Positions 1 through 64,000 of a DNA stretch of 64,000 nt are shown in pieces. The notes under the pieces were generated by a model. The model was not told the origin of the DNA. It did not search any database and worked only from the letters and a program-made list of their open reading frames with translations. The stretch lies in NCBI GenBank assembly GCA_023251725.1, contig JAHEYG010000005.1:1-64000 (forward strand). Direction: 5' to 3'. This DNA is from Sphingobacteriaceae bacterium (GTDB lineage Bacteria > Bacteroidota > Bacteroidia > B-17B0 > Aurantibacillaceae). Position 1 is the stretch's first letter. Every line of letters begins with the position of its first letter. The translations under genes were made by a program, and so were the position numbers.

Positions 1-373
1 AACCAATCACAACTTTATAAGCGTTTCTTGCTGCGTCAATTGCTTGTGTTCCATTAGTAGTTGTTAGCGCAATAGTTTTTCCTTTTACATGATTGCCCAT
101 ATAATCGTAAGGAGAATTTCCGAAATCAAAACCTTCCAGCTTAATTGCATTTCGTTCGGCACCGGCCAACATGCCTTCTTGTTTATATTTCATTGCTTCT
201 TCAACGGTAGCAACGGGAATAATTTTTTCGGCACCGTTATGAAAAGCCACACAAATAGCAGAGGTAGCACGAAACACATCAATAATTACAACAATACTTT
301 CTTCATCTTTATAAACCGAATATAAGTGCGGCGAAAAGCAAGTATCAATTTTATATAATTTTTCTTCGCTCAA
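1..373 (-). CDS. comB: 2-phosphosulfolactate phosphatase family protein (partial, 3' end off window)
   Basis: Reading leftwards from a TTG at 373 the frame stays open to the window edge, giving about 124 residues of the N-terminal part. Residues 32-38 read DVFRATS and residues 104-109 TTTNGT, both characteristic of the ComB family, Mg-dependent phosphatases that hydrolyse 2-phosphosulfolactate to sulfolactate. In methanogens this belongs to coenzyme M synthesis; in Bacteroidota a role in sulfonate or sulfonolipid metabolism is only a guess. The TTG is the sole plausible start: an in-frame TGA lies four codons upstream and no ATG intervenes. It begins one base after the gcvT stop, so the two are almost certainly co-transcribed and translationally coupled. 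Confidence 0.85.
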   Translation of the reverse strand, partial: MSEEKLYKIDTCFSPHLYSVYKDEESIVVIIDVFRATSAICVAFHNGAEKIIPVATVEEAMKYKQEGMLAGAERNAIKLEGFDFGNSPYDYMGNHVKGKTIALTTTNGTQAIDAARNAYKVVIG

Positions 374-374
374 T

Positions 375-1457
375 TTATTTTTTCAGGAATGGAATTTTTG
401 TCACTTTAGCCTTTATTAATTTTTCGCGAATGGGAATAAATATTTCGGTATCGGCTTTCGCAAATTCGGGTTTCACATATCCCATGCCAATAGCTTTATT
501 TAAAGAAGGCGATTGAGTACCGGAAGTTACTTTCCCAATGATATTTCCTTTTGAATCGGCAATTTGATAATCGTGACGGGGAATGCCGCGATCGATCATT
601 TCAAATCCCACCAACTTACGGTCTGCACCTTGCGTCTTTTGATTTTCAATATTTTTACGGTTGGTAAAATCTTTTGTAAATTTAGTAATCCAGCCTAAAC
701 CCGCTTCAATGGGCGAAGTGGTATCATCCAAATCATTTCCGTATAAACAAAAGCCCATTTCTAAACGCAATGTATCGCGCGCACCCAATCCCACAGGTTT
801 AATATTAAATTCTTTACCTGCTTCAAAAATCGCGTCCCATATTTTTTCGGCATCGGCATTTTCAAAATAAATTTCAAAACCTCCCGCGCCTGTATAACCC
901 GTGTTAGAAATTAAAATATTATCAATGCCATTAAATTTCCCTTTCACAAATGAGTAATACGGAATATCGGCTAAATTAAAATCAGTTAGTTTTTGTAAAG
1001 TTTTTTGCGCATTGGGGCCTTGAATAGCTAGCAAAGAAGTTTTTTCGGAAATATTATGCATCTCCACTCCCCAGGTATCGTGTTGTTTAATCCAATTCCA
1101 ATCTTTATCGATGTTAGACGCATTTACTACTAACAAATATGTTTTGTTATCCATACGGTAAACCAATAAATCATCAACAATTCCTCCTTTATCATTGGGT
1201 AAACACGAATATTGCGCTTTGCCATCGGTTAAAACCGAAGCATCGTTGCTGGTTACTTTCTGAATTAAATCTAAAGCGTGATCGCCTTTTAAAATAAATT
1301 CGCCCATGTGACTCACATCAAAAACACCAACGTTGTTGCGCACCGCATTGTGTTCGTCAATTAATCCGGTATAAGAAACCGGCATGTTGTATCCTGCAAA
1401 AGGAATTAATTTTGCGCCGAGTGCAAGGTGTTTATTGTATAGAGCTGTATTTTGCAT
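375..1457 (-). CDS. gcvT: aminomethyltransferase, glycine cleavage system T protein
   Basis: A 360-residue protein of the usual GcvT length. It takes the aminomethyl group from lipoylated H protein and, with tetrahydrofolate, releases ammonia and yields 5,10-methylene-THF in the cytoplasm. The N-terminus carries the family segment with [10 protein letters not shown] and [10 protein letters not shown], the middle has [15 protein letters not shown], and then [13 protein letters not shown] and SPIEAGLGW, followed by the C-terminal barrel domain. The ATG at 1457 gives the canonical N-terminus. The H and P protein genes are not in the window; the downstream comB-like gene follows after one base. 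Codon use resembles its neighbours. Confidence 0.96.
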
Positions 1458-1576
1458 AATAAAATATTTAAAACAAAATTACAGTTTTTATAATAAGAAT
1501 AACGAATTAAAAAAATCTAATGGAAGATTAATCATTTAGTCCTCAGTTATTTAAACCAATTAACAAAAAATAGATT

Positions 1577-1605
1577 TTTGATTGGAAAACAGAACATTAT
1601 TTTTA
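1577..1605 (+). promoter_or_regulatory. candidate Bacteroidota-type promoter for the TonB-type receptor
   Basis: TTTG at 1577-1580 and TATTTTTA at 1598-1605 are separated by 17 bases and lie about 40 bases ahead of the ATG at 1646. The pair resembles the Bacteroidota consensus (TTTG, then TAnnTTTG) with one mismatch in the -7 element and a short spacer, so this is a weak call. The rest of the 188-base divergent gap between gcvT and the receptor shows nothing else recognisable. Confidence 0.3.
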
Positions 1606-1645
1606 TGAATACGCCACGTAACCCTTCGCTATAAATTATGTTATA

Positions 1646-4408
1646 ATGCAGAATAATTTTATGAATAAATTTTTTACCGCAGTAATCATAATTTTTTTTT
1701 CTTTGGGATTGAAATCGCAATCGCTACAAATTTCGGCTAACGTGCAGGATACCCTCGCCAAATCACCTTTGCAAAATGCCATAGGAATGGTAATTCGTTT
1801 AAATGATTCTACATTAGTAAAATTTGGAAGAACCGATAAAAATGGTTTTTTTAAATTGCAAGGGTTACCCATTGACACTTACATTGTAATTATTTCGCAC
1901 CCGCAATTTGCCGATCAAACTTTTATTGTGGTGGGGAGCGAAAAACAAAATGAATTTGATTTCGGAAAAGTAATTTTACCTCCCAAAACAAATACACTTA
2001 ATGAAGTAACTATTTTTGCTTACCGCGATAAAGTGTATTACAAAGGAGATACTTTAATTTACACGGCCGATTCGTTTAAAGTGCGGCAAAATGCAACCGT
2101 TGAAGACCTGCTTAAAAAATTACCGGGTATTAGAGTAGATGCCAACGGAAAAATTACAGCGCAGGGTAAAGCGGTAGATCAGGTATTGGTGGATGGCGAC
2201 GAATTTTTTGGAAGTGACCCTACCATTGCCACAAAAAATTTAGGAGCCAATACAGTTGAGACCGTTCAGGTGTATGAAAAGAAAAATGAAAATACCGATA
2301 GTAAGGATGAGACCGTTAAGGTGATGAATTTAAAATTAAAAGACGAAGCTAAAAAAGGATATTTCGGAAAGATTAGCGGAGCCGGAGGAACCGATGCCTT
2401 GAATACAAAAAATTTTTACGAGGGAGAATTGTTGGTGAACCGTTTCAAAAAAAGTAGAAAAATTTCTTTGTTCGGCTTAGGAGCAAATAGTCCGCGCCAG
2501 GCTTTTGCATGGAGCGATGTTTTTCAATACGGACTGAACAATGAATACAATTCGTCGCAGAATGAGGATGGTAATTCGATGATGTGGTTTAACAACGATG
2601 CCGCAAGCGGTGTGCCCCAAACTTTAAAAACCGGGTTTTATTTTAATGATAAGCTTTCTAAAAAAACAAAAATAAATACTGATTATACTTATAGCAATAA
2701 TTTATTAAATACTTCGGGAAGCACTAACACACAAACTTTTTTAAATGACACTTCGTGGACGGATGCTCAAACAACAAAAGGTACTCAAACCAATGATAAG
2801 CATGGATTAAATTTAAGAGTGGTTCAAACTTTAGATTCGTTAACTGAACTAACTATTTCGCCTAACATAAAATATAATGTGAACACTAGTTTAAACAATA
2901 CCACTGATGACTTTATTAGTAAGGATAATAAATTAACACGTCAAACTAGCGTTACCAACACAAATAAAAATACAGTAAGTGATTTTACCGGATTATTAAG
3001 AGTAAACAGAAAGTTCAAGAAAAAAGACAGGAATTTAATGGTGTCGTATAACACAACCTTTCATACCGAAGAAAATTTAGGATATTTATATAGCGAAAAT
3101 CATTTTTATTCTCCGAACGATTCTATTCACGCCGTTGACCAGCAAAAGACCAATAATTATAATAAACAAGAACATCAGGGCGCCATCGTTTTCACAGAAC
3201 CCATCACCAAAAAAATAAAAATCGAATTTTCGTATGATTATCTTTTTAACAAATCGCTACAGGATAAAAGAACAAAAGATTTTAGCGGAACAGCTTACGA
3301 TTTAGAAAATGCAGCTTTAACTAATAATTTTTCTAATATCCGACAAATTCAAAGAGGGGGATTAAAATTTATTTATGATGTGAAAAAATTTCGTTTCTCT
3401 GTTGGTTCGCGGTACAGACAAGTAATGCAAAGCAGTTTAAATGTAAGCACAGGCAAAACTTTATCACAAACTGTAAATAATATTTTACCTTATGCCGGAG
3501 CAAGATTTCGTTTGAGCGATAACAAAAATATTAATATTGATTACAGTACTTCATCGCAGCAACCTGAATTAACGCAGTTGCAGCCTATTTTTGATAATAC
3601 AAATCCAAATCGATTAACTATTGGTAATCCTTCGCTTAAACCAAATTTTGTTCAGGAGGTAAATATTAATTTTTATTCTTTTAAACCGATAAGCAATCGA
3701 AACTTTTACGGTGGTGCAAATTTTTCTTCCACCAACGATGCTATTACTTATACCAGTATATTAGATAATTCGGGAATTTCCACTTCGCAACCTGTAAACG
3801 TAAATGGTAATTATAATATGAACGGTTATTTAGGACTTCGACTACCAATTATTAAACAACTTTTCAAGTTAGACCCTAATTTAAATGCCAGCTACTTTAA
3901 CAATATAAATTATATTAACGGAGCGTTAAATGTTACCACTCAGCAATCTTATAGCGGTGGCGGCGATATTTCGCACGATGGTGATAAACTTTCTTTTCAG
4001 GTGGGAGGTAATTACAGTTATAATAAGCCTTCTTCTACCATCAGCAGTCAGAGCAATCAACCTTACAATTCGTACTCGCTGTCCGGAGAAATATCTTATA
4101 AGTTTCCAAAAAAATTTACTATTAGCACCGATGCGGTCTATAATAATAACAGCAAGCGTAGTGACGGTTATAATATTAGTTATGTTATTTGGAATGCCGA
4201 GATCAGTAAAATGTTTTTTAAGAATGAAAATTTAATTCTTTCTTTAAACGCTTATGATATTTTAAATCAGAACATAAGTGCCAAAAGAACGATAATGGAT
4301 AACCGAATTGTAGATTCTAAAAATCAAATCATAAAACAATATTTTTTAATAAAATTAACCTGGAAATTTAACAGCAACAAAACAAAAGAGGAAGAGAATG
4401 AATTTTAG
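1646..4408 (+). CDS. TonB-dependent receptor-like outer membrane beta-barrel protein (OMP_b-brl_3 type)
   Basis: A 920-residue protein with an N-terminal signal peptide (hydrophobic stretch about residues 6-24, ending KSQS), a carboxypeptidase-regulatory-like Ig fold (about 26-95, with NAIGMVIRLNDSTLVKFGRT), a TonB plug-like segment (about 120-200, with VEDLLKKLPGIRVDANGKI and VDQVLVDGDEFFG) and a long C-terminal barrel rich in alternating aromatic strands. It should sit in the outer membrane and import or bind a substrate that cannot be named. A second ATG at 1661 (residue 6) is an alternative start. The stop overlaps the start of the GLPGLI gene downstream by 11 bases, indicating one operon; this pairing recurs across Bacteroidota. 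Confidence 0.88.
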   Translation: MQNNFMNKFFTAVIIIFFSLGLKSQSLQISANVQDTLAKSPLQNAIGMVIRLNDSTLVKFGRTDKNGFFKLQGLPIDTYIVIISHPQFADQTFIVVGSEKQNEFDFGKVILPPKTNTLNEVTIFAYRDKVYYKGDTLIYTADSFKVRQNATVEDLLKKLPGIRVDANGKITAQGKAVDQVLVDGDEFFGSDPTIATKNLGANTVETVQVYEKKNENTDSKDETVKVMNLKLKDEAKKGYFGKISGAGGTDALNTKNFYEGELLVNRFKKSRKISLFGLGANSPRQAFAWSDVFQYGLNNEYNSSQNEDGNSMMWFNNDAASGVPQTLKTGFYFNDKLSKKTKINTDYTYSNNLLNTSGSTNTQTFLNDTSWTDAQTTKGTQTNDKHGLNLRVVQTLDSLTELTISPNIKYNVNTSLNNTTDDFISKDNKLTRQTSVTNTNKNTVSDFTGLLRVNRKFKKKDRNLMVSYNTTFHTEENLGYLYSENHFYSPNDSIHAVDQQKTNNYNKQEHQGAIVFTEPITKKIKIEFSYDYLFNKSLQDKRTKDFSGTAYDLENAALTNNFSNIRQIQRGGLKFIYDVKKFRFSVGSRYRQVMQSSLNVSTGKTLSQTVNNILPYAGARFRLSDNKNINIDYSTSSQQPELTQLQPIFDNTNPNRLTIGNPSLKPNFVQEVNINFYSFKPISNRNFYGGANFSSTNDAITYTSILDNSGISTSQPVNVNGNYNMNGYLGLRLPIIKQLFKLDPNLNASYFNNINYINGALNVTTQQSYSGGGDISHDGDKLSFQVGGNYSYNKPSSTISSQSNQPYNSYSLSGEISYKFPKKFTISTDAVYNNNSKRSDGYNISYVIWNAEISKMFFKNENLILSLNAYDILNQNISAKRTIMDNRIVDSKNQIIKQYFLIKLTWKFNSNKTKEEENEF

Positions 4409-5120
4409 AAAAAACACATTTTTTATTTTATTATTTACGTTAACGCTGAATATTTTTTCGCAAATTAAAAGTGGAAAAGTAACTTACGAACGAAGAACTA
4501 ATTTATTTAAAAAATTTAAAGACAGCGATACAAAAGATTGGTTGGGGGAAGCCAACAAAAACAAAATAGATATTTTTGAATTATTTTTTAACGACACCGC
4601 TTCTGCTTTTAAACCTCAGGAAAGTGAGTTAAGAGACAGAATGGATTGGGCCACAGCCAAAAATATTGTTTACCAGAATTTTAATAGCAGAAGAAAATTT
4701 ACAATTAAAAGTTTATGGGGAGAGGCGCTGCCAATAAAAGATACTCTGCTCATCCGTAAATGGAAAATGACCGACGCTAGCCGTAAAATTGCAGGATACA
4801 ATTGCCGTAAAGCCGTTTGTAAAATAAATGATACTACCCGAATTTACGCATGGTTTGCTCAGGAATTAGAAGCGAGTACGGGCCCTGAAAGTTTTAACGG
4901 TTTACCGGGAGTAATTTTAGGATTAGCCACCGAAGATGGGGGAGTAGTCTATTTTGCAAAAAAAGTGGAAGTAATAAAACCAGACTTAGCGACCATTGCT
5001 CCGGCTAAAACAAAAGGAAAAATTTATACCGAAAAAGAATTGCGTGCCCGAATGGTAAAAGAGTACGGAAAAGAAAAATGGGGTAAAGATATGATAAAAA
5101 GTTTTTTTGATGTTTGGTAG
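4398..5120 (+). CDS. GLPGLI family protein
   Basis: A 240-residue exported protein with an N-terminal signal peptide (about residues 6-21, ending IFSQ). The family-naming motif is visible as FNGLPGVILGLATEDGG at about residues 165-181, followed by the usual strand VVYFAKKVEV. GLPGLI proteins are periplasmic or surface proteins of unknown function found beside OMP_b-brl_3-type receptors, as here. The ATG lies inside the last codons of the receptor gene, so translational coupling is likely. The C-terminus is Lys-rich and ends FFDVW. No enzymatic motif is visible. Confidence 0.88.
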   Translation: MNFRKNTFFILLFTLTLNIFSQIKSGKVTYERRTNLFKKFKDSDTKDWLGEANKNKIDIFELFFNDTASAFKPQESELRDRMDWATAKNIVYQNFNSRRKFTIKSLWGEALPIKDTLLIRKWKMTDASRKIAGYNCRKAVCKINDTTRIYAWFAQELEASTGPESFNGLPGVILGLATEDGGVVYFAKKVEVIKPDLATIAPAKTKGKIYTEKELRARMVKEYGKEKWGKDMIKSFFDVW

Positions 5121-5165
5121 GAAATGCCTGAAAGCTGAAGCCTAAAACAAAAATCTTTAAGAAAA

Positions 5166-5933
5166 TTATTTTTTTGAAATGGCTGTAGAAATTAAATACT
5201 CGCGATTCATGCGCGCAATATTTTCGAGTGAAATGCTTTTCGGGCATTCCGCTTCGCAAGCGCCGGTGTTAGTACAATTACCAAAACCTTCTTCATCCAT
5301 TTGATGCACCATGTCCCAAACACGCTGCTGCGCTTCAATTTTTCCCTGAGGCAATAAAGCCAACTGAGAAACTTTTGCAGAAACAAATAACATGGCCGAA
5401 CTGTTTTTACAAGCCGCCACACAAGCTCCGCAACCAATACAAGCCGCTGCTTCAAACGCTTCGTCCGCCTCCGGTTTCGGAATTAAAATATTGTTGGCAT
5501 CTTTTGCATTTCCGGTATTTACCGAAACAAATCCACCGGCCGCCATAATTCTATCGAAGGAAGAACGGTCAACCGCTAAATCTTTTATCACCGGAAATGC
5601 TGCGCTTCTCCACGGCTCAACAACAATTGTATCGCCATCTTTAAAACTGCGCATGTGTAACTGACAAGTTGTAACGCCTTGCTTTGGTCCGTGCGGACGA
5701 CCATTAATATACATGCTGCACATTCCGCAAATTCCTTCACGGCAATCGTGGTCAAATGCAATTGGTTCTTTACCGTCGCTAATCAATCCTTCGTTAACCA
5801 CATCGAACATTTCGAGAAACGACATATCGGGCGAAATACCTTTTGCGTTATAAGTTTCAAATTTACCTTTGGTATCTTTGTTTTTTTGTTTCCACACTTT
5901 TAGTGTGAGGTTCATGTTTGAAGTAGTGCTCAT
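5166..5933 (-). CDS. sdhB: succinate dehydrogenase / fumarate reductase iron-sulfur subunit
   Basis: A 255-residue electron-transfer subunit of complex II. The N-terminal ferredoxin domain has the 2Fe-2S ligands in [15 protein letters not shown] with the last Cys in TTCQLHM. The C-terminal domain has [12 protein letters not shown] and [14 protein letters not shown], which ligate the 4Fe-4S and 3Fe-4S clusters. The protein passes electrons from the SdhA flavin to the membrane cytochrome b. It is the last gene of an sdhC-sdhA-sdhB operon, but is separated from sdhA by about 470 bases that hold an inserted small gene and its flanking repeats, an unusually long gap for this operon. Confidence 0.96.
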
Positions 5934-5940
5934 AATTTTG

Positions 5941-5970
5941 GTGTTTAGTGCCTAGTGATTAGTGCCTAGT
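5941..5970 (+). repeat. left inverted repeat of the four-helix-bundle insertion
   Basis: A degenerate block built from TAGTG/TTAGTG units, lying immediately before the sdhB start. The 16-mer AGTGCCTAGTGATTAG at 5947-5962 recurs in inverted orientation on the other side of the small gene with one mismatch (see 6370-6408). The block occupies the sdhB leader and so could affect its translation or processing. Confidence 0.75.
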
Positions 5971-5994
5971 TGGCAGAATCATAAACAAATATTA

Positions 5995-6360
5995 TTAATT
6001 TTTATTTTCAAGTGAATTAATTAAAGCGTGAAGCATTTTTATTTCTTCATCAACTAATTGTCTGCATTTTATTATTTCATTATCCTTAACAAATTCTAAT
6101 CTTGTTGCCAAAATTGCGCCGGATAAAACTTCTGCTGCACTTCCTTTAGCTATTCTGAGTTGATTAACAAATGTTTTTGTTGTTTTAACCGAGCCTTCAG
6201 AAATATTCAAGGAAACAGAATTGGATGCCCTCCTAATTTGGGAAGTCAGCCCAAAAATTTCTTCTTTTGGAAATTTTGCGCTCAGCTTATAAACTTCCAC
6301 AGAAAGGTCAATCGCCTTTTGCCAAACTATCAAATCTTCAAATGAATTTATTTTTCCCAT
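5995..6360 (-). CDS. four helix bundle protein (S23 / 23S rRNA intervening-sequence protein family)
   Basis: A 121-residue protein, entirely helical by composition, with the family signature FEDLIVWQKAIDLSVEVY near the N-terminus, then FPKEEIFGLTSQIRRASNSV and LNISEGS, and a final helix ending INSLENKN. Relatives are encoded by 23S rRNA intervening sequences and by stand-alone genes scattered in Bacteroidota genomes; the Avd accessory protein of diversity-generating retroelements is related. I chose the ATG at 6360 rather than the GTG at 6372 because the family starts a few residues before FEDL. It interrupts the sdh operon between sdhA and sdhB in the same orientation and is bracketed by inverted repeats, so it looks like an inserted element rather than an sdh component. 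Its molecular function is unknown. Confidence 0.85.
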   Translation of the reverse strand: MGKINSFEDLIVWQKAIDLSVEVYKLSAKFPKEEIFGLTSQIRRASNSVSLNISEGSVKTTKTFVNQLRIAKGSAAEVLSGAILATRLEFVKDNEIIKCRQLVDEEIKMLHALINSLENKN

Positions 6361-6369
6361 AATAAAAAA

Positions 6370-6408
6370 CACTAATCACTAAACTCTAACCACTAGGCAC
6401 TCCTAGTT
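6370..6408 (-). repeat. right inverted repeat of the four-helix-bundle insertion
   Basis: Read on the minus strand this contains AGTGCCTAGTGGTTAG, which matches 15 of 16 bases of the left copy at 5947-5962 in opposite orientation, and also TAGTGATTAGTG, which is present in the left block too. It runs into the sdhA stop codon (TAA at 6407-6409), so the element abuts or slightly overlaps the end of sdhA without breaking it. Confidence 0.75.
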
Positions 6409-8395
6409 AAGCATAATTCCTCTGCGCGAGTTTAATATTTTCAAATTTTAATTCTTCTTTGTGTAATTCAAAATCACTAACGCCTTTGTATTCCCAGGCG
6501 GCAACAAATGCAAAATTATCATCGTCGCGTTTTGCTTCGCCTTCTGCGGTTTGATATTCTTCGCGGAAATGTCCGCCGCAACTTTCGTTTCTTTGCAAGG
6601 CATCTTTACACATTAATTCTCCCAGCTCAATAAAATCTGCTACACGATGTGCTTTTTCAAGCTCAGGATTAAATTCATTGGCTTCTCCGGTAACGCGAAC
6701 ATCTTTCCAAAATTCTTCACGCAGTTTTTGTATTTCGGAAATGGCTTGTGTTAATCCTTCTTTGTTACGCGCCATGCCGCATTTGTCCCACATAATTCTT
6801 CCTAAACGTTTATGAAAATTATCTACAGATTTAGTTCCTTTTATGGAAAATAATTTATTTATTCTTTCCTGAACATCCGCTTCTGCTTTTACAAACGCTT
6901 CGTTATCGGTAGGAATTGATTTAGTACGAATTTCTTCGGATAAATATTCGCCAATGGTATAAGGAATAACAAAATAACCATCTGCTAATCCCTGCATCAG
7001 TGCCGATGCACCCAAACGGTTAGCTCCGTGATCAGAAAAATTTGCTTCTCCTAACGCGTACAATCCCGGAATGGTGGTCATCAAATTATAATCTACCCAC
7101 AATCCTCCCATGGTATAATGCACGGCAGGATAAATGCGCATTGGTAATTCGTACGGATCTTCGCCCGTAATTTGTTTGTACATGTCAAATAAGTTTCCGT
7201 ATTTTTCTTTCACCACTTCTTTCCCTAATTTAATTATTTGTTCTTTAGTGGGATTATGAATGTTGTGTTTGCTCACTTCAATTTTTCCGTAACGCTCGGT
7301 GTTCGCTGCAAAATCTAAATACACTGCCATTTTACTTGTGCCCACTCCGTAACCCGCATCGCATCTTTCTTTTGCAGCACGCGAAGCCACATCGCGCGGA
7401 ACTAAATTTCCGAAGGCGGGATATCTTCTCTCCAAATAATAATCTCGTTCTTCTTCCGGAATTTCATTGGCTTTACGGTTATCATCTTTCTTTTTCGGAA
7501 CCCAAATTCTTCCATCATTACGCAACGATTCGCTCATCAACGTTAATTTCGACTGATGATCGCCGCTCACGGGAATACAAGTAGGATGAATTTGTGTGTA
7601 ACACGGATTTCCAAAAAATGCCCCTTTCTTATGCGCTTTCCACGCTGCTGTTACATTGCAACCCATAGCGTTGGTAGATAAATAAAACACATTACCATAA
7701 CCGCCGGTGCATAATAAAACAGCATGACCAAAATGTCTTTCTAACTGTCCCGAAACAAGGTCACGGGCAATAATTCCTCTTGCTTTTCCGTCAATCATCA
7801 CCACATCCATCATTTCGTGACGCGATAACATTGTAACGGCGCCCATTCCAATTTGTCGCGATAAAGCGCTGTACGCTCCTAATAATAATTGTTGTCCGGT
7901 TTGTCCTGCTGCATAAAAAGTTCGTTGTACTTGTGTACCGCCAAAACTTCTGTTGCTTAATGTTCCGCCATACTCACGCGCAAACGGTACGCCTTGCGCC
8001 ACGCATTGGTCAATAATATTTCCTGAAACTTCTGCTAAGCGATGAACATTTCCTTCTCGTGCGCGGTAATCTCCACCTTTAATTGTATCGTAAAACAGTC
8101 TGTAAACACTGTCACCATCATTCTGATAATTTTTTGCTGCGTTAACTCCGCCTTGTGCCGCAATACTGTGCGCGCGACGCGGCGAATCCTGAAAACAAAA
8201 TACTTTTACTTTATATCCCATTTCTGCCAATGAGGCCGCGGCCGATGAACCGGCTAATCCGGAACCCACCACAATAATTTCGAGATTGCGTTTGTTAGCA
8301 GGGTTTACTAAATGAACGGTGGAACGAAACTTGGTCCACTTCGTTTCTAATTCCCCGGGAGGAATCTTAGCGTTTAATTTCGGAGAACTTGCCAT
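6407..8395 (-). CDS. sdhA: succinate dehydrogenase / fumarate reductase flavoprotein subunit
   Basis: A 662-residue catalytic subunit that oxidises succinate to fumarate. The FAD-binding Rossmann fold starts at residue 40 with the glycine motif [10 protein letters not shown], and [15 protein letters not shown] at 73-87 includes the His position (76) used for covalent flavin attachment in the family. IHPTCIP and the later [16 protein letters not shown] belong to the substrate and FAD-binding regions. It is longer than the roughly 590-residue E. coli protein, matching the Bacteroidota form paired with a single cytochrome b558-type subunit. It lies 92 bases downstream of sdhC, a gap that carries short repeats. 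Confidence 0.97.
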
Positions 8396-8402
8396 ATAAA
8401 TT

Positions 8403-8485
8403 AATTAGTGAGGTGTGAATTGGTGAAATGTGAGTTAAATTATTTAATTTTTTTTATTTATACCGAAGGCACTCCTCCGGAGCAA
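8403..8485. repeat. short repeat block in the sdhC-sdhA gap
   Basis: The gap holds two kinds of repetitive sequence: a GTGA/TTGGTGAA-rich stretch at about 8405-8436, reminiscent of the TTAGTG blocks around the inserted gene at 5.9-6.4 kb, and, at 8461-8483, CCGAAGG followed by the perfect 8-base palindrome CTCCGGAG. The second could fold into a small hairpin. Neither encodes a protein. Their effect on the operon mRNA is unknown. Confidence 0.4.
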
Positions 8486-8487
8486 TT

Positions 8488-9177
8488 TTATTTTATCCAT
8501 TCCATGTAAATGGAAATTGGCATTAAAGCAAAAATTAAGGGAACTATAATTGAAAATGCAACTCCAATTTTTTTAATAAGCGGTGTGTATTTCTTATGAT
8601 TTAATCCTAATGTTTGAAACGCCGATTGAAATCCGTGCAGCAAATGATATCCCAGCGAAACCATTGATAAAGAATATAAAATTACCACCCATAAATTCTC
8701 GAACGTTTCTTTCATTTCGTCGAACATGGTTTCTTGTCCGGGTAAAGCATGTTCTTTTGTGTGCGCTAAATGATTGGTAAAACGACTTACTATCCAAAAA
8801 TGACTTAAGTGAATAATTAAAAACATTAAAATTAAAGTTCCTAATAAACCCATCCATCGACTGTACCATTTAGAATTGGCGGCGCCATCATAAGAATCGT
8901 ATTGTATTGGGCGCGCTTTACGGTTATCGAGAGTGAGTATGAGCGCCTGAAAAATGTGTAAAATAATTCCGGCGAATAAAACAATTTCCATGGCGCGGAT
9001 AATCCAGTTGGTGCCCATAAATTCGCAACCGAGATCAAAAGTATGACCCCCATCGTTTATAAAAATTAGCGCGTTAACAAAACAATGCACTATTAAGAAT
9101 GAAATTAAAAACAAGCCAGTAATGCCCATTAAAAATTTTTTGCCGATAGATGATTTAAGAAATCCGGAGTTACTCAT
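8488..9177 (-). CDS. sdhC: succinate dehydrogenase cytochrome b subunit (b558-type, diheme)
   Basis: A 229-residue integral membrane protein with five predicted helices (about residues 12-35, 58-80, 108-130, 160-182 and 202-222). It anchors SdhA/SdhB and passes electrons to menaquinone. Histidines lie in or near the helices (LIVHCFVNAL, ILHIFQALIL, IIHLSHFWIV, GYHLLHGFQSAF), as expected for the single-subunit diheme type known from Wolinella and Bacteroidota. It is the first gene of the operon, with a candidate promoter just upstream, and no separate SdhD is present, consistent with this type. Confidence 0.93.
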   Translation of the reverse strand: MSNSGFLKSSIGKKFLMGITGLFLISFLIVHCFVNALIFINDGGHTFDLGCEFMGTNWIIRAMEIVLFAGIILHIFQALILTLDNRKARPIQYDSYDGAANSKWYSRWMGLLGTLILMFLIIHLSHFWIVSRFTNHLAHTKEHALPGQETMFDEMKETFENLWVVILYSLSMVSLGYHLLHGFQSAFQTLGLNHKKYTPLIKKIGVAFSIIVPLIFALMPISIYMEWIK

Positions 9178-9211
9178 AAAATAAAATTTGTCAGGTATAA
9201 AAATAACATTG

Positions 9212-9243
9212 TAAATGTATAATTACAAATGAATTTTAGCAAT
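9212..9243 (-). promoter_or_regulatory. candidate promoter of the sdhC-sdhA-sdhB operon
   Basis: On the minus strand an ATTG (9243-9240) is followed after 20 bases by TACATTTA (9219-9212), close to the Bacteroidota -33/-7 arrangement with one mismatch in the last base of the -7 box. It would give a leader of about 30 bases before the sdhC ATG at 9177. Confidence 0.35.
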
Positions 9244-9321
9244 AAAAATGAAGATAATTTGGGATAAAAATTAAAGAATAGTTTAAAACCTTAAATAATA
9301 AGCGAATAGAAGAAATAAAAT

Positions 9322-10110
9322 TTAGAATTTATATTGAAGGCGAATGCCAGTGTTGATGATGGTGGAATAAGCACTATATCCATAATTAAAGAGATGATTA
9401 TTTTTTGTATCATCTCTAACAGCATCATCAAGATTATATAAATACATATCTAATGTAAGTCCTAAGCTCCATTTTGCATTTAAGTCGTAAATAATACCGT
9501 TTTGAATACTTAAATTAAACCTTACATATTCCCACATTGACAGCCCTTCGATATCCGGTTTCTTTTCATAAATTTTTTGTTGATTAATCATTTGTTTACT
9601 GTAGTAAGATACATCCATATTAAAATACACCGCTGTAAAAACAGAAAATTTCTTAATTTGAAAACTTGCTTTTGGACCTATAACGAAAGAGAAATTTCTA
9701 CTAAAATTTTGAGTTGTTTGTGAAACAAAGGAGGTATTGGAATTCGAATAGTAAAATTCTTCACGGTCAGTTTTATAATTTTCATTTCGCTCCCTATATC
9801 CTAACATAAAAGGAAAAGAAAGTGAAAAATATTTTTTCTTTACAAATGAGTATTCAAATCCTATTTTAGAATAAAAAGAAAAAGTGGTATTGTAAATAGT
9901 TGTTGAATTATAAGTTCCAATTGGAGTTTTAGTAGCACCGTTGCCGCACCATCCATAATAAGGAAATACAAAACCCGAACTCTTTACCGTATTTTGAAAC
10001 GGCTGATTAATGGAAGTTCCCGCCTCCACAAAAACAATGCATTTTTCCTGCGACCAAATTACCACTGGAAAAAACAACAACATTATTTTAAATGCATTTC
10101 GCATAATCAA
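9322..10110 (-). CDS. hypothetical exported protein, predicted outer membrane beta-barrel
   Basis: A 262-residue protein with a signal peptide (hydrophobic residues about 6-19, ending VIWSQ) and a body of alternating polar and aromatic residues, including FYSKIGFEYSFVKKKYFSL and KASFQIKKFSVFTAVYF, that ends in IRLQYKF. A terminal aromatic after a short amphipathic strand is typical of small outer-membrane barrels. I recognise no specific family. It is a single gene, divergent from the ABC transporter gene across a 250-base gap with a palindromic repeat, and lies in the same direction as the sdh operon but 143 bases ahead of sdhC. Confidence 0.6.
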   Translation of the reverse strand: MIMRNAFKIMLLFFPVVIWSQEKCIVFVEAGTSINQPFQNTVKSSGFVFPYYGWCGNGATKTPIGTYNSTTIYNTTFSFYSKIGFEYSFVKKKYFSLSFPFMLGYRERNENYKTDREEFYYSNSNTSFVSQTTQNFSRNFSFVIGPKASFQIKKFSVFTAVYFNMDVSYYSKQMINQQKIYEKKPDIEGLSMWEYVRFNLSIQNGIIYDLNAKWSLGLTLDMYLYNLDDAVRDDTKNNHLFNYGYSAYSTIINTGIRLQYKF

Positions 10111-10158
10111 AAATAAGAAAAATCAGCCAAAAAACAAGATTAATTAGCATTATAAAAT

Positions 10159-10238
10159 GGTTACCACTAAGTTCACTAAGTTTCACTTAGAACCTCTTAG
10201 TGTTTCTGAGTGTTCTAAGTGTCTTAGTGGTTATTTTT
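10159..10238. repeat. palindromic intergenic repeat of CACTAAG/CTTAGTG units
   Basis: About 75 bases made almost wholly of CACTAAG-like heptamers on the left half and CTTAGTG-like heptamers on the right half. The outermost 9-mers, ACCACTAAG at 10163-10171 and CTTAGTGGT at 10223-10231, are perfect inverted repeats, and the inner copies pair with a few mismatches, so the whole could form one long hairpin. A T-run follows, but the block lies between divergently transcribed genes, so it does not terminate either. It is best read as a mobile or expanded intergenic repeat. The rest of the 10111-10361 gap shows nothing else except an imperfect TACTTTAG box at 10336-10343. Confidence 0.7.
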
Positions 10239-10361
10239 TTGCTTTTATGAAGTATCCACATAAAAAACCCTGCCAATTTTGACAAGCATGGCTTTTTAAT
10301 AGACAAATCGCTTTTTATTTAGCCAAATTTTTATGTACTTTAGTCGCCCTCTAAGACTATT

Positions 10362-12173
10362 ATGCAGAGTAAAGACATTCTTTTAGAAGTTAAAAACCTT
10401 ATTACCGACTTTGAAACAGAAGACGAACACATTCGTGCTGTTAATGAAATAAGTTTTACTTTGCACAGAGGCGAAACTATTGGCATTGTTGGCGAAAGCG
10501 GCTCAGGCAAATCGGTAACTGCACTTTCAATTATGCAGTTAATTCCGAATCCTCCCGGGAAAATTAGCGGCGGACAAATTATTTACCATTCGGCCGATCA
10601 CGGTCCTATTGATCTTACAAAAGTAAGTGGCAAAGAAATGCGCGGTTTGCGCGGCAAAGAAATTGCCATGATTTTTCAGGAGCCCATGACGTCTTTAAAT
10701 CCCGTAATAAAATGCGGCGACCAAGTAATAGAAGCCATTTTAATTCACCAAAAAATTTCGCGACGTGCCGCAAGGCTCAGAACGTTAGATTTGTTTAATC
10801 AGGTGCAATTACCCAATCCGGATTTGATGCTTGACCGTTATCCGCACCAATTATCGGGCGGACAAAAACAGCGCGTGATGATTGCGATGGCGATGAGCTG
10901 TAACCCCGGAATTTTAATTGCCGATGAGCCGACCACTGCATTAGATGTAACTGTTCAAAAAACAATTATTGATCTCATGCTAAAATTTCAGCGGGAATAT
11001 AATATGGGAATTATGTTTATCACTCACGATTTAGGAGTGATTGCCGAGTTGGCCGATAATGTGGTGGTGATGTACAAAGGAAAAATTGTGGAGCAAGGTC
11101 CGGTACTTGAAATATTTTCTAATCCAAAACATCCGTACACAAAAAGTTTATTGGCTTGCCGTCCGCCCTTGGATATTCGCTTAAAACATTTACCGGTGGT
11201 GAGTGATTTTATGAAAGTGGATGAGAATGGCTCGATGATTGAAATTCCGAAAACAGTTTTGGAAGCATTGAGCAGTGTAACTATAACAAAAGAAGAAAGA
11301 GAGAAAACACATTTAGAATTATATGCGCGGGATAAAATTTTAGAGATAAAAAATTTAAAAACCTGGTTTCCGGCGCGCAAAACTTTTTTGGGAAAAATAA
11401 CCGAATATGTAAAAGCGGTAGACGATGTAACATTTGATGTGTACGAAGGCGAAACATTAGGTTTGGTAGGAGAGAGCGGCTGCGGTAAAACCACATTGGG
11501 AAGAAGTATTTTAAAATTGGTAGAATCGAATGAAGGAGAAGTGTTTTTTAGGCGACAAGAAATTATAAGGATGAAAGAAAAAGAATTTCGCCCCTTGCGC
11601 CGACATTTACAAATAATTTTTCAGGATCCATATTCATCGCTCAATCCAAGAATAAAAGTGGGCGAAGCATTGGTGGAGCCTATGAAGTTTCATGGTATTG
11701 GAACTTCCAATAATGATCGCCGTGAACGCGTTTATGATTTGTTGCGAAAAGTGGGAATGGAAGAAAAAGTATATGGTAGATACCCGCACGAATTTAGCGG
11801 AGGTCAGCGCCAGCGAATTTGCATTGCTCGAGCGTTGGCGGTAAATCCGCAATTTATTATTTGTGATGAGAGTGTGAGTGCCCTTGACGTTAGTGTACAA
11901 GCGCAGGTATTAAATTTGTTGAACGATTTAAAAAAAGAATTTAAGTTTACTTATATTTTTATTTCGCACGATTTAAGTGTGGTGAAATTTATGAGCGACA
12001 GAATGATTGTGATGAACAGCGGTAAAATTGAAGAAATTGATAATGCCGATAAAATTTATAATCATCCGCAAAGCGATTATACCAAAAATTTAATTAATGC
12101 CATTCCTAAAGGACAGTTAATTGATATAAAAGCCAGCATTGATAAGAAGAACAGTATGATGGTGAATCAGTAA
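10362..12173 (+). CDS. ABC transporter ATP-binding protein, fused DppD-DppF type (oligopeptide/dipeptide family)
   Basis: A 603-residue cytoplasmic protein containing two complete ABC domains. Domain 1 has Walker A GESGSGKS, signature LSGGQKQR and Walker [13 protein letters not shown], followed by the oligopeptide-type C-terminal extension around [15 protein letters not shown]. Domain 2 has [17 protein letters not shown] and [12 protein letters not shown]. The tandem arrangement is that of YejF/GsiA-like ATPases, which power peptide or glutathione importers. No permease or binding protein lies nearby, so the substrate and partners are encoded elsewhere. ATG at 10362 gives the usual N-terminus. 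Confidence 0.9.
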
Positions 12174-12194
12174 TTATTTTTCAAACACAATTGA

Positions 12195-12626
12195 ATGAAA
12201 AACCTTTTGCAAATAGTTTTTCTTATTTTTTCTTCAACAATTATTTCTCAAACACCAAAGCCCGATAAATTAAAACTCATCAGCCAAAGCGATACGGTAA
12301 TTTTTACTGCTAAAACTTTTGGAGATTTTAGCACTTGGACAAACATTTACAAATTTGCAAAGCTAAAAAATAACGACAGAAATGTTGTTTACAAAAAAGC
12401 GAATAGTTGGGTTACAAAAAAAATCACCCTCAAGAATTATGATGTGTTTGTTTACCGTTTTAAATCATCGGCTTTTAAATTCAAAAACATTGATGAAGGG
12501 GCGAATAAATGCACAACGGTAACTAAATTTGAACTGAGCAATAAAGTCGACTCTGGTGAGTTTTCGAATACTACTTGTGAGGTGGAATTTAATCCAGAGG
12601 AATTACTTTTACAATTATTAAAATAA
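12195..12626 (+). CDS. hypothetical exported protein
   Basis: A 143-residue protein with a clear signal peptide (about residues 4-19, ending TIISQ) and a mature part of about 120 residues containing two Cys (in NKCTTVTKF and NTTCEVEF) that may pair. I recognise no domain. It begins 21 bases after the ABC gene and ends one base before the dedA-like gene, so the three are probably one transcript, though no functional link is evident. Confidence 0.6.
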   Translation: MKNLLQIVFLIFSSTIISQTPKPDKLKLISQSDTVIFTAKTFGDFSTWTNIYKFAKLKNNDRNVVYKKANSWVTKKITLKNYDVFVYRFKSSAFKFKNIDEGANKCTTVTKFELSNKVDSGEFSNTTCEVEFNPEELLLQLLK

Positions 12627-12627
12627 A

Positions 12628-13254
12628 ATGTTCGATTTCTTAAAACAGTTAACCGACCCGCAAAGCATTATTGAGTACGGTGGCTTTTGGTTTTTGTTAT
12701 TTATAATTTTTGCTGAGACAGGATTGTTAATCGGATTTTTTTTACCGGGCGATAACCTGATTTTTATTTCGGGATTGTTGTGTGCAATCAAACCTACAAT
12801 ATTAAATGTTTCTTTTCCGGTATTAATATTGTCGATGATTGTAGCCGCGGTAATCGGAAACATTTTTGGATTTTGGTTCGGAAAAAAAGCCGGCGCAAAA
12901 TTATATGAGCGTAAAGACAGTTTCTTATTTAAGAAAAAACATTTAGAAGCTACAAAAACATTTTACGAAAAGCATGGCGGCAAAACTTTAATTGTGGGTC
13001 GGTTTTTACCCATCATAAGAACGTTTGCTCCCATTTTAGCCGGTGTTATAAAAATTAATTTCTTAACCTTTATGTTGTACAATCTTATTGGTGCCGTAGC
13101 GTGGATTGGCAGTATTGGAACGATTGCTTTTTATTTGGGAAAAGAATACCCGCAGGTAGAAAATTATTTGGGATATATTTTTATTGCACTAATAATTTTA
13201 ACGGCTTTGCCAATTGTGGGTTCTTATCTTAAAAGCAGAAAAAAAAGTTCTTAA
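12628..13254 (+). CDS. DedA family membrane protein
   Basis: A 208-residue inner-membrane protein. The DedA (SNARE-associated/VTT) hallmarks are visible: ETGLLIGFFLPGDNLIF near residue 27, FGKKAGAKLYER, and GRFLPIIRTFAPILAGV with the conserved Arg residues at about 123-140. The family flips phospholipids or undecaprenyl phosphate and supports envelope and proton-motive-force homeostasis. ATG directly follows the stop of the preceding gene. It converges on the flavin oxidoreductase with only seven bases between stops. Confidence 0.9.
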   Translation: MFDFLKQLTDPQSIIEYGGFWFLLFIIFAETGLLIGFFLPGDNLIFISGLLCAIKPTILNVSFPVLILSMIVAAVIGNIFGFWFGKKAGAKLYERKDSFLFKKKHLEATKTFYEKHGGKTLIVGRFLPIIRTFAPILAGVIKINFLTFMLYNLIGAVAWIGSIGTIAFYLGKEYPQVENYLGYIFIALIILTALPIVGSYLKSRKKSS

Positions 13255-13261
13255 TAATTTT

Positions 13262-14671
13262 TTAGGATTTTACCTTAGCCACTTGTTCTTTTAAGTCGAG
13301 GTGCCCGTAAATATCTTCAAAACTATATCCGCAGTTTTGCCCCATATCGGTTTCGTTCCATCTTTGTTGCACCAAACCAATAAAGCGCTTATACATTTTT
13401 TCGTTTTTAATAGAGTCGATAAATTCGCAGTACAATTTATGGTTGTCAAAAAAATCGCCGGCCAATAAATAATGAAATACATTGTAAGCGTGTATGGAAG
13501 CCTCGTAAGAATTAGAATCGGAAGGATTAGCGTTGGCGAAATTTAAAAGTTCGGGCGAATAAAACAAACGAACAAATTTTTCGATGAGTTTATAGCCGCC
13601 ATTAATTATTTCATATTCTTTTGCAAAAACTTTTTGTCCTTCTTCAACACCATTCTTAAGCGTAGTTTCAACCGCATTAATTACTCTGCTCGAAGTTTCC
13701 ATTGCCACATAAACACCACTCGAAAAGATCGGATCCAAAAAAGCACCGGCATCCCCAATCATCGCGTAATTTTTGCCGTATTTATTTTCTACATAATACG
13801 AATAATCTCCAATAGAAGTTACTTCGTGCTCCATATCAGCTTTTTCTAAAATAGTGTTCAAATGCGGGGCATAAGAAACTTCCTGCATATATAAATCGTG
13901 CACCCAATTTTTAGAATTTGCTTTTGCGAATTTTGCTTTTTGCTCGCGCACATATTTATTATTTAACGAAACGCCAATGCTTAAATGATTTCTTCCCACC
14001 GGAATTACCCAAAACCAACCTTTCTTTTCGCCTCCCAAATAAATAATTTTTATTAAACCTTGTTGCAAGGCCGTATCATAAGTAGTATTTAGCCAATGCG
14101 AATAAAAAGCAGTTCGGTCTAAACCGGCATACGGAATTTTTACTCCGAGTTTTTTTGCCATCATAGAACTTTGTCCGCTCGCATCAATTAAAAAACGCGC
14201 GCTTACATCAGAAACTTTTCCTTCTTTATTTTCTACTTTTAAAAAAACATTTCCCGAAACATCTTCTGTATTTATTTCTTTTACTTTATGTTCTTCAAAA
14301 ACTTCGGCACCTAATTTTTTAGCATTATCCAATAAAGCTTTATCAAACGGGGCGCGCAAAGTGTGATAAGTCATGTGACTTCCATCTTTCAAAATTTTTC
14401 CAAAACACCAGGTCGATTGTTGTTTAGCATCGGCATCCACAAAATTTACACCGGGTTTATAAGTAGCAAACTTTTTTATTTCTTCGAAAATGCCAAGTTC
14501 TTTTAATTTCCAATAAGTAAACGGAATAAGCGATTCGCCAATGTGGTCGCGCGGAAATTTTTCTTTTTCAAATACAATAACACTCAATCCTCTCTGACGC
14601 GCATAGGTGGCAAAGGAGGAACCTGCCGGTCCGCCCCCAATAACTGCAACATCATAAAAAACATTTTTCAT
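13262..14671 (-). CDS. FAD-dependent oxidoreductase, flavin-dependent halogenase-like
   Basis: A 469-residue flavoprotein of the geranylgeranyl-reductase/halogenase superfamily. The FAD-binding motif GGGPAG is at 12-17, EKEKFPRDHIGES at 35-47, and the second FAD motif IGDAGAFLDPIFSSG lies about residue 305. It also has WFWVIP at 219-224, matching the WxWxIP signature of flavin-dependent halogenases, and KPG at 72-74 in the region that holds the catalytic Lys of phenolic and PCP-tethered halogenases. This suggests a halogenase or a close monooxygenase relative; substrate unknown. It is the last gene of the yraN-rluB-glmS run, 54 bases below its neighbour. A plain oxidoreductase role remains possible. 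Confidence 0.75.
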   Translation of the reverse strand: MKNVFYDVAVIGGGPAGSSFATYARQRGLSVIVFEKEKFPRDHIGESLIPFTYWKLKELGIFEEIKKFATYKPGVNFVDADAKQQSTWCFGKILKDGSHMTYHTLRAPFDKALLDNAKKLGAEVFEEHKVKEINTEDVSGNVFLKVENKEGKVSDVSARFLIDASGQSSMMAKKLGVKIPYAGLDRTAFYSHWLNTTYDTALQQGLIKIIYLGGEKKGWFWVIPVGRNHLSIGVSLNNKYVREQKAKFAKANSKNWVHDLYMQEVSYAPHLNTILEKADMEHEVTSIGDYSYYVENKYGKNYAMIGDAGAFLDPIFSSGVYVAMETSSRVINAVETTLKNGVEEGQKVFAKEYEIINGGYKLIEKFVRLFYSPELLNFANANPSDSNSYEASIHAYNVFHYLLAGDFFDNHKLYCEFIDSIKNEKMYKRFIGLVQQRWNETDMGQNCGYSFEDIYGHLDLKEQVAKVKS

Positions 14672-14725
14672 TTTTTTAATCGGGCATCAAAGCCTTTTTA
14701 AATTTACAATTTATTTTTAATAAAA

Positions 14726-16216
14726 TCATTCTACCCCAAATTTTTCCCAGGAACCGTAATTAAAATAAAACATTAGGCGCGACTCTTTTTTTACCGGGTT
14801 ATTTTTAAGAGAGATTAACCGATAATCGGGACGTGAAAAAAACAGACTTTTTGAAATGCCGTTGTCAGCAATTTTTATTTTGGAAATAACACCATCATTC
14901 AGAATCATTAATTTTTCTGACTTAGAGTAGGAAGTAGTGGCTATATTTTTTTTAAGATTAGAAGGATGATCCAGGAAATAAATATTTAAGGTGTTGTTTA
15001 GATAAGAAGCCGAATAACAGCCAATGCTTTTATATTGAGTTCTGCTTGGGAAGAAAAATATTTTTCGCGGTAAAACATGCATCCATTTTATTTTTCCGGC
15101 GTCCATATCAAATTTTACAGTAAGAATGTCTTTAAAAAAATCGTATTGTTTCCTTTCCAAAATAACAATCAAATTACGGCCATCTATAAAATTATCCGTA
15201 AAAGAAAAGGGTTTATAACCGGGGTCGTTATAATCATTACCGTCGTAAAAAGTTAGTTTTTTAGTAGTTGCTTCGTCGTACGGAATAAGTTTCGAATAAA
15301 TAGAAGTATCGTTAACAATGTATTCGGCATAAAAATAACCGTTAATTAATTCAGAATTATTTTCTTTTACAGTCTTGTATAAATTACTGAAAAAAATAAT
15401 TCCGTTTTTGTAAGGAAGAATAACCGCATCGTGCGGACTTAAATCTTTTGGCACTTTAAGAATCACACCTGTAGCTTCTATTGCATCTGCCGGAATGTGG
15501 TACAGTAATAAAAGGTCTCTCACATAAATTTCACCGGCGGAAGTATCCTTAATTTCTATAAACTTTGTACAGATGTGCCATAAATCATTATGTTCGTCGG
15601 TAACGAAACAACCCGATCTGATGCCGAAATTTTCATTGGGTAATTTTTTTATCCACACCGGAGTTTCATTTATTAAATCAAATAACACGGCCGATTTTTT
15701 CACAATTCCATTCAAATAAATAATGGATGCTATTATTAATAATTTATTGTCGACGGTGGGTTTCATCAGGAAATTAACATCCTGAATATTTTTGTCCCAC
15801 TCTAAAGTGCAAAGCGTAGTAAATTTACCGGCGTAACCGGTTGAATCAATAATTTTTTGATAAATTGTTTTTTGGGAATTGGTAATTTTTTCGAAAATAA
15901 AAAATAATTTATTTTCTTTTTCTAATAAAGAATAATCCAGGTTTTCGTAATCGAACAAATGCGAACAAACATCATCCAGTTTAAGAAAAGTAAAATGTAT
16001 TTGATGTCCGTCGCCCTCAGCGCGTTTCTCAATTGTAAAATCATGCAGGTCTTTATTGTAACGAAGTACAAAAAAACAATCTTTAGAACGAATAATGTTT
16101 AAGGGAATATTGTTTTGATGAGTCTCAAATTTTTTAGTGAACTTGATACTGTCTTGACTTTTCGAATTAAAACAGCAGCTCAAACATAAGATTATGTAAC
16201 CAACAAAAAGCCGCAT
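14726..16216 (-). CDS. hypothetical exported protein, possible beta-propeller
   Basis: A 496-residue protein with a signal peptide at the N-terminus (MRLFVGYIILCLSCCFNS, cleavage near KSQ). The mature part has regularly spaced beta-strand segments such as LLIIASIIYL, GIIFFSNLY, RNLIVILER and LNIYFLDHP, suggesting a propeller, but no named repeat is recognised. It starts 15 bases after the glmS stop and precedes the flavin oxidoreductase, so it lies in the same transcript. Function unknown. Confidence 0.6.
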   Translation of the reverse strand: MRLFVGYIILCLSCCFNSKSQDSIKFTKKFETHQNNIPLNIIRSKDCFFVLRYNKDLHDFTIEKRAEGDGHQIHFTFLKLDDVCSHLFDYENLDYSLLEKENKLFFIFEKITNSQKTIYQKIIDSTGYAGKFTTLCTLEWDKNIQDVNFLMKPTVDNKLLIIASIIYLNGIVKKSAVLFDLINETPVWIKKLPNENFGIRSGCFVTDEHNDLWHICTKFIEIKDTSAGEIYVRDLLLLYHIPADAIEATGVILKVPKDLSPHDAVILPYKNGIIFFSNLYKTVKENNSELINGYFYAEYIVNDTSIYSKLIPYDEATTKKLTFYDGNDYNDPGYKPFSFTDNFIDGRNLIVILERKQYDFFKDILTVKFDMDAGKIKWMHVLPRKIFFFPSRTQYKSIGCYSASYLNNTLNIYFLDHPSNLKKNIATTSYSKSEKLMILNDGVISKIKIADNGISKSLFFSRPDYRLISLKNNPVKKESRLMFYFNYGSWEKFGVE

Positions 16217-16231
16217 GAAAAATAAATAAAA

Positions 16232-18076
16232 CTATTCTACAGTAACACTCTTGGCTAAATTACGCGGCTGATCAACATTGCATCCGCGCATCACAGCAAT
16301 GTGATACGATAATAATTGCAGAGGTATAACAGAAATAATTGGAACCAATGTTTCATCCGTTTCCGGGATTTCAATAGTAAAATCGGCCATGGCTTTTACT
16401 TCTGTATCTCCGGCAGTAACCACGGCAATTATTTTTCCTTTGCGTGCTTTTACTTCCTGAATGTTGCTCACTACTTTTTCGTAATTGGGTCCTTTAGTGG
16501 CAATAACAAAAACCGGCATTTCTTCGTCAATTAAAGCTATCGGACCATGTTTCATTTCGGCAGCCGGATAACCTTCGGCATGTATGTAAGAAATTTCTTT
16601 TAGTTTCAACGCGCCTTCCAGTGCTACAGGAAATGTATAACCTCTTCCTAAATATAAAGCGTTAGTGGTGTCTTTGTATTTAAACGCAATTTCTTTTATT
16701 TTATCATTTAGTTTTAATACTTCTTCAATTTTATTAGGAATAGATTCAAGTTCATATAAAATTTGTCGGAATCTGCTCTCGGGCATGGTGCCTTTTATTC
16801 GGGCAACGTGTAAAGCCATTAAAGTTAATACCGTTACTTGAGCAGTAAATGCTTTTGTTGAAGCTACACCAATTTCCGGTCCGGCGTGAGTATACGAACC
16901 GGCGTGTGTGGCGCGTGCTATGGAAGATCCCACCACATTACAAACACCAACTATGGTTGCGCCTTTTGCTTTTGCTAATTCAATGGCGGCTAATGTATCG
17001 GCTGTTTCGCCGCTTTGCGAAATGGCAATAATAATATCGCCCGGATAAATAATCGGATTGCGATAACGGAATTCAGAAGCATATTCAACCTCTACAGGAA
17101 TGCGAGCGAATTCTTCAAACAAATATTCTCCTACCAAACCGGCGTGCCACGAAGTACCGCAGGCAATAAATACAATTCGTTTGGCATTTTTAAATTTTGT
17201 TTCATGTTCAACAATCCCACCTAATTTTACTTCTCCCGAATCGGCTTTCAGTCTTCCGCGCATACTATCTTTTACTGAACGTGGCTGCTCATATATTTCT
17301 TTGAGCATAAAATGCGCGTAACCGCCTTTTTCAATCGCTTCCAATTCGATGGTTAATTCCTGAACATAAGGTGTAATTTCTTTATCTTTTAAATTGCGAA
17401 TTTTTAATGGCACTTCGCGCTGAACAATGGCTACTTGCTCATCTTCGAGGTAAACTACATTTTTAGTGAATTCAACAATTGGCGAAGCATCAGAAGCAAT
17501 AAAAAATTCGCCGTCACCAATTCCTATTACCATCGGACTTCCCTTTTTTGCAGCCACTAATGTATTGGGATCATTTTTATCCATCACTACAATTGAATAA
17601 GCGCCAATCACCTGATTTAATGCTGCTAAAACGGCATTTCCCAATTTCATGTTTTCGTGTTCTTTTACATCTTCAATTAAATGTACCAAAACTTCGGTAT
17701 CGGTTTGAGATAAAAAAGTATGTCCGCGTTTTATTAAACCTTCTTTAATGGCGGCGTAATTTTCGATAATGCCGTTATGAATTAGAACTAAATTTTTACT
17801 TTGCGAATAATGCGGATGAGAATTTACATCATTAGGCTCGCCGTGTGTGGCCCAACGCGTATGACCAATTCCAATAGTGCCGCTCACATCTTTTCCGCCA
17901 ACAAAAGTTTCGAGTTCAGAAACTTTTCCTTTGCGTTTATAAACATTTAAATCTCCTTTCGAATTAATAAGGGCAACACCGGCGCTATCATAGCCACGGT
18001 ATTCTAATCGGCGCAAGCCTTTAATTAAAATGGGATACACTTCCCGGCTTCCTAAATATCCTACAATTCCACACAT
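16232..18076 (-). CDS. glmS: glutamine-fructose-6-phosphate aminotransferase (isomerizing)
   Basis: A 614-residue enzyme making glucosamine-6-phosphate from fructose-6-phosphate and glutamine, the first step toward UDP-GlcNAc for peptidoglycan and LPS. The N-terminal nucleophile Cys is residue 2 (MCGIVGYLG), with GHTRWATHG and the glutaminase loop after it. Two SIS domains follow, with ISQSGETADT and GRGYTFPVALEGALKLKEIS, and the terminus DQPRNLAKSVTVE is canonical. Length is typical. It follows the pseudouridine synthase gene after 49 bases, a gap too short for a glmS ribozyme; only a small hairpin is present. Confidence 0.97.
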   Translation of the reverse strand: MCGIVGYLGSREVYPILIKGLRRLEYRGYDSAGVALINSKGDLNVYKRKGKVSELETFVGGKDVSGTIGIGHTRWATHGEPNDVNSHPHYSQSKNLVLIHNGIIENYAAIKEGLIKRGHTFLSQTDTEVLVHLIEDVKEHENMKLGNAVLAALNQVIGAYSIVVMDKNDPNTLVAAKKGSPMVIGIGDGEFFIASDASPIVEFTKNVVYLEDEQVAIVQREVPLKIRNLKDKEITPYVQELTIELEAIEKGGYAHFMLKEIYEQPRSVKDSMRGRLKADSGEVKLGGIVEHETKFKNAKRIVFIACGTSWHAGLVGEYLFEEFARIPVEVEYASEFRYRNPIIYPGDIIIAISQSGETADTLAAIELAKAKGATIVGVCNVVGSSIARATHAGSYTHAGPEIGVASTKAFTAQVTVLTLMALHVARIKGTMPESRFRQILYELESIPNKIEEVLKLNDKIKEIAFKYKDTTNALYLGRGYTFPVALEGALKLKEISYIHAEGYPAAEMKHGPIALIDEEMPVFVIATKGPNYEKVVSNIQEVKARKGKIIAVVTAGDTEVKAMADFTIEIPETDETLVPIISVIPLQLLSYHIAVMRGCNVDQPRNLAKSVTVE

Positions 18077-18091
18077 ACTAGAAAAATTTAA

Positions 18092-18107
18092 TCCCGACTA
18101 ATCGGGA
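18092..18107. repeat. TCCCGA/TCGGGA inverted repeat before glmS
   Basis: TCCCGA at 18092-18097 and TCGGGA at 18102-18107 form a 6-base stem with a 4-base loop in the 49-base gap between the pseudouridine synthase gene and glmS, close ahead of the glmS ATG on the minus strand. There is no T-run directly after it in either direction. It could be a small processing or attenuation hairpin or a copy of a short repeat. Confidence 0.5.
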
Positions 18108-18125
18108 CATAAAAATACAAAATTT

Positions 18126-19469
18126 TTATCCTACCATCTTTAAAAACGATATTTCTTTTGCTGTTAAAAAACGCCATTTTCCCCGGCCAAGGTCTTTTTT
18201 AGTTAAGCCGGCATAAGTAACTCTGTCGAGCTTTATAACATCATAACCTAAATATTCAAAAACACGGCGAACAATACGGTTACGGCCGCTGTGAATTTCG
18301 ATACCTATTTCTCTTTTACTTCCTTCAACGTAAGCCGCCGCATCAGGTTTAATAAATCCATCTTCCAATTCAAATCCTTCTTCTAATTTTTTAAAATCAT
18401 CGGGCTTTAAATTTTTATCCAATCCAACATTGTATACTTTTTTTATTCCGAATTTTGGATGCATTAATTTGGTGGCCATATCGCCATCATTGGTAAATAA
18501 TAAAAGTCCGGTTGTATTTCTATCTAATCTTCCCACCGGATAAACTCTTTCTTTACAAGCGCCGGCAATTAATTCCATTACGGTGTGTCGGTCGTGGGTA
18601 TCGGCAGCTGTAGTAATATAATCTTTGGGTTTATTAAGCATTAAATAAACTTTGCGCTCGTGTTTTAAAACCGCGCCATCGTAATTTACAGTGTCGTCGG
18701 CTTTAACTTTAAAACCCATTTCGGTAATTACTTTTCCGTTTACACTTACTACACCCGCTTTAATTAATTCGTCGGCTTCGCGGCGCGAACAAATTCCGGC
18801 ATTGGATAAATATTTGTTGAGACGAGTTAATCCGTCAGATTCTTTTTTAGGAGAATGTTCTTTGTGATGATGTTCACTTTTGTGTTTTTTATGGGAGGAA
18901 TCGTGATGTTTTTCTTTTTCGGCCTGTTTGCCGAATGATTCAGAATTTTGTTCACGTGTTTCGAAACTGCGTTTTGATTTGCGATGTTTTGTTTTATCGT
19001 TGTAAGAATTTTTTTCGTTCTTTGAATCACCGCTGGCTGAGCGCGAAGAATCACCGTATTTTTTTGAGAAGCTGGAATTGCCAGGTTTGTAAGGACGCTT
19101 TTCGCTTTTAGAATAAGAATCACCTTCTTTTTTATGAAAAGGTGAGCCGCTTCTTTTCGGTCGATCTTCATTGCGTTTATTTTCGTAAGAATTTTCGCGT
19201 TTGGGTTTATCAAAATTAGAATCTCTTTTTTTATCTCCGCTAAAGCGAGAAAATTTACCTTCACCTTTTTGGCTTCCCAAATCTGAATCGCGTTTTTTGT
19301 ATTTGGGTTTTATTACCGAACCGTCCTCACGTTTTTCGAATCGTTTTTTAAAAGCAGGTTTATCACCTTCTTTTTTTCCGCCTGATGATTTTGAGGAGGA
19401 ATATTTTTTGTCTGAACCGCCGCTTCGATTTTTGCCGGAATTTGATTTTCTGTCATTAGAATTATACAT
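18126..19469 (-). CDS. 23S rRNA pseudouridine synthase (RsuA/RluB family) with long charged N-terminal extension
   Basis: A 447-residue protein. The C-terminal 235 residues are a complete RluB/RsuA-type enzyme: S4 RNA-binding domain (LTRLNKYLSNAGICSRREADELI), then the catalytic motif GRLDRNTTGLLLFTNDG with the nucleophilic Asp, and the C-terminal KREIGIEIHSGRNRIVRRV. The first about 210 residues are low-complexity, dominated by Lys, Ser, Arg, Asp and His (for example HKKHKSEHHHKEH), a disordered extension common to Bacteroidota homologues. It converts a uridine in 23S rRNA to pseudouridine. It lies between yraN (14 bases upstream) and glmS. Confidence 0.9.
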   Translation of the reverse strand: MYNSNDRKSNSGKNRSGGSDKKYSSSKSSGGKKEGDKPAFKKRFEKREDGSVIKPKYKKRDSDLGSQKGEGKFSRFSGDKKRDSNFDKPKRENSYENKRNEDRPKRSGSPFHKKEGDSYSKSEKRPYKPGNSSFSKKYGDSSRSASGDSKNEKNSYNDKTKHRKSKRSFETREQNSESFGKQAEKEKHHDSSHKKHKSEHHHKEHSPKKESDGLTRLNKYLSNAGICSRREADELIKAGVVSVNGKVITEMGFKVKADDTVNYDGAVLKHERKVYLMLNKPKDYITTAADTHDRHTVMELIAGACKERVYPVGRLDRNTTGLLLFTNDGDMATKLMHPKFGIKKVYNVGLDKNLKPDDFKKLEEGFELEDGFIKPDAAAYVEGSKREIGIEIHSGRNRIVRRVFEYLGYDVIKLDRVTYAGLTKKDLGRGKWRFLTAKEISFLKMVG

Positions 19470-19483
19470 CCCGCAAAGGTAAG

Positions 19484-19849
19484 CTACTTTACTATAGGAT
19501 AAAAGGCATCGTTTAAATGTTTTATCTTAACTTTATTATTGACAAACGTAATCCCAATAATATCGAAACGCGCCTCAAAATCCAGATTTTTATTAATAAT
19601 GTATTGGTTGGCGGCCTCAATGATAAACCGTTGTTTTTTTAGCGAAACTGCTGTTTCAGGTTCCCCATACTCGTCGCTTGCTCTGGTTTTTACCTCTACA
19701 AACACCAAAACATCAGCAATTCGGGCAATTATATCGATTTCAAATTTTTTATATCTCCAATTGGTCTCTAAAATGGCATAATTAAGCTCTTTTAGAAACA
19801 AAACGGCCTGTTTTTCGCCCCAATCGCCTGTATTTTTATTTCCTTGCAT
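19484..19849 (-). CDS. YraN family protein (UPF0102, predicted endonuclease fold)
   Basis: A 121-residue protein with all the UPF0102 features: GDWGEKQAVLFL, LNYAILETNWRYKKFEIDIIA and VFVEVKTRAS, which together form the restriction-endonuclease-like core (Glu, Asp, ExK), then GEPETAVSLKKQRFI. The biochemical role is not settled; a nuclease or Holliday-junction-related function is suggested by the fold. First gene of the minus-strand run leading into the pseudouridine synthase and glmS. Confidence 0.9.
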   Translation of the reverse strand: MQGNKNTGDWGEKQAVLFLKELNYAILETNWRYKKFEIDIIARIADVLVFVEVKTRASDEYGEPETAVSLKKQRFIIEAANQYIINKNLDFEARFDIIGITFVNNKVKIKHLNDAFYPIVK

Positions 19850-19855
19850 AGATGT

Positions 19856-19886
19856 TTTGCTGGTTGAACTAATTTTTATAATTTAG
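19856..19886 (+). promoter_or_regulatory. candidate Bacteroidota-type promoter
   Basis: TTTG at 19856-19859, a 19-base spacer, then TAATTTAG at 19879-19886, one base from the TAnnTTTG consensus. Transcription would start near 19892, giving a short leader before the ATG at 19908. Confidence 0.45.
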
Positions 19887-19907
19887 TATGCTGTAAAAAT
19901 AAACAAT

Positions 19908-20546
19908 ATGTACAAAACTAAACTTGCATTATTAGCCATCGCTTTTCCGTTGATTTTTAAATCACAAAGTTTTGGAGGATCGGTAGAATTTAAATATTTT
20001 ACCACAAAAGATACAACTACTAACGTATATTACATTAAAGATAAAATTGTAAAATTAGATCAGTTCGGCAAAAGATCGGGTGCCGTTGAAGGAAGTTTTG
20101 TTTTTGATTTAGCCACCAACACTATTAAATTTGTAAACCCAAAACGTAAAGTTTGGGGCGAGCACAAAAGTGAAACGGCTCCGGTTATTCGCGGAGTATG
20201 TGAAGTTAAAAAAACCAGCAATTCAAAAACTGTACAGGGCGCAAAGTGTACTGAGTATATCGTAAAAAACGTTGATGAAAATACAATAATCAGTTACTGG
20301 ATTGCTACCGGTAAATACGAATTTTTTAATCCGTTGGTAAAACTTTGGAACCGTAAAGACAAACAAAGCATTTACTATAATCAAATTACAGGTTTACCTG
20401 TTGGAGTGATGCCAATGCTTTCGGAAGAAAAACAAATTACCGATGGTAAATTAATTACACGCTTAGAAGTCGTTAAAATTTCTAAAACTCCGGTCGACGA
20501 AGCCAGCATCACCATTCCAGCCGATTATAAAAAGTTTGAGCAGTAG
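19908..20546 (+). CDS. exported DUF4412-like protein
   Basis: A 212-residue protein with a signal peptide (about residues 5-19, ending IFKSQ). The body has the DUF4412-like alternation: VYYIKDKIVKLDQFG, then GSFVFDLATNTIKFVNPKRKVW, VQGAKCTEYIVKN with one of two Cys, and IISYWIATGKYEFF, followed by GLPVGVM. These are small periplasmic or surface proteins of unknown role. Its TAG stop shares its last G with the GTG start of the next gene, so the two are coupled. A candidate promoter lies directly upstream. Confidence 0.7.
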   Translation: MYKTKLALLAIAFPLIFKSQSFGGSVEFKYFTTKDTTTNVYYIKDKIVKLDQFGKRSGAVEGSFVFDLATNTIKFVNPKRKVWGEHKSETAPVIRGVCEVKKTSNSKTVQGAKCTEYIVKNVDENTIISYWIATGKYEFFNPLVKLWNRKDKQSIYYNQITGLPVGVMPMLSEEKQITDGKLITRLEVVKISKTPVDEASITIPADYKKFEQ

Positions 20547-20824
20547 TGAAAAAGCAAACGCTGATAGTTGTTTCTGTTTTTTTTATTCTTTTAATTTTTT
20601 CGGATTCTGTTTTAGCTCAATGCGCCATGTGTAAACAAGCGGCCGCAAGCAGTTTAGAAAACAATCCTCATTCGATAGTGCGCGGATTAAATTCCGGTAT
20701 ACTATATTTAATGGCCGTTCCTTATTTAATGATTGTTTTTATTTTTAGAAAGCAACTTGTTGCCTTGTGGAGAAAATGGAGAGGGAAACCCGCAGCCGAA
20801 GAAGTTGGCGACAGCATAATTTAA
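20546..20824 (+). CDS. small membrane protein with CxxC motif
   Basis: A 92-residue protein read from a GTG that overlaps the preceding stop by one base. It has an N-terminal signal peptide or signal anchor (about residues 5-24, ending VLAQ), then CAMC at about 26-29, and a second hydrophobic helix (LNSGILYLMAVPYLMIVFIF, about 48-67) followed by a basic tail RKQLVALWRKWRGK. Proteins of this layout occur widely in Bacteroidota without a known function. The periplasmic CxxC beside one membrane helix could bind a metal or a thiol partner; this is inference. It converges on the rhodanese gene with three bases between stops. Confidence 0.75.
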   Translation: MKKQTLIVVSVFFILLIFSDSVLAQCAMCKQAAASSLENNPHSIVRGLNSGILYLMAVPYLMIVFIFRKQLVALWRKWRGKPAAEEVGDSII

Positions 20825-20827
20825 ATT

Positions 20828-21238
20828 TTATTTACCCGGCATAACGGTTTCGTAACCCTGCTTTTTCCAATCATCAAACCCTTTTTCGAGATGGATGACG
20901 TATTTAAAACCAAGTTTAGTCATTAGTTCAGCACAATCGCCGCTGCGGCCACCGCCGGCGCAATAAATCATATAGGTTCTTTTTTTATCGAGGATGCCAA
21001 TAGCTTCTTCCGAATTTTTAGCTAAAAAATCAATTTGTTCTGCTCCTTTTATCATTCCTTTCGAATCTATTTCGTTGGTAGTTCTTAAATCAATAATGTA
21101 AGCATTTTTTACATCCATGTATTTTTTAAAGGTTGCTGCATCTACATTTTCCACTTTAGTTTTAACAGAAGCAACTTTGCTTTGCGAAAACAAATTAGCA
21201 GTTAATACAATTAATAAAAGCGAAAATAATTTTTTCAT
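20828..21238 (-). CDS. exported rhodanese-like domain protein
   Basis: A 136-residue protein with a signal peptide (about residues 3-19, ending NLFSQ) and one rhodanese domain. AYIIDLRTTNEIDSKGMIKGA contains the family's D-x-R motif, and the active-site loop reads YCAGGGRS, keeping the catalytic Cys and the closing GGRS. It probably handles sulfane sulfur in the periplasm. It is a single gene 25 bases downstream of the RNA methyltransferase gene in the same direction. Confidence 0.88.
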   Translation of the reverse strand: MKKLFSLLLIVLTANLFSQSKVASVKTKVENVDAATFKKYMDVKNAYIIDLRTTNEIDSKGMIKGAEQIDFLAKNSEEAIGILDKKRTYMIYCAGGGRSGDCAELMTKLGFKYVIHLEKGFDDWKKQGYETVMPGK

Positions 21239-21263
21239 GGTATTTAATTTTAATTAAAGATAA

Positions 21264-22472
21264 TTATTTTTTTGTAAGCAAGGCCATATAAAATCCATCA
21301 AACCCATCGCTTGGTAAAATAGTTTTTTCGAGTTGTAATTCGAAATTTTTATTTTCACTTAAAAAACGTTGTACCTGCAATTGATTTTCGCTTGGTAAAA
21401 TACTGCAGGTTGAATAAACTAATTTTCCGCCCGACTTAAGCATAACTGAATATTCTTTTAAAATTTGGTATTGTAATTGTTTTGTTTTTTCGATGACCTC
21501 CGAATTTAATTTCCATTTGGCATCGGGGTTTCGTTTAACAACTCCGGTTCCACTACAAGGTACATCTAACAAAACACAATCAGCAAAATTTTCTAATAGT
21601 TTAATAGTTACCGAACCCGCGGTTACCGAGCTTGTCGAGGTATCAATTAATCTTGTTTCAATATTATTAGCACCGGCGCGTTTGGCGCGTTTTTTTAATT
21701 CATCTAATTTCCAGCTTTCAGTATCTAAAGAAATAATTCGTCCTTTGTTTTGCATTAAGGCCGCCAGATGTAATGTTTTTCCTCCCGCCCCCGCGCAGGC
21801 ATCAATTACTTTTTGTCCGGGTAAGGGATTTAAAAATAATGAAATTAACTGCGAACCGGCATCCTGTACTTCAAACAAACCTTCCTTAAATTCTTTTGTT
21901 GAAAAAATATTTTGTCGTTTCACCAATTGAAGCGCATCGTCAAATCCATTTATTTCTTTCACTTCAATTTGGGATTCAATTAATTTTTTGATGAGTTCAT
22001 TCTTTTTTATTTTTAAAGTATTGCATCGTAAAAAAACATTGGCTTGCAGGTTCAAAGCTTCAGCTTCTTTTAACCAAATTTCTTTTCCCAATTCTGCTTC
22101 ACACAAATTCCACAATTCATCCGGATAAGATAAGCGAACAGTTGCCGAAACATTTTCATTTTTTTTTAATTGAAATAATTTTGTATTGATGGTTTGATAG
22201 TCAGCCCAATCGGGCAGGGGTTCATTTTTCCCGAAAAGGTAGGCGGCAAAAATTAATCTGAAATTTTTTTCAGTATCCGCAACAAAACATAAATAACGAT
22301 AATACCGGATTATATCGTAAACCGATTCGGCAATAAAACGGCGGTCGCGCGCCCCCCATTGCGGATGTTTTTTAAATGTTTTTTCAAGCGCCTTGTCCGA
22401 ATACTTTTTCTCGAACATAATTAAGTTCAAACATTCAATAACGGCTTCAACAAGGTTTTTATGGAGTTTCAT
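21264..22472 (-). CDS. RsmB/NOP2-family RNA m5C methyltransferase
   Basis: A 402-residue SAM-dependent rRNA or tRNA cytosine-5 methyltransferase. The Rossmann core has DACAGAGGKTLHLAALM for SAM binding, LLDVPCSGTGVVKRNPDAKWK with one catalytic Cys and LVYSTCSILPSENQLQV with the second. The N-terminal helical part (KTFKKHPQWGARDRRFIAE) is that of Bacteroidota homologues. Between strands 3 and 4, in residues corresponding to about 21615-21645, the protein reads DTSTSSVTAGSVT; this looks like an in-frame insertion encoded by a palindromic repeat and is not usual for the family. Motifs on both sides are intact, so the enzyme may still work. Confidence 0.92.
   Translation of the reverse strand: MKLHKNLVEAVIECLNLIMFEKKYSDKALEKTFKKHPQWGARDRRFIAESVYDIIRYYRYLCFVADTEKNFRLIFAAYLFGKNEPLPDWADYQTINTKLFQLKKNENVSATVRLSYPDELWNLCEAELGKEIWLKEAEALNLQANVFLRCNTLKIKKNELIKKLIESQIEVKEINGFDDALQLVKRQNIFSTKEFKEGLFEVQDAGSQLISLFLNPLPGQKVIDACAGAGGKTLHLAALMQNKGRIISLDTESWKLDELKKRAKRAGANNIETRLIDTSTSSVTAGSVTIKLLENFADCVLLDVPCSGTGVVKRNPDAKWKLNSEVIEKTKQLQYQILKEYSVMLKSGGKLVYSTCSILPSENQLQVQRFLSENKNFELQLEKTILPSDGFDGFYMALLTKK
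21621..21641. repeat. in-gene palindromic-repeat fragment in the RNA methyltransferase gene
   Basis: GGTTACCGAGCTTGTCGAGG on the plus strand, inside the methyltransferase gene. It resembles the dispersed repeat with the core CTCGACAAGCTCGG that is known in many bacterial genomes and that codes TSTSSVT or VTELVEV depending on the frame. Here it is in frame and adds DTSTSSVTA to the protein. The resemblance is from memory, not from a search. Confidence 0.5.
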
Positions 22473-22571
22473 AAAGGAAGCTAAATTAAGAAACCTTTCG
22501 GAGGTTCATAAATTATTATGGGCAGAAACGATTTATTTTTTATTTTACATAAAATTTCGAAATTAAAATAT

Positions 22572-23594
22572 ATGAAAAGAATAATCAGTTGTTGCGACGG
22601 CACCTGGAACAGACCTAATAGCAACGATGATGGCAAGGCTGTTAGGACCAATGTGCAAAAAATATTTAATTACATTGCCAAATACGGTATTAAAAATGGT
22701 CAACGAATTGAACAAATAAAAAATTACGACGAAGGTGTGGGCGCAGAAGGTAACACGTTTACAAGAATGTTCAATGGAGCCACCGGAAAAGGATTGGATG
22801 AAAATATTTTGCAGGCGTATAAATTTGTATCGTGGAATTATGAAGAAGGCGATGAAATATTTCTCTTTGGATTTAGTAGAGGAGCTTATACGGCCAGAAG
22901 TTTGGCCGGCTTAATACGCAAATGCGGTATCATTGTGAAAAACGATTTGAATGTGTTTGACCAGGCTTATGCTTTGTATCGCGATACAACTTTGCGTCCT
23001 GACTCCCCAAAAATAGTAGAGTTTAGAAAGCAAAATTCGTACGAGCCGCAAATAAAATTTATTGGAGTATGGGATACAGTTGGCTCGATGGGACTGCCAT
23101 TGAATTTTTTACAATGGTATAATAAAAAAAAGTATCAGTTTTACGATACTAAATTAAGCAGTTTAATAGATTACGCCTATCATGCCATTTCAATTGATGA
23201 AAGAAGAAAAACATTTGCACCAACTCTCTGGCAAAAAAGTGATAATCTAAAAAACAGAAATACGGAGCAGGTGTTGGAGCAAAGATGGTTTGCAGGGGTG
23301 CATTCTAATATCGGCGGTGGTTATCCCGATGAAGGACTAGCGGATGTAACTTTAAAATGGATGATTGAAAAAGCAAGTCATGTGGATGTTGGTTTAGGAT
23401 TTGAACAGGAGTTAATAAAAAGCGATGTGAAACCAAATTACAAAGGAACGCTTTACAATTCGCGAAGTGGCTTTTTTTCTTTTTTGCCCTCGTTTACAAG
23501 AGAAATAAATGAAAAAGATTCTTTAATTGATGAAACGGTACAAAAAAGAATGGATGAAATGGAAGGATACAAACCGGTAAACGCGAGAGATTAA
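22572..23594 (+). CDS. DUF2235 domain alpha/beta hydrolase (Tle1-like fold)
   Basis: A 340-residue protein from the ATG at 22572; an in-frame ATG at 22518 would add 18 residues, but the family begins with RIISCCDGTWN as here. The hydrolase triad can be placed: nucleophile Ser in LFGFSRGAYTARSLAG, Asp in GVWDTVGSMG and His in GVHSNIGGGYPDEG. DUF2235 proteins include T6SS phospholipase effectors (Tle1) and many uncharacterised cytoplasmic hydrolases. It has no signal peptide, VgrG, PAAR or T6SS neighbours. It ends 20 bases before the first TPR sensor of the SpoIIE module and is probably in the same operon. Confidence 0.88.
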   Translation: MKRIISCCDGTWNRPNSNDDGKAVRTNVQKIFNYIAKYGIKNGQRIEQIKNYDEGVGAEGNTFTRMFNGATGKGLDENILQAYKFVSWNYEEGDEIFLFGFSRGAYTARSLAGLIRKCGIIVKNDLNVFDQAYALYRDTTLRPDSPKIVEFRKQNSYEPQIKFIGVWDTVGSMGLPLNFLQWYNKKKYQFYDTKLSSLIDYAYHAISIDERRKTFAPTLWQKSDNLKNRNTEQVLEQRWFAGVHSNIGGGYPDEGLADVTLKWMIEKASHVDVGLGFEQELIKSDVKPNYKGTLYNSRSGFFSFLPSFTREINEKDSLIDETVQKRMDEMEGYKPVNARD

Positions 23595-23614
23595 ATTTTA
23601 AAAATATTTTTAGA

Positions 23615-25198
23615 ATGCAGTTTATTAAAAAATTTATTTTTACTGGCGTATTAAATTTAGCGTTCTGTTTTTGTTATACGCAAAATTCGAAAATTGATTC
23701 GTTGCAAGCTGTTTTAAAAATGGCAAAGGAAGATACCAATAAAGTAAAAGTTTTAAACGAGCTAAGTTGGCAATTAAAAAATACAGGCAAATATAACGAG
23801 GCGCGCGAAACGGCTTTATCTGCACTAACTCTTTCTAAACAATTTAGGTTTAAAAAAGGAATATCAAATGCTTATAACTGTATTGGAATTATTGATTTTA
23901 AACAAGGCAATTACGAGGACGCTTTGAGGAATTATTTAGCGGCATTAAAAATTAGAGAAGAAACGGGCGATAAAAAAGGAATAGCAAGTTCGCATAATAA
24001 TATTGGATTAATTTATTTAGACAAGGGTAATTTTCCAGGCGCTCTTGAACAATACTTTACGGCACTAAAAATTTATTACCAAAACCTTCAACCTAATGGC
24101 GAAATAGAGGATAAAAAAGGCTTGGCCGGAACTTACAATAATATTGGCAGTGTTTATTATTTTCAAGGTAATTACCCTGAAGCGGTTAGAAATTATTTTA
24201 TTTCTTTAAAGCTAAAAGAAAAAATTGGTGACCAAAAAGGAGCTGCTAATTCCTACCACAATATTGGCAGTATTTACCTTTATCAAAATAATATTAAGGA
24301 TGCATTGAGGTTTTTTTTAATAGCATTAAGAATACGTGAAGAAATAAAAGACCTTCAGGGAATGGCCGCTTCTTTTAACAGTTTAGGACTTGTTTACCAA
24401 AGACAAGACAATTTTGAGGAAGCGCTGAATAAACATTTGATGTCATTAAAAATAAAAGAAACTATTGGCGACAAAAAAGGAATGGAAAATTCATATGGTA
24501 ATATTGGAGCAGTTTATTATCGAAAAAAAAACTATGCCGAAGCCCTTAAAAATTACTTTATCTCATTAAAAATAGCTGAAGAAATTGGTCATAAAGGAGG
24601 CGCAGCAAGCGACTATGGTAACATTGCCGGCATTTACATTAAGCAAAAAAAGTTTAAGGAAGCCGAAATTTATTGTAATAAAAATTTAATGCTGGCAAAA
24701 GAAATCGGCGAATTAGATTTAATGAAAACCGCTAATAAAACACTAAGTGATTTATGCGTTGGAACGGGCAAATACGAAAAGGCTTTGCTGTTTGAAAAAG
24801 CATATATCGCAATTCGTGATAGTTTACTTAACGAAGAAAACACTAAAAAAACGGTGAAAATAGAAATGCAATTCGAGTTTGATAAAAAAGAAGCCGCCAC
24901 AAAATTGGAGCAAGAAAAAAAAGAAGCGGTGGCGGCAGCCGAAAGTAAAAAACAAAAAATAGTTATTTGGAGCGTTTGTGGCATTTTAATTTTAGTAATA
25001 GGATTTGCTATTTTTGCGTATCGAAGTTATTTACAGAAACAAAAAGCTAATATTGAAATTACTAAACAAAAAGAAATTATAGAAGAAAAGCAGAAAGAAA
25101 TTTTGGATAGCATACATTATGCAAAAAGAATACAAACCGCATTGCTTACTTCCGAAAAATATATTGAAAGGAATTTAGAGCGCCTAGAGAAAACATAA
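23615..25198 (+). CDS. TPR sensor protein ending at a SpoIIE-type linker (phosphatase domain absent)
   Basis: A 527-residue protein: signal peptide (about 6-22), seven or more TPR units in the putative periplasmic part (repeating NIGxxYxxQGNYxEALxNYxxxLKIxEEIGDKKG), a coiled segment rich in KEAATKLEQ, one TM helix (about 449-468), then a cytoplasmic coiled coil with EKQKEILDSIHYAKRIQTAL at about 491-510 and a stop 17 residues later. In Bacteroidota, TPR-TM proteins with this linker normally continue straight into a SpoIIE/PP2C phosphatase domain. Here the frame ends cleanly with no remnant in the following 51 bases. Two other sensors and a free phosphatase follow. Confidence 0.85.
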   Translation: MQFIKKFIFTGVLNLAFCFCYTQNSKIDSLQAVLKMAKEDTNKVKVLNELSWQLKNTGKYNEARETALSALTLSKQFRFKKGISNAYNCIGIIDFKQGNYEDALRNYLAALKIREETGDKKGIASSHNNIGLIYLDKGNFPGALEQYFTALKIYYQNLQPNGEIEDKKGLAGTYNNIGSVYYFQGNYPEAVRNYFISLKLKEKIGDQKGAANSYHNIGSIYLYQNNIKDALRFFLIALRIREEIKDLQGMAASFNSLGLVYQRQDNFEEALNKHLMSLKIKETIGDKKGMENSYGNIGAVYYRKKNYAEALKNYFISLKIAEEIGHKGGAASDYGNIAGIYIKQKKFKEAEIYCNKNLMLAKEIGELDLMKTANKTLSDLCVGTGKYEKALLFEKAYIAIRDSLLNEENTKKTVKIEMQFEFDKKEAATKLEQEKKEAVAAAESKKQKIVIWSVCGILILVIGFAIFAYRSYLQKQKANIEITKQKEIIEEKQKEILDSIHYAKRIQTALLTSEKYIERNLERLEKT

Positions 25199-25249
25199 AG
25201 TAAAAAGCCATTATTTTTTATAATGGTATAAACATTGTATCTTTAACTG

Positions 25250-25969
25250 ATGTCAGAAAATAAGCTCAACAATGAATTAGAATGGAAAACAGAAGTAAAA
25301 AGGCTTGCGGCTAAATCAGTGTCCACCATTTGGATCATCGCTCCGGTTGTACTTCCGTTTTTTGCCTTTTTCGAATTCAATTCAAGTACTGAACGTTTTT
25401 TTCTTTTTCTTTATATTTTTTTGGGTGTATCTGCGCTCATGCTCCTGTTTTTGTTAATGAAAAAACATAACATGCTGCCCGAAATAATTTCTAATTATGG
25501 AGTATCAATAATTTTGGCTGCCTGTTTTAGTTATATGGCGGCCTTAACTGATTTTGACAACGTACATAATTATTTAATGGGAGTGAGCGCCATTACACTC
25601 GTAAGAGGAATGCTTTACTTCGGGAAAATGAAAAACCTTATCATTGTAACTATTATTAATCACACCCTTATTGTCTTGCTTATTTTGTTAATAAGAAAAG
25701 AATCTTTCATCGACATTCCAGTGATTGGGAGCACTCTTTTTTATGGAATTATTTTTATGATATTTTCGTTTGCCGGAATGAACAAACGCTACCATCTCAC
25801 CAAAGAAAATTTTATCAACGAACGCGAACTTAAAAAATCATTAGATATCATTGAAGAAAAACAAAAAGAAATTTTGGATAGTATTCATTATGCCAAACGT
25901 ATTCAAACGGCCTTGCTCACTTCCCACACATACATTAATAGAAATTTAAACAAGTTGATGAATAAATGA
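25250..25969 (+). CDS. six-TM sensor protein ending at the same SpoIIE-type linker
   Basis: A 239-residue membrane protein with six predicted helices (about 20-40, 46-66, 76-94, 98-112, 122-141 and 148-168), reminiscent of MASE-type membrane sensors but not assigned to a family. Its cytoplasmic tail is a short coiled coil, IIEEKQKEILDSIHYAKRIQ at about 200-219, nearly identical to the tail of the preceding TPR protein, ending 20 residues later. No enzymatic domain follows. Its TGA overlaps the ATG of the next gene (ATGA), indicating translational coupling. Most likely it is a sensor half that docks to a separate effector, presumably the phosphatase at the end of the cluster. Confidence 0.8.
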   Translation: MSENKLNNELEWKTEVKRLAAKSVSTIWIIAPVVLPFFAFFEFNSSTERFFLFLYIFLGVSALMLLFLLMKKHNMLPEIISNYGVSIILAACFSYMAALTDFDNVHNYLMGVSAITLVRGMLYFGKMKNLIIVTIINHTLIVLLILLIRKESFIDIPVIGSTLFYGIIFMIFSFAGMNKRYHLTKENFINERELKKSLDIIEEKQKEILDSIHYAKRIQTALLTSHTYINRNLNKLMNK

Positions 25970-27459
25970 TTTTCTTAAAAAAATATTTTTATATATTATT
26001 ATTTTGTTTCGTTTTTGTTATCGGATTTTCCCAGCAAAATAAACGTATTGACTCACTGCAAAATTTTGTCAACCAGTCCACACAAGACACCAATCAAATA
26101 AATGCGCTAAACGAACTAAGCAAATTTTATCTAAACGCCGGTAATAACAAAACATCTATTGAAAAAGCCGAACAGGCAAAAAGTTTAACCGAACAATTAC
26201 TAAAAAAATCTTCCGGCCCAAAACTTCAAACATTTCTGAAAAAAGATTTGTCGTTCTCCTTAAATATTTTAGGAAATATTTGTGTGCAACAAGGAGACTA
26301 TCCGCAGGCTATCGATTTTTTTACAAAGGCTTTAACCCTACGCGAAGAAATTAAATATAAATTGGGTGTTGCATCCTGCTTAAATAATATCGGACTTATA
26401 TACGCAAAACAAGGATTTTATGTAAAAGCACTTTCGTTTTATTTTAAAGCATTACCAATTGCCGAAGAAATAAATCATAAACAAATGATGGCTTCCATTT
26501 ATAATAACATTGGTATTATTTATAAAAGCGAAGGAGTTCTTAAACGCGAATTTGAAAAGGGCTTGTTTTACTATTCTAAAGCACTTACTATTTACCGCGA
26601 ATTAAATGATAAACGGGGCATCTCTATATCACTCGATAATATTGCCATTGTTTATGCTGATGATGGCAAACTAACACAAGCATTAGAAAAACATCTTGAA
26701 TCATTGTCTATCCGTCGCGAATTAAACGACAAAGCAGGAATGGCCAACGGATTTAATAATATAGCTGTGATTTACGAAAAGCAAAAAAATTACCTAACCG
26801 CTTTATATTATCACGAAAAAGCTATGGTTATTCGCCAAGAAATAAACGATAAATTAGGCATTGCCACATCGCTTAATAATATGGGAAGCATTTATTATAA
26901 ACAAAATAAATATCCCAAAGCAAAGGAGTATTGTTTTAAGGGCCTTGCTTTAGGAAAAGAACTTGGTGTTTTGGAAGTAATAACAAATTCTAATCAATCA
27001 CTTTATGAGATTTACAACAAAGAAAAGAATAGTAGTTTAGCCCTTGAATATTATAGGGGCTATATCCGATTTCGGGATAGTCTCTCAAATAAAGAAAATA
27101 ATACAAAAAGCCTGCAGGCCGAAATGAACTTTGAGTTCGAAAAAAAGAAAGAAGCCGAACGTTTAGAACAGGAGAAAAGAGATGCTTTAGCGAGTGAAAA
27201 AGAACATCGGCAAACCCTGTTAATCTGGTCTATCAGCGGTATTTTATTGTTAGTCATTATTTTTGCCATAATAATTTTAAGAAGTAATCGTCAAAAACAA
27301 TCGGCCAATAAGAAGCTGGATGCCAGAAATAAGGAAATTTTAGACAGTATTCATTATGCCAAACGCATACAAACTGCCTTACTTCCCTCCGATATGTATA
27401 TTGAAAGGAATATAAATAAACTGATAAATGAGAGGGATAAAAATGAAATAATACCTTAA
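25966..27459 (+). CDS. second TPR sensor protein ending at the SpoIIE-type linker
   Basis: A 497-residue paralogue of the first TPR protein: signal peptide (about 5-22), TPR array (about 80-370), charged coil with EFEKKKEAERLEQEKRDA, TM helix (about 418-439) and cytoplasmic linker KEILDSIHYAKRIQTALLPS at about 456-475. The frame stops 22 residues after the linker, before any catalytic domain, and 88 bases separate it from the phosphatase gene. The start ATG overlaps the stop of the six-TM gene by four bases. LLPS at the end of the linker is the form usual in fused TPR-SpoIIE proteins. Confidence 0.85.
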   Translation: MIFLKKYFYILLFCFVFVIGFSQQNKRIDSLQNFVNQSTQDTNQINALNELSKFYLNAGNNKTSIEKAEQAKSLTEQLLKKSSGPKLQTFLKKDLSFSLNILGNICVQQGDYPQAIDFFTKALTLREEIKYKLGVASCLNNIGLIYAKQGFYVKALSFYFKALPIAEEINHKQMMASIYNNIGIIYKSEGVLKREFEKGLFYYSKALTIYRELNDKRGISISLDNIAIVYADDGKLTQALEKHLESLSIRRELNDKAGMANGFNNIAVIYEKQKNYLTALYYHEKAMVIRQEINDKLGIATSLNNMGSIYYKQNKYPKAKEYCFKGLALGKELGVLEVITNSNQSLYEIYNKEKNSSLALEYYRGYIRFRDSLSNKENNTKSLQAEMNFEFEKKKEAERLEQEKRDALASEKEHRQTLLIWSISGILLLVIIFAIIILRSNRQKQSANKKLDARNKEILDSIHYAKRIQTALLPSDMYIERNINKLINERDKNEIIP

Positions 27460-27547
27460 TTCTCTCTGAATTGGGCCTAAATTATCCCTTAAAAAAAATA
27501 TTTGAAGAAATTTGGAGAATTAAACAAAAAAAGTATAAATTTAAGAC

Positions 27548-28258
27548 ATGGAAACAACTGTAGATTCTAAAAAATTCTTTATCCTTTACAAGCCAAAGGA
27601 TATTGTTAGTGGCGATTTTTATTATGCCATTTCTCATAAACACCCGGGAAGTAAGGTGGAAAAATTTTATTTGTGTACAGCGGATTGTACAGGCCATGGT
27701 GTACCCGGCGCCTTTATGAGTATGCTTAACATCTCCTACCTTAATGAGTCAATCATCGAAAAAAATATTTCGAGCCCTAACGAAATTTTAAATCATATAC
27801 GGGCTGAGATTATCACTTCGCTTAATCCTGAGGGAAGCGAAGAAGAATCAAAAGACGGAATGGATTGCATTTTGTGCGCTTTTGATTTTACTAATAATAA
27901 ACTCGATTATGCTGCAGCCAATAACAGTTTTTATATTATTAGGAATAATGAACTGATTTCTTGTCCCGCCGATAAAATGCCGGTTGGAAAATCGCCTAAA
28001 GAAACCGAACCCTTTACTTTAAAAACTGTGGATTTGAAAAAAGGAGATGTGGTGTATACATTAACCGACGGTTTACCGGATCAGTTTGGCGGACCGAAAG
28101 GAAAAAAATTCAAATACAAACAACTCGAAGATTTGTTGATGACCAATTGTCATTTACCAATGGATGAGCAAAAAGATATTTTAAGTAAACAATTCGAAAG
28201 CTGGAAAGGTAATCTTGAGCAGGTGGATGATGTGTTGTTGATTGGAATAAGAATTTAA
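27548..28258 (+). CDS. stand-alone SpoIIE/PP2C-type serine phosphatase
   Basis: A 236-residue protein that is only a SpoIIE catalytic domain. The metal-binding motifs are complete: SGDF with Asp23, ADCTGHGVPGAFMS with Asp46, DGMDCILC, LTDGLPDQFGG and the terminal VDDVLLIGI. The N-terminus, SKKFFILYKPKDIVSGDFYY at about 7-26, corresponds to the point where fused TPR-SpoIIE proteins pass from the linker into the phosphatase, so the gene starts exactly at the domain boundary. It presumably dephosphorylates a Ser/Thr-phosphorylated STAS or anti-anti-sigma-like partner; none is encoded here. A strong terminator follows. Probably the shared effector of the three sensors upstream. Confidence 0.93.
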   Translation: METTVDSKKFFILYKPKDIVSGDFYYAISHKHPGSKVEKFYLCTADCTGHGVPGAFMSMLNISYLNESIIEKNISSPNEILNHIRAEIITSLNPEGSEEESKDGMDCILCAFDFTNNKLDYAAANNSFYIIRNNELISCPADKMPVGKSPKETEPFTLKTVDLKKGDVVYTLTDGLPDQFGGPKGKKFKYKQLEDLLMTNCHLPMDEQKDILSKQFESWKGNLEQVDDVLLIGIRI

Positions 28259-28277
28259 TTTTTTTATAAAAATTTTA

Positions 28278-28310
28278 AAAGCCGCTTCGAAATTTGAAGC
28301 GGCTTTTTTA
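28278..28310 (+). terminator. rho-independent terminator after the SpoIIE module
   Basis: AAAGCCGCTTC at 28278-28288 pairs perfectly with GAAGCGGCTTT at 28296-28306, with a 7-base loop and a T-run. It ends the DUF2235/TPR/SpoIIE transcription unit before the CDF gene. Confidence 0.9.
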
Positions 28311-28366
28311 TTTCAGAATTTTAAAAGCCATTTGTAAATTTTTTTGAAGAAAAATAATAAACAAGA

Positions 28367-29299
28367 ATGGAAAATAATAATGATCACCATCATCGCCATT
28401 CGCACAGTTTACCCTCTACTGTTACGAAAGCATTTGTAGTGGGGATAATTTTAAATTCGGTTTTTGTTATAACAGAAGCTACCGCTGGTTTTTTTACACA
28501 TTCACTTTCTTTACTCGCCGATGCGGGACATAATTTAAGCGACGTGGCAAGTTTAGCGCTGGCCTTATTCGCTAACAAACTCGCATTAAAAAAAGCAAAC
28601 GAAAAATATTCTTTTGGTTACCGTCAGTCTACTGTATTAGTAGCATTAGTAAATGCAGGAATTTTATTTTTTTCATTGGGCGCGGTGGCTTATGAAGCCA
28701 TTATTAGAATTTCGCAACCTCATCCTATTGAAGGTGGTATTGTAGCCATTATTGCGGGAATTGGAATAATAATAAATTCGTCAACAGCCATGCTATTTTT
28801 TAAAAACAAAGAAAAAGATTTAAATGTTAAGAGCGCTTATTGGCACATGACTTCCGACGCCTTGATTTCGCTGGGAGTTGTTTTATCAGGAATTGTAATT
28901 ATTTATACCAAATGGTTTTGGTTAGATTCGGTAGTGAGTTTATTATTGGTAGCGGTAATTATTATTGGGACTTGGGGATTGCTTAAAGAATCATTACGTC
29001 TTACCTTAAACGGCGTACCAAAAGAAATTGATATTAATGAAGTGAGAAAATATTTTTGTAATCTTAATGGGGTTACTGACGTACACGATTTGCACATTTG
29101 GGCCATCAGTACTACCGAAATTGCTTTAACGGTACACTTGGTTATCCCAACAAATTTCTCCGAAGAAGTTCCTTCGGAACAAAACGATTTAACGTATGAA
29201 AATATTAAAGAAGAATTATTTCATAAATACAATATTGCTCACTCCACTATTCAAATTGAGAAGAATAGTGGAGAGTTTCATTGCGAACAGAAATGTTAA
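28367..29299 (+). CDS. cation diffusion facilitator (CDF) family metal exporter
   Basis: A 310-residue inner-membrane transporter with a His-rich N-terminus (DHHHRHSHS) and six TM helices. The metal site is visible: HSLSLLADAGHNLSDV in TM2 and HMTSDALISLG in TM5, giving the His/Asp quartet of zinc-type CDF proteins. The C-terminal cytoplasmic domain includes VTDVHDLHIWAIS, also typical. It exchanges Zn (or Co, Cd) for protons. It is a single gene between the terminator and a convergent T9SS gene. Neighbouring Cys-rich and MbnP genes suggest a wider metal theme, but no regulator is next to it. Confidence 0.93.
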   Translation: MENNNDHHHRHSHSLPSTVTKAFVVGIILNSVFVITEATAGFFTHSLSLLADAGHNLSDVASLALALFANKLALKKANEKYSFGYRQSTVLVALVNAGILFFSLGAVAYEAIIRISQPHPIEGGIVAIIAGIGIIINSSTAMLFFKNKEKDLNVKSAYWHMTSDALISLGVVLSGIVIIYTKWFWLDSVVSLLLVAVIIIGTWGLLKESLRLTLNGVPKEIDINEVRKYFCNLNGVTDVHDLHIWAISTTEIALTVHLVIPTNFSEEVPSEQNDLTYENIKEELFHKYNIAHSTIQIEKNSGEFHCEQKC

Positions 29300-29311
29300 G
29301 AAAATTAATTA

Positions 29312-31576
29312 TTAATCTTTTTGAATAATAATTTTCTTTGTTATTACTCCGGATTCAGTTCTTACTTTAATAATATAAGTTCCGTTTACACAGGAAGAGA
29401 AATTAAGTTTCCAATTTGTTTCGGTGCTGTTTTTAAAATCAACATTCATAATTTGCTGACCAATAATATTCGACACCAAAATTTCTTTAATACCACCACC
29501 CGAATTGGCATTAACAAGCACTTCGCCATCGGAAGGATTAGGATAAACCTCAATATTAATAATGTTTTCAATTTCTTTAATCCCTAAAGGATTACTTAAA
29601 TTAATATTATCCATGTAAATATGATTTCCCCAATTACTGGTGGTTACAAACATTAACATCACATCAGGCATACCGGCGTAAGCACTCATACTTGTTGTTT
29701 CGGTTTTCCATTGTGCGGCTGTAGGAACAAATGCAGTTGTAATATCGGGAGCGGTAGCAAGAAAGGTTCCGGCTTTATTGTATATGCTTGTCCATGTTGC
29801 TCCACAGTTAGTTGATACGCGTACTTCCAAACCGTCGCTGGTGGTGGGATCGTACATTGCATAAGCCACATCAAATTTAAGAGACGAAGCGCCGGTGGCA
29901 GAACTAAAATTAATTCTTGGCGTAATTAAATAATCTTTTTGTCCTGTAATGTTCATCGTTCCCGAAAAATTATCCATTTTAAAACATCCTAAACCCGCAC
30001 CAAATCCACCAACACTTGCAATTCGACTCATAAAACAATATTTATTATATCCAACATACGACCATCCTGCCGGAGGAAAAACGGCCGCAGTAAAATTTTC
30101 GGTAAAGGGATAAGGCATAATCGGATTTATACTTCTGAAAGAACCTTCTTTTTTATCGTTTAATAAATTAAGATCGGTAGTGCCATTAGGATTTGCAGTG
30201 TAGGCAATAATTTTATGCGTACCGTTTGTTACTACTGAATTCGGTAACGAAACACTTATAATAACGCCGGTTGCAAGTGACCCCGTCCACGCGAAAGTAG
30301 TTACTGGCCCCCCATCAATTGTGTATTTTATATCTACAGAAGTAAGCAAAACAGAACCTTTATTTTGTAATGATACAATGGGAGAAACAGAACCGACACA
30401 TTGATTAAATTTTGGCGAATAAAATTTTGGTTCTGAATTTTCAATTGCAGGCGAAGTGATTTCTAAAATGGAAGCATCCACTGTAGCCGGCAATGGATCG
30501 ATACGATAAACTTTATTTTGCAGATTATTTACAAACCAAATTTTACCATCAGTTCCAATCTTAACTCCCATTATTCCGGTTGAACCGGTGGCAATTGTTC
30601 CCATAAGTGTTGGTGTAGGAATTGAAGTATCGTAAATTCTAATAGCGCCTGTAGTGTAATCGCTTACTATTAAACGGTTATTTGAATAATCAATTCCGCA
30701 AGGTTGCGAAGTGTAAGTATCAATAGTTTGTTGCGTAACTCCGGTCACTCCAAAATATCCTGCTAACGGTTCGCTTGCAGTGCCCGGAACAGAAAGTGTA
30801 GCTGTAACGGCTCCTGTTTTTGAAGCGATTCTTATTACACGTTTATTACCGCCGTCAACAATGTAAAGCCATTTCGAAACTTTATCCATCACCATGTGAC
30901 TCGGGATGCCGGGCGTACGCAAAACATTTACTCCTGTGTAACGCCAAATTTTTCCTGCCGAATGGTTATCGTAACCCGGACTATGATCGGAAACAAAATC
31001 ATATTTACAAATATTCCCATTCCATCCATCAAATACCCAATATATTTTTGCTGAATCGTGAGCGATTCCCATAGCGTTTGGACTTTGATGAAGCATATCC
31101 AAATGACTTCCCAATGGATAACCGAGTGCCCAACCGTTCTGCCCTGTTCGCGCATAAATATTTGTGTCGGCGGTCCAAAGTCCGGGCCCCATAAATGTTG
31201 AGGTGCCGCCTGCTGTACTTTGAATTTCACTAACGCATGCCCATTCTCCAATATCTGAAAAAGCTATTGCGGGGGGAAATCGCATAAAATGTGAAGTGTG
31301 ACTGTCTTTTCTATATTCGAAAGTTTGAGTGGCTTGCCCTGCGTTATACAAAATTACAGATGTACCACCGGTAGTAGTTCCGTAATTTACAACCCATAAT
31401 TCATTGGTGTTAGGTTTAAAATCTAAATCCTTCGGTTGATTAAGACTATTAGTTGAAGTAGCAATAGGAGTGTAAATTAATGGGTCAGAAATATATTTAT
31501 CAATAAAATTTTGTCCTATTGAAGGTAACGAAAAACAAATCGCGCTGCTGTAAAGAAAGTAAGTAATTTTTTTCAT
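29312..31576 (-). CDS. T9SS-secreted protein with NHL-like propeller and choice-of-anchor J domain
   Basis: A 754-residue exported protein: signal peptide (about 1-21), a beta-propeller-like region (about 45-370, with repeats such as VSKWLYIVDGGNKRVIRIAS), a CARDB-like Ig segment (about 385-480, SVDIKYTIDGGPV), a choice-of-anchor J jelly roll (about 495-665, starting PFTENFTAAVFPPAGW) and a type A sorting domain (about 680-754, VYPNPSDGEVLVN to KKIIIQKD). It should be delivered to the cell surface by T9SS. The anchor J domain is closely similar to that of the 1862-residue protein at 38.5-44.1 kb. It is the last gene of a five-gene minus-strand run. Confidence 0.85.
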   Translation of the reverse strand: MKKITYFLYSSAICFSLPSIGQNFIDKYISDPLIYTPIATSTNSLNQPKDLDFKPNTNELWVVNYGTTTGGTSVILYNAGQATQTFEYRKDSHTSHFMRFPPAIAFSDIGEWACVSEIQSTAGGTSTFMGPGLWTADTNIYARTGQNGWALGYPLGSHLDMLHQSPNAMGIAHDSAKIYWVFDGWNGNICKYDFVSDHSPGYDNHSAGKIWRYTGVNVLRTPGIPSHMVMDKVSKWLYIVDGGNKRVIRIASKTGAVTATLSVPGTASEPLAGYFGVTGVTQQTIDTYTSQPCGIDYSNNRLIVSDYTTGAIRIYDTSIPTPTLMGTIATGSTGIMGVKIGTDGKIWFVNNLQNKVYRIDPLPATVDASILEITSPAIENSEPKFYSPKFNQCVGSVSPIVSLQNKGSVLLTSVDIKYTIDGGPVTTFAWTGSLATGVIISVSLPNSVVTNGTHKIIAYTANPNGTTDLNLLNDKKEGSFRSINPIMPYPFTENFTAAVFPPAGWSYVGYNKYCFMSRIASVGGFGAGLGCFKMDNFSGTMNITGQKDYLITPRINFSSATGASSLKFDVAYAMYDPTTSDGLEVRVSTNCGATWTSIYNKAGTFLATAPDITTAFVPTAAQWKTETTSMSAYAGMPDVMLMFVTTSNWGNHIYMDNINLSNPLGIKEIENIINIEVYPNPSDGEVLVNANSGGGIKEILVSNIIGQQIMNVDFKNSTETNWKLNFSSCVNGTYIIKVRTESGVITKKIIIQKD

Positions 31577-31691
31577 GTTATTTTTTTTAAATGATTAGAT
31601 AATTTTCTAAAGTTAAATATAGGTTTAAATTTTTATTAATTATTGTAAAATTTGCCTTTTTACTTGTACAAACATTGTTTAGATTTTAGAT

Positions 31692-33146
31692 TTAATGCAT
31701 AATCCCAATTCCATAAGGGTCAACCGAAACTTCAGTTTTATATCCCTGAAAAAGTTGCAAAGTATTTAAATCAATAATTGTAAGATAGCCATTTTTTCCG
31801 CTGCAAACCGACTCGTGATGCGCCGCTGTTCCGTCGGTTGAAATGTTTCTGTTGGCAACATATAATTTTTTATTTTTTTCGTCTAAGGCAATTCCTCTTG
31901 AATCGGGACCGGCATAAACACTCGATACAAAAGAATTAGTTTGATGGTTAATAATATAAATCGCACTTTTTTTAGTTGAACCGGTACCTTCGCAACTTAA
32001 AAATAAATAAGGCGTAGTTTTTGAAAGAATCATTTGCGAGGCGTTTGTACCAATTGGAATTGTAGCTAACAAACTGTCGTTGGAGGTTTGTAAAATTCTT
32101 AATTCTGTCGAAGTTCTGCAGGCAACAAAATATTTTGTTCCATCATCACTCAGTAAAATAGAATAAGGGTCTAAAGAAGAACTGTAATTTACAGGCGTGG
32201 CAGTTTCCATTGATATTTCGCTTATGACCGGACTAAGTGTATTGGTAATATTTATTTTATAAATGTAATTACCTGTTTGTGGAGCAGCATATAATATGTT
32301 ATTTGCATTATCAATACATAAATCATAAGGGTCTTGCAATCCGGTTTGATAATTGGTGAGCACCGCCATATTTTCTAAATCAACATAAACTATTTGTCCG
32401 TTAAATTGTATATCACTAACAAATGCTTTTTTTGAATCGCTCGAAATTGTTAGCGAAGTCCATATACCCGCACCAATATTTATTGAGCCAACATAAGAAT
32501 TATCGGAAGTACGAAATTTTTGAATAACGGTTCCTGAATAAAAAATAACATACCAATACAAATTATCGGGAGATACTTTTACCATTACAGGGGCTTCAAT
32601 GTTTATGGGAGAAATTCCAACATCAATATAACGGATAGCCAATCCTGATTCGGAATCTATAATTGTAACTACATCACAGCCTTTGTTAACGGCATATAAT
32701 TTTGTTTTTTTTTGATTGTCAGAAAATTTTATAAAACCCTGTGTGTTTGGAGCACCTGCTAAAATCCAATCGTATAAAATTTTTATTTCAGAATTTGAAA
32801 GCGACTCTGAGCCGGAAGGCATTTTTGGAATAAGATGTATTTTTCCGAATTCATCATACGAATTGGTATAGTACAGTAAGGTACTAAAATCGGGACGGTA
32901 AGGAATGACAACGGCGCCTGTTCTTGTGCCCAGAAACATTTTGTCCCAGGTTTCTAATGACAAACCACCGGCAGCATCTTTGCTTAAATCATTATGGCAC
33001 CCTGATGTAGCACATTTGAGTTTAATTATTTTGCCTACGCTTTGTGGAAATCCTGTAGCGGTATAATCTATTTGACCAATATCTTTTTTACAGTTTGTAA
33101 AAACAAACAGCATTGCAAAAAAAACATATAGAAAAAATTTATTCAT
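31692..33146 (-). CDS. lipoprotein with cytochrome-c-like domain (CX4CH) and YVTN-type beta-propeller
   Basis: A 484-residue lipoprotein (lipobox FTNC, Cys19). Residues about 40-150 look like a cytochrome c domain of the planctomycete/PSD1 type: KCATSGCHNDL supplies a non-canonical CX4CH heme motif and IPKMPSGSESLSNSEI a Met ligand candidate. The remaining 330 residues are a seven-bladed YVTN-like propeller (VVTIIDSESGLAIRYIDVG, KKLYVANRN). Possibly a periplasmic or surface electron-transfer or binding protein. It follows the MbnP gene by 61 bases, and the company of CXXCH and MbnP proteins supports a heme or copper context. Heme attachment itself is not proven. Confidence 0.7.
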   Translation of the reverse strand: MNKFFLYVFFAMLFVFTNCKKDIGQIDYTATGFPQSVGKIIKLKCATSGCHNDLSKDAAGGLSLETWDKMFLGTRTGAVVIPYRPDFSTLLYYTNSYDEFGKIHLIPKMPSGSESLSNSEIKILYDWILAGAPNTQGFIKFSDNQKKTKLYAVNKGCDVVTIIDSESGLAIRYIDVGISPINIEAPVMVKVSPDNLYWYVIFYSGTVIQKFRTSDNSYVGSINIGAGIWTSLTISSDSKKAFVSDIQFNGQIVYVDLENMAVLTNYQTGLQDPYDLCIDNANNILYAAPQTGNYIYKINITNTLSPVISEISMETATPVNYSSSLDPYSILLSDDGTKYFVACRTSTELRILQTSNDSLLATIPIGTNASQMILSKTTPYLFLSCEGTGSTKKSAIYIINHQTNSFVSSVYAGPDSRGIALDEKNKKLYVANRNISTDGTAAHHESVCSGKNGYLTIIDLNTLQLFQGYKTEVSVDPYGIGIMH

Positions 33147-33207
33147 ATTGATTGTACTTTTTACAGTAAATTTTTTTTTGCGGTTTTGTTTTTAATTTCG
33201 ACTCTTT

Positions 33208-34017
33208 TTAATTCACTATACCTGATAACATAAACATATCTATATAATTATTCGCGATTACCATTCCACTAGAAGGATTCATCAAAAATGGAGTAGCCGA
33301 AAAACTTATTGTTGCCGGAGTCTTAAAAGCTTCAAGAAGGTCAGTTTTTAAATATATTTTTGAAACATGATTGTCCACAACTATTAAATTGGGAGAATTC
33401 AACATAAAAGTTATTTTTTTAATATTGTTATTGGGAGTGAGGTAGCCGCCAATATCGAATTGAACATTATGGAATGGGAAAGCGGTAGTACTTGAACTGT
33501 ACCCTTCGAATTTGAAAAAAATATATCCGGTTGACCAACTCCAAAACATATCATTTATCGGATCAAGCGCGCCGGTTTGAGCTCCCGAACAATTACGCAG
33601 GCTATCAACGCCAAAAATGTATTCGAGCGAAACGTAATTGCCGACCGGCACATTTTGCAAAGTTAATTTACAAGTATTGATGCTATCAGAAGCATCTACT
33701 AAATAATATTTCCCATCTGTAAAATAGGAACCGTCGCTTTTTTTAAGACGGATATTAGAGATATAATATTTTAAAGCGGTTACAGAAAAAGTATCGGTGT
33801 TCGCATTAGTGTATTTTGGAGTTAACGAATTATAAGTGGTGTCTTTCGAAACTTTAATAATTACATTGCCTGCAACATTGGTAAAATTAATTTGTACGTT
33901 ATTTGTAGAATGCACAGCAATAACAGGAGGTGCCGGAGGAGTGATGGGGTCTGGGCCGGCATCTTTTTTGCATCCTAAAAAAAATAAAATAACGAGTAAA
34001 AAAAGTACATTTTTCAT
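33208..34017 (-). CDS. MbnP family lipoprotein
   Basis: A 269-residue lipoprotein (lipobox FFLGC, Cys16). The MbnP signature is clear: FTVTALKYYISN-like strand (TFSVTALKYYISNIRLKKSD), then VSLEYIFGVDSLRN, SGAQTGALDPINDMFWSWST, GYIFFKFEG and FPFHNVQFDIGGY. MbnP was first described beside methanobactin genes and binds copper through a kynurenine made by the diheme enzyme MbnH. No MbnH-like CXXCH pair enzyme is encoded here; neighbours are the choice-of-anchor V CXXCH protein upstream and the CX4CH propeller lipoprotein downstream. A role in copper handling is inferred from the family. Confidence 0.85.
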   Translation of the reverse strand: MKNVLFLLVILFFLGCKKDAGPDPITPPAPPVIAVHSTNNVQINFTNVAGNVIIKVSKDTTYNSLTPKYTNANTDTFSVTALKYYISNIRLKKSDGSYFTDGKYYLVDASDSINTCKLTLQNVPVGNYVSLEYIFGVDSLRNCSGAQTGALDPINDMFWSWSTGYIFFKFEGYSSSTTAFPFHNVQFDIGGYLTPNNNIKKITFMLNSPNLIVVDNHVSKIYLKTDLLEAFKTPATISFSATPFLMNPSSGMVIANNYIDMFMLSGIVN

Positions 34018-34036
34018 TGTTAACCTTTTTTCTTTC

Positions 34037-34897
34037 TTATTGAATCATTAGTTTTTTATAAACCGAATTCCCTGAATTTATTATCTGAATAATATAGATC
34101 CCTTTTTCATACTCACCAATTTCGAATTTTTTATTGATTTTTCCCTTAATTAATTCACCTTTAAATAAAACTGAAATTAATTTTCCGTTACAGTTAAAAA
34201 GATTTATTTCAGTTTTGCCGTTTATTTTATTTATAAAATCTAAATTGAAATAATCAGATGCAGGATTTGGAAAAACAGAAATGTCAGATGACTGAAGTGA
34301 AAATTCGGTAAGCCCAAGAGTTGACGGACTCAATACAATTGTTTTTGTATAGGTATTATCACCTGTAGTGGCATGATTATGATTAGTAGATAGGGCCGCT
34401 AAATATAAAGTAATGTTGCCCACGTTAGTTAATGGAGCAGTCCATGTAAATTTCCATTCTGTAGAATCTGCATAAATCGCATCTGCTCCACAGGGTTTAT
34501 GCCCTATGTATTTTCTTGCGCCATTATCTAAAAATAATCTTGTTCTAATAGTATCAATGCGCGTTAAAGTACCTATCGAAATATTTCCCGCATTTTGTAA
34601 AGCACCATTAACAAAACCAAATTTATTTACACCTGTTTGTTTAATACGCACCGTTGCTGTATAAGTTTGTCCGGGTACATATTGCGTTGCTCCTCCAATA
34701 TCAAAAGCTAAAGTTCCCAAACCTGTGTTGGCGGTGCCGGGGTGACAAAAAGTACAATTAGTTTCGCCGGGCGCTCCCGTATGTCCGCCCACTAAAGGAG
34801 CATCACAGGTAGATAACAGCCGGCTATTGGTAAAGCAAACAAAAAGAAATGTTACGCCGAATAAAATTAAAATTACCTTAAGTTTGGAAATTTTCAC
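34037..34897 (-). CDS. choice-of-anchor V domain protein with CXXCH motif, T9SS sorting domain
   Basis: A 286-residue exported protein: signal peptide (about 6-24), a Cys-rich start GGHTGAPGETNCTFCHPG with a CXXCH heme-binding motif at 48-52, a Reelin/Reeler-like choice-of-anchor V fold (about 60-200, YTATVRIKQTGVNKFGF and WKFTWTAP), and a type A sorting domain (VFPNPASDYFNLDF to YKKLMIQ). The family combines a single c-type heme site near the N-terminus with a secreted jelly-roll; the function is unknown. It is 19 bases above the MbnP gene and 14 bases below a small T9SS gene, so it is part of that operon. Confidence 0.85.
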   Translation of the reverse strand: MKISKLKVILILFGVTFLFVCFTNSRLLSTCDAPLVGGHTGAPGETNCTFCHPGTANTGLGTLAFDIGGATQYVPGQTYTATVRIKQTGVNKFGFVNGALQNAGNISIGTLTRIDTIRTRLFLDNGARKYIGHKPCGADAIYADSTEWKFTWTAPLTNVGNITLYLAALSTNHNHATTGDNTYTKTIVLSPSTLGLTEFSLQSSDISVFPNPASDYFNLDFINKINGKTEINLFNCNGKLISVLFKGELIKGKINKKFEIGEYEKGIYIIQIINSGNSVYKKLMIQ

Positions 34898-34911
34898 GTG
34901 TGAATATTTTT

Positions 34912-35622
34912 TTAATTAATCACAGTAAATTTTATAGTTTGGGATAATTTTTCGGAACTCAATTTTAAATAATATAATCCGCTTTCAAACCCTTCAATAT
35001 TTATTTGAGACTTATTTTCGCCTTGGTTTAAGTCAGAACTACTATTCGTTTCTTTTAATTTTTGTCCTGTTACCGAAAAAATTTCAAATTTGAGCGGGCC
35101 AATTTTTTGCAACGAATATTTTAAATTTAAAAAATTACTTGCCGGATTTGGATAAACGTTTAATTCAAAATTATTTATCGAATTGGTTTCTTTAATTCCT
35201 GTAGGTTTAGAAGTAATTCCCCGATACCTTACGGTATCATATTTAGTAGTTCCAATTTCATTAAAAACAACAATAATTACTCCAACTCCCGCAATGGAAT
35301 CCGTTCCAAAATTAGGAGCCACCGTTTGTGTGGCCGCTATTTTACCACTGGCAATGGGTATAACAAAATCAAAAGTATTAGTAGTTTGGGCTAAACAAGT
35401 TGGATAACAAAAACAAGATGTCCAGCCCGCCGGAATGTTTTTTACAATTCTATTCATGTGCATTTGAACCGGTGCAATAGAAACATTGGTAAAAATAGCC
35501 ATAGGCAGCAAAGTGGCACCCGTGTTACCATATTTAATGGTATCGTACATCGAAATAATGTAATTCTGCCCCTTTAAAATAAAAGAAAACGGAATAATTA
35601 AAAGCAAAAGAATTTTTTTCAT
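34912..35622 (-). CDS. T9SS type A sorting domain protein of unknown function
   Basis: A 236-residue exported protein: signal peptide (about 3-18, ending ILKGQ), a beta-rich domain of about 130 residues with four clustered Cys-containing positions (TSCFCYPTC), and a sorting domain starting VYPNPASNFLNLKYSL and ending SQTIKFTVIN. The Cys cluster could be disulfide-bonded or bind metal. First gene of the five-gene minus-strand run that includes MbnP. I cannot name the N-terminal fold. Confidence 0.8.
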   Translation of the reverse strand: MKKILLLLIIPFSFILKGQNYIISMYDTIKYGNTGATLLPMAIFTNVSIAPVQMHMNRIVKNIPAGWTSCFCYPTCLAQTTNTFDFVIPIASGKIAATQTVAPNFGTDSIAGVGVIIVVFNEIGTTKYDTVRYRGITSKPTGIKETNSINNFELNVYPNPASNFLNLKYSLQKIGPLKFEIFSVTGQKLKETNSSSDLNQGENKSQINIEGFESGLYYLKLSSEKLSQTIKFTVIN

Positions 35623-35806
35623 AAGTCACTTTTATTGTAACCGTATTTCAAATATACAAAAAACTTTCTACTAAACAGCGTATCAGGTATTTATAAGTTA
35701 GATGTAATTGGGAATCAGAAATTTGATACGTTTGATTTAAGCGATTACTGATAAAATATAGTGAAAATTAAGTTTTTGGGCTTAAAGTACAAGTAGAATT
35801 GCTGAA

Positions 35807-35814
35807 TAATTTTG
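35807..35814 (+). promoter_or_regulatory. candidate -7 box (TAATTTTG)
   Basis: A perfect TAnnTTTG element 52 bases before the ATG at 35866. No matching TTTG is present at the usual 19-21-base spacing, so only the -7 part is supported. The other sequence in the 243-base gap 35623-35865 shows nothing I recognise. Confidence 0.35.
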
Positions 35815-35865
35815 TATATTCGTATTGTTATATTAACTAAATATTAATATTTAAATTATAAAAAC

Positions 35866-36651
35866 ATGAAAAAATTATTACTCACAAGTTTAGCATTTAT
35901 TTGCGCTTTGTTTTCGTTTGGGCAAACAGCAAGCAATTTTAATTGCAATGATTGTTCTGCAGTTAATCACGATTTATTTACTGAGTTAAATTCAGGAAAA
36001 GTTATTGTAATTGCATGGGTAATGCCTTGCGGTGCTTGCATAGGAGGTGGGCTTGCGGGTTATACAACGGTTCAAAATTATTCTGTAACAAATCCGGGGC
36101 AGGTTAAATTTTATTTGGCGGATGATGTAGCGAATACCACTTGTGCGAGCCTTACCACTTGGGGAAATACCAACGGTATGACCAATCCCGATGCAAGATT
36201 TTCAGATGCTTTAGTTAACATGGCAGGATATGGTGCTGCAGGAATGCCGAAAGTAATTGTTGTGGGAGGAACAAGTCACACTGTATATTATAATCAAAAC
36301 GGCGCCAGCGTAACGGCATCGGGTATTCAAACCGCCATTAACAATGCTTTAGCCGCGATAGCCGCCGGGGTTAAGGAAAACACAAATAATACTTTTGCAT
36401 CTGCAAATGTTTATCCGAATCCTTCTAACTCATCATCTTCTATATCCTTAAATTTACAAAGAGAATCAAAAATAAAAATTGAGGTTCAAAACCTGTTGGG
36501 ACAAAAGGTTTCTGAAGTCTTCAACGGCACTTTGCCACAAGGCGAAAACACTTTAAAAATAAATACTTCTGAATTAAGCAACGGAAATTATTTTGTTAGT
36601 TTTTCGGATGGTAATTCATCAAACCAAATAAAATTAATTGTTTCGCATTAA
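35866..36651 (+). CDS. T9SS-secreted thioredoxin-like protein
   Basis: A 261-residue exported protein: signal peptide (about 1-20, ending SFGQ), a thioredoxin-like domain (about 25-170) with KVIVIAWVMPCGACIGG, where the redox pair is CGAC (Cys55, Cys58), and a GMPKVIVVGG strand carrying the expected cis-Pro, then a sorting domain (VYPNPSNSSSSISLNL to IKLIVSH). A second CxxC, NCNDC at about 27-30, lies just after the signal peptide. Secretion of a thioredoxin fold to the surface suggests redox work outside the cell, but that is inference. A terminator follows directly. Confidence 0.8.
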   Translation: MKKLLLTSLAFICALFSFGQTASNFNCNDCSAVNHDLFTELNSGKVIVIAWVMPCGACIGGGLAGYTTVQNYSVTNPGQVKFYLADDVANTTCASLTTWGNTNGMTNPDARFSDALVNMAGYGAAGMPKVIVVGGTSHTVYYNQNGASVTASGIQTAINNALAAIAAGVKENTNNTFASANVYPNPSNSSSSISLNLQRESKIKIEVQNLLGQKVSEVFNGTLPQGENTLKINTSELSNGNYFVSFSDGNSSNQIKLIVSH

Positions 36652-36670
36652 TAGATATTAGTTAAAATTA

Positions 36671-36702
36671 AAAGCCAACAAAATTCTTGTTGGCTTTTTT
36701 TT
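36671..36702 (+). terminator. rho-independent terminator
   Basis: AAAGCCAACAA at 36671-36681 pairs with TTGTTGGCTTT at 36687-36697 around a 5-base loop, followed by a run of T to 36702. It closes the thioredoxin-like gene. Confidence 0.9.
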
Positions 36703-36728
36703 GAACTCAAATTTTTAAAACTTATAAT

Positions 36729-37718
36729 ATGCGTTCCTTATTAATATCGGGTTCTCTTTTTTTAATTTCAGAATATATATATTCGCAAGGATGTTGTTCG
36801 GGAGGGAGTGGAAGCCCTATTGCCGGCGGCGCATCGCAAGGTGTATTGCTCGATAGGCAAGTGGAGGTTGCCGCAAATTTTCAGTATGTCGGTACTAATA
36901 AATTCCAGTCGGGCGATAAAGACACCGTGCCTTTATTCGATAACTTTAACAGTAAATATTTATATGCACGCATAGCTTTTGGCGTCACTAAAGATTTAAC
37001 CATGTCGATTGAGTCGGGTTATTTTATTAATAAAACACAAAAACAAGATACCATTTCAATAAACTCTTCCGGAATTGGTGATTTGCTTTTATTTCCGCGA
37101 TACGATATTTATAATCGTACAACGGAAACTAAACGTACCGAAGTTACTATTGGACTTGGCTATAAAATTCCCCTGGGAAAATACAACGACTCCACAATAA
37201 CTTTTATTGATCAATCAACCGGAAAAAAATATTATACCACTTCGTCCCCTTTAGTGCAGACAACTACAGGTTCACACGATTTAATTTTTTATGCTTTTTT
37301 ATTTAGAGGATCTCCATTAAAAAATTTCCGAATTTTTGCCAACGCTTTTTACATCATGAAAGGATGGAATCCCTTGGGTGAAAAATTTGGCGATTATGCC
37401 AGCGTAGGATTGTTTGCGGGTAAAACTTTTTTTAAGAAATTGGGAATTACTTTACAAATTAAAGGAGAGTATATCGGAAAGATGAAAGCGGCAGCAAATG
37501 TTGATGTAGTGGCTTTATATAATGTATATCCTGAATCTACAGGAAGCAGAAGGGTGCTTTTTGTACCCCAAATAAGTTTCTCTCACAAAAATTTTACCAT
37601 TTATGCGCTAACTGAAATTCCCATTTACCAGTATGTGAACCAGGTTCAAGTAGCTTCTCAATATCTTTTTACAGGAGGGATTTCATACCGTTTTTTTGCT
37701 GTGAAACCTAAGGAATAA
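36729..37718 (+). CDS. predicted outer membrane beta-barrel protein with GCCSGGSGSP mature N-terminus
   Basis: A 329-residue exported protein with a signal peptide (about 1-20, ending IYSQ) and a mature terminus starting GCCSGGSGSPIAGGASQGVL, then strand-rich sequence (LYARIAFGVTKDLTMSIESGY, TEVTIGLGYKIPLGKY, GISYRFFAVKP) consistent with a barrel of the porin or transporter type. The adjacent Cys pair next to the cleavage site may be structural or metal-binding. It shares its terminator with the convergent Cys-rich gene. A metal-related role is suggested only by that neighbourhood. Confidence 0.65.
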   Translation: MRSLLISGSLFLISEYIYSQGCCSGGSGSPIAGGASQGVLLDRQVEVAANFQYVGTNKFQSGDKDTVPLFDNFNSKYLYARIAFGVTKDLTMSIESGYFINKTQKQDTISINSSGIGDLLLFPRYDIYNRTTETKRTEVTIGLGYKIPLGKYNDSTITFIDQSTGKKYYTTSSPLVQTTTGSHDLIFYAFLFRGSPLKNFRIFANAFYIMKGWNPLGEKFGDYASVGLFAGKTFFKKLGITLQIKGEYIGKMKAAANVDVVALYNVYPESTGSRRVLFVPQISFSHKNFTIYALTEIPIYQYVNQVQVASQYLFTGGISYRFFAVKPKE

Positions 37719-37749
37719 AAAAGCCCCAACATTTCTGTCAGGGCTTTTT
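37718..37749. terminator. bidirectional terminator between convergent genes
   Basis: AAAAAGCCC at 37718-37726 pairs with GGGCTTTTT at 37741-37749, with an inner ACA/TGT pair. The A-run and T-run flank the stem on both strands, so it can serve both the barrel gene and the small Cys-rich gene on the other strand. Confidence 0.8.
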
Positions 37750-37788
37750 GATAAGAGTTGTTATACCAAAGGTATATCCATTCGGGAT

Positions 37789-37962
37789 TTATTTCTCACA
37801 ACATCCGCAGCAATTGCATATCGTGCATCCCTCGTCGTCACAACAACAAGATGTGCACTGTTCTGTTGGAGCATTGTTTTTATTAGTAATGCTATTACCG
37901 GCATACACGGTAGCGCCTGCTAGCATAAGCGAAGCAGCAATGCCTAAAATTGTTTTTTTCAT
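37789..37962 (-). CDS. small Cys-rich exported protein
   Basis: A 57-residue protein read on the minus strand from ATG at 37962, too short for a usual gene-length cut-off. It has a signal peptide (MKKTILGIAASLMLAGATVYA) and a mature part whose last 22 residues hold ten Cys, in the pattern CTSCCC, GCTIC, NCCGCC. The motif CNCCGCC recurs as CNCCVCCGC in the next gene upstream, 64 bases away, so the two are related in design and probably co-transcribed. Metallothionein-like metal binding is the simplest reading; no family was recognised. Confidence 0.75.
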   Translation of the reverse strand: MKKTILGIAASLMLAGATVYAGNSITNKNNAPTEQCTSCCCDDEGCTICNCCGCCEK

Positions 37963-38026
37963 TGTTTATATTTTTAAGATTTGAAATAATTTTAATTAAT
38001 AGCCCTGCAAAAGGACTCCTGAAAAA

Positions 38027-38386
38027 TTAAATCATTTTTGGCGGATGCCAGCATTCGGAAAGAAAAGAAGAAACAAAATTTTTGTTTCCTTCAATGTTGA
38101 ATTTATTTTGAGTAGAGTTTTCGAGGAAACGAACCGACGATTTTTCTAAGGTAGCATTACAAAAACAACCGCAACACACACAACAATTACAAGAGTTGTC
38201 AGCACAATTATTATTTTTATTATCGCATGGCGATTGATTTTTGGTATTACCACAGGCAGATTTATTACCTGAAAAGGAATTTTCGCAAGTGTTTTGTTTT
38301 TGTGAGGCCAGGCAAATTCCCGCCAAGGCCGGCTGAATCATTAAAAAACAAATCCACATTAATAATATTCTGCTGAATAATTTCAT
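38027..38386 (-). CDS. Cys-rich exported protein
   Basis: A 119-residue protein: signal peptide (about 1-22, ending QPALAG), a Cys/Asn-rich middle with NTCENSF, SACGN, SPCDN, NNNCADN and then CNCCVCCGCFC at about 69-79, and a more ordinary tail ending SECWHPPKM. In total it has more than ten Cys after the signal peptide, unusual for this genome. It shares the CNCC core with the 57-residue protein just downstream. A perfect TATCTTTG box lies ten bases ahead of the ATG. Metal sequestration in the periplasm is plausible; the function is not established. Confidence 0.75.
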   Translation of the reverse strand: MKLFSRILLMWICFLMIQPALAGICLASQKQNTCENSFSGNKSACGNTKNQSPCDNKNNNCADNSCNCCVCCGCFCNATLEKSSVRFLENSTQNKFNIEGNKNFVSSFLSECWHPPKMI

Positions 38387-38395
38387 TGCTTAAAT

Positions 38396-38403
38396 CAAAG
38401 ATA
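38396..38403 (-). promoter_or_regulatory. candidate -7 box (TATCTTTG) with very short leader
   Basis: A perfect TAnnTTTG on the minus strand, whose last base is ten bases upstream of the ATG at 38386. If used, the transcript would begin only a few bases before the start codon. No clear -33 element at 19-21 bases. Confidence 0.35.
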
Positions 38404-38472
38404 AATATTTTGGGAGAAGGCATAGAAGCTAAAAAATGAAATGACGGTAAATAATGTTAAAATAACGGCAAT

Positions 38473-38505
38473 AAAAAAAACGGGAACATTTCTATTCCCG
38501 TTTTT
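38473..38505 (-). terminator. rho-independent terminator after the giant T9SS gene
   Basis: AAAAACGGGAA (38476-38486) and TTCCCGTTTTT (38495-38505) form a stem with an 8-base loop. On the minus strand it is followed by a T-run (complement of the A-run 38473-38480), 22 bases after the stop of the 1862-codon gene. Confidence 0.88.
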
Positions 38506-38526
38506 AAATTTGATTGTATGTGATTT

Positions 38527-41500
38527 TTATTCGACCACTACTTTTACAGTTTTGTAATTATCACCAATCTTAAATAAGAGGTTGTACATTCCTTTTCCGT
38601 ATTTACTTAAGTCAACACTTAGCGTTGATTTATTTTGTGGAATAAATTGTATCATTTGTCCTATACTATTGTAAACCGTTACATCATAGGCATCGGCTAT
38701 ATCAGCATTAACAGTAAACTTTCCGTTATTAGGATTTGGAACCACGTAAATATTTCCGGTATAATTCACACTTAACTGCGCAACTCCTAAACAAAGACTG
38801 ATTGTAATTGTGGAAGCGGCTGAATTGCTGCAAGCGGTAACGGTATTTGTATACAAATAAGATACAGTATAAACTCCGGCCGCTGCTTGAGGATTAAATG
38901 TTGAACCCACAACACCAACACCAGAATAAACTCCACCAGCAGGTGAACCCGTTAAGGCAATGGTTGAACCACCGGTACCTGAAGTACAATCGTTGGTAAT
39001 GGCCGGCGTTACAGTTACACCCGGTAAAGCATTCACAATAATAGAAGTAGTTTGTGTATTTGTACACGGACCGTTAGCTCCAACAACAGTATAAGTTGTA
39101 TTTACAATCGGGCTCACTACAATGTTTGGGGTAGTTGGTCCGGTATTCCAGGTATAAGAGGCGGCGCCGCTCGCAGTTAATGTGCCTGAACTTCCGCTGC
39201 AAATGGTAGCAGCAGTAACAGTAACAGAAGGAATAGAGTTTACAGTAATCGAAGTGGTTTGAGTATTAGTACAAGCTCCTGCAGCGCTTGTTCCGGTAAT
39301 TGTATAGTTGGTGGTTATTATTGGAGAAACAACTATGGCAGCAGTAGTAGGACCGGTGTTCCAAGAATAAGTGGTTGCACCGCTTGCCGTTAATGTTGCA
39401 GAACCTCCTGTACAAATGCTGGCGTTATTTACAATTACAGTTGGCGTTACGTTTACAGTAACGGTACTGGTTTTTACATTTAAACAACCACCGTTAGCAC
39501 CAGTTACAGTATAAACAGTAGTTACTGCCGGTGAAACAGAAATGGTATTTGTAATTGGCCCGGTATTCCACGAATAAGTTAGAGCACCACTTGCAGTTAA
39601 AAGTGCATTATTGCCCGAACAAATAGTTGAATTATTTACAGCTACAGTTGGAGTAGGCCCAACAAATACAGTAGTTGAAAATGAATTTACGCATCCTAAA
39701 GCATTCGTTCCGGTAACAGTATAATTTGTTGTTGCCACAGGCGACACCACAATTACAGTTGTTGTTGGCCCGGTATTCCAGGTATAAGTATTAGCACCGC
39801 TCGCAGTTAATGTGGCCGAACCAATTCCGCTGCAAATACTTGCTGTGTTCGAAGAAACTGCCGGCAATGCATTTACAGTAACGGTAGAAGTTTTTACGTT
39901 GGTACATCCGGCAGAAGTTCCGGTAACCGTATACATCGTAGTTACAATTGGAGAAACAGAAATTGTATTAGTGATAGGTCCTGTATTCCAACTATAGGTT
40001 GTCGCACCTGATGCAGTTATTAATACAGGTGTTCCCGCACAAACTGTTGCGTTATTCACAGCTACCGTTGGATTTGGTGTAACGGTCACCGTAGAAGTTT
40101 TTACGTTTGTACAACCGCTCGTTGTTCCGGTAACAGTATAAGTTGTAGTTACGGCAGGAGAAACAGAAATTGTATTTGTTATTGGTCCCGTATTCCAACT
40201 ATAAGTGGTAGCACCGGCGGCTGTTAAGATAGCCGACGAACCCGCACAAACCGTTGCGTTATTCACAGCTACGGTTGGATTTGGTGTAACGGTCACCGTA
40301 GAAGTTTTTGCATTAGTACATCCGGCAGTAGTTCCTGTTACAGTATAAATGGTTGTTACCGCAGGCGCAACAGCAAGTGTATTTGTTGTTGGGCCGGTGT
40401 TCCAAGTATAAGTTGTAGCACCCGATGCAGTTAAGTTGGCGGTTGAACCTGCACACACTGTTGAACTGTTTACAGCAACTGTTGGAGATGCATTTACAGT
40501 AACTGCAACTGTAGAGGTATTGCTGCAACCCCCGGTGGTTCCGGTTACAGTATAAGTTGTATTTGCAACGGGCGAAACAGCTGCTGTACTCGTTGTTACA
40601 CCTCCTGCATTTGCACTCCAGGTATAATTAGTCGCGCCTCCACCGGTTAGTGTAGTTGCAAAGCCTGCACAAATTGTAGGAGATGTCGCAGTGCTGGTGA
40701 CCGTAGGTGTTGGATTAACAATGATGGTTTGACTTACTGGAGCACTCGAGCCAATTCCATTTGTTGAAATTAAAGTTACAGTATAAGTTCCTGCACTGGC
40801 GTAAGTAACAGTTGGATTTTTTACTGATGAAACTGAAGGCACGGCGCCGGGGAAAGACCAGTTCCATGAGGTTGGTGCATTGGTTGACGCATCACTAAAG
40901 AAAACACTTTGTCCGCTGCAAGGACTAGCTGCGGTATAAGTAAACGCAGCCGTTGGAGGTAAACTCGCCACTGTTCCGGTGAGATTTACGTTATCAATAT
41001 AAATAGCTTGTCCATAACGTCCGCGGTTTTGGAACGACACCATTACATTGGCCATTCCTGAATAAGCATTTAAATAAACCGTATCCGTTCGCCATTGTGC
41101 AGCGGTAGGAATAAAAATAGAAGCAGTTTGATCAGGAGCCGTTGCTAAATTGGTTCCTCCAACCGGACCGCCGCCTTTTAAATATTTTTGAGTCCAAGTT
41201 ACTCCGCAATCAGTAGAAACCATAATAGCGAGTGAATCGCTATAGGTAGGATCATATCTGGCGTAAGCCACATCAAAAAACATTTTTACATTGGTATAAC
41301 CAACAAAAGAATATTTAGGTGCGCGCATTTCGTCGCGTGTGTTAGAAGCGTTTAAATTATAATTATCAAAATACATACTGGCAGCAGGTTTACCCACTCC
41401 CGCATTTCTTGCCCATTTAATTCCATCGGTAGCGGCATCGTAATTTTGCCAGTTAGGTGGAGGAAATGCCGCTGTAGTAAATCCTTCAAATAAAGGCAAG

Positions 41501-44115
41501 GCATTGGTTGGTGAAACGGTAATGTATAATGTTTTTGTCATTACACTTGTTCCGTTAATATTGGAAGCAGTTAATGAAACACTATAAGTTCCGGGCGCAG
41601 CATAAACTACTGAAGGATTTTGTACTGTGGAAGTGGCCGGTGCTCCCGACTGGAAAACCCAACTCCATGTTGTAGGTCCAAACGTAGAGAGGTCAGTATA
41701 GTTAACAGTCATGCCAGGACAAATAAAAGTTTTATCAGCAATAAAATTGGCGATAGGGGCCAGCGTTCCGTTATTATATAAATCTGCTTCCCAAACACTA
41801 CGGCCATAAGTAGCGGCACGCAATTTTCCGAGCGGATAAAATATTGCTAAATCCGAAACCTGAACATTTGGAAGCCCGGTATTGTAAGGTATCCAACTTG
41901 CGAGCAAGGAATCTTTGTAGTAAACCCCAACATCACAACCAACATACATTCCGTCTTGTGTACCGTTCCAATAAGTAATACAATTGGTTGGGAGGTTTGG
42001 TAAGCCCGCCGAAATATTTGTCCATGTTGCTCCACCGTTAGTTGACTGAAAAACTTTATTTCCTGCCGAATACCCCGAAAAAGTTACCCAAACACTATTG
42101 GGATCTACTTCTTCAACTGCTACCCATGTTAATTGAGCGCTTCCCACAGGCAAAGTTCCTGTTACATTTGACCACGTTGTTCCACCATTGATAGTTTTAT
42201 TTAAAGTGTTTCCTTTGATGGAATAAATTATTTGACTATTGGAAGGCGCTACTGCAAACTCAACAATACTTCCTCCGCCGGCAATGGTTCCAATTTGAGC
42301 CCAATTGGTTCCTTGATTAGTTGTTTTAAACATTTGTTGCCGGCCCGAATAAAGTGTATTTGCTACAACAGGATCCTGATGCCAAGGTGTTACCCAGGGC
42401 GCGGCACCTGTCATACCCGTGGTAATAGCTGTCCAATTTGCTCCTCCATTTAAAGTGCGATTAAATGAACCGGAATATTGTTCACCATACATAACCAAAT
42501 CATTAAACTGGTCAATAAAACAATCCATTCCGTCTCCGCCCATAGTTCCGCTCCATCCGCCGGTATATAAATTAGTGCCATTGTCCTGATGTCCGGTTAT
42601 TGCTAAATTGTAAGTATTTTTTGAGTTACCGATTTTATAAATTTGCGCGATATCCATATTCCCATTAATGGCAGCAAAAGAAGTTCCGCCGTTACTTGTG
42701 AAGAAAGCGCCACCGTCGCAACTAACAAATACCGAAGTACCATTGGTATAAATTAAATCATGAATATCGGCGTGTACATAAGGCGCTCCTGATCCGGTCC
42801 AATGTGCAAATAATTGCCAACTGGTTCCGGCATTTGTAGTTCTCCAAATGTTTACTCCCCCAACGCAAACCTCATTGGGATTAGTTGGAGAAGCAGCAAT
42901 TGATAAAGTGTACCAGCCTTGTCCTCCGGCAGCAACGTCATTACCGGCACTGGCCCAACCTAAAAGATTAAGAGCAGTAGGAATTTGTGTGAACGAAGTT
43001 CCACTATTTGTAGATTGATAAAATCCTAAAAATCCGCTGTTGGAGGAAGCGCTTGCAACAACATAAACATAAGCGGCATTTGCAGGAGTAACGGCGATTG
43101 CTAATCGGTTGTTAGCAGTTCCGTTTGGAACGCCTGCAATGGCAGCAAATGAACTTCCGCCATTGGTAGATTTATAAAAAGTTGTGCTACAAGCGTAAAC
43201 TGTGGTAGTATCACCGGGTTTATACTCTACATCAGTTACAACGCCAGCTCCAATCACTGCGTTCCAGGTGGTTCCGCCGTTTTGGGTGCGGTATAAACCA
43301 ATAGTTGTTGCTGCAAAAATGGTGTTTTTATTTAATGGATTAATAATCATTTTGTAAATTCTGCGCCCTTGAGATACGGTCCATGCCAAACCGGTAGCTG
43401 CCCACGTAACTCCACCGTTAGTTGATTTTAAAACTCCTAAACTATAGCAATCGCCCGCATCACCGTCGCCGGAGGCCATCCACATATTATTTTGATTGGT
43501 GGGATCGAACACTACATCTGAACAACCAATAGCACTGAGCTGATTGGTGTTGGTGTTCCAGCTACCCCCGAAACTTGAAGTACTCCATAAACCGCCGGCA
43601 GGTGCGCAAGCCCAGTAACCGTTAGGAACCGTTGGATCTGGATGAATGGCGTTAATGCGACCGGCATTAGCACCCGATAAATCACCTAAAGGCCCAATGG
43701 CCTGCCATGTAGAAGAAGTAATGGTGTTGCCGATTAATTTTTGTTGCGAGTTTTGATTTAAATAATTTTGATATTCTTCATAGTGGCGAGAAGCTAACGT
43801 TTTATCACCGGAAGGATAAACACGCGGTGCCACATAACTTTCCCAACGCTTATAAAGTTCATAGCCGGCTAACTCCTGTTCCTCTTCTCTTCCTAAAAGA
43901 CCCCTTCCTTCGGTTTTTTCTTCACGTTCGCGCGCTAATTCTTTTTCAAACGGTTTATAAAGTTTATTCATCCGTTTTTGAGTAACATAAAAATTTTCAT
44001 TTGGATCGAGCCAATCAAATTTCCCGGGGGTGGTTTTTGAATTTTGTGCAGTGATTGGTGTAAACAAAAAACTAAACAAAATTAAGGCGATGAATTTTTG
44101 TAAAAAATTTCTCAT
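38527..44115 (-). CDS. giant T9SS surface protein: BNR/sortilin propeller, PKD, choice-of-anchor J and eight Ig-like repeats
   Basis: An 1862-residue exported protein. Order: signal peptide (about 1-24), a charged linker with EKELAREREEKTEGRG, a sortilin/BNR-type propeller (about 140-760, repeating STNGGxTW and NTIFAATTIGLYRTQNGG), a PKD domain (about 770-850), a choice-of-anchor J jelly roll (about 855-1045), a second PKD (about 1050-1130), eight tandem Ig-like repeats of about 70 residues (about 1134-1694), a divergent ninth, and a type A sorting domain (VPNPNNGKFTVN to KTVKVVVE). It is presumably an adhesin or surface-bound enzyme-like filament delivered by T9SS. It stands alone with its own terminator. 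The domain boundaries are approximate. Confidence 0.9.
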   Translation of the reverse strand: MRNFLQKFIALILFSFLFTPITAQNSKTTPGKFDWLDPNENFYVTQKRMNKLYKPFEKELAREREEKTEGRGLLGREEEQELAGYELYKRWESYVAPRVYPSGDKTLASRHYEEYQNYLNQNSQQKLIGNTITSSTWQAIGPLGDLSGANAGRINAIHPDPTVPNGYWACAPAGGLWSTSSFGGSWNTNTNQLSAIGCSDVVFDPTNQNNMWMASGDGDAGDCYSLGVLKSTNGGVTWAATGLAWTVSQGRRIYKMIINPLNKNTIFAATTIGLYRTQNGGTTWNAVIGAGVVTDVEYKPGDTTTVYACSTTFYKSTNGGSSFAAIAGVPNGTANNRLAIAVTPANAAYVYVVASASSNSGFLGFYQSTNSGTSFTQIPTALNLLGWASAGNDVAAGGQGWYTLSIAASPTNPNEVCVGGVNIWRTTNAGTSWQLFAHWTGSGAPYVHADIHDLIYTNGTSVFVSCDGGAFFTSNGGTSFAAINGNMDIAQIYKIGNSKNTYNLAITGHQDNGTNLYTGGWSGTMGGDGMDCFIDQFNDLVMYGEQYSGSFNRTLNGGANWTAITTGMTGAAPWVTPWHQDPVVANTLYSGRQQMFKTTNQGTNWAQIGTIAGGGSIVEFAVAPSNSQIIYSIKGNTLNKTINGGTTWSNVTGTLPVGSAQLTWVAVEEVDPNSVWVTFSGYSAGNKVFQSTNGGATWTNISAGLPNLPTNCITYWNGTQDGMYVGCDVGVYYKDSLLASWIPYNTGLPNVQVSDLAIFYPLGKLRAATYGRSVWEADLYNNGTLAPIANFIADKTFICPGMTVNYTDLSTFGPTTWSWVFQSGAPATSTVQNPSVVYAAPGTYSVSLTASNINGTSVMTKTLYITVSPTNALPLFEGFTTAAFPPPNWQNYDAATDGIKWARNAGVGKPAASMYFDNYNLNASNTRDEMRAPKYSFVGYTNVKMFFDVAYARYDPTYSDSLAIMVSTDCGVTWTQKYLKGGGPVGGTNLATAPDQTASIFIPTAAQWRTDTVYLNAYSGMANVMVSFQNRGRYGQAIYIDNVNLTGTVASLPPTAAFTYTAASPCSGQSVFFSDASTNAPTSWNWSFPGAVPSVSSVKNPTVTYASAGTYTVTLISTNGIGSSAPVSQTIIVNPTPTVTSTATSPTICAGFATTLTGGGATNYTWSANAGGVTTSTAAVSPVANTTYTVTGTTGGCSNTSTVAVTVNASPTVAVNSSTVCAGSTANLTASGATTYTWNTGPTTNTLAVAPAVTTIYTVTGTTAGCTNAKTSTVTVTPNPTVAVNNATVCAGSSAILTAAGATTYSWNTGPITNTISVSPAVTTTYTVTGTTSGCTNVKTSTVTVTPNPTVAVNNATVCAGTPVLITASGATTYSWNTGPITNTISVSPIVTTMYTVTGTSAGCTNVKTSTVTVNALPAVSSNTASICSGIGSATLTASGANTYTWNTGPTTTVIVVSPVATTNYTVTGTNALGCVNSFSTTVFVGPTPTVAVNNSTICSGNNALLTASGALTYSWNTGPITNTISVSPAVTTVYTVTGANGGCLNVKTSTVTVNVTPTVIVNNASICTGGSATLTASGATTYSWNTGPTTAAIVVSPIITTNYTITGTSAAGACTNTQTTSITVNSIPSVTVTAATICSGSSGTLTASGAASYTWNTGPTTPNIVVSPIVNTTYTVVGANGPCTNTQTTSIIVNALPGVTVTPAITNDCTSGTGGSTIALTGSPAGGVYSGVGVVGSTFNPQAAAGVYTVSYLYTNTVTACSNSAASTITISLCLGVAQLSVNYTGNIYVVPNPNNGKFTVNADIADAYDVTVYNSIGQMIQFIPQNKSTLSVDLSKYGKGMYNLLFKIGDNYKTVKVVVE
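39034..40716 (-). repeat. eight tandem Ig-like coding repeats (about 210 bases each)
   Basis: Inside the giant gene, eight consecutive units of about 69-74 residues share the pattern xPTVxVNxxTxCAGxxA, LTASGATTYxWNTGPxT, VSPxVTTxYTVTG and GCTNxxTxxVTV, each with two Cys. Neighbouring units (third and fourth from the N-terminal side) are nearly identical at the DNA level, pointing to recent duplication or homogenisation, whereas outer units are more diverged. Confidence 0.9.
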
Positions 44116-44598
44116 ATTAGGAGGGTTTTAGATAATACAAATTATAAAAATATTCTTGAAAATCAAACCAATTTCGTCGAATTGTTAAAATGATATTTTA
44201 CATAGGGGTTTAATGGGTGAAAGTGCTTATTTCCATTGGTAATTGCAGTAGTTGGAGAGGGTATTGACATAAAAAACCTAGGGAATTACCCCAAATTCAT
44301 CGTTAATTTTGAGCTATTAGACGAAAAGCGGATTGAAATCATTACGGGTTATTCAATTTTAGGGATGCGAAAAAAGCTAAAAATTGAAGTGTTTTTTTGT
44401 TGAGGATTGGAGAATTTATAAGAACATAAAATTCTGAATAGAAATAAAATCATATCAACAAGCTTAAAATCGATTATTTATTTTAAACATCTCACCATTA
44501 ATCAGCAGCAATTTATTTTGCTTAATTTAATAATAATTATTTTTTAGAGAATTTTTAAAACGAGTTCAAATAACAAATTAATTTATTATACTTGCCGA
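44116..44598. other. 483-base gap without a confirmed gene
   Basis: The region upstream of the giant gene shows no hairpin terminator or RNA gene that I recognise. A 60-codon open frame without ATG until its end lies at 44221-44403 on the plus strand; it contains the gene-like string NFELLDEKRIEIITG and may be a decayed remnant. TATACTTG at 44588-44595 resembles a -7 box four bases before the next start codon. Confidence 0.4.
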
Positions 44599-44760
44599 AT
44601 GAAAGCTGTGCTCAGTAATTTTGTTTCTTTAGTCACCCAAAACGATCGCGAAAAAAATAACGAGTGGAAAGATATTTTATTAAAATTGGGTGTGATAGGA
44701 GTATCCGTTTATTTTCTGGTAATAATCGACATGGTCGTTTACGGATATTTAACCCGATAA
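44599..44760 (+). CDS. small single-pass membrane protein
   Basis: A 53-residue open frame from ATG, with a charged N-terminal half (QNDREKNNEWKDILLK) and one hydrophobic helix (LGVIGVSVYFLVIIDMVV, about 30-47), ending YGYLTR. The charge layout puts the N-terminus in the cytoplasm or makes it a tail-anchored protein. It converges on the mgtC-like gene with six bases between stops. No family recognised; support is the ATG, a TATACTTG box just upstream and the plausible membrane helix. Confidence 0.5.
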   Translation: MKAVLSNFVSLVTQNDREKNNEWKDILLKLGVIGVSVYFLVIIDMVVYGYLTR

Positions 44761-44766
44761 AATTGA

Positions 44767-45408
44767 TTACGAATCAAACGCATGAATGAGACTGTTCGAA
44801 TAAAATTCTTTAATTAATTCATCGTGATTTTTTTCGGGACCCTGAATGGAATAAGTTAAAATCATTTCATTACTATGTTTGGCCTGATTAATACATTTTG
44901 CCTTTAATTTAAAAGTGCCAATAAGAATATTCAGCTCTTCTAATTTAGAAATATTATTTCCAATTAGCGTAATTTTGTAAGCGCGATTCACATTGCTTTT
45001 GTCGATGATATTTTGAAACCAGGTAAATCCCAACAGCACCGCCATTACAATAACTAAGGCAATGAAAGCAAATTCATAATGACCAATACCAATCGACATT
45101 CCAATTGCGGCTGAAATCCAAATTACAGCTGCTGTTGTAAGTCCTTTCACAAAAGAGCCTTCCTTAAAAATAGCTCCAGCCCCAATAAAACCTATACCAG
45201 TTACAATATTAGAGGCTACTCTTGCAGGGTCGCGGTCGCCACCCATTAAAGCAGAAACAATTGTAAATAAGGTAGATCCTACCATTATTAAAATAACGGT
45301 TCTGAACCCTGCGGCTTTAGTTCTGTATTCGCGTTCAGTACCAATAACAGCACCCATAGCTAGGGCCAAAATAAGTTTTATTATATCTTCGGTAGTTGTA
45401 TTCATCAT
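44767..45408 (-). CDS. MgtC/SapB family membrane protein
   Basis: A 213-residue protein with the family core: LALAMGAVIGTEREYRTKAAGFRT at about 14-37, ARVASNIVTGIGFIGAGAIFKEG at about 78-100 and GLTTAAVIWISAAIGMSIG. Four or five TM helices are followed by a cytoplasmic ACT-like C-terminal domain (from about 140). MgtC proteins act in Mg limitation and modulate P-type or F-type ATPases. It is a single gene. Confidence 0.92.
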   Translation of the reverse strand: MMNTTTEDIIKLILALAMGAVIGTEREYRTKAAGFRTVILIMVGSTLFTIVSALMGGDRDPARVASNIVTGIGFIGAGAIFKEGSFVKGLTTAAVIWISAAIGMSIGIGHYEFAFIALVIVMAVLLGFTWFQNIIDKSNVNRAYKITLIGNNISKLEELNILIGTFKLKAKCINQAKHSNEMILTYSIQGPEKNHDELIKEFYSNSLIHAFDS

Positions 45409-45471
45409 TTAAAATTAATTAATTGGCTTAGCTTATTTGAAAATGATAAATGAATTTACTAACTTAGTTAA

Positions 45472-45822
45472 GTGCAAAAGAGAGTGTACATACATTATTT
45501 TTTTTTATTCTTGCTTGTTTCGCTTAACGCGAATATAAAAGCCCAGCATAATCTGTTTTCCGCTGCATCTCCTTCTTCAATATTTAAAGACAAAAAATCG
45601 AAAATTTTATTGGCAAGTCAGTTGCCTTGTAATGCTTTTTCTCAAAATAAGCTATACTTTAATCCATCATTGATTATTTCTAAGCAACCTATTTTTTGCC
45701 GAATGGAAGATAAATTGCATCAGCGTTTTAATGTTTGGATTAAACTTCGTACCGGGAGTGATGAGTATTACAGAAGTTTAATTACTTTGCCTCGCGAAAC
45801 AAGCAATAAGCTGTCTGATTAA
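45472..45822 (+). CDS. hypothetical exported protein
   Basis: A 116-residue frame starting with GTG, encoding a signal-peptide-like N-terminus (YIHYFFLFLLVSLNANIKAQ) and about 90 residues without recognisable domain. There is no ATG at the start, and it is a lone gene between mgtC (divergent) and yceI (convergent, six bases between stops). It may be a real small secreted protein or the remnant of one. Confidence 0.45.
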   Translation: MQKRVYIHYFFLFLLVSLNANIKAQHNLFSAASPSSIFKDKKSKILLASQLPCNAFSQNKLYFNPSLIISKQPIFCRMEDKLHQRFNVWIKLRTGSDEYYRSLITLPRETSNKLSD

Positions 45823-45828
45823 AAAAAA

Positions 45829-46365
45829 CTATATTTTTTTAACAGGTAAAGAAATACTAATGTTTACTTCGTCTTTAACTTTCCAGTCGCTCGTTCCCAC
45901 CGCATAATCTACCCTGTTAATATTTAAAGTTCCGGTAAAAATCCCGCTTGCTCCGATATCTTTAAAAGTAAAAGGAAAGTTTATTTTTTTTGTAATTGCC
46001 TTAATGGTTAAATTACCTTCTAAAGAATAACCGCTTGCCGTTTTTGTTATAGCACTTGATTTAAAAATGATAGTAGGAAATTTAGCGACATCAAAATAAT
46101 CTTCCTTTTTTAAATGTCCGTCGCGACTACTATTACTGGTGTTTAAAGTATTTACATCAAAACCAATATTAAAAAAACTTTTAGTTAAGTCGTTATCGTC
46201 AAAATGAATGTTGCCTTTTACGCCTCCAATAGTACCATTACAGGTACCGAGCCAGGAGCCAATGGCAAAAGTAACTTTGTAAGAAGGTTCAACGCTATAA
46301 CCCTGATTTATTTTAAAAGCTAAAACAGAAATTAAAATTATAGAAACAATAACTATTTTTTTCAT
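45829..46365 (-). CDS. YceI family periplasmic protein
   Basis: A 178-residue exported protein with a signal peptide (about 1-22) and a YceI lipocalin-like barrel: YKVTFAIGSWLGTCNGTIGGVKG, then SRDGHLKKEDYFDVAKFPTIIFKS, the most conserved part, and GSWKVKDEVNI-like ending SDWKVKDEVNISISLPVKK. YceI proteins bind isoprenoids or amides. It follows the cupin-like gene by 11 bases in the same direction and likely shares its transcript. Confidence 0.92.
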   Translation of the reverse strand: MKKIVIVSIILISVLAFKINQGYSVEPSYKVTFAIGSWLGTCNGTIGGVKGNIHFDDNDLTKSFFNIGFDVNTLNTSNSSRDGHLKKEDYFDVAKFPTIIFKSSAITKTASGYSLEGNLTIKAITKKINFPFTFKDIGASGIFTGTLNINRVDYAVGTSDWKVKDEVNISISLPVKKI

Positions 46366-46376
46366 AAGATTTTCAT

Positions 46377-47456
46377 TTATTTTTTTTGAGATTTTTTTGC
46401 TTCCTGTTCGGCCATTTTACGTTTTGCATCTTCCAATTTTTTTACTTCGGCCAAATGCAATTCATTAATATCTTTTTTATATAAACTGTAGGCTTTCCAA
46501 ATTGGAGGTTTAGTTGCAAAAACATCCAGCGAAAAATATAATGGGGAAGTTTTGTAAGAATAAAAAGGCGAGAGCCAACGGTACCCCACTCCAATAGAAT
46601 CGCTCACATTTTTTACAGCGTGCCAGTAAAATGGCGGATTCCATAATATATCGCCGGGCTTTAAGTGCACCGAATAACCATCTAAATATTTATACAATTC
46701 ATAAGGCGCATTAAAATCGGGTTCAAAAGGATTGAACGGACCGGCTTCTACTTTACCCGGCGCACTGCGATAAACATTATTAATGGGAGACGGATCTACA
46801 ATGGAAGAATAATAGTGCGAATACAACACCCATTTTTTTTCGCCATACACCTGAACAAATAAATTGGATTGATTGGCATTGTGTAATGAGGTATAAGAAC
46901 CTTCGCCACCAATAAAAATCTGAAAGGCATCGAACCAAACGGGTTTTGTTCTTCGCTCGCGAAGCCATTTGTAATCGAAATCATTGATGTGTTCGGGATG
47001 CCGAACTAAAAGAGGATAAAAACGGTAATACTTACTTCCGCCGCCTCGTATATTATCAATCACCTCGGCAAGTGTGGTCAGCTCATAAGGAAAATCGGTT
47101 TTGCCCTGATCTACCAGAACAATTTCGTCTTTGCCATGCAGTTCTTTAAAATATTGGAGCGACCATTTTTTTACGCAGTCCCAATCGAGTGCGGCGCCTT
47201 CCATTACTACCGGAATTCCTTTAGCCACATAATGTTCTTTAAATTCTTTTAAGCTTAAATCTTTTCTCCTTTCAATAGGCATAATTTTACCTTCGCCATG
47301 CTTCTTCATGCTTTCGAGAACATCTTTGTAAAATTTACCGCGGCCTTTTGCAAATAATTTTTTACGACCAAAAAAATGATCTACCCATTGGTAAAAACCA
47401 TATTTGAAACGTAATGCCGACGTGAGGTTTCTTTTAAAATCTCTATGTTGTTCCAT
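46377..47456 (-). CDS. cupin_8 / JmjC-like protein lacking the canonical iron-ligand Asp
   Basis: A 359-residue cytoplasmic protein of the cupin_8 group related to factor-inhibiting-HIF hydroxylases. Alignment by eye with the FIH core: T189-x-x-H192 matches T196/H199, N198 matches N205, K207 matches the 2-oxoglutarate-binding K214, and H279 in FYWHAV matches H279. However the expected HxD reads H192-N-A194, so the acidic ligand is Ala. HxA/HxG plus distal His is seen in Fe/2OG halogenases, so either a halogenase-like or a non-hydroxylase role is possible. The C-terminal helix is rich in Lys and Glu. The gene is 33 bases below the polytopic membrane protein gene and just above yceI. Confidence 0.82.
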   Translation of the reverse strand: MEQHRDFKRNLTSALRFKYGFYQWVDHFFGRKKLFAKGRGKFYKDVLESMKKHGEGKIMPIERRKDLSLKEFKEHYVAKGIPVVMEGAALDWDCVKKWSLQYFKELHGKDEIVLVDQGKTDFPYELTTLAEVIDNIRGGGSKYYRFYPLLVRHPEHINDFDYKWLRERRTKPVWFDAFQIFIGGEGSYTSLHNANQSNLFVQVYGEKKWVLYSHYYSSIVDPSPINNVYRSAPGKVEAGPFNPFEPDFNAPYELYKYLDGYSVHLKPGDILWNPPFYWHAVKNVSDSIGVGYRWLSPFYSYKTSPLYFSLDVFATKPPIWKAYSLYKKDINELHLAEVKKLEDAKRKMAEQEAKKSQKK

Positions 47457-47489
47457 AAAAAAATCTTTAACGATTAAAGGTAATAAAAT

Positions 47490-49139
47490 TTAAGGAATTA
47501 AAACTTCATCAATTATTTTTTTATTGAGTAAAGTTATTTTTTCCTTTTGGGAATAGAATTGATTAAAAATTACCCGAAAGACCCGCACCTCTTCCTGATT
47601 ATGATACGACAAATGCGCTGAAGAATTATATAAATGATGAGGTGCAGAAAGTTTTGAAAGAATAAAAGTGTTTTCCAGTAATTTATTTCGATTCAAAAAA
47701 TAGGTTTTAATAAAAGCTTCATAATTTTGTTTTTTCAGCGAATCGAAACTGTTCTCACCTTTTTTTTCTTCCAATTTAAAATAACCTTCCGCCCCTGCAT
47801 TTTTAATTTCAAGAGCTAATTTATACTGGGCTACGTAACCAAATCCGCTCACCGGCAAACATTTTTGATTCATTAAAAATAAAAAACGGTCGTACTGAAA
47901 CCATTGGTGATAAGGATTCATTTCATTTTTCTCCAGTTCGTAAATTTTCCCGTTTTTATCTTCTACTTCATAAGTAAAAAATTGATTTACGGGGGTATCA
48001 AACCATCCGATGGAAACGGGCCGAAGCCAAATAAACGAAGTAATAATAATTGGCAGCGAAGCCATAAAATATTTTCTAGAAAATAATTCATTAACCAAAA
48101 ATCCTTTTTTATAAAACAAAATAAAAGTCAACAACAAATTAACGAACATCCATTTCCAGAACAGCATACTTCCAAAAATAAAAATCCCAAGATGCATAAA
48201 GCAAAAAAGAATTAAAAAAGTAAGGGCGAGTTTTCGCGATTGAAATAAAAATAATCCCGACAATTCAATCAATAAAATAAATATTTGTAATATTTTACCG
48301 TTGTTATTTAAAAACCAATATATCCCGGTAATAGTTTCTTTTGGAGTTAAAGAGAGCCATCCACGTAAATGCACATTCAAAAATAAATCACCGGGATTAT
48401 TATAAAGTAACCACTCGTAACCGTGGGGCGACATGCTGATTTTTGCGACACCACTCATGAAATAATTAGAAGCCACAATGCATAAAGCAAAAAACAGGAA
48501 CGGAATTTTTATGGCAGGAATTAATATTTGGGCGTACAGGTATACCGTAAACATTAAAAGCAAATCAAATAGTAAACGCTTATCGAACAACGGAAACCCA
48601 TCAACCGGAAAATTAAATTGCGACCGATATAAATAAGCAAAGGCAATGAACACAGGAGTAAGAATCGGATACCGAAGCAGCAAAACTGACAGAAGGAGCA
48701 AAAAAAGACGATCGAAATAAAAGGCTTGATTTAAATAATAATTATAATTATAGGTAGATAATTCCCAAGCTAAAATAAATGCTGAGGCAAACACAAGCCA
48801 TTGCGCCGCCGATGGATAATAATTCTCTTTTGTGGATAATAATTTTCGCTTAAAATAAAGCGGAAGGCAAAATAAAACCAAACCCAACAAAAAAAGTAGA
48901 TTCGTTAAGGCAGATAAAATAACAGAGGATGAAAAATAAGGAACGTGAATAAAAATTGCAGGCGCTTTATTTATCCCGAATAAAAAGGAGTTGAAACGCT
49001 CAAAAGTGTGAAGAAAACCTTCGTAAAAAATAGAAGCGCACAGTAAACGACAAATAAAAAACAAAACAAGTATTAAAATTATTTGTCCGCTAAATTTTTC
49101 CGTAAATCGATTAACCCTTATTAGAACACCGGAAGGCAT
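47490..49139 (-). CDS. polytopic membrane protein (HTTM / gamma-carboxylase-like layout)
   Basis: A 549-residue integral membrane protein with about ten to twelve hydrophobic helices over residues 15-370, then a soluble C-terminal domain of about 175 residues (PVNQFFTYEVEDKNGKIYELEKNEMNPYH). The layout resembles HTTM/vitamin-K-carboxylase-like membrane proteins of bacteria (SGVAKISMSPHGYEWLL, HLRGWLSL), but I cannot confirm the catalytic residues. It lies 33 bases above the cupin-like gene, so the two are probably co-transcribed. Function unknown. Confidence 0.55.
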   Translation of the reverse strand: MPSGVLIRVNRFTEKFSGQIILILVLFFICRLLCASIFYEGFLHTFERFNSFLFGINKAPAIFIHVPYFSSSVILSALTNLLFLLGLVLFCLPLYFKRKLLSTKENYYPSAAQWLVFASAFILAWELSTYNYNYYLNQAFYFDRLFLLLLSVLLLRYPILTPVFIAFAYLYRSQFNFPVDGFPLFDKRLLFDLLLMFTVYLYAQILIPAIKIPFLFFALCIVASNYFMSGVAKISMSPHGYEWLLYNNPGDLFLNVHLRGWLSLTPKETITGIYWFLNNNGKILQIFILLIELSGLFLFQSRKLALTFLILFCFMHLGIFIFGSMLFWKWMFVNLLLTFILFYKKGFLVNELFSRKYFMASLPIIITSFIWLRPVSIGWFDTPVNQFFTYEVEDKNGKIYELEKNEMNPYHQWFQYDRFLFLMNQKCLPVSGFGYVAQYKLALEIKNAGAEGYFKLEEKKGENSFDSLKKQNYEAFIKTYFLNRNKLLENTFILSKLSAPHHLYNSSAHLSYHNQEEVRVFRVIFNQFYSQKEKITLLNKKIIDEVLIP

Positions 49140-49160
49140 TGGTATTTTTTAATTTATCAT

Positions 49161-49892
49161 TTAAAACTCGAAACTATATCCTATTCCATAAACAAAGTCT
49201 TTTTCTAAAATATAATCATCGGCACGATAAGAATTATGTTGTTTGAACCAGGCTCCGTTTTGTAAACGGTTCTGATACATAAAATATAATTCTAACTGTT
49301 GTTTTTTAAAAGTATTTACAAATACGCCAGCAAATGTTCTGGTTCGGTCGATACCCGAAATTTGCGGACTATTAAGCGGGATGTATAATTCTTCGGCAAC
49401 GTAAAACGAAAAACGTTTATTGTATTCGTATTTAATAATAAATTTATTTCTATCGTAATGATACGCGATGAGGCCACTTGCACTTGTGTAAGGATTTTTA
49501 TACTCAAACTGATACATGGCACGGTATGCAAATCGCCATCGTGCAAAATCCTTTTTAATTGTAAAAGCGATGTAATACTGGTGCGTGGTTCCAAAAACAT
49601 CAGGATAATCGCTGGATTGTATATTGGCTCTTTTTTGTGAAAACACATAATCGGCAAAAACCTTAATGTCTTTGCTTATTTTATAGGTAATTCCAATATC
49701 AGCGTAAGCGAATGTAAATTGAGAAATGTTATTGGTTAACCGGTCTTGCTGATTGAGATGAACAGAAAATTTTTTATTAATTTTTTTCTCAAGGTATAAA
49801 TTAAACCATAATTGAGCATCGTTTGATGTAAAGGTTTGTGCCAATGAAAACGCCGAAAGAATTAAAAATAATTGTAAGAAAAGGCGTTTCAT
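49161..49892 (-). CDS. DUF2490 outer membrane protein
   Basis: A 243-residue exported barrel protein with a signal peptide (about 1-18, ending FSLAQ). The DUF2490 pattern is evident: DAQLWFNLYLEKKINKKFSVHLNQQDRL, then ADIGITYKISKDIKVFADYVFSQ and GASGLIAYHYDRN-like strands, ending ...YGIGYSFEF with the terminal aromatic of outer-membrane barrels. It follows the DUF4956 gene by 10 bases and the VTC gene, so it forms a polyphosphate-polymerase-type operon. Role unknown; structural or transport function is possible. Confidence 0.85.
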   Translation of the reverse strand: MKRLFLQLFLILSAFSLAQTFTSNDAQLWFNLYLEKKINKKFSVHLNQQDRLTNNISQFTFAYADIGITYKISKDIKVFADYVFSQKRANIQSSDYPDVFGTTHQYYIAFTIKKDFARWRFAYRAMYQFEYKNPYTSASGLIAYHYDRNKFIIKYEYNKRFSFYVAEELYIPLNSPQISGIDRTRTFAGVFVNTFKKQQLELYFMYQNRLQNGAWFKQHNSYRADDYILEKDFVYGIGYSFEF

Positions 49893-49902
49893 ATTTTAAA
49901 AT

Positions 49903-50547
49903 TTATTCATAATAGTAAACTTTAATTTGCGCAGCATCTTTCAAGAAATCAATTTTTTGAATGGAGATGCGATGCGCATTTATTCCGGTTCTGTTTTTAA
50001 TATCGGCCAGCAACTCTTCTTGACGGTTAGACTGAATAAGTTCGATGTTTTCGTAAATGATAAGTTTGGCCATTTCTTTTTTCATAAGAACACTGCTTTC
50101 TAATAAATAAGTGATTACCAGAATAACCAGATTTACTCCCCCCAAAAATAAATATTCAAGCGAATCGGGGGCATCTTTAATTTTTGTGACGGCGCACGTC
50201 AAACCAATGGCGATGCTTAAAAAGAGATAGGTCATGTCTTTGATGGAAATATCTTCGGTACGATAGCGTAACATGCTGAAGACTGCAAATAAACCAAAGG
50301 CGGCTCCCATCGAGAGGTCGACCTTATTTAAAAGAAAAGAAATTAAAAATATAATAAGATTGAAAATAAAAAAAGTAAAAAATAATTCACGGTGTTTATA
50401 AATCGGATAATAAATAAATCTTACCAATATAAAAACAGAAGCCAAATCAATTAAAATCCTGAATCCGATTTTAGAACTTACTTTTATAAAACTGTCCATT
50501 CCGGCGGCAATGGTGGTCTCGTCAACTACCTGAAGTATCGTTAGCAT
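49903..50547 (-). CDS. DUF4956 membrane protein
   Basis: A 214-residue protein with four TM helices in the N-terminal two-thirds (about 28-48, 54-72, 82-95, 105-123 and 130-150 hydrophobic) and a soluble C-terminal part (ENIELIQSNRQEELLADIKNRTG). The conserved block GAAFGLFAVFSMLRYRTEDISIKDMTYLFLSIAIG is the DUF4956 core. Its ATG overlaps the stop of the VTC gene by seven bases (ATGCTAA), so the two proteins are translationally coupled. DUF4956 and VTC-domain proteins occur together in many genomes. Confidence 0.88.
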   Translation of the reverse strand: MLTILQVVDETTIAAGMDSFIKVSSKIGFRILIDLASVFILVRFIYYPIYKHRELFFTFFIFNLIIFLISFLLNKVDLSMGAAFGLFAVFSMLRYRTEDISIKDMTYLFLSIAIGLTCAVTKIKDAPDSLEYLFLGGVNLVILVITYLLESSVLMKKEMAKLIIYENIELIQSNRQEELLADIKNRTGINAHRISIQKIDFLKDAAQIKVYYYE

Positions 50548-51287
50548 ATTAAATGTTTTATGGTATGTAATTTTTCTTTGAAATTATTTTTCTTTACAGT
50601 ATCGCAGGTAAGCGCAATGCCTAAACAATATTTACTGATTGAGCCTTCGCGAATATGATATTTTTTCATCACTTTAATAAATGGGGAAGATTTTCTTTTT
50701 TCCTGTTTTACTTCGGCAATTACCAAATTACTTAATTTTTTTGTAATCTTACCATTCACAAATTCAAGATTTAGATCAATCGTTAAACGTTCGGCGTCCG
50801 CCATGTTAACCAAGGTAAGTCTGCTGTAATTAACCCATAGAACAGGTAGTAAAGTTTGCGGTTCAAATGGAAGTAGTGTATTTAAAAAAGTTTCTGATTC
50901 TCCTTCCCAATTCATAGGCACTTCACTTTTTTTAATTCTGTTCTTAACGGTGCGGCCTTTATTATTTTTAAATTTTACTTCTAAAAAACCAAGCTTAGAT
51001 TCCACGTAAGTGCGGTGACGGATTTTATAACGGTTTAATTCGCCATTATGATGTTTGGTATATAAATTAAGTTTGGCAGTATCGTAATAAAGTGTTTTAT
51101 AACCACTGATACGCTTGCCCTCGATTTCAAGCACACGGTAATTTTTAGAAATATCTTCCAATATATTTTCGAACTGAATTAAATTAAATGTAAATTTAGT
51201 ATCGGTACGATTCATTAGTTTAACACCGTCCATTTTTTTAAGAGTGGTCGATTCAAACTTTTGTAATATGTCTAAAGTTTTTTTCAA
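50541..51287 (-). CDS. VTC-domain polyphosphate polymerase
   Basis: A 248-residue protein of the triphosphate-tunnel superfamily. The tunnel residues are visible: NRTDTKF at 27-33, YDTAKLNLYTKHHNGELN, RYKIRHRTY and FLEVKFKNNKGRTVK, then NYSR, LTIDLNLEF, AEVKQEK and ISKYCLG. These correspond to the basic and acidic residues that bind phosphate and metal in yeast Vtc4. It probably makes or binds polyphosphate at the membrane. The start is TTG at 51287, directly after the stop of the preceding gene; no ATG competes. It overlaps the DUF4956 gene by seven bases. Confidence 0.88.
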   Translation of the reverse strand: MKKTLDILQKFESTTLKKMDGVKLMNRTDTKFTFNLIQFENILEDISKNYRVLEIEGKRISGYKTLYYDTAKLNLYTKHHNGELNRYKIRHRTYVESKLGFLEVKFKNNKGRTVKNRIKKSEVPMNWEGESETFLNTLLPFEPQTLLPVLWVNYSRLTLVNMADAERLTIDLNLEFVNGKITKKLSNLVIAEVKQEKRKSSPFIKVMKKYHIREGSISKYCLGIALTCDTVKKNNFKEKLHTIKHLIC

Positions 51288-51767
51288 CTATTTGTATTCG
51301 TAAGTGTATTTACGGGTGGTTAATATTTTTCCGGAAGGGTCTAAAGTTTTTCTTTCTGTTTTTAATCCTTTAGCATCGTAAGTATAGTAATGCGTTTTTA
51401 TTTTTTGCCCTGCAGCATCAAATACTTGTTCTTCTGTTTTTTCATTTAAGGAATTATATTTCGAAATTCGTTTTTCGGTTAGTTTTGTTTTAGCTTCAAA
51501 AACCTCTTCTTCTAACATATCACCATCTTTATTATATTTGAATTTATGAATGGTATTTAAGGTGCCATCTTTGTTATAATCGGTTTCTTCAATCGTTTCA
51601 CCGCTTTTATCATAAATAGTTTTTTTAGAATTAAGCGTTTTACCGTTTTCAGTATCAGTGGCAGTAGAGGATTTAATGCTGTTTTTTTTGACTTCTTTTT
51701 TACTTTGAGCTGATGAATATCCACCCGCTAGCACTAAAAAACAAAATATTCTTATAATTAATGTCAT
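51288..51767 (-). CDS. exported protein with YD/RHS-like repeats
   Basis: A 159-residue protein with a signal peptide (about 3-18, ending GGYSSAQ) and a low-complexity Lys/Ser region, then five or so repeats of about 20 residues with the pattern (K/N)YDxxGxxxEExxY and YNKDGDMLEEEV. Such YD-type repeats form beta-strands as in MORN/RHS proteins. It is immediately upstream of the VTC gene (start TTG adjoins its stop), hence part of that operon. Function unknown. Confidence 0.72.
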   Translation of the reverse strand: MTLIIRIFCFLVLAGGYSSAQSKKEVKKNSIKSSTATDTENGKTLNSKKTIYDKSGETIEETDYNKDGTLNTIHKFKYNKDGDMLEEEVFEAKTKLTEKRISKYNSLNEKTEEQVFDAAGQKIKTHYYTYDAKGLKTERKTLDPSGKILTTRKYTYEYK

Positions 51768-51768
51768 G

Positions 51769-53412
51769 CTAATTTAAAATAATTAATTTTCCTTTATAAG
51801 AGCTATTTTTAGTAACTATAGTATAAAAATAAATCCCTGCTTTCGGCTTAAATTTAAGTTCAAAAAAATCGGCGTTAGTCACTTCCTCAGAAAAAATTTC
51901 ATTACCGGAGGCATCCGCTAATATTAAATTTGTATGTTCACCCATACCGGGAAAATGAAACATAACGGTCTCGGTGGAAGGATTTGGAAAAACATTTATA
52001 TTCACCCGGTTATCACTAAAAGGAATAACCGCAATGGGGTTTCCTAAAGCATCCAATTTATAGGCAAAAATATCTTTATTTCCATACCTGCTGTCCTGAA
52101 ATGCATACACACTGTTGCCATTGAGTAAACCTATGTTGTTGTGATTTATTTGATGACCGGTGGCAATTCCTACATTGGCTCCTGCGGCATTCCATAATAA
52201 AGTGCCCGCCTGACTTACATGTTGACTCCTGATATCCCAATTTCCGGCACTTGAATCCTGATAGGCAATTATTGATCCTCCTACACCATCTCCGGTAACA
52301 TTTGGATTAATCTGATTATAAATTCCATTGGCAACGAGCAGACCGTTAGTTGGCCATTGAACCACTCCGGCCAGATTAACACTTTGCGCATAAATGTCAA
52401 TGTTATTTAGTCCGGCCCGCGCATCTTTCCAGGCAATCACTACATTATTAGTCATAGATTGAGAAGTGATATCAATGGCGGTTTGGCCGCCAACCGCCAC
52501 CGAAATACCAATACCATTGGCAGCCCATTGAATTACTCCGGCGGCATTTATTCTTTGCGCGTAAACATCGTAATCGATAGCAGTTCTTTTATCTTGCCAA
52601 ACCACAACAACACCGCCCGAATTATCTAATACTATTTTTGGATTAGATTGTGTGCCGCCAAAATTGGTAAGGTTTATACCATTAAGCAGCCATTGAGGCG
52701 CACCGCTAAAATTTAGTTTCTGAACAAAAACATCAAAATCGGCGCCATTTCGTTTATCCTGCCAGGTAATAAAAATTTCTCCGGCGGTTGAAATTTGAGC
52801 TTTGGGATTTGATTGCGAAAATGGTAATGCAGAAACAACCGAACCTCCCGCCCATTGTGGAACACCTGCTGCATTTAATCGTTGTGCAACGATGCCATAT
52901 GATGTACCAATGGAATCCTGCCATACTATAATGGCGCCTTTGTTTCCGTCGGGTAATAATTTAGCATTGCCCTGATTGTTAGTGTTTAGATTTACGCCAA
53001 CTCCGTTAGAGGCCCATTGTATAGTTCCAGAAGAATCAATTCGTTGAGCGTATAAATTTTTTTTTCCGCTCCGTTTATCTTCCCAAACAATAATGGCCCC
53101 ACCTATACTATCGGTGGTAATAACAGGAGAAGCCTGGTTGTTAGTGTCAACGCATATCCCGACACCGTGAGTGGTCCACATCGCAGTTCCGCCATTGCTT
53201 ATTCGTTGTACAAATATATCCGCTCTTGAAGTATCGTTTCTGAAATCTTCCCAAACAATGATGGCACCTCCTTTTAAATCGGAAGTCATTTTAGGATTAG
53301 TTTGTTTATTGGTCTGAACGCAAATAGTATTATTTATAGCTGGGTTGGAATTCCACTGCGAAAAAATGAAATTCGTCATTAAAACAAAAAAAAGTGCATA
53401 AATTATTTTCAT
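51769..53412 (-). CDS. T9SS protein with tandem propeller-like repeats
   Basis: A 547-residue exported protein: signal peptide (about 1-18), about seven repeats of 55-60 residues built on the pattern NxxNPKIxxDxxGGxIVVWQDxRxxxxDIYAQRIxxxGxxQWxxNGxxL (about 25-450), and a sorting domain (VFPNPSTETVMFHFPG to KGKLIIL). The repeats recall blade-type surface proteins. It is likely secreted by T9SS. It sits between the lipoprotein gene and the repeat gene of the VTC operon, with six bases to the first and one base to the second. Confidence 0.85.
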   Translation of the reverse strand: MKIIYALFFVLMTNFIFSQWNSNPAINNTICVQTNKQTNPKMTSDLKGGAIIVWEDFRNDTSRADIFVQRISNGGTAMWTTHGVGICVDTNNQASPVITTDSIGGAIIVWEDKRSGKKNLYAQRIDSSGTIQWASNGVGVNLNTNNQGNAKLLPDGNKGAIIVWQDSIGTSYGIVAQRLNAAGVPQWAGGSVVSALPFSQSNPKAQISTAGEIFITWQDKRNGADFDVFVQKLNFSGAPQWLLNGINLTNFGGTQSNPKIVLDNSGGVVVVWQDKRTAIDYDVYAQRINAAGVIQWAANGIGISVAVGGQTAIDITSQSMTNNVVIAWKDARAGLNNIDIYAQSVNLAGVVQWPTNGLLVANGIYNQINPNVTGDGVGGSIIAYQDSSAGNWDIRSQHVSQAGTLLWNAAGANVGIATGHQINHNNIGLLNGNSVYAFQDSRYGNKDIFAYKLDALGNPIAVIPFSDNRVNINVFPNPSTETVMFHFPGMGEHTNLILADASGNEIFSEEVTNADFFELKFKPKAGIYFYTIVTKNSSYKGKLIILN

Positions 53413-53418
53413 CGAAAT

Positions 53419-53838
53419 TTATTTATTGAGAATAATATCATTGAGATTAATAACCTGTGTTTCTGAGTTGATATCCACTTCAACACTTACGGGAATTGTT
53501 TTATTGGAACCGGCGACGTGAATACTAGTATCGCGCGACAGAGCAAAAATTTTATAATGACCTTGATTGAGATATAAAAACTCAAATGAACCGTCGGTAG
53601 ATGAATTTACATCATTACCCACGGCTTTGTTATTTCCGTAACAGATATAAACATTTTCACCGGCGCCATAATATTCAGAAATAGGAGGGCCAAAAGCAGC
53701 GGAATTAAAATCCCTTATATAAATTTTACCTTTAATGGTGGCTTTTCCGCCAGGACCGGCAGGCTTTGTACAGGATTCAATAAATACAAGGAGTGTACAC
53801 AAAATAACTAATACCGAAAAATACTTTGAATTGAACAT
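53419..53838 (-). CDS. lipoprotein with carboxypeptidase-regulatory-like fold
   Basis: A 139-residue lipoprotein with lipobox FIESC (Cys23) followed by a Gly/Pro linker and a beta-sandwich-like domain (KATIKGKIYIRDFN, STDGSFEFLYLNQGHYKIFALSRD), typical of CarboxypepD_reg-like or DUF4198-type periplasmic domains. It is the first gene of the minus-strand run into T9SS, repeat, VTC, DUF4956 and DUF2490 genes. A perfect TATATTTG lies just upstream. Confidence 0.75.
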   Translation of the reverse strand: MFNSKYFSVLVILCTLLVFIESCTKPAGPGGKATIKGKIYIRDFNSAAFGPPISEYYGAGENVYICYGNNKAVGNDVNSSTDGSFEFLYLNQGHYKIFALSRDTSIHVAGSNKTIPVSVEVDINSETQVINLNDIILNK

Positions 53839-53842
53839 AAAG

Positions 53843-53850
53843 CAAATATA
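53843..53850 (-). promoter_or_regulatory. candidate -7 box (TATATTTG) with near-leaderless spacing
   Basis: A perfect TAnnTTTG on the minus strand, ending five bases before the ATG at 53838. TTTG at 53876-53879 is the nearest -33-like element but the spacer of 25 is long. If it is used, transcription would start at or within a few bases of the start codon. Confidence 0.35.
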
Positions 53851-53904
53851 ATGAAAAGATGATGATTAATTAAGACAAATGTTACATTCCATTCTCAAGA
53901 AAAA

Positions 53905-54324
53905 GTGAAGAAAACTCTGGATTTCATAAAATCGGTAAATTCGTTCGTGATTAAAAAGAGAAATAAACTTTGCAGTATTCTAAAACTAAAGTGTCCCTGC
54001 TGCCGTGAAGGAAATTTATTTCTCAATAAAAATCCATATAATTTAAAAATGCTTGATAAGATGCCAAAAAAATGTGCGGTTTGCGGAGAGGATTTTGTGA
54101 GGGAAACGGGGTTTTATTACGGCGCAATGATGATTAGTCATGCCTCCACCACCTTAATTGCAGTACTTGTTCATTTAACTATTTTTCATTTTTATGGTTG
54201 GGAAATTGCACCAAATTTAGTTGCCATTACGGGTATAATAATAATCATGTTCCCCATAATTTTCAGAACTTCGAGGGCCATTTGGATTCATATTTTTGTG
54301 AAGTATAAAAACCCTTCTGTTTAA
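53905..54324 (+). CDS. DUF983 family zinc-ribbon membrane protein
   Basis: A 139-residue protein from GTG. The N-terminal zinc-ribbon shows CPCCREGNLF and KKCAVCGEDFVRETGFYYGAMMISH, the DUF983 core, followed by two TM helices (about 76-97 and 103-121) and a short basic tail. The GTG is the only start that keeps the upstream hydrophilic part; the true start could be a little further in. It is divergent from the lipoprotein gene over a 66-base gap. Role unknown. Confidence 0.85.
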   Translation: MKKTLDFIKSVNSFVIKKRNKLCSILKLKCPCCREGNLFLNKNPYNLKMLDKMPKKCAVCGEDFVRETGFYYGAMMISHASTTLIAVLVHLTIFHFYGWEIAPNLVAITGIIIIMFPIIFRTSRAIWIHIFVKYKNPSV

Positions 54325-54394
54325 ACTCAAGATGAATCCGCAGTAGACGGATAAGATCATCTTAGCGAGTCGTTTTTTAATTAGAAAGGTTTAT

Positions 54395-54763
54395 TTACTT
54401 TTTTCTTTTGGGATAGGCTTGTTGAGAATTCTTTTTTTTGGAAAAATCTTCTCTAAGTTTTTCAATCTCCTTAAGCATGGCTTGAACCACGTGAGTTAAA
54501 TGAGCCACTTCTTCTTTGGAAGCGTAACCATAAGAATTTTTACCTTCTACAACTGAAGGAATGGGATCTTCGAAAAGCTGAGAAATGTTAATATTAAAAA
54601 CTTCAGCAATTTGTATGAGTCGTGTAGCGAGAATATTGGTTTCGCCACGCTCAATTTTTGAATAGGCACTGGTGGTCATTTTCAATTCTTCGCCCATGTT
54701 GGCAAGTGTGAGACCTTTGCTTATTCTGATTTTTCTGATTCTTTGACCTGTTTTCTTTAACAC
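54395..54763 (-). CDS. XRE-family transcriptional regulator (short helix-turn-helix protein)
   Basis: A 122-residue protein starting with GTG. The HTH_3 domain covers about 4-65: IRKIRISKGLTLANMGEELKMT, then TSAYSKIERGETNI and ATRLIQIAEVFNINISQLFE. A basic linker and a short coil (EVAHLTHVVQAMLKEIEKLREDF) and a Lys-rich tail follow; the coil probably mediates dimerisation. Residues about 68-72 read PSVVE, a string resembling the peptide coded by dispersed repeats, but this is weak. It is a single gene with a palindrome-containing upstream region, suggesting autoregulation. Confidence 0.88.
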   Translation of the reverse strand: MLKKTGQRIRKIRISKGLTLANMGEELKMTTSAYSKIERGETNILATRLIQIAEVFNINISQLFEDPIPSVVEGKNSYGYASKEEVAHLTHVVQAMLKEIEKLREDFSKKKNSQQAYPKRKK

Positions 54764-54792
54764 GATGCTAATTTCTTAATAGTACCATTGAT

Positions 54793-54845
54793 AAATTGTC
54801 ATAAAACGCGTTTATTTGTCTTATTACGACAATTTTTAATATATT
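54793..54845. promoter_or_regulatory. candidate operator region upstream of the XRE gene
   Basis: AAATTGTC at 54793-54800 and GACAATTT at 54838-54845 are a perfect 8-base inverted pair around a centre that contains the 10-base palindrome AAACGCGTTT at 54804-54813. A perfect TATATTTG on the plus strand follows at 54850-54857 without a well-placed -33. Together this looks like a regulator-binding region, most simply for the XRE protein itself. The remainder to 55051 has no gene that I see. Confidence 0.4.
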
Positions 54846-55060
54846 TGGGTTCAAGATTAAAATTAACGGAGTAGGCATTTCCGGTAAAATTAGTTTTATG
54901 GGATTGTACAATTAAATAAATTAAAAATGTGGAGTAAGGACTGAAAAACGATTGTGTTATTAAGCCATTCAAAAAAGTTAATGTCTGTAAAAGTAAATCA
55001 TATACTCTTTGCGTAACAGAAGAAGATTAAATTTACGTCAATTAAAATAAATTGTATAGT

Positions 55061-55300
55061 ATGACCAAACAAGAGTTATACAATCACATCATCCATTTAA
55101 AAACCCGGCTCGAAATAAAAATTAATTTCAGTTATCTTCCGCTTCAAAGAAAAAGAAACGAGTTGTTTGAAAAAACCGATTTCAAAAAAATAATGGAATT
55201 AGAAACTGTAATGGAACCTTTGAAAAATGAAATCGCAAACGAATACGATGAAATATTAAGGCTTAAAAAAGAATACATTAAATTATTTACGTCGCAATAA
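55061..55300 (+). CDS. small helical protein of unknown function
   Basis: A 79-residue protein from ATG at 55061; an in-frame TTG at 55052 would add three residues. It is predicted all-helical and highly charged (QRKRNELFEKTDFKKIMEL, NEYDEILRLKKEYIKLF) with no domain recognised and no signal peptide or membrane helix. It lies alone between the XRE gene and the ECF sigma gene and precedes a repeat-rich gap. It could be a small regulator or nucleic-acid-binding protein, but there is no evidence for a specific role. Confidence 0.55.
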   Translation: MTKQELYNHIIHLKTRLEIKINFSYLPLQRKRNELFEKTDFKKIMELETVMEPLKNEIANEYDEILRLKKEYIKLFTSQ

Positions 55301-55317
55301 TTTAATTTTCCTACAAA

Positions 55318-55470
55318 AAATCTTCCCGCTCCATACTCCCTACCTTTCTATAAGGGGGCAAATCATTCTTTCTCCCTAAGTGGGTAGGATGATAATTATT
55401 TTCCCTTCCTTTCGGGAAGCATGTGGTTTTTTTCTCCCTTCACTTTGGGAAGGGGCGGGGATGGGTTTTC
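55318..55470. repeat. C/T-rich hairpin repeat block
   Basis: The 286-base gap between the small helical protein and the ECF sigma gene contains three hairpin-like units: CTACC at about 55340 with GGGTAG at 55380-55387, TTCCC/GGGAA at 55411-55429, and CCCTTC/GAAGGG with loop ACTTTGG at 55436-55457, followed by GGGGCGGGGATGGG. The block is G+C- and C+T-rich beside AT-rich surroundings. It resembles a dispersed intergenic repeat of Bacteroidota rather than a terminator, since no T-run follows the strongest stem. Confidence 0.6.
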
Positions 55471-55586
55471 ACAAATTTTGTGTTTAATTATTAAAATAAT
55501 TGAACTTTCTTGTAGTTAAGGTGTACAGCCAGTTAATAAGCAGGCATAAATTAAAAACAGGAATGAAAATAATCCCGCAATAATAA

Positions 55587-56177
55587 ATGCAGCTGAAAAA
55601 AAGTAATTTTAAGGTATGCAGCGACGAAGAATTGATGCTTCAGATTTGCCACGGCGATGAGTTGGCCTTTGATGAAATTTATTTAAGATATGGAAAACGT
55701 TTAATGGGATATTTTGTAAGGATGCTTAATTTTGATAAACATATTGCTGAGGACGCTTTACAGGATGTGTTTTTAAAAATTGCAGAGTCACCCGAAAAAT
55801 TTGACGGCTCACGTTCTTTTAAAACCTGGATTTTTTCGGTGGCGCATAACAGTTGTAAAAATTATTACCGTCACCAAACAGTTGTAAATAATTTTTCCGA
55901 AGAAATAACCTATTTGCAAGACGGGATTAACGAAAGCGAGTTTTTAAAAACCGCTTCTAAAATTGACGGAGCTCATTTCAGAAAGATGCTTGATGAAATT
56001 TTGAGTGAATTGCCTGAACAAAAGAAGGAAGCGTTTATTTTAAAATATCAGGAAGAAAAAACCATTGCTGAAATTGCTTTTATTCAGGATTGTCCTGAGG
56101 GAAGTGTAAAATCGAGATTGCATTACACCTTAAAAATACTGGAAGAAAAATTAAAATTATTTAAACCTGTAAATTAA
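55587..56177 (+). CDS. ECF-type RNA polymerase sigma factor (sigma-70 family)
   Basis: A 196-residue sigma factor. Region 2 runs from about 18 to 90 (LAFDEIYLRYGKRLMGYF, then EDALQDVFLKIAESPEKFDGSRSFKTWIFSVAHNSC), and region 4 from about 130 to 188 (LPEQKKEAFILKYQEEKTIAEIA, then EGSVKSRLHYTLKIL) with the HTH. It directs RNA polymerase to specific promoters. It is followed after 5 bases by a TM protein that is likely its anti-sigma factor, then by the TMTC-like gene. Confidence 0.92.
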   Translation: MQLKKSNFKVCSDEELMLQICHGDELAFDEIYLRYGKRLMGYFVRMLNFDKHIAEDALQDVFLKIAESPEKFDGSRSFKTWIFSVAHNSCKNYYRHQTVVNNFSEEITYLQDGINESEFLKTASKIDGAHFRKMLDEILSELPEQKKEAFILKYQEEKTIAEIAFIQDCPEGSVKSRLHYTLKILEEKLKLFKPVN

Positions 56178-56182
56178 GTATT

Positions 56183-56593
56183 ATGGAAAGCAACTTAGAA
56201 AATTTTCTTAAAAATAAAATGTCGGTCGATGAAATAGGAATTGCAAATCCTGATTTATCTCTGATAGAAAACGCCGGAAAAAAAATTGGTTTGAGAAGGA
56301 AAATTTCTGAAAAAAAGCCAAGTGTTTTTGGAGTACTTTCAGCGTTCTTCCATCCTAAATTAAAATTATATTATACCGGATTTGCTTCTCTAATAATTAT
56401 TTTTGGTATTTTTTACATTCTTAAGCAAAAAAGTAAAAGCAATAATTTTAACATGAGCGGGTATTCTAATACTAAAACCTCCGTAAATAGTTCAACCGTA
56501 CTGGCGAGTTTAACGCAATATACTTTAAATAACACCTCGGTTAAAAGCTCAACGGTTTTATCAAGCATCATGACTTTTGTAGTAAGAAATTAA
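56183..56593 (+). CDS. putative anti-sigma factor, single-pass membrane protein
   Basis: A 136-residue protein with a soluble N-terminus (about 1-65), one TM helix (about 71-88, FASLIIIFGIFYIL) and an outside C-terminal part with two near-copies of a Ser/Thr-rich unit (VNSSTVLASLTQYTLN and VKSSTVLSSIMTFV). Its position five bases after an ECF sigma gene and its topology fit an anti-sigma factor, but the zinc-binding ASD or the usual HxxxCxxC motif is not present, so this is inferred from context. Confidence 0.6.
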   Translation: MESNLENFLKNKMSVDEIGIANPDLSLIENAGKKIGLRRKISEKKPSVFGVLSAFFHPKLKLYYTGFASLIIIFGIFYILKQKSKSNNFNMSGYSNTKTSVNSSTVLASLTQYTLNNTSVKSSTVLSSIMTFVVRN

Positions 56594-56637
56594 TACTTCA
56601 ACGTCCCGATTGCTATCAGCACAGTAAACATAAAATT

Positions 56638-59070
56638 ATGGAAGAAGAAAATAAAAATGCCGAACAAATAAACAATGAACAGCCTTTACAGGAGAGAATA
56701 GAAATTCCCGAATTGAAAAATACGTTTCGCTATTTTCCTTTTCACAATCAAATCCTACCAATTATTGTTTTGGCATTAATTGGCGTAATTTTTTATTGCA
56801 CCTCTCTTTACAACGAAGCGGCGCTAGACGATGGCATAATCATTCATCAAAACGATTATGTTTTACAAGGCGCAAAAGGTATTAAAAAAATTATGACACG
56901 AGATGCTTATGCCAGTTTTTATGAGCGAATGAATGCCAAAGATCAGCTAGTGGGAGGAAGGTACCGACCGTTAGCTATAATTAGTTTCGCTCTCGAGCAA
57001 GAAATAATAGGAAAGTATGAGAATGGCGCTTATTCAAACAATTGTTGGGATTTAAATAATAATGGAGTTGGCGATTTAGCTGAAGATTTAAATAAAGACG
57101 GCGTTTACAATGAAGTGGATTGTCAGGTAAAAGGTTCTTTTTTGCGGCATTTCGATAATATGTGGACTTACATTTTAGGATGTATCCTTTTATATTTGGT
57201 TTTCAGAAATCACATGTTTCGCGATAATCAGGATATGGCTTTTTTATCGGCACTAATTTTTTTAGCTCATCCTGTTCATAGCGAGGTGGTGGCTAATATA
57301 AGAGGGCGACAAGATATTTTTTCTTTAATTTTCATTTCACTCACTTTTTTGTTTGCGTTTAAATTTATTGATACTAAAAAAGTAAGTTCTTTAATTATTG
57401 CAGTGGTGATGTTTTTTCTGGCGTTGTTGTCGAAAGAATACGCAACCATTTTATTAGGATTAATTCCATTGGCGTTTTATGTTTTTAAGAAAATTGATTT
57501 TGAGTTTAAGGCACTTCTTCCTTTAACATTTGTTTTTTTAGTATGCGTGTTTGCGATGTTGTTCATTAAATCGCAAATGGGTTTGGCATGTACGGCACAT
57601 AGCTTTAGACAACTAAGAAATATGCCTTTTATTTATTATGGTTTAATTTTTTCGGCCGGATATATTTTATTTACAGTTTTGGTTTACCGCAAAACATTGT
57701 TGCAAAAAAACCTTAACACACTATTAATATGTTTTTACGGAGTGTTTTTATTTTATGTTGGTTTGCGTTTTAATGCTGTAAGTTTAGCACCCGGTGTACC
57801 CGATACCGAATTATTAAATAATCCGTATTTATTAGCTACAGGCGAAGAAAATTTGGCGACGAGAATATTTGTGTTCCTTAAATATTTTAATTTAGCATGG
57901 TTTCCAAAAGATTTAACGGTTGGGTATTCTTACGATTCGGTAAGGTATCATCATTTTACTGATTGGGATTTTATTTTATCGGCAATTTTACATTTAGCAC
58001 TTTTATTTTTTGGAATTAAGCTCGTTGTAAAGCGTCATGTTTTTGGATTCGCTATTATAACCTATTTGGCTTTTTTATTATTGGTAAGTAATTTATTTTT
58101 TAATCTGGGAGCGGTAATGATAGAACGCTGGATGTTTCATGCCACTATCGGCTTTGCCATTGCAGCTGCCTGGTTAATTTTAAATGGATTTGATAAAATT
58201 CAATCGGTGAGTTTTAATACGAGGCGAATTGTTATGTTTAGTTTATTGGGAATAGTTTTATTTTTATACGGATGCAAAACCTGGGAGCGAAATTTTGATT
58301 GGAAAAACGACATTACACTTTTTGTGAAAGATGTAACAACAGGTCCGGATGATGTTTTATGCTTGGGAAACGCCGGCGCGCGCTGGATTGATATGGCCGA
58401 TATGGAATATTTTACCAATAAAGGAAGTGACAAAACTCAATTACCATTTAGTACATACAATAATAAAATGTTGGAGTTTAAAGTTTCGGAAGAAGAACTT
58501 AGGAATGGTTTTACAATAGACAATATTATTTTGGCTGGCGTAGGAGAATTTAAAAACGAACAGAATTTAACTCAGCGTGAACGTGCGCTATATAAGGGTA
58601 TCGGATATTTAAAACACGCTGTGAACTTACATCCTCGTTATGTGAATGGATATTTAAATTTGGGATTAGCCTATTATAAATTAAATCGCGAGCGGGAGGC
58701 GATTTATAATTGGAAGATGGCAGAAGAGTTGTACCCCACTAATCCTTACTTAAGAAATTATTATATTGTTTATTATAATCAGTTACTCCAACGTGGATAT
58801 AAATTGGCTTCTGAAGGAAAATTTGTGGAGTCAGTTAATGAATTAAACAAATGCATTATCCTCGACAAATATAATCCCGAGGGTTGGTACAATTTAGGAG
58901 GCGCTTATTTTAATTTGAAAAATACAACAAAAGCAAGATGGTGCTGGACAGAGGCACTTAAACTGAATCCCAATTACGATCAGGCTTTAAAGTCAATGGC
59001 TAATCTCAATGGAAAAACAACTGAGGATATGTTAATAGTGAAAAGTAAAAATAAACGTGAAAAAAAATAA
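56638..59070 (+). CDS. TMTC-like polytopic membrane protein with C-terminal TPRs
   Basis: An 810-residue protein with about ten TM helices and a C-terminal TPR region (about 665-795, YVNGYLNLGLAYYKLNREREAIYNW and WYNLGGAYFNLKNTTKARWCW). Near the N-terminus NEAALDDGIIIHQNDYVLQG supplies the Asp-Asp of GT-C glycosyltransferases, GGRYRPLAIISFA follows in the next loop, and AHPVHSEVVANIRGRQDIF matches the signature of the eukaryotic TMTC O-mannosyltransferase family and DUF1736-type bacterial proteins. It may glycosylate exported proteins using a lipid-linked sugar. It lies 45 bases after the anti-sigma-like gene. Confidence 0.75.
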   Translation: MEEENKNAEQINNEQPLQERIEIPELKNTFRYFPFHNQILPIIVLALIGVIFYCTSLYNEAALDDGIIIHQNDYVLQGAKGIKKIMTRDAYASFYERMNAKDQLVGGRYRPLAIISFALEQEIIGKYENGAYSNNCWDLNNNGVGDLAEDLNKDGVYNEVDCQVKGSFLRHFDNMWTYILGCILLYLVFRNHMFRDNQDMAFLSALIFLAHPVHSEVVANIRGRQDIFSLIFISLTFLFAFKFIDTKKVSSLIIAVVMFFLALLSKEYATILLGLIPLAFYVFKKIDFEFKALLPLTFVFLVCVFAMLFIKSQMGLACTAHSFRQLRNMPFIYYGLIFSAGYILFTVLVYRKTLLQKNLNTLLICFYGVFLFYVGLRFNAVSLAPGVPDTELLNNPYLLATGEENLATRIFVFLKYFNLAWFPKDLTVGYSYDSVRYHHFTDWDFILSAILHLALLFFGIKLVVKRHVFGFAIITYLAFLLLVSNLFFNLGAVMIERWMFHATIGFAIAAAWLILNGFDKIQSVSFNTRRIVMFSLLGIVLFLYGCKTWERNFDWKNDITLFVKDVTTGPDDVLCLGNAGARWIDMADMEYFTNKGSDKTQLPFSTYNNKMLEFKVSEEELRNGFTIDNIILAGVGEFKNEQNLTQRERALYKGIGYLKHAVNLHPRYVNGYLNLGLAYYKLNREREAIYNWKMAEELYPTNPYLRNYYIVYYNQLLQRGYKLASEGKFVESVNELNKCIILDKYNPEGWYNLGGAYFNLKNTTKARWCWTEALKLNPNYDQALKSMANLNGKTTEDMLIVKSKNKREKK

Positions 59071-59082
59071 AAAAATAAAAAA

Positions 59083-59304
59083 ATGAAAAAGATTTTAATT
59101 CCCATAATAATAATTGCAATTAATGCTTGCGGACCAGCCGCCGAAAGCAGAGAACGTATGGATACCATTGCGAAACGCACCTCCGATTCAATTCAGCATT
59201 CGGTTGATAGTATGCTTAAAGCTCCTATGAAAGAAATTTCAGGAAATACTATTCCTGTTACAACAGTTACTACAATACCCGACTCAATTGTTAAAACTAA
59301 GTAG
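59083..59304 (+). CDS. small lipoprotein
   Basis: A 73-residue lipoprotein with lipobox INAC (Cys16) after a hydrophobic stretch (ILIPIIIIAINA), then a Ser/Asp/Thr-rich tail (RMDTIAKRTSDSIQHSVDSM) with a short coil and a Thr/Val-rich end. It is 13 bases after the TMTC-like gene, probably co-transcribed. No function known. Confidence 0.7.
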   Translation: MKKILIPIIIIAINACGPAAESRERMDTIAKRTSDSIQHSVDSMLKAPMKEISGNTIPVTTVTTIPDSIVKTK

Positions 59305-59332
59305 AATAAGAAGAGAATTGCAAAACATTAAT

Positions 59333-59340
59333 TAGATTTG
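59333..59340 (+). promoter_or_regulatory. candidate -7 box (TAGATTTG)
   Basis: A perfect TAnnTTTG lies 49 bases ahead of the TTG start of the second TonB-type receptor. No convincing -33 element at the normal spacing was found. Confidence 0.35.
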
Positions 59341-59389
59341 TATAAGCAGCATTCACCACTTTATTTGAAGAATAATTAAAAAACTGAAC

Positions 59390-61834
59390 TTGATTTCAAA
59401 TAAGGAAATACAGAAATTTATTTTATTTTTTTTTCTGACATTCTCCTGCAAAAATTATTTTTCTCAAACAAACATTAACGGAAAAATTATTGATTCTACA
59501 AAAACGCCTGTTCCGTTTTGCGCCTTGGCTTTAATAAATGCAAATGATAGCACCCTTGTAAAAGGAAATGTGACTAACGAACATGGTGAATTTATTTTTG
59601 AATCAATAACAAAAGGAAATTATTTAATTAAAACATCCAATGTTGGATTTACTAATTTTTATTCCCAAAACATAAAAACAGATTCGCTTTTGCAACAAAT
59701 AAACCTGGAGCCCATCATTTTAAAAAGCAATGCTGTTAATTTAAAAGAAGTTTCTATTTCTGTTTTTAAACCAACCGTTGAATTTAAAAAAGGAATTACA
59801 ATTTTAAATGTTGAAAATAATTTAATCTCGAGCGGCAATACGGTAATTGAATTGTTACGTCGTATCCCAGGCATAACAGTTGATAATCAAAATAATATTC
59901 TCATTAACGGCAAAAGCGGCGTACGTTTTTTAATTAACGGACGATTACAATATTTAAGCGGTGCACAAATGATAAATGTTTTAAGCAGCATGAACGCCGA
60001 ATCCATTTCCACTATCGAATTAATTAAAAATCCCCCGGCTAAATACGACGCCGCCGGAACAGCAGGTTTAATAAATATTGTTTTAAAAAAAGGAAGACTA
60101 AAAGGCTTCAATGGCAGTTTTTATGATTTGGTAGGACAAGGAACTTATTTTAGAAACACTGCGGTGCTTGCTTTAAATTTTAAATCCAACAAATTAAGTG
60201 TTTTTAGCAATTTTACATTAATGAATTTAAATTTGGGCGACCATTATTCATTTAACAGAACTATTATTAATGCTACAGCTAAAGATGAAATTAATGAAAC
60301 CGGAATTGATTTAATGTATCGCGAAATCTTAGCAGGCAATTTGGGTTTGGAATATGATTTAGGGCCTAAAACAACAATTGGATTAAATGTAAATGCAGGT
60401 CCTAATAATACAGATCATACTCAGGAATCAAAAATTGCGATTCCGAGCGGAAACACTTTTCCGTATAATTATATATTGAGTAAAAGTACAATGGGCGAAC
60501 ATTTCAGTAATCCGAGTTTAAACTTAAATGCCCTGCATAAATTTGATTCTGTGGGAACGCAATTATCTTTCTCAGCCGATTTCACCAGTTTTTTGGGATT
60601 GGATACAAAATTAAATGAGAATAGGTTTTATAATAATTATGAAACCGAAGTTATTCCGTTGTACGCCAACAAAAGTTATACAAGAAGAGATTTCAGGATT
60701 TTTACCCAGAAACTCGATTTTACAAAAGTATTTAAAAAAGAATTTACATTGGAAGCAGGAGCGAAAACTAGTTTTGTAAATAACGAAAATGTTTTTAGTT
60801 TAGAACAAACTAATCCGTTAACGGGCGTCTTAGAGCAGGATACTTTTTTTTCGAACATTTATAATTATCATGAACAGATTTTGGCGGGCTACCTTAATCT
60901 TAGTAAAAATTTTAAAAAAGTAAATGTTCAGGGAGGTTTGCGCTTTGAACAAACCAATATTGATGCCTTAAACAAAACAAACGGATTTACTTTAACACGA
61001 AATTATTGGAACATTTTTCCGAGCGGCTCTATTGATTATACTATTAATAAAAAAAATAGTTTACAGTTGTTGTATAGCTACCGTATCGATCGGCCCGATT
61101 ATCAATCGTTAAATCCTTCGAAGGTTTTTTGGGACCGATTGGATTATCGGTCAGGAAATCCGTTTTTACTTCCTCAATATAGTCACAATCTAAATCTGGA
61201 TTTTAATCACAATAGTTTTATAATAAATAGTTTTGCTATTATTCAAACCACCAATTCGTTTTTCGGATATTCGTATTCAAACGTTGCAACTAAAATAAAT
61301 ACTGATACAAATGTAAACATAGGCGTTCGAAATCATTTGGCTTACACCTTATTTATACAAAAACAAATTAAATGGTACAATTTTCAGTTTACAGCAATTG
61401 GGATGTACCGAAATTTTACAGGCACCTTAAACGGCGAAAACGCAAATTCTCAAAGTTTCTTTTATGAATTAAATTTAAATAACGAATTTAATTTGCCTAA
61501 AGATTTTAAAGTGCAATTATTTGCAAACTATAATTCGCCGTTAAACGAAAGTTTACAACTATACAAAGAAAGCGCTTCCTTTAATTTAGCGATACAAAAA
61601 ACCTTTTTTAATAATAATTTGTCTTTGTCGTTAGGCTTTTACGACATGTTTTACACTGAAATAACGGCGAGTACCACAACTTTTTCTAACCAAACAACTT
61701 ATTTTCAATTAAAAAGTGACAGCAGAAGATTTCGCTTGACCCTGAATTATAAATTCGGAAAAATGAAATTCCAGCAAAAATCAAAACGCAGCAATGCCGA
61801 AGAAAGTAACCGGTTAAACAGTTCTGGAAAATAA
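59390..61834 (+). CDS. TonB-dependent receptor-like outer membrane beta-barrel protein (OMP_b-brl_3 type), second copy
   Basis: An 814-residue protein from TTG (no nearby ATG fits). Signal peptide (about 8-25), carboxypeptidase-regulatory-like domain (about 28-110, INGKIIDSTKTPVPF and KGNVTNEHGEFIFESIT), plug (about 145-225, GNTVIELLRRIPGITVDNQN and SISTIELIKNPPAKYDAAG) and a 22-strand-type barrel ending in RFRLTLNYKFGKMKF and a Lys/Asn-rich tail after it. The tail after the last strand is unusual for a barrel. Its domain order is that of the first receptor at 1.6-4.4 kb, but it has no GLPGLI partner. Substrate unknown. Confidence 0.88.
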   Translation: MISNKEIQKFILFFFLTFSCKNYFSQTNINGKIIDSTKTPVPFCALALINANDSTLVKGNVTNEHGEFIFESITKGNYLIKTSNVGFTNFYSQNIKTDSLLQQINLEPIILKSNAVNLKEVSISVFKPTVEFKKGITILNVENNLISSGNTVIELLRRIPGITVDNQNNILINGKSGVRFLINGRLQYLSGAQMINVLSSMNAESISTIELIKNPPAKYDAAGTAGLINIVLKKGRLKGFNGSFYDLVGQGTYFRNTAVLALNFKSNKLSVFSNFTLMNLNLGDHYSFNRTIINATAKDEINETGIDLMYREILAGNLGLEYDLGPKTTIGLNVNAGPNNTDHTQESKIAIPSGNTFPYNYILSKSTMGEHFSNPSLNLNALHKFDSVGTQLSFSADFTSFLGLDTKLNENRFYNNYETEVIPLYANKSYTRRDFRIFTQKLDFTKVFKKEFTLEAGAKTSFVNNENVFSLEQTNPLTGVLEQDTFFSNIYNYHEQILAGYLNLSKNFKKVNVQGGLRFEQTNIDALNKTNGFTLTRNYWNIFPSGSIDYTINKKNSLQLLYSYRIDRPDYQSLNPSKVFWDRLDYRSGNPFLLPQYSHNLNLDFNHNSFIINSFAIIQTTNSFFGYSYSNVATKINTDTNVNIGVRNHLAYTLFIQKQIKWYNFQFTAIGMYRNFTGTLNGENANSQSFFYELNLNNEFNLPKDFKVQLFANYNSPLNESLQLYKESASFNLAIQKTFFNNNLSLSLGFYDMFYTEITASTTTFSNQTTYFQLKSDSRRFRLTLNYKFGKMKFQQKSKRSNAEESNRLNSSGK

Positions 61835-61837
61835 TTT

Positions 61838-64000
61838 TTATTGCTTGCCCAAAACCAAAAACTTTTTAGTAATGGTTTGGTATTGATTTTGCAATACAGC
61901 CTGATAGGTTCCGGCTTGCAGAGTATTTAATTCAATTTTTTCTTTTCCGGAAGATTCTCGCTCAAAAATTAAAATCCCAAGTGAATTAAAAATTTTAAAA
62001 TTTGACGGTGTATCATCACCGTTATATTCAATAGTAATGGATTGCTCGGCCGGAACAGGGTATACATTTATGTAAACATTTAAAAGTCCGACCGGAGAAA
62101 TGACTATGCTGTTAGAGAAATTTACTTTCCCTTTTGTATCCACTTCTCGCAAACGGTAATAATTTATGTTGCCGTAATTCGGATTATTATCAACAAATTC
62201 ATAATTACGATTTTGGTGCGAATTACCAAAAGCCTTTACAGTTCCTAATTCTTCAAATAAAATTCCGTCTGCGCTTCGTTCCACCACAAAATAATCGCTG
62301 TTTAATTCCATGGCGGTTGTCCAGTTCAGCACCACGGTTCTGTCAACAGCTTTCCCCGAAAAAGAAATCATCTCAACGGGCAGTGGAATAAAACAAACGC
62401 TTGGCGGAACAGCACAAGTTAAACTGTTTACTGCCGAGTAAACTCCAACAAATCCGCTTCCGGTGGCATATAACGTACTACTTGGGCGATCTAATTTAAT
62501 ATCAAAAACATATTTATTTACCGATGGAGCGGCTAACGGTATGCTGGGAAGGACATTAAAGACTGCACCGGTAAAATGATAGGATAAAATAGAATTATTA
62601 CCTCCTAAATAAAGATTATCACAGTCATCCACTTCTATACCTCCCTCCGCTTTTAAAACATTTGCTGCAATAGTGGTAAACGCAATTTTAGCACCGGTAA
62701 GTTTATTATACGCCGCCAAATTAAATCCATCGTAATAATATAAATAATTATTATTTACTGCCAGACAATTGTAACCATTGCTGTTACCTGCAAATGGAGC
62801 AACGTAACTACTTTTCATGGCACAATATGTCATGTTTAAATACGTACTCGGTACTGCCCAAACTGTATTGGTAAGCGCAGTATTAATTTTGGCGAGCGTA
62901 TTTATAATGGCAACGTTGGAAGAAGTGTAATACACAAAAGGATTTCCATTAACATCCATTGTTGTTGAAACTAAATCTTGTGAAGCGCTTGCATTACCGG
63001 CCATAAAAGAAGTCACCACGACGGCACCGGTAGTTTCATTAATTTGTCCGCACGATTGATTAGTGGAAGGACAACCTCCAATGCCGTATAAATTTCCGGT
63101 GGTGCATTGTATTCCCATATCCCAAACTTCCTGCCAAGCTAAATTAGCAACTGTCATAAAATTATCGTAAACACCGGCAGTGGTTAAACGAATTACCTGG
63201 CATCCGGTGGCGGGCACCCAACCCTGACCAATATAAGGTTTACCCGTAATGCGGTTCACACAAAAATTAGAAACATAATTAGTGGCGCCGCTTCCATTCC
63301 AGGGCGGTGCTACAACAATTCCGGCAAATGTCCATTGTAAAACACCCGCCGAATTATATTTTGAAGTTAACCATGGAGTTGTTCCTCCGTATACAAAAAG
63401 ATTTCCTGCATTATCATAATCCACATCGTATCCATAATTATTGGTGGCCAAAGTGGTAATAGTTGTTACCCACGGATCAATGGTCAATGTTTTCCGGGTT
63501 TGGAAACCGTTAGGAAAATTAAAACTGATGGTATTGTTTTCCAAAACAAATGCCGAAGCTACTTCATTATTGTTTTCATCAAAAGAAAAAGGAACGTGCT
63601 CAATAAGGTTATCGAGCGGTGTTTTAATAATAATGTCGCCCGATTTGGTAAGCGACATTTTATCAAAATCGCCCGAATAAACCATTTTTATCTCGGAAGG
63701 GTTACCACCGGGATGAACAATTACACTGTATTTAATTCCATAACCTTTGTCCACTGGAATGATATATTCAATATCGATGTCATTATAAACATTTTTGTAA
63801 ATAATTTTTTTGTAACCGTAAGAAATTAATTCTTTGGCGCCATAAGTAAAATAATAATTTGTTTTTTCGTTGCTTTCAATTTCAATATTAGGATTGGCAT
63901 TGGCCCATTTCATTTCAACAAAACAATTCACATCCGGTTTTAATTTTAAAGACTTGCCTTTTTCAGCGGCTTCTTTCTGGTCTTCAGAAACCATAAAACG
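61838..64000 (-). CDS. T9SS-secreted DUF7948/propeller protein (partial, N-terminus off window)
   Basis: At least 720 residues, open to the window end; the frame has an ATG at 63994 but continues upstream (RF before it), and the signal peptide expected for a secreted protein is missing, so the gene extends beyond. Visible parts: a DUF7948-type N-terminal domain (TNYYFTYGAKELISYGYKK, VYNDIDIEYIIP, GIKYSVIVHPGGNPSEIKM, TPLDNLIEHVPFSFDENNNEV, TIDPWVTT), then a propeller-like SBBP region, and a type A sorting domain (VYPVPAEQSITIEYNGD to KKFLVLGKQ). It should be exported by T9SS. Confidence 0.85.
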   Translation of the reverse strand, partial: RFMVSEDQKEAAEKGKSLKLKPDVNCFVEMKWANANPNIEIESNEKTNYYFTYGAKELISYGYKKIIYKNVYNDIDIEYIIPVDKGYGIKYSVIVHPGGNPSEIKMVYSGDFDKMSLTKSGDIIIKTPLDNLIEHVPFSFDENNNEVASAFVLENNTISFNFPNGFQTRKTLTIDPWVTTITTLATNNYGYDVDYDNAGNLFVYGGTTPWLTSKYNSAGVLQWTFAGIVVAPPWNGSGATNYVSNFCVNRITGKPYIGQGWVPATGCQVIRLTTAGVYDNFMTVANLAWQEVWDMGIQCTTGNLYGIGGCPSTNQSCGQINETTGAVVVTSFMAGNASASQDLVSTTMDVNGNPFVYYTSSNVAIINTLAKINTALTNTVWAVPSTYLNMTYCAMKSSYVAPFAGNSNGYNCLAVNNNYLYYYDGFNLAAYNKLTGAKIAFTTIAANVLKAEGGIEVDDCDNLYLGGNNSILSYHFTGAVFNVLPSIPLAAPSVNKYVFDIKLDRPSSTLYATGSGFVGVYSAVNSLTCAVPPSVCFIPLPVEMISFSGKAVDRTVVLNWTTAMELNSDYFVVERSADGILFEELGTVKAFGNSHQNRNYEFVDNNPNYGNINYYRLREVDTKGKVNFSNSIVISPVGLLNVYINVYPVPAEQSITIEYNGDDTPSNFKIFNSLGILIFERESSGKEKIELNTLQAGTYQAVLQNQYQTITKKFLVLGKQ

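Follow-up and report, generated by a model that had tools for sequence, protein, structure and literature searches.

The window, i.e. the whole stretch of 64,000 nucleotides analysed here, carries on its minus strand an intact open reading frame for a protein of 359 amino acids (P0001); the plus strand opposite to it is full of stop codons. The predicted protein matches Cupin_8 (PF13621; E-value 5.5e-25, 89.1 bits against a cut-off of 27.4), and its AlphaFold2 model (pLDDT 84.0, pTM 0.83) has the double-stranded beta-helix fold. A scan against NCBIfam gave no named family for P0001, and there was no match to the AspH family (PF05118) at E-values up to 0.1; a CmeU match at 4e-4, obtained with NCBIfam for seven of 43 cupin-family members, is too weak for use. 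The features of the locus are summarized in Table 1.

Table 1. Features of the cupin locus in the window (the codon of residue r of P0001 runs from position 47456-3(r-1) down to 47454-3(r-1))
Feature	Position	Strand	Basis
Cupin_8/JmjC-fold protein, 359 aa, two-His site H192-x-A194...H279	46377..47456	-	Open reading frame, Pfam, AlphaFold2 model
Codons of H192-N193-A194, proximal His and the Ala replacing the Asp ligand	46875..46883	-	Translation and alignments
Codon of K207, position of the lysine for the 2OG carboxylate	46836..46838	-	Translation; K in 53/53 family rows
Codon of H279, distal iron His	46620..46622	-	Translation; H in 52/52 family rows
Partner membrane protein, 549 aa, predicted GGCX-like fold	47490..49139	-	Structure model; no Pfam match
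YceI-like protein, 11 bases downstream of the cupin reading frame	45829..46365	-	Open reading frame list and Pfam

The reading frame of the membrane protein stops 33 bases ahead of the cupin start codon, which confirms the partner gene named in the first-pass annotation; membrane protein, cupin and YceI-like gene form one same-strand run. No linkage of the YceI-like gene to the cupin was seen in the relatives' loci. Closely spaced genes for DUF2490, DUF4956 and VTC proteins are located upstream of the membrane protein (49161-51287, minus strand), and DUF2490 was not found near the cupin in any of the 36 relatives' loci. The window also encodes a secreted repeat protein of 1862 amino acids, in which the repeats are PKD-like and the C-terminal tail is of the sorting type (38527-44115, minus strand), and a TPR protein of 810 amino acids with a PMT-like region (56638-59067, plus strand), relatives of which (23-30% identical) are neighbours of the cupin in other loci.

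Alignment with FIH supports the first reading of the iron site, in that T189, H192, N198, K207 and H279 correspond to FIH residues and Ala194 (H-N-A) occupies the position of the Asp ligand; Y143 is presumably a further 2OG residue, as in JMJD5. The conservation check proposed with that reading gave a family of 53 dereplicated members with no HxD member inside it, the residues at position 194 being Ala (45), Ser (3), Gly (2), Glu (2) and Asn (1), so that the classical HxD/E...H pattern is absent from P0001 (A194) and nearly so from the family (D 0/53, E 2/53), whereas related Bacteroidota cupins outside the family have Asp there in 32 of 32 cases. The other residues of the site are almost invariant (H192, K207 and Y143, each 53/53; N198, 52/53; H279, 52/52). 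These 53 rows are not independent of each other; after thinning to less than 75% identity, 31 remain, in which position 194 is Ala (23), Ser (3), Gly (2), Glu (2) or Asn (1). Membership was assigned by locus from a gap in E-values and not by motif (family at 1e-65 or better, next match at 1e-29, in a panel of 395 genomes of the class). The family alignment A1 comprises 43 rows and omits the second listing of the window's own protein, L044 as a near copy, one of the two L054 copies (the second), the second L062 copy (a reading frame of 734 amino acids), the reading-frame pieces of L047 and L052, L035 (reading frame not called) and L066 (no reading frame matched); the 53-row set takes in L066 and a twin of the second copy of L054.

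A set of 60 related genomes, that of the window among them, yielded 11 full-length relatives of the cupin at 65-81% identity, and public genomes yielded 36 relatives' loci, of which, judged from the record titles, 34 are from Bacteroidota and two from Planctomycetota (the latter at 39-40% identity). Cultured strains with a close homologue include Acidiluteibacter ferrifornacis (L054) and Haloflavibacter putidus (L057). In the class panel the family is present in 14 of the 395 genomes at 1e-65 or better, or in 13 without a distant HxG member. In a phylum-wide scan of 395 genomes, the window's own was the single one with a match at an E-value of 1e-40, hence the family is patchy. Comparison of the window gene with six relatives gave pN 0.14-0.23 and pS 0.68-0.84 in all six pairs (dS saturated in four of the six), which shows purifying selection on the gene. 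Single-gene decay, against which the first reading had cited the retained 2OG lysine, is rejected because HxA is common to the orthologues and because of this selection. A search of the open-licence literature found no description of this cupin family, and no paper that brings together halogenases, Bacteroidetes, sulfotransferases and cupins; a halogenase-mining preprint contains none of the words cupin, JmjC and Bacteroid, and the portion covered of one paper on cupin, JmjC, halogenase and 2-oxoglutarate does not contain the family.

In structural comparison with VIA-align, the top row for the P0001 model was the OocPQ halogenase (8a82; Z 25.1, 312 residues, rmsd 3.5, model residues 2..328), followed by JMJD5 (Z 24.6, 229 residues, rmsd 2.1, model residues 56..295); a Z difference under 1 is a tie, thus OocP and JMJD5 are tied by Z and unequal in coverage. 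JMJD5 was the best match in Foldseek (6.9e-20) and in a sequence search of the PDB with the family profile (8.7e-30; OocP, 6.9e-15). The nearest fold relatives after OocP, namely JMJD5 (KDM8), TYW5, JMJD7 and FIH, are hydroxylases, which share the beta-helix core, the His pair and the 2OG lysine with the window protein but have Asp at the third-ligand position and score 41 to 62 bits toward an HxD profile. OocP shares the Cupin_8 fold over the 312 aligned residues and has HxG (H-Q-G) where the window protein has H-N-A, but is only about 16% identical to it and has Ser in place of N198. The alignment further shows that OocP shares W209, V281 and N283 with the window protein, residues that occur in 0/32, 0/32 and 1/32 of the Bacteroidota HxD cupins. 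Some plasmid HxD cupins have one or two of the three, which are therefore hints and not a signature.

For an assessment independent of the ligand residue, profiles of the HxA family and of HxD cupins were compared with the ligand column removed. OocP scored 69.6 bits with the family profile and 54.7 bits with the HxD profile (+14.9), and an HxA cupin from a Planktothrix plasmid scored 119.7 and 99.4 bits (+20.3 for the family profile), whereas all nine HxD-lineage proteins (JMJD5, FIH and seven plasmid cupins) favoured the HxD profile by 18 to 69 bits. In a tree inferred after removal of the same column, the 33 rows of the HxA/G lineage all fall to one side of a branch with support 98/82, and OocP pairs with the Planktothrix protein (100/98). 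The OocP branch is very long (2.75), and a placement of OocP among the HxD cupins was not rejected by an AU test (p 0.132); read with that alternative in mind, the sequences suggest that the window cupin and OocP share one side of the Cupin_8 family.

For the oocydin synthase, OocP is described as an Fe(II)/aKG-dependent halogenase that acts in trans and works with OocQ, and chlorinated intermediates were abolished in a strain without oocQ and oocR (PMC11260071); deletion of oocP led to loss of activity against fungi (PMC4552970, as far as the available text goes). In this respect the systems differ, since OocP has its partner OocQ and acts on a polyketide synthase (available sections of PMC11260071), while no OocQ counterpart was identified for the window protein and there is no polyketide synthase beside the window gene. 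Halogenases of the SyrB2, CytC3 and WelO5 types are described, in the parts of the literature available, with the same HxA/G motif and a free site for halide, but they belong to other branches of the 2OG superfamily. Human AspH and its bacterial relatives (PF05118) likewise have a two-His iron site with Gly replacing Asp, but form a sequence family separate from the window cupin; the available sections on human AspH describe a hydroxylase with HxG...H, a tightly held water at the position of the missing Asp, and no halogenation seen in chloride (PMC6817910, PMC13168262). In FIH, replacement of Asp201 by Gly left some hydroxylase activity, whereas the variants with Ala or Glu were inactive (available text of PMC8252765). 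The existence of such two-His hydroxylases (AspH, the FIH Gly variant) rules out HxA alone as a sign of halogenation.

The genes within approximately 8 kb of the cupin were counted in 37 loci, i.e. the 36 relatives' loci and the window. Two types of ketosynthase (nine and ten loci), SDR reductases (10), family-2 glycosyltransferases (12), GNAT acyltransferases (12), sulfotransferases (12), AspH-type hydroxylases (10), TPR mannosyltransferase-like proteins (7) and the membrane partner (13, window included) are found. In all four loci examined, a reading frame of 77-80 amino acids with the look of a carrier protein is located between the two ketosynthases; such a carrier protein and ketosynthases are found beside the cupin in several relatives' loci, but not beside the window gene. 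The longer ketosynthase (KS351) is present in 12 of 13 cupin-family genomes (12 of 14 with the distant HxG member) versus 66 of 395 overall (hypergeometric 2e-9, uncorrected for relatedness of the genomes), and in six of the 12 it is on the cupin contig within approximately 16 kb. In the window's genus KS351 is encoded elsewhere in the genome, and six of seven other genomes have it at 47-55% identity; a close KS351 was not found in the window's own genome, which is 75% complete (best match, 28% identity). A distant single member (L080:1195-2487) has H-N-G and an N-terminal extension, and the ketosynthase is missing from its genome at the threshold used.

A comparable set of genes is known from Flavobacterium psychrophilum, where a pair of ketoacyl-ACP synthases, together with an ACP and a reductase, provides the 3,5-dihydroxyhexanoyl group of an O-polysaccharide sugar (available sections of PMC6519341). 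The wfpC-wfpD-wfpE-wfpF genes resemble the cupin loci in having two ketosynthases with the ACP between them, a reductase and an acyltransferase; the likeness is one of arrangement, and no cupin is mentioned in the available part of that source (PMC6519341). By analogy, KS351 is probably one of the ketosynthases that make the N-acyl groups carried by O-antigen sugars. AspH-family (PF05118) hydroxylases with H-x-G adjoin the cupin at L048:12297-13043, L061:11745-12500 and in 15 other reading frames; with such genes in 10 of the 37 loci, the same clusters already use two-His chemistry, and the AspH-type family and the cupin are two unrelated two-His 2OG families in the same clusters.

In 12 of the 36 relatives' loci, the gene immediately upstream of the cupin encodes the membrane partner. 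Strong matches to it were found in five of the 395 genomes, all five of which also have the cupin (hypergeometric 2e-8), in one case (G382) on a different contig; a sixth, weak match (5e-17) is in a genome without the cupin. No Pfam match was obtained for any of 13 members at E-values up to 1, the GGCX and HTTM models included. The structure model of the membrane partner (pLDDT 83.1) points to a fold like that of vitamin K-dependent gamma-carboxylase (GGCX), to which there is no match in sequence: the first three Foldseek rows were GGCX, albeit not significant (E 0.23-0.57), and the best 12 rows in VIA-align were all GGCX (Z 8.2-9.9, 226-320 residues, rmsd 4.6-7.3), followed by a helical protein at Z 8.0 and then by 5.4, on a scale where values below 13 can be chance in helical proteins. 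Lys233 is invariant and lies in a YFxxGxxK stretch, which we take to resemble the region of the catalytic lysine of GGCX. A PDB search with the membrane-protein family found nothing, and a literature search for bacterial GGCX/HTTM homologs found none.

The observations so far comprise the family-wide loss of the acid, the retained residues of the site, the fold, the nearness to OocP and the co-occurrence with the ketosynthase module and with a partner of predicted GGCX fold. We consider the window cupin, as a member of a conserved, OocP-related family of two-His Fe(II)/2OG enzymes, to be most likely a halogenase (probability approximately 0.5). The enzyme would be cytosolic, with the iron held by H192 and H279 and with 2OG bound via Y143, T189, N198 and K207; the coordination site left free by the missing Asp would be taken by chloride (or bromide), and an unactivated carbon would be halogenated. 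Judged by the neighbouring genes, a carrier- or glycan-bound acyl group is the most likely substrate, e.g. a short acyl group on an acyl carrier protein or one already on a surface-glycan sugar, and the cupin may act jointly with the membrane protein. The halogenase-like reading put forward at first is thus upheld in part: the top structural match, OocP with its HxG, favours it, but the motif that had suggested it is insufficient as an argument.

A two-His Fe(II)/2OG hydroxylase in the manner of AspH, with a tight water at the Asp position and acting on the same acyl, sugar or peptide substrate, is a serious possibility and, at about one chance in three, the leading competitor. Such chemistry has its precedents in human AspH, a two-His hydroxylase for which no halogenation was observed, and in the residual activity of the FIH Gly variant; H-x-G PF05118 genes are neighbours of the cupin, and the fold relatives JMJD5, TYW5, JMJD7 and FIH are all hydroxylases. 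The inactivity of FIH with Ala or Glu at this position speaks against it, as Ala is the main residue of the family and would accordingly be ill-suited to a plain hydroxylase of this fold (the precedent being one enzyme), and so do the profiles and the tree, which put the halogenase OocP on the side of the HxA family.

A role as a non-catalytic binder of 2OG or metal, or as an inactive subunit that supports a second oxygenase in the way OocQ assists OocP, is improbable. This option, also raised at first, would suit the tandem copies (10 of 36 loci) as pairs of active and helper proteins, and the Ala variant of FIH is reported as inactive; it is rendered less likely by the retained His pair and 2OG-binding positions, by the near-invariance of the other site residues under purifying selection, and by the single cupin copy per genome in the window's genus, with no HxD twin in the HxA family. 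An ordinary 2-His-1-carboxylate oxygenase with its third ligand from another acid is highly improbable, given that in place of D221, though it is family-specific (50/52 versus 0/21 outside), the HxA protein of Planktothrix has Tyr and OocP a non-acidic residue, and that D269, though invariant (52/52), corresponds to Asp or Glu in 32 of 32 HxD cupins and so has another role. Judged on sequence, none of the candidates D221, D269 and E155 is both an acid throughout the HxA/G proteins and different from the HxD cupins, and neither an HxD member of the family nor a substitute acid common to all HxA/G members, either of which would have weakened the first reading, was seen.

If the cupin is a halogenase, a widespread branch would be added to the very few halogenases of the Cupin_8/JmjC fold, and halogenated surface glycans or acyl groups in Bacteroidota become testable. 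An extended proposal, i.e. that a new Cupin_8 halogenase branch chlorinates or brominates short acyl groups that the KS-ACP-KS-reductase module makes and that end up on surface sugars, that environmental Bacteroidota carry halogenated glycans, and that in the window's genus a GGCX-like membrane enzyme acts on the same product, is speculative and, taken as a whole, rather unlikely. If the cupin is a hydroxylase, it would be the natural HxA counterpart, in the same fold, of the FIH Asp201 experiments, and bear on the choice between halogenation and hydroxylation. In either case, annotation pipelines that require HxD/E miss HxA cupins, and pipelines based on the motif only cannot separate halogenase from hydroxylase.

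Tandem copies of the cupin, two to five per locus, were found in 10 of the 36 loci. The two rows with Glu at position 194 come from sister copies within a single tandem set of five genes, and on the tree they fall inside the Ala group; with Glu at the site in these two paralogues, some copies may hydroxylate. Tandem arrays have A and E (L055:6870-16482) or A, G and N (L061:7980-11573) at the ligand position, and paralogues that differ in this residue may have different chemistry; a further array contains a double-length reading frame of 734 amino acids (L062:8127-10328). Cupin copies at L047:6896-7900 and L052:7995-9065 are broken into two reading frames each, representing either assembly frameshifts or decaying copies. 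The Planktothrix agardhii plasmid NZ_LR882940.1 encodes a cupin of the same lineage with H-C-A (L111:8463-9566) in a terpene-like cluster, which comprises genes for a squalene/phytoene synthase and a prenyltransferase/squalene oxidase repeat protein as well as several P450 and Rieske genes.
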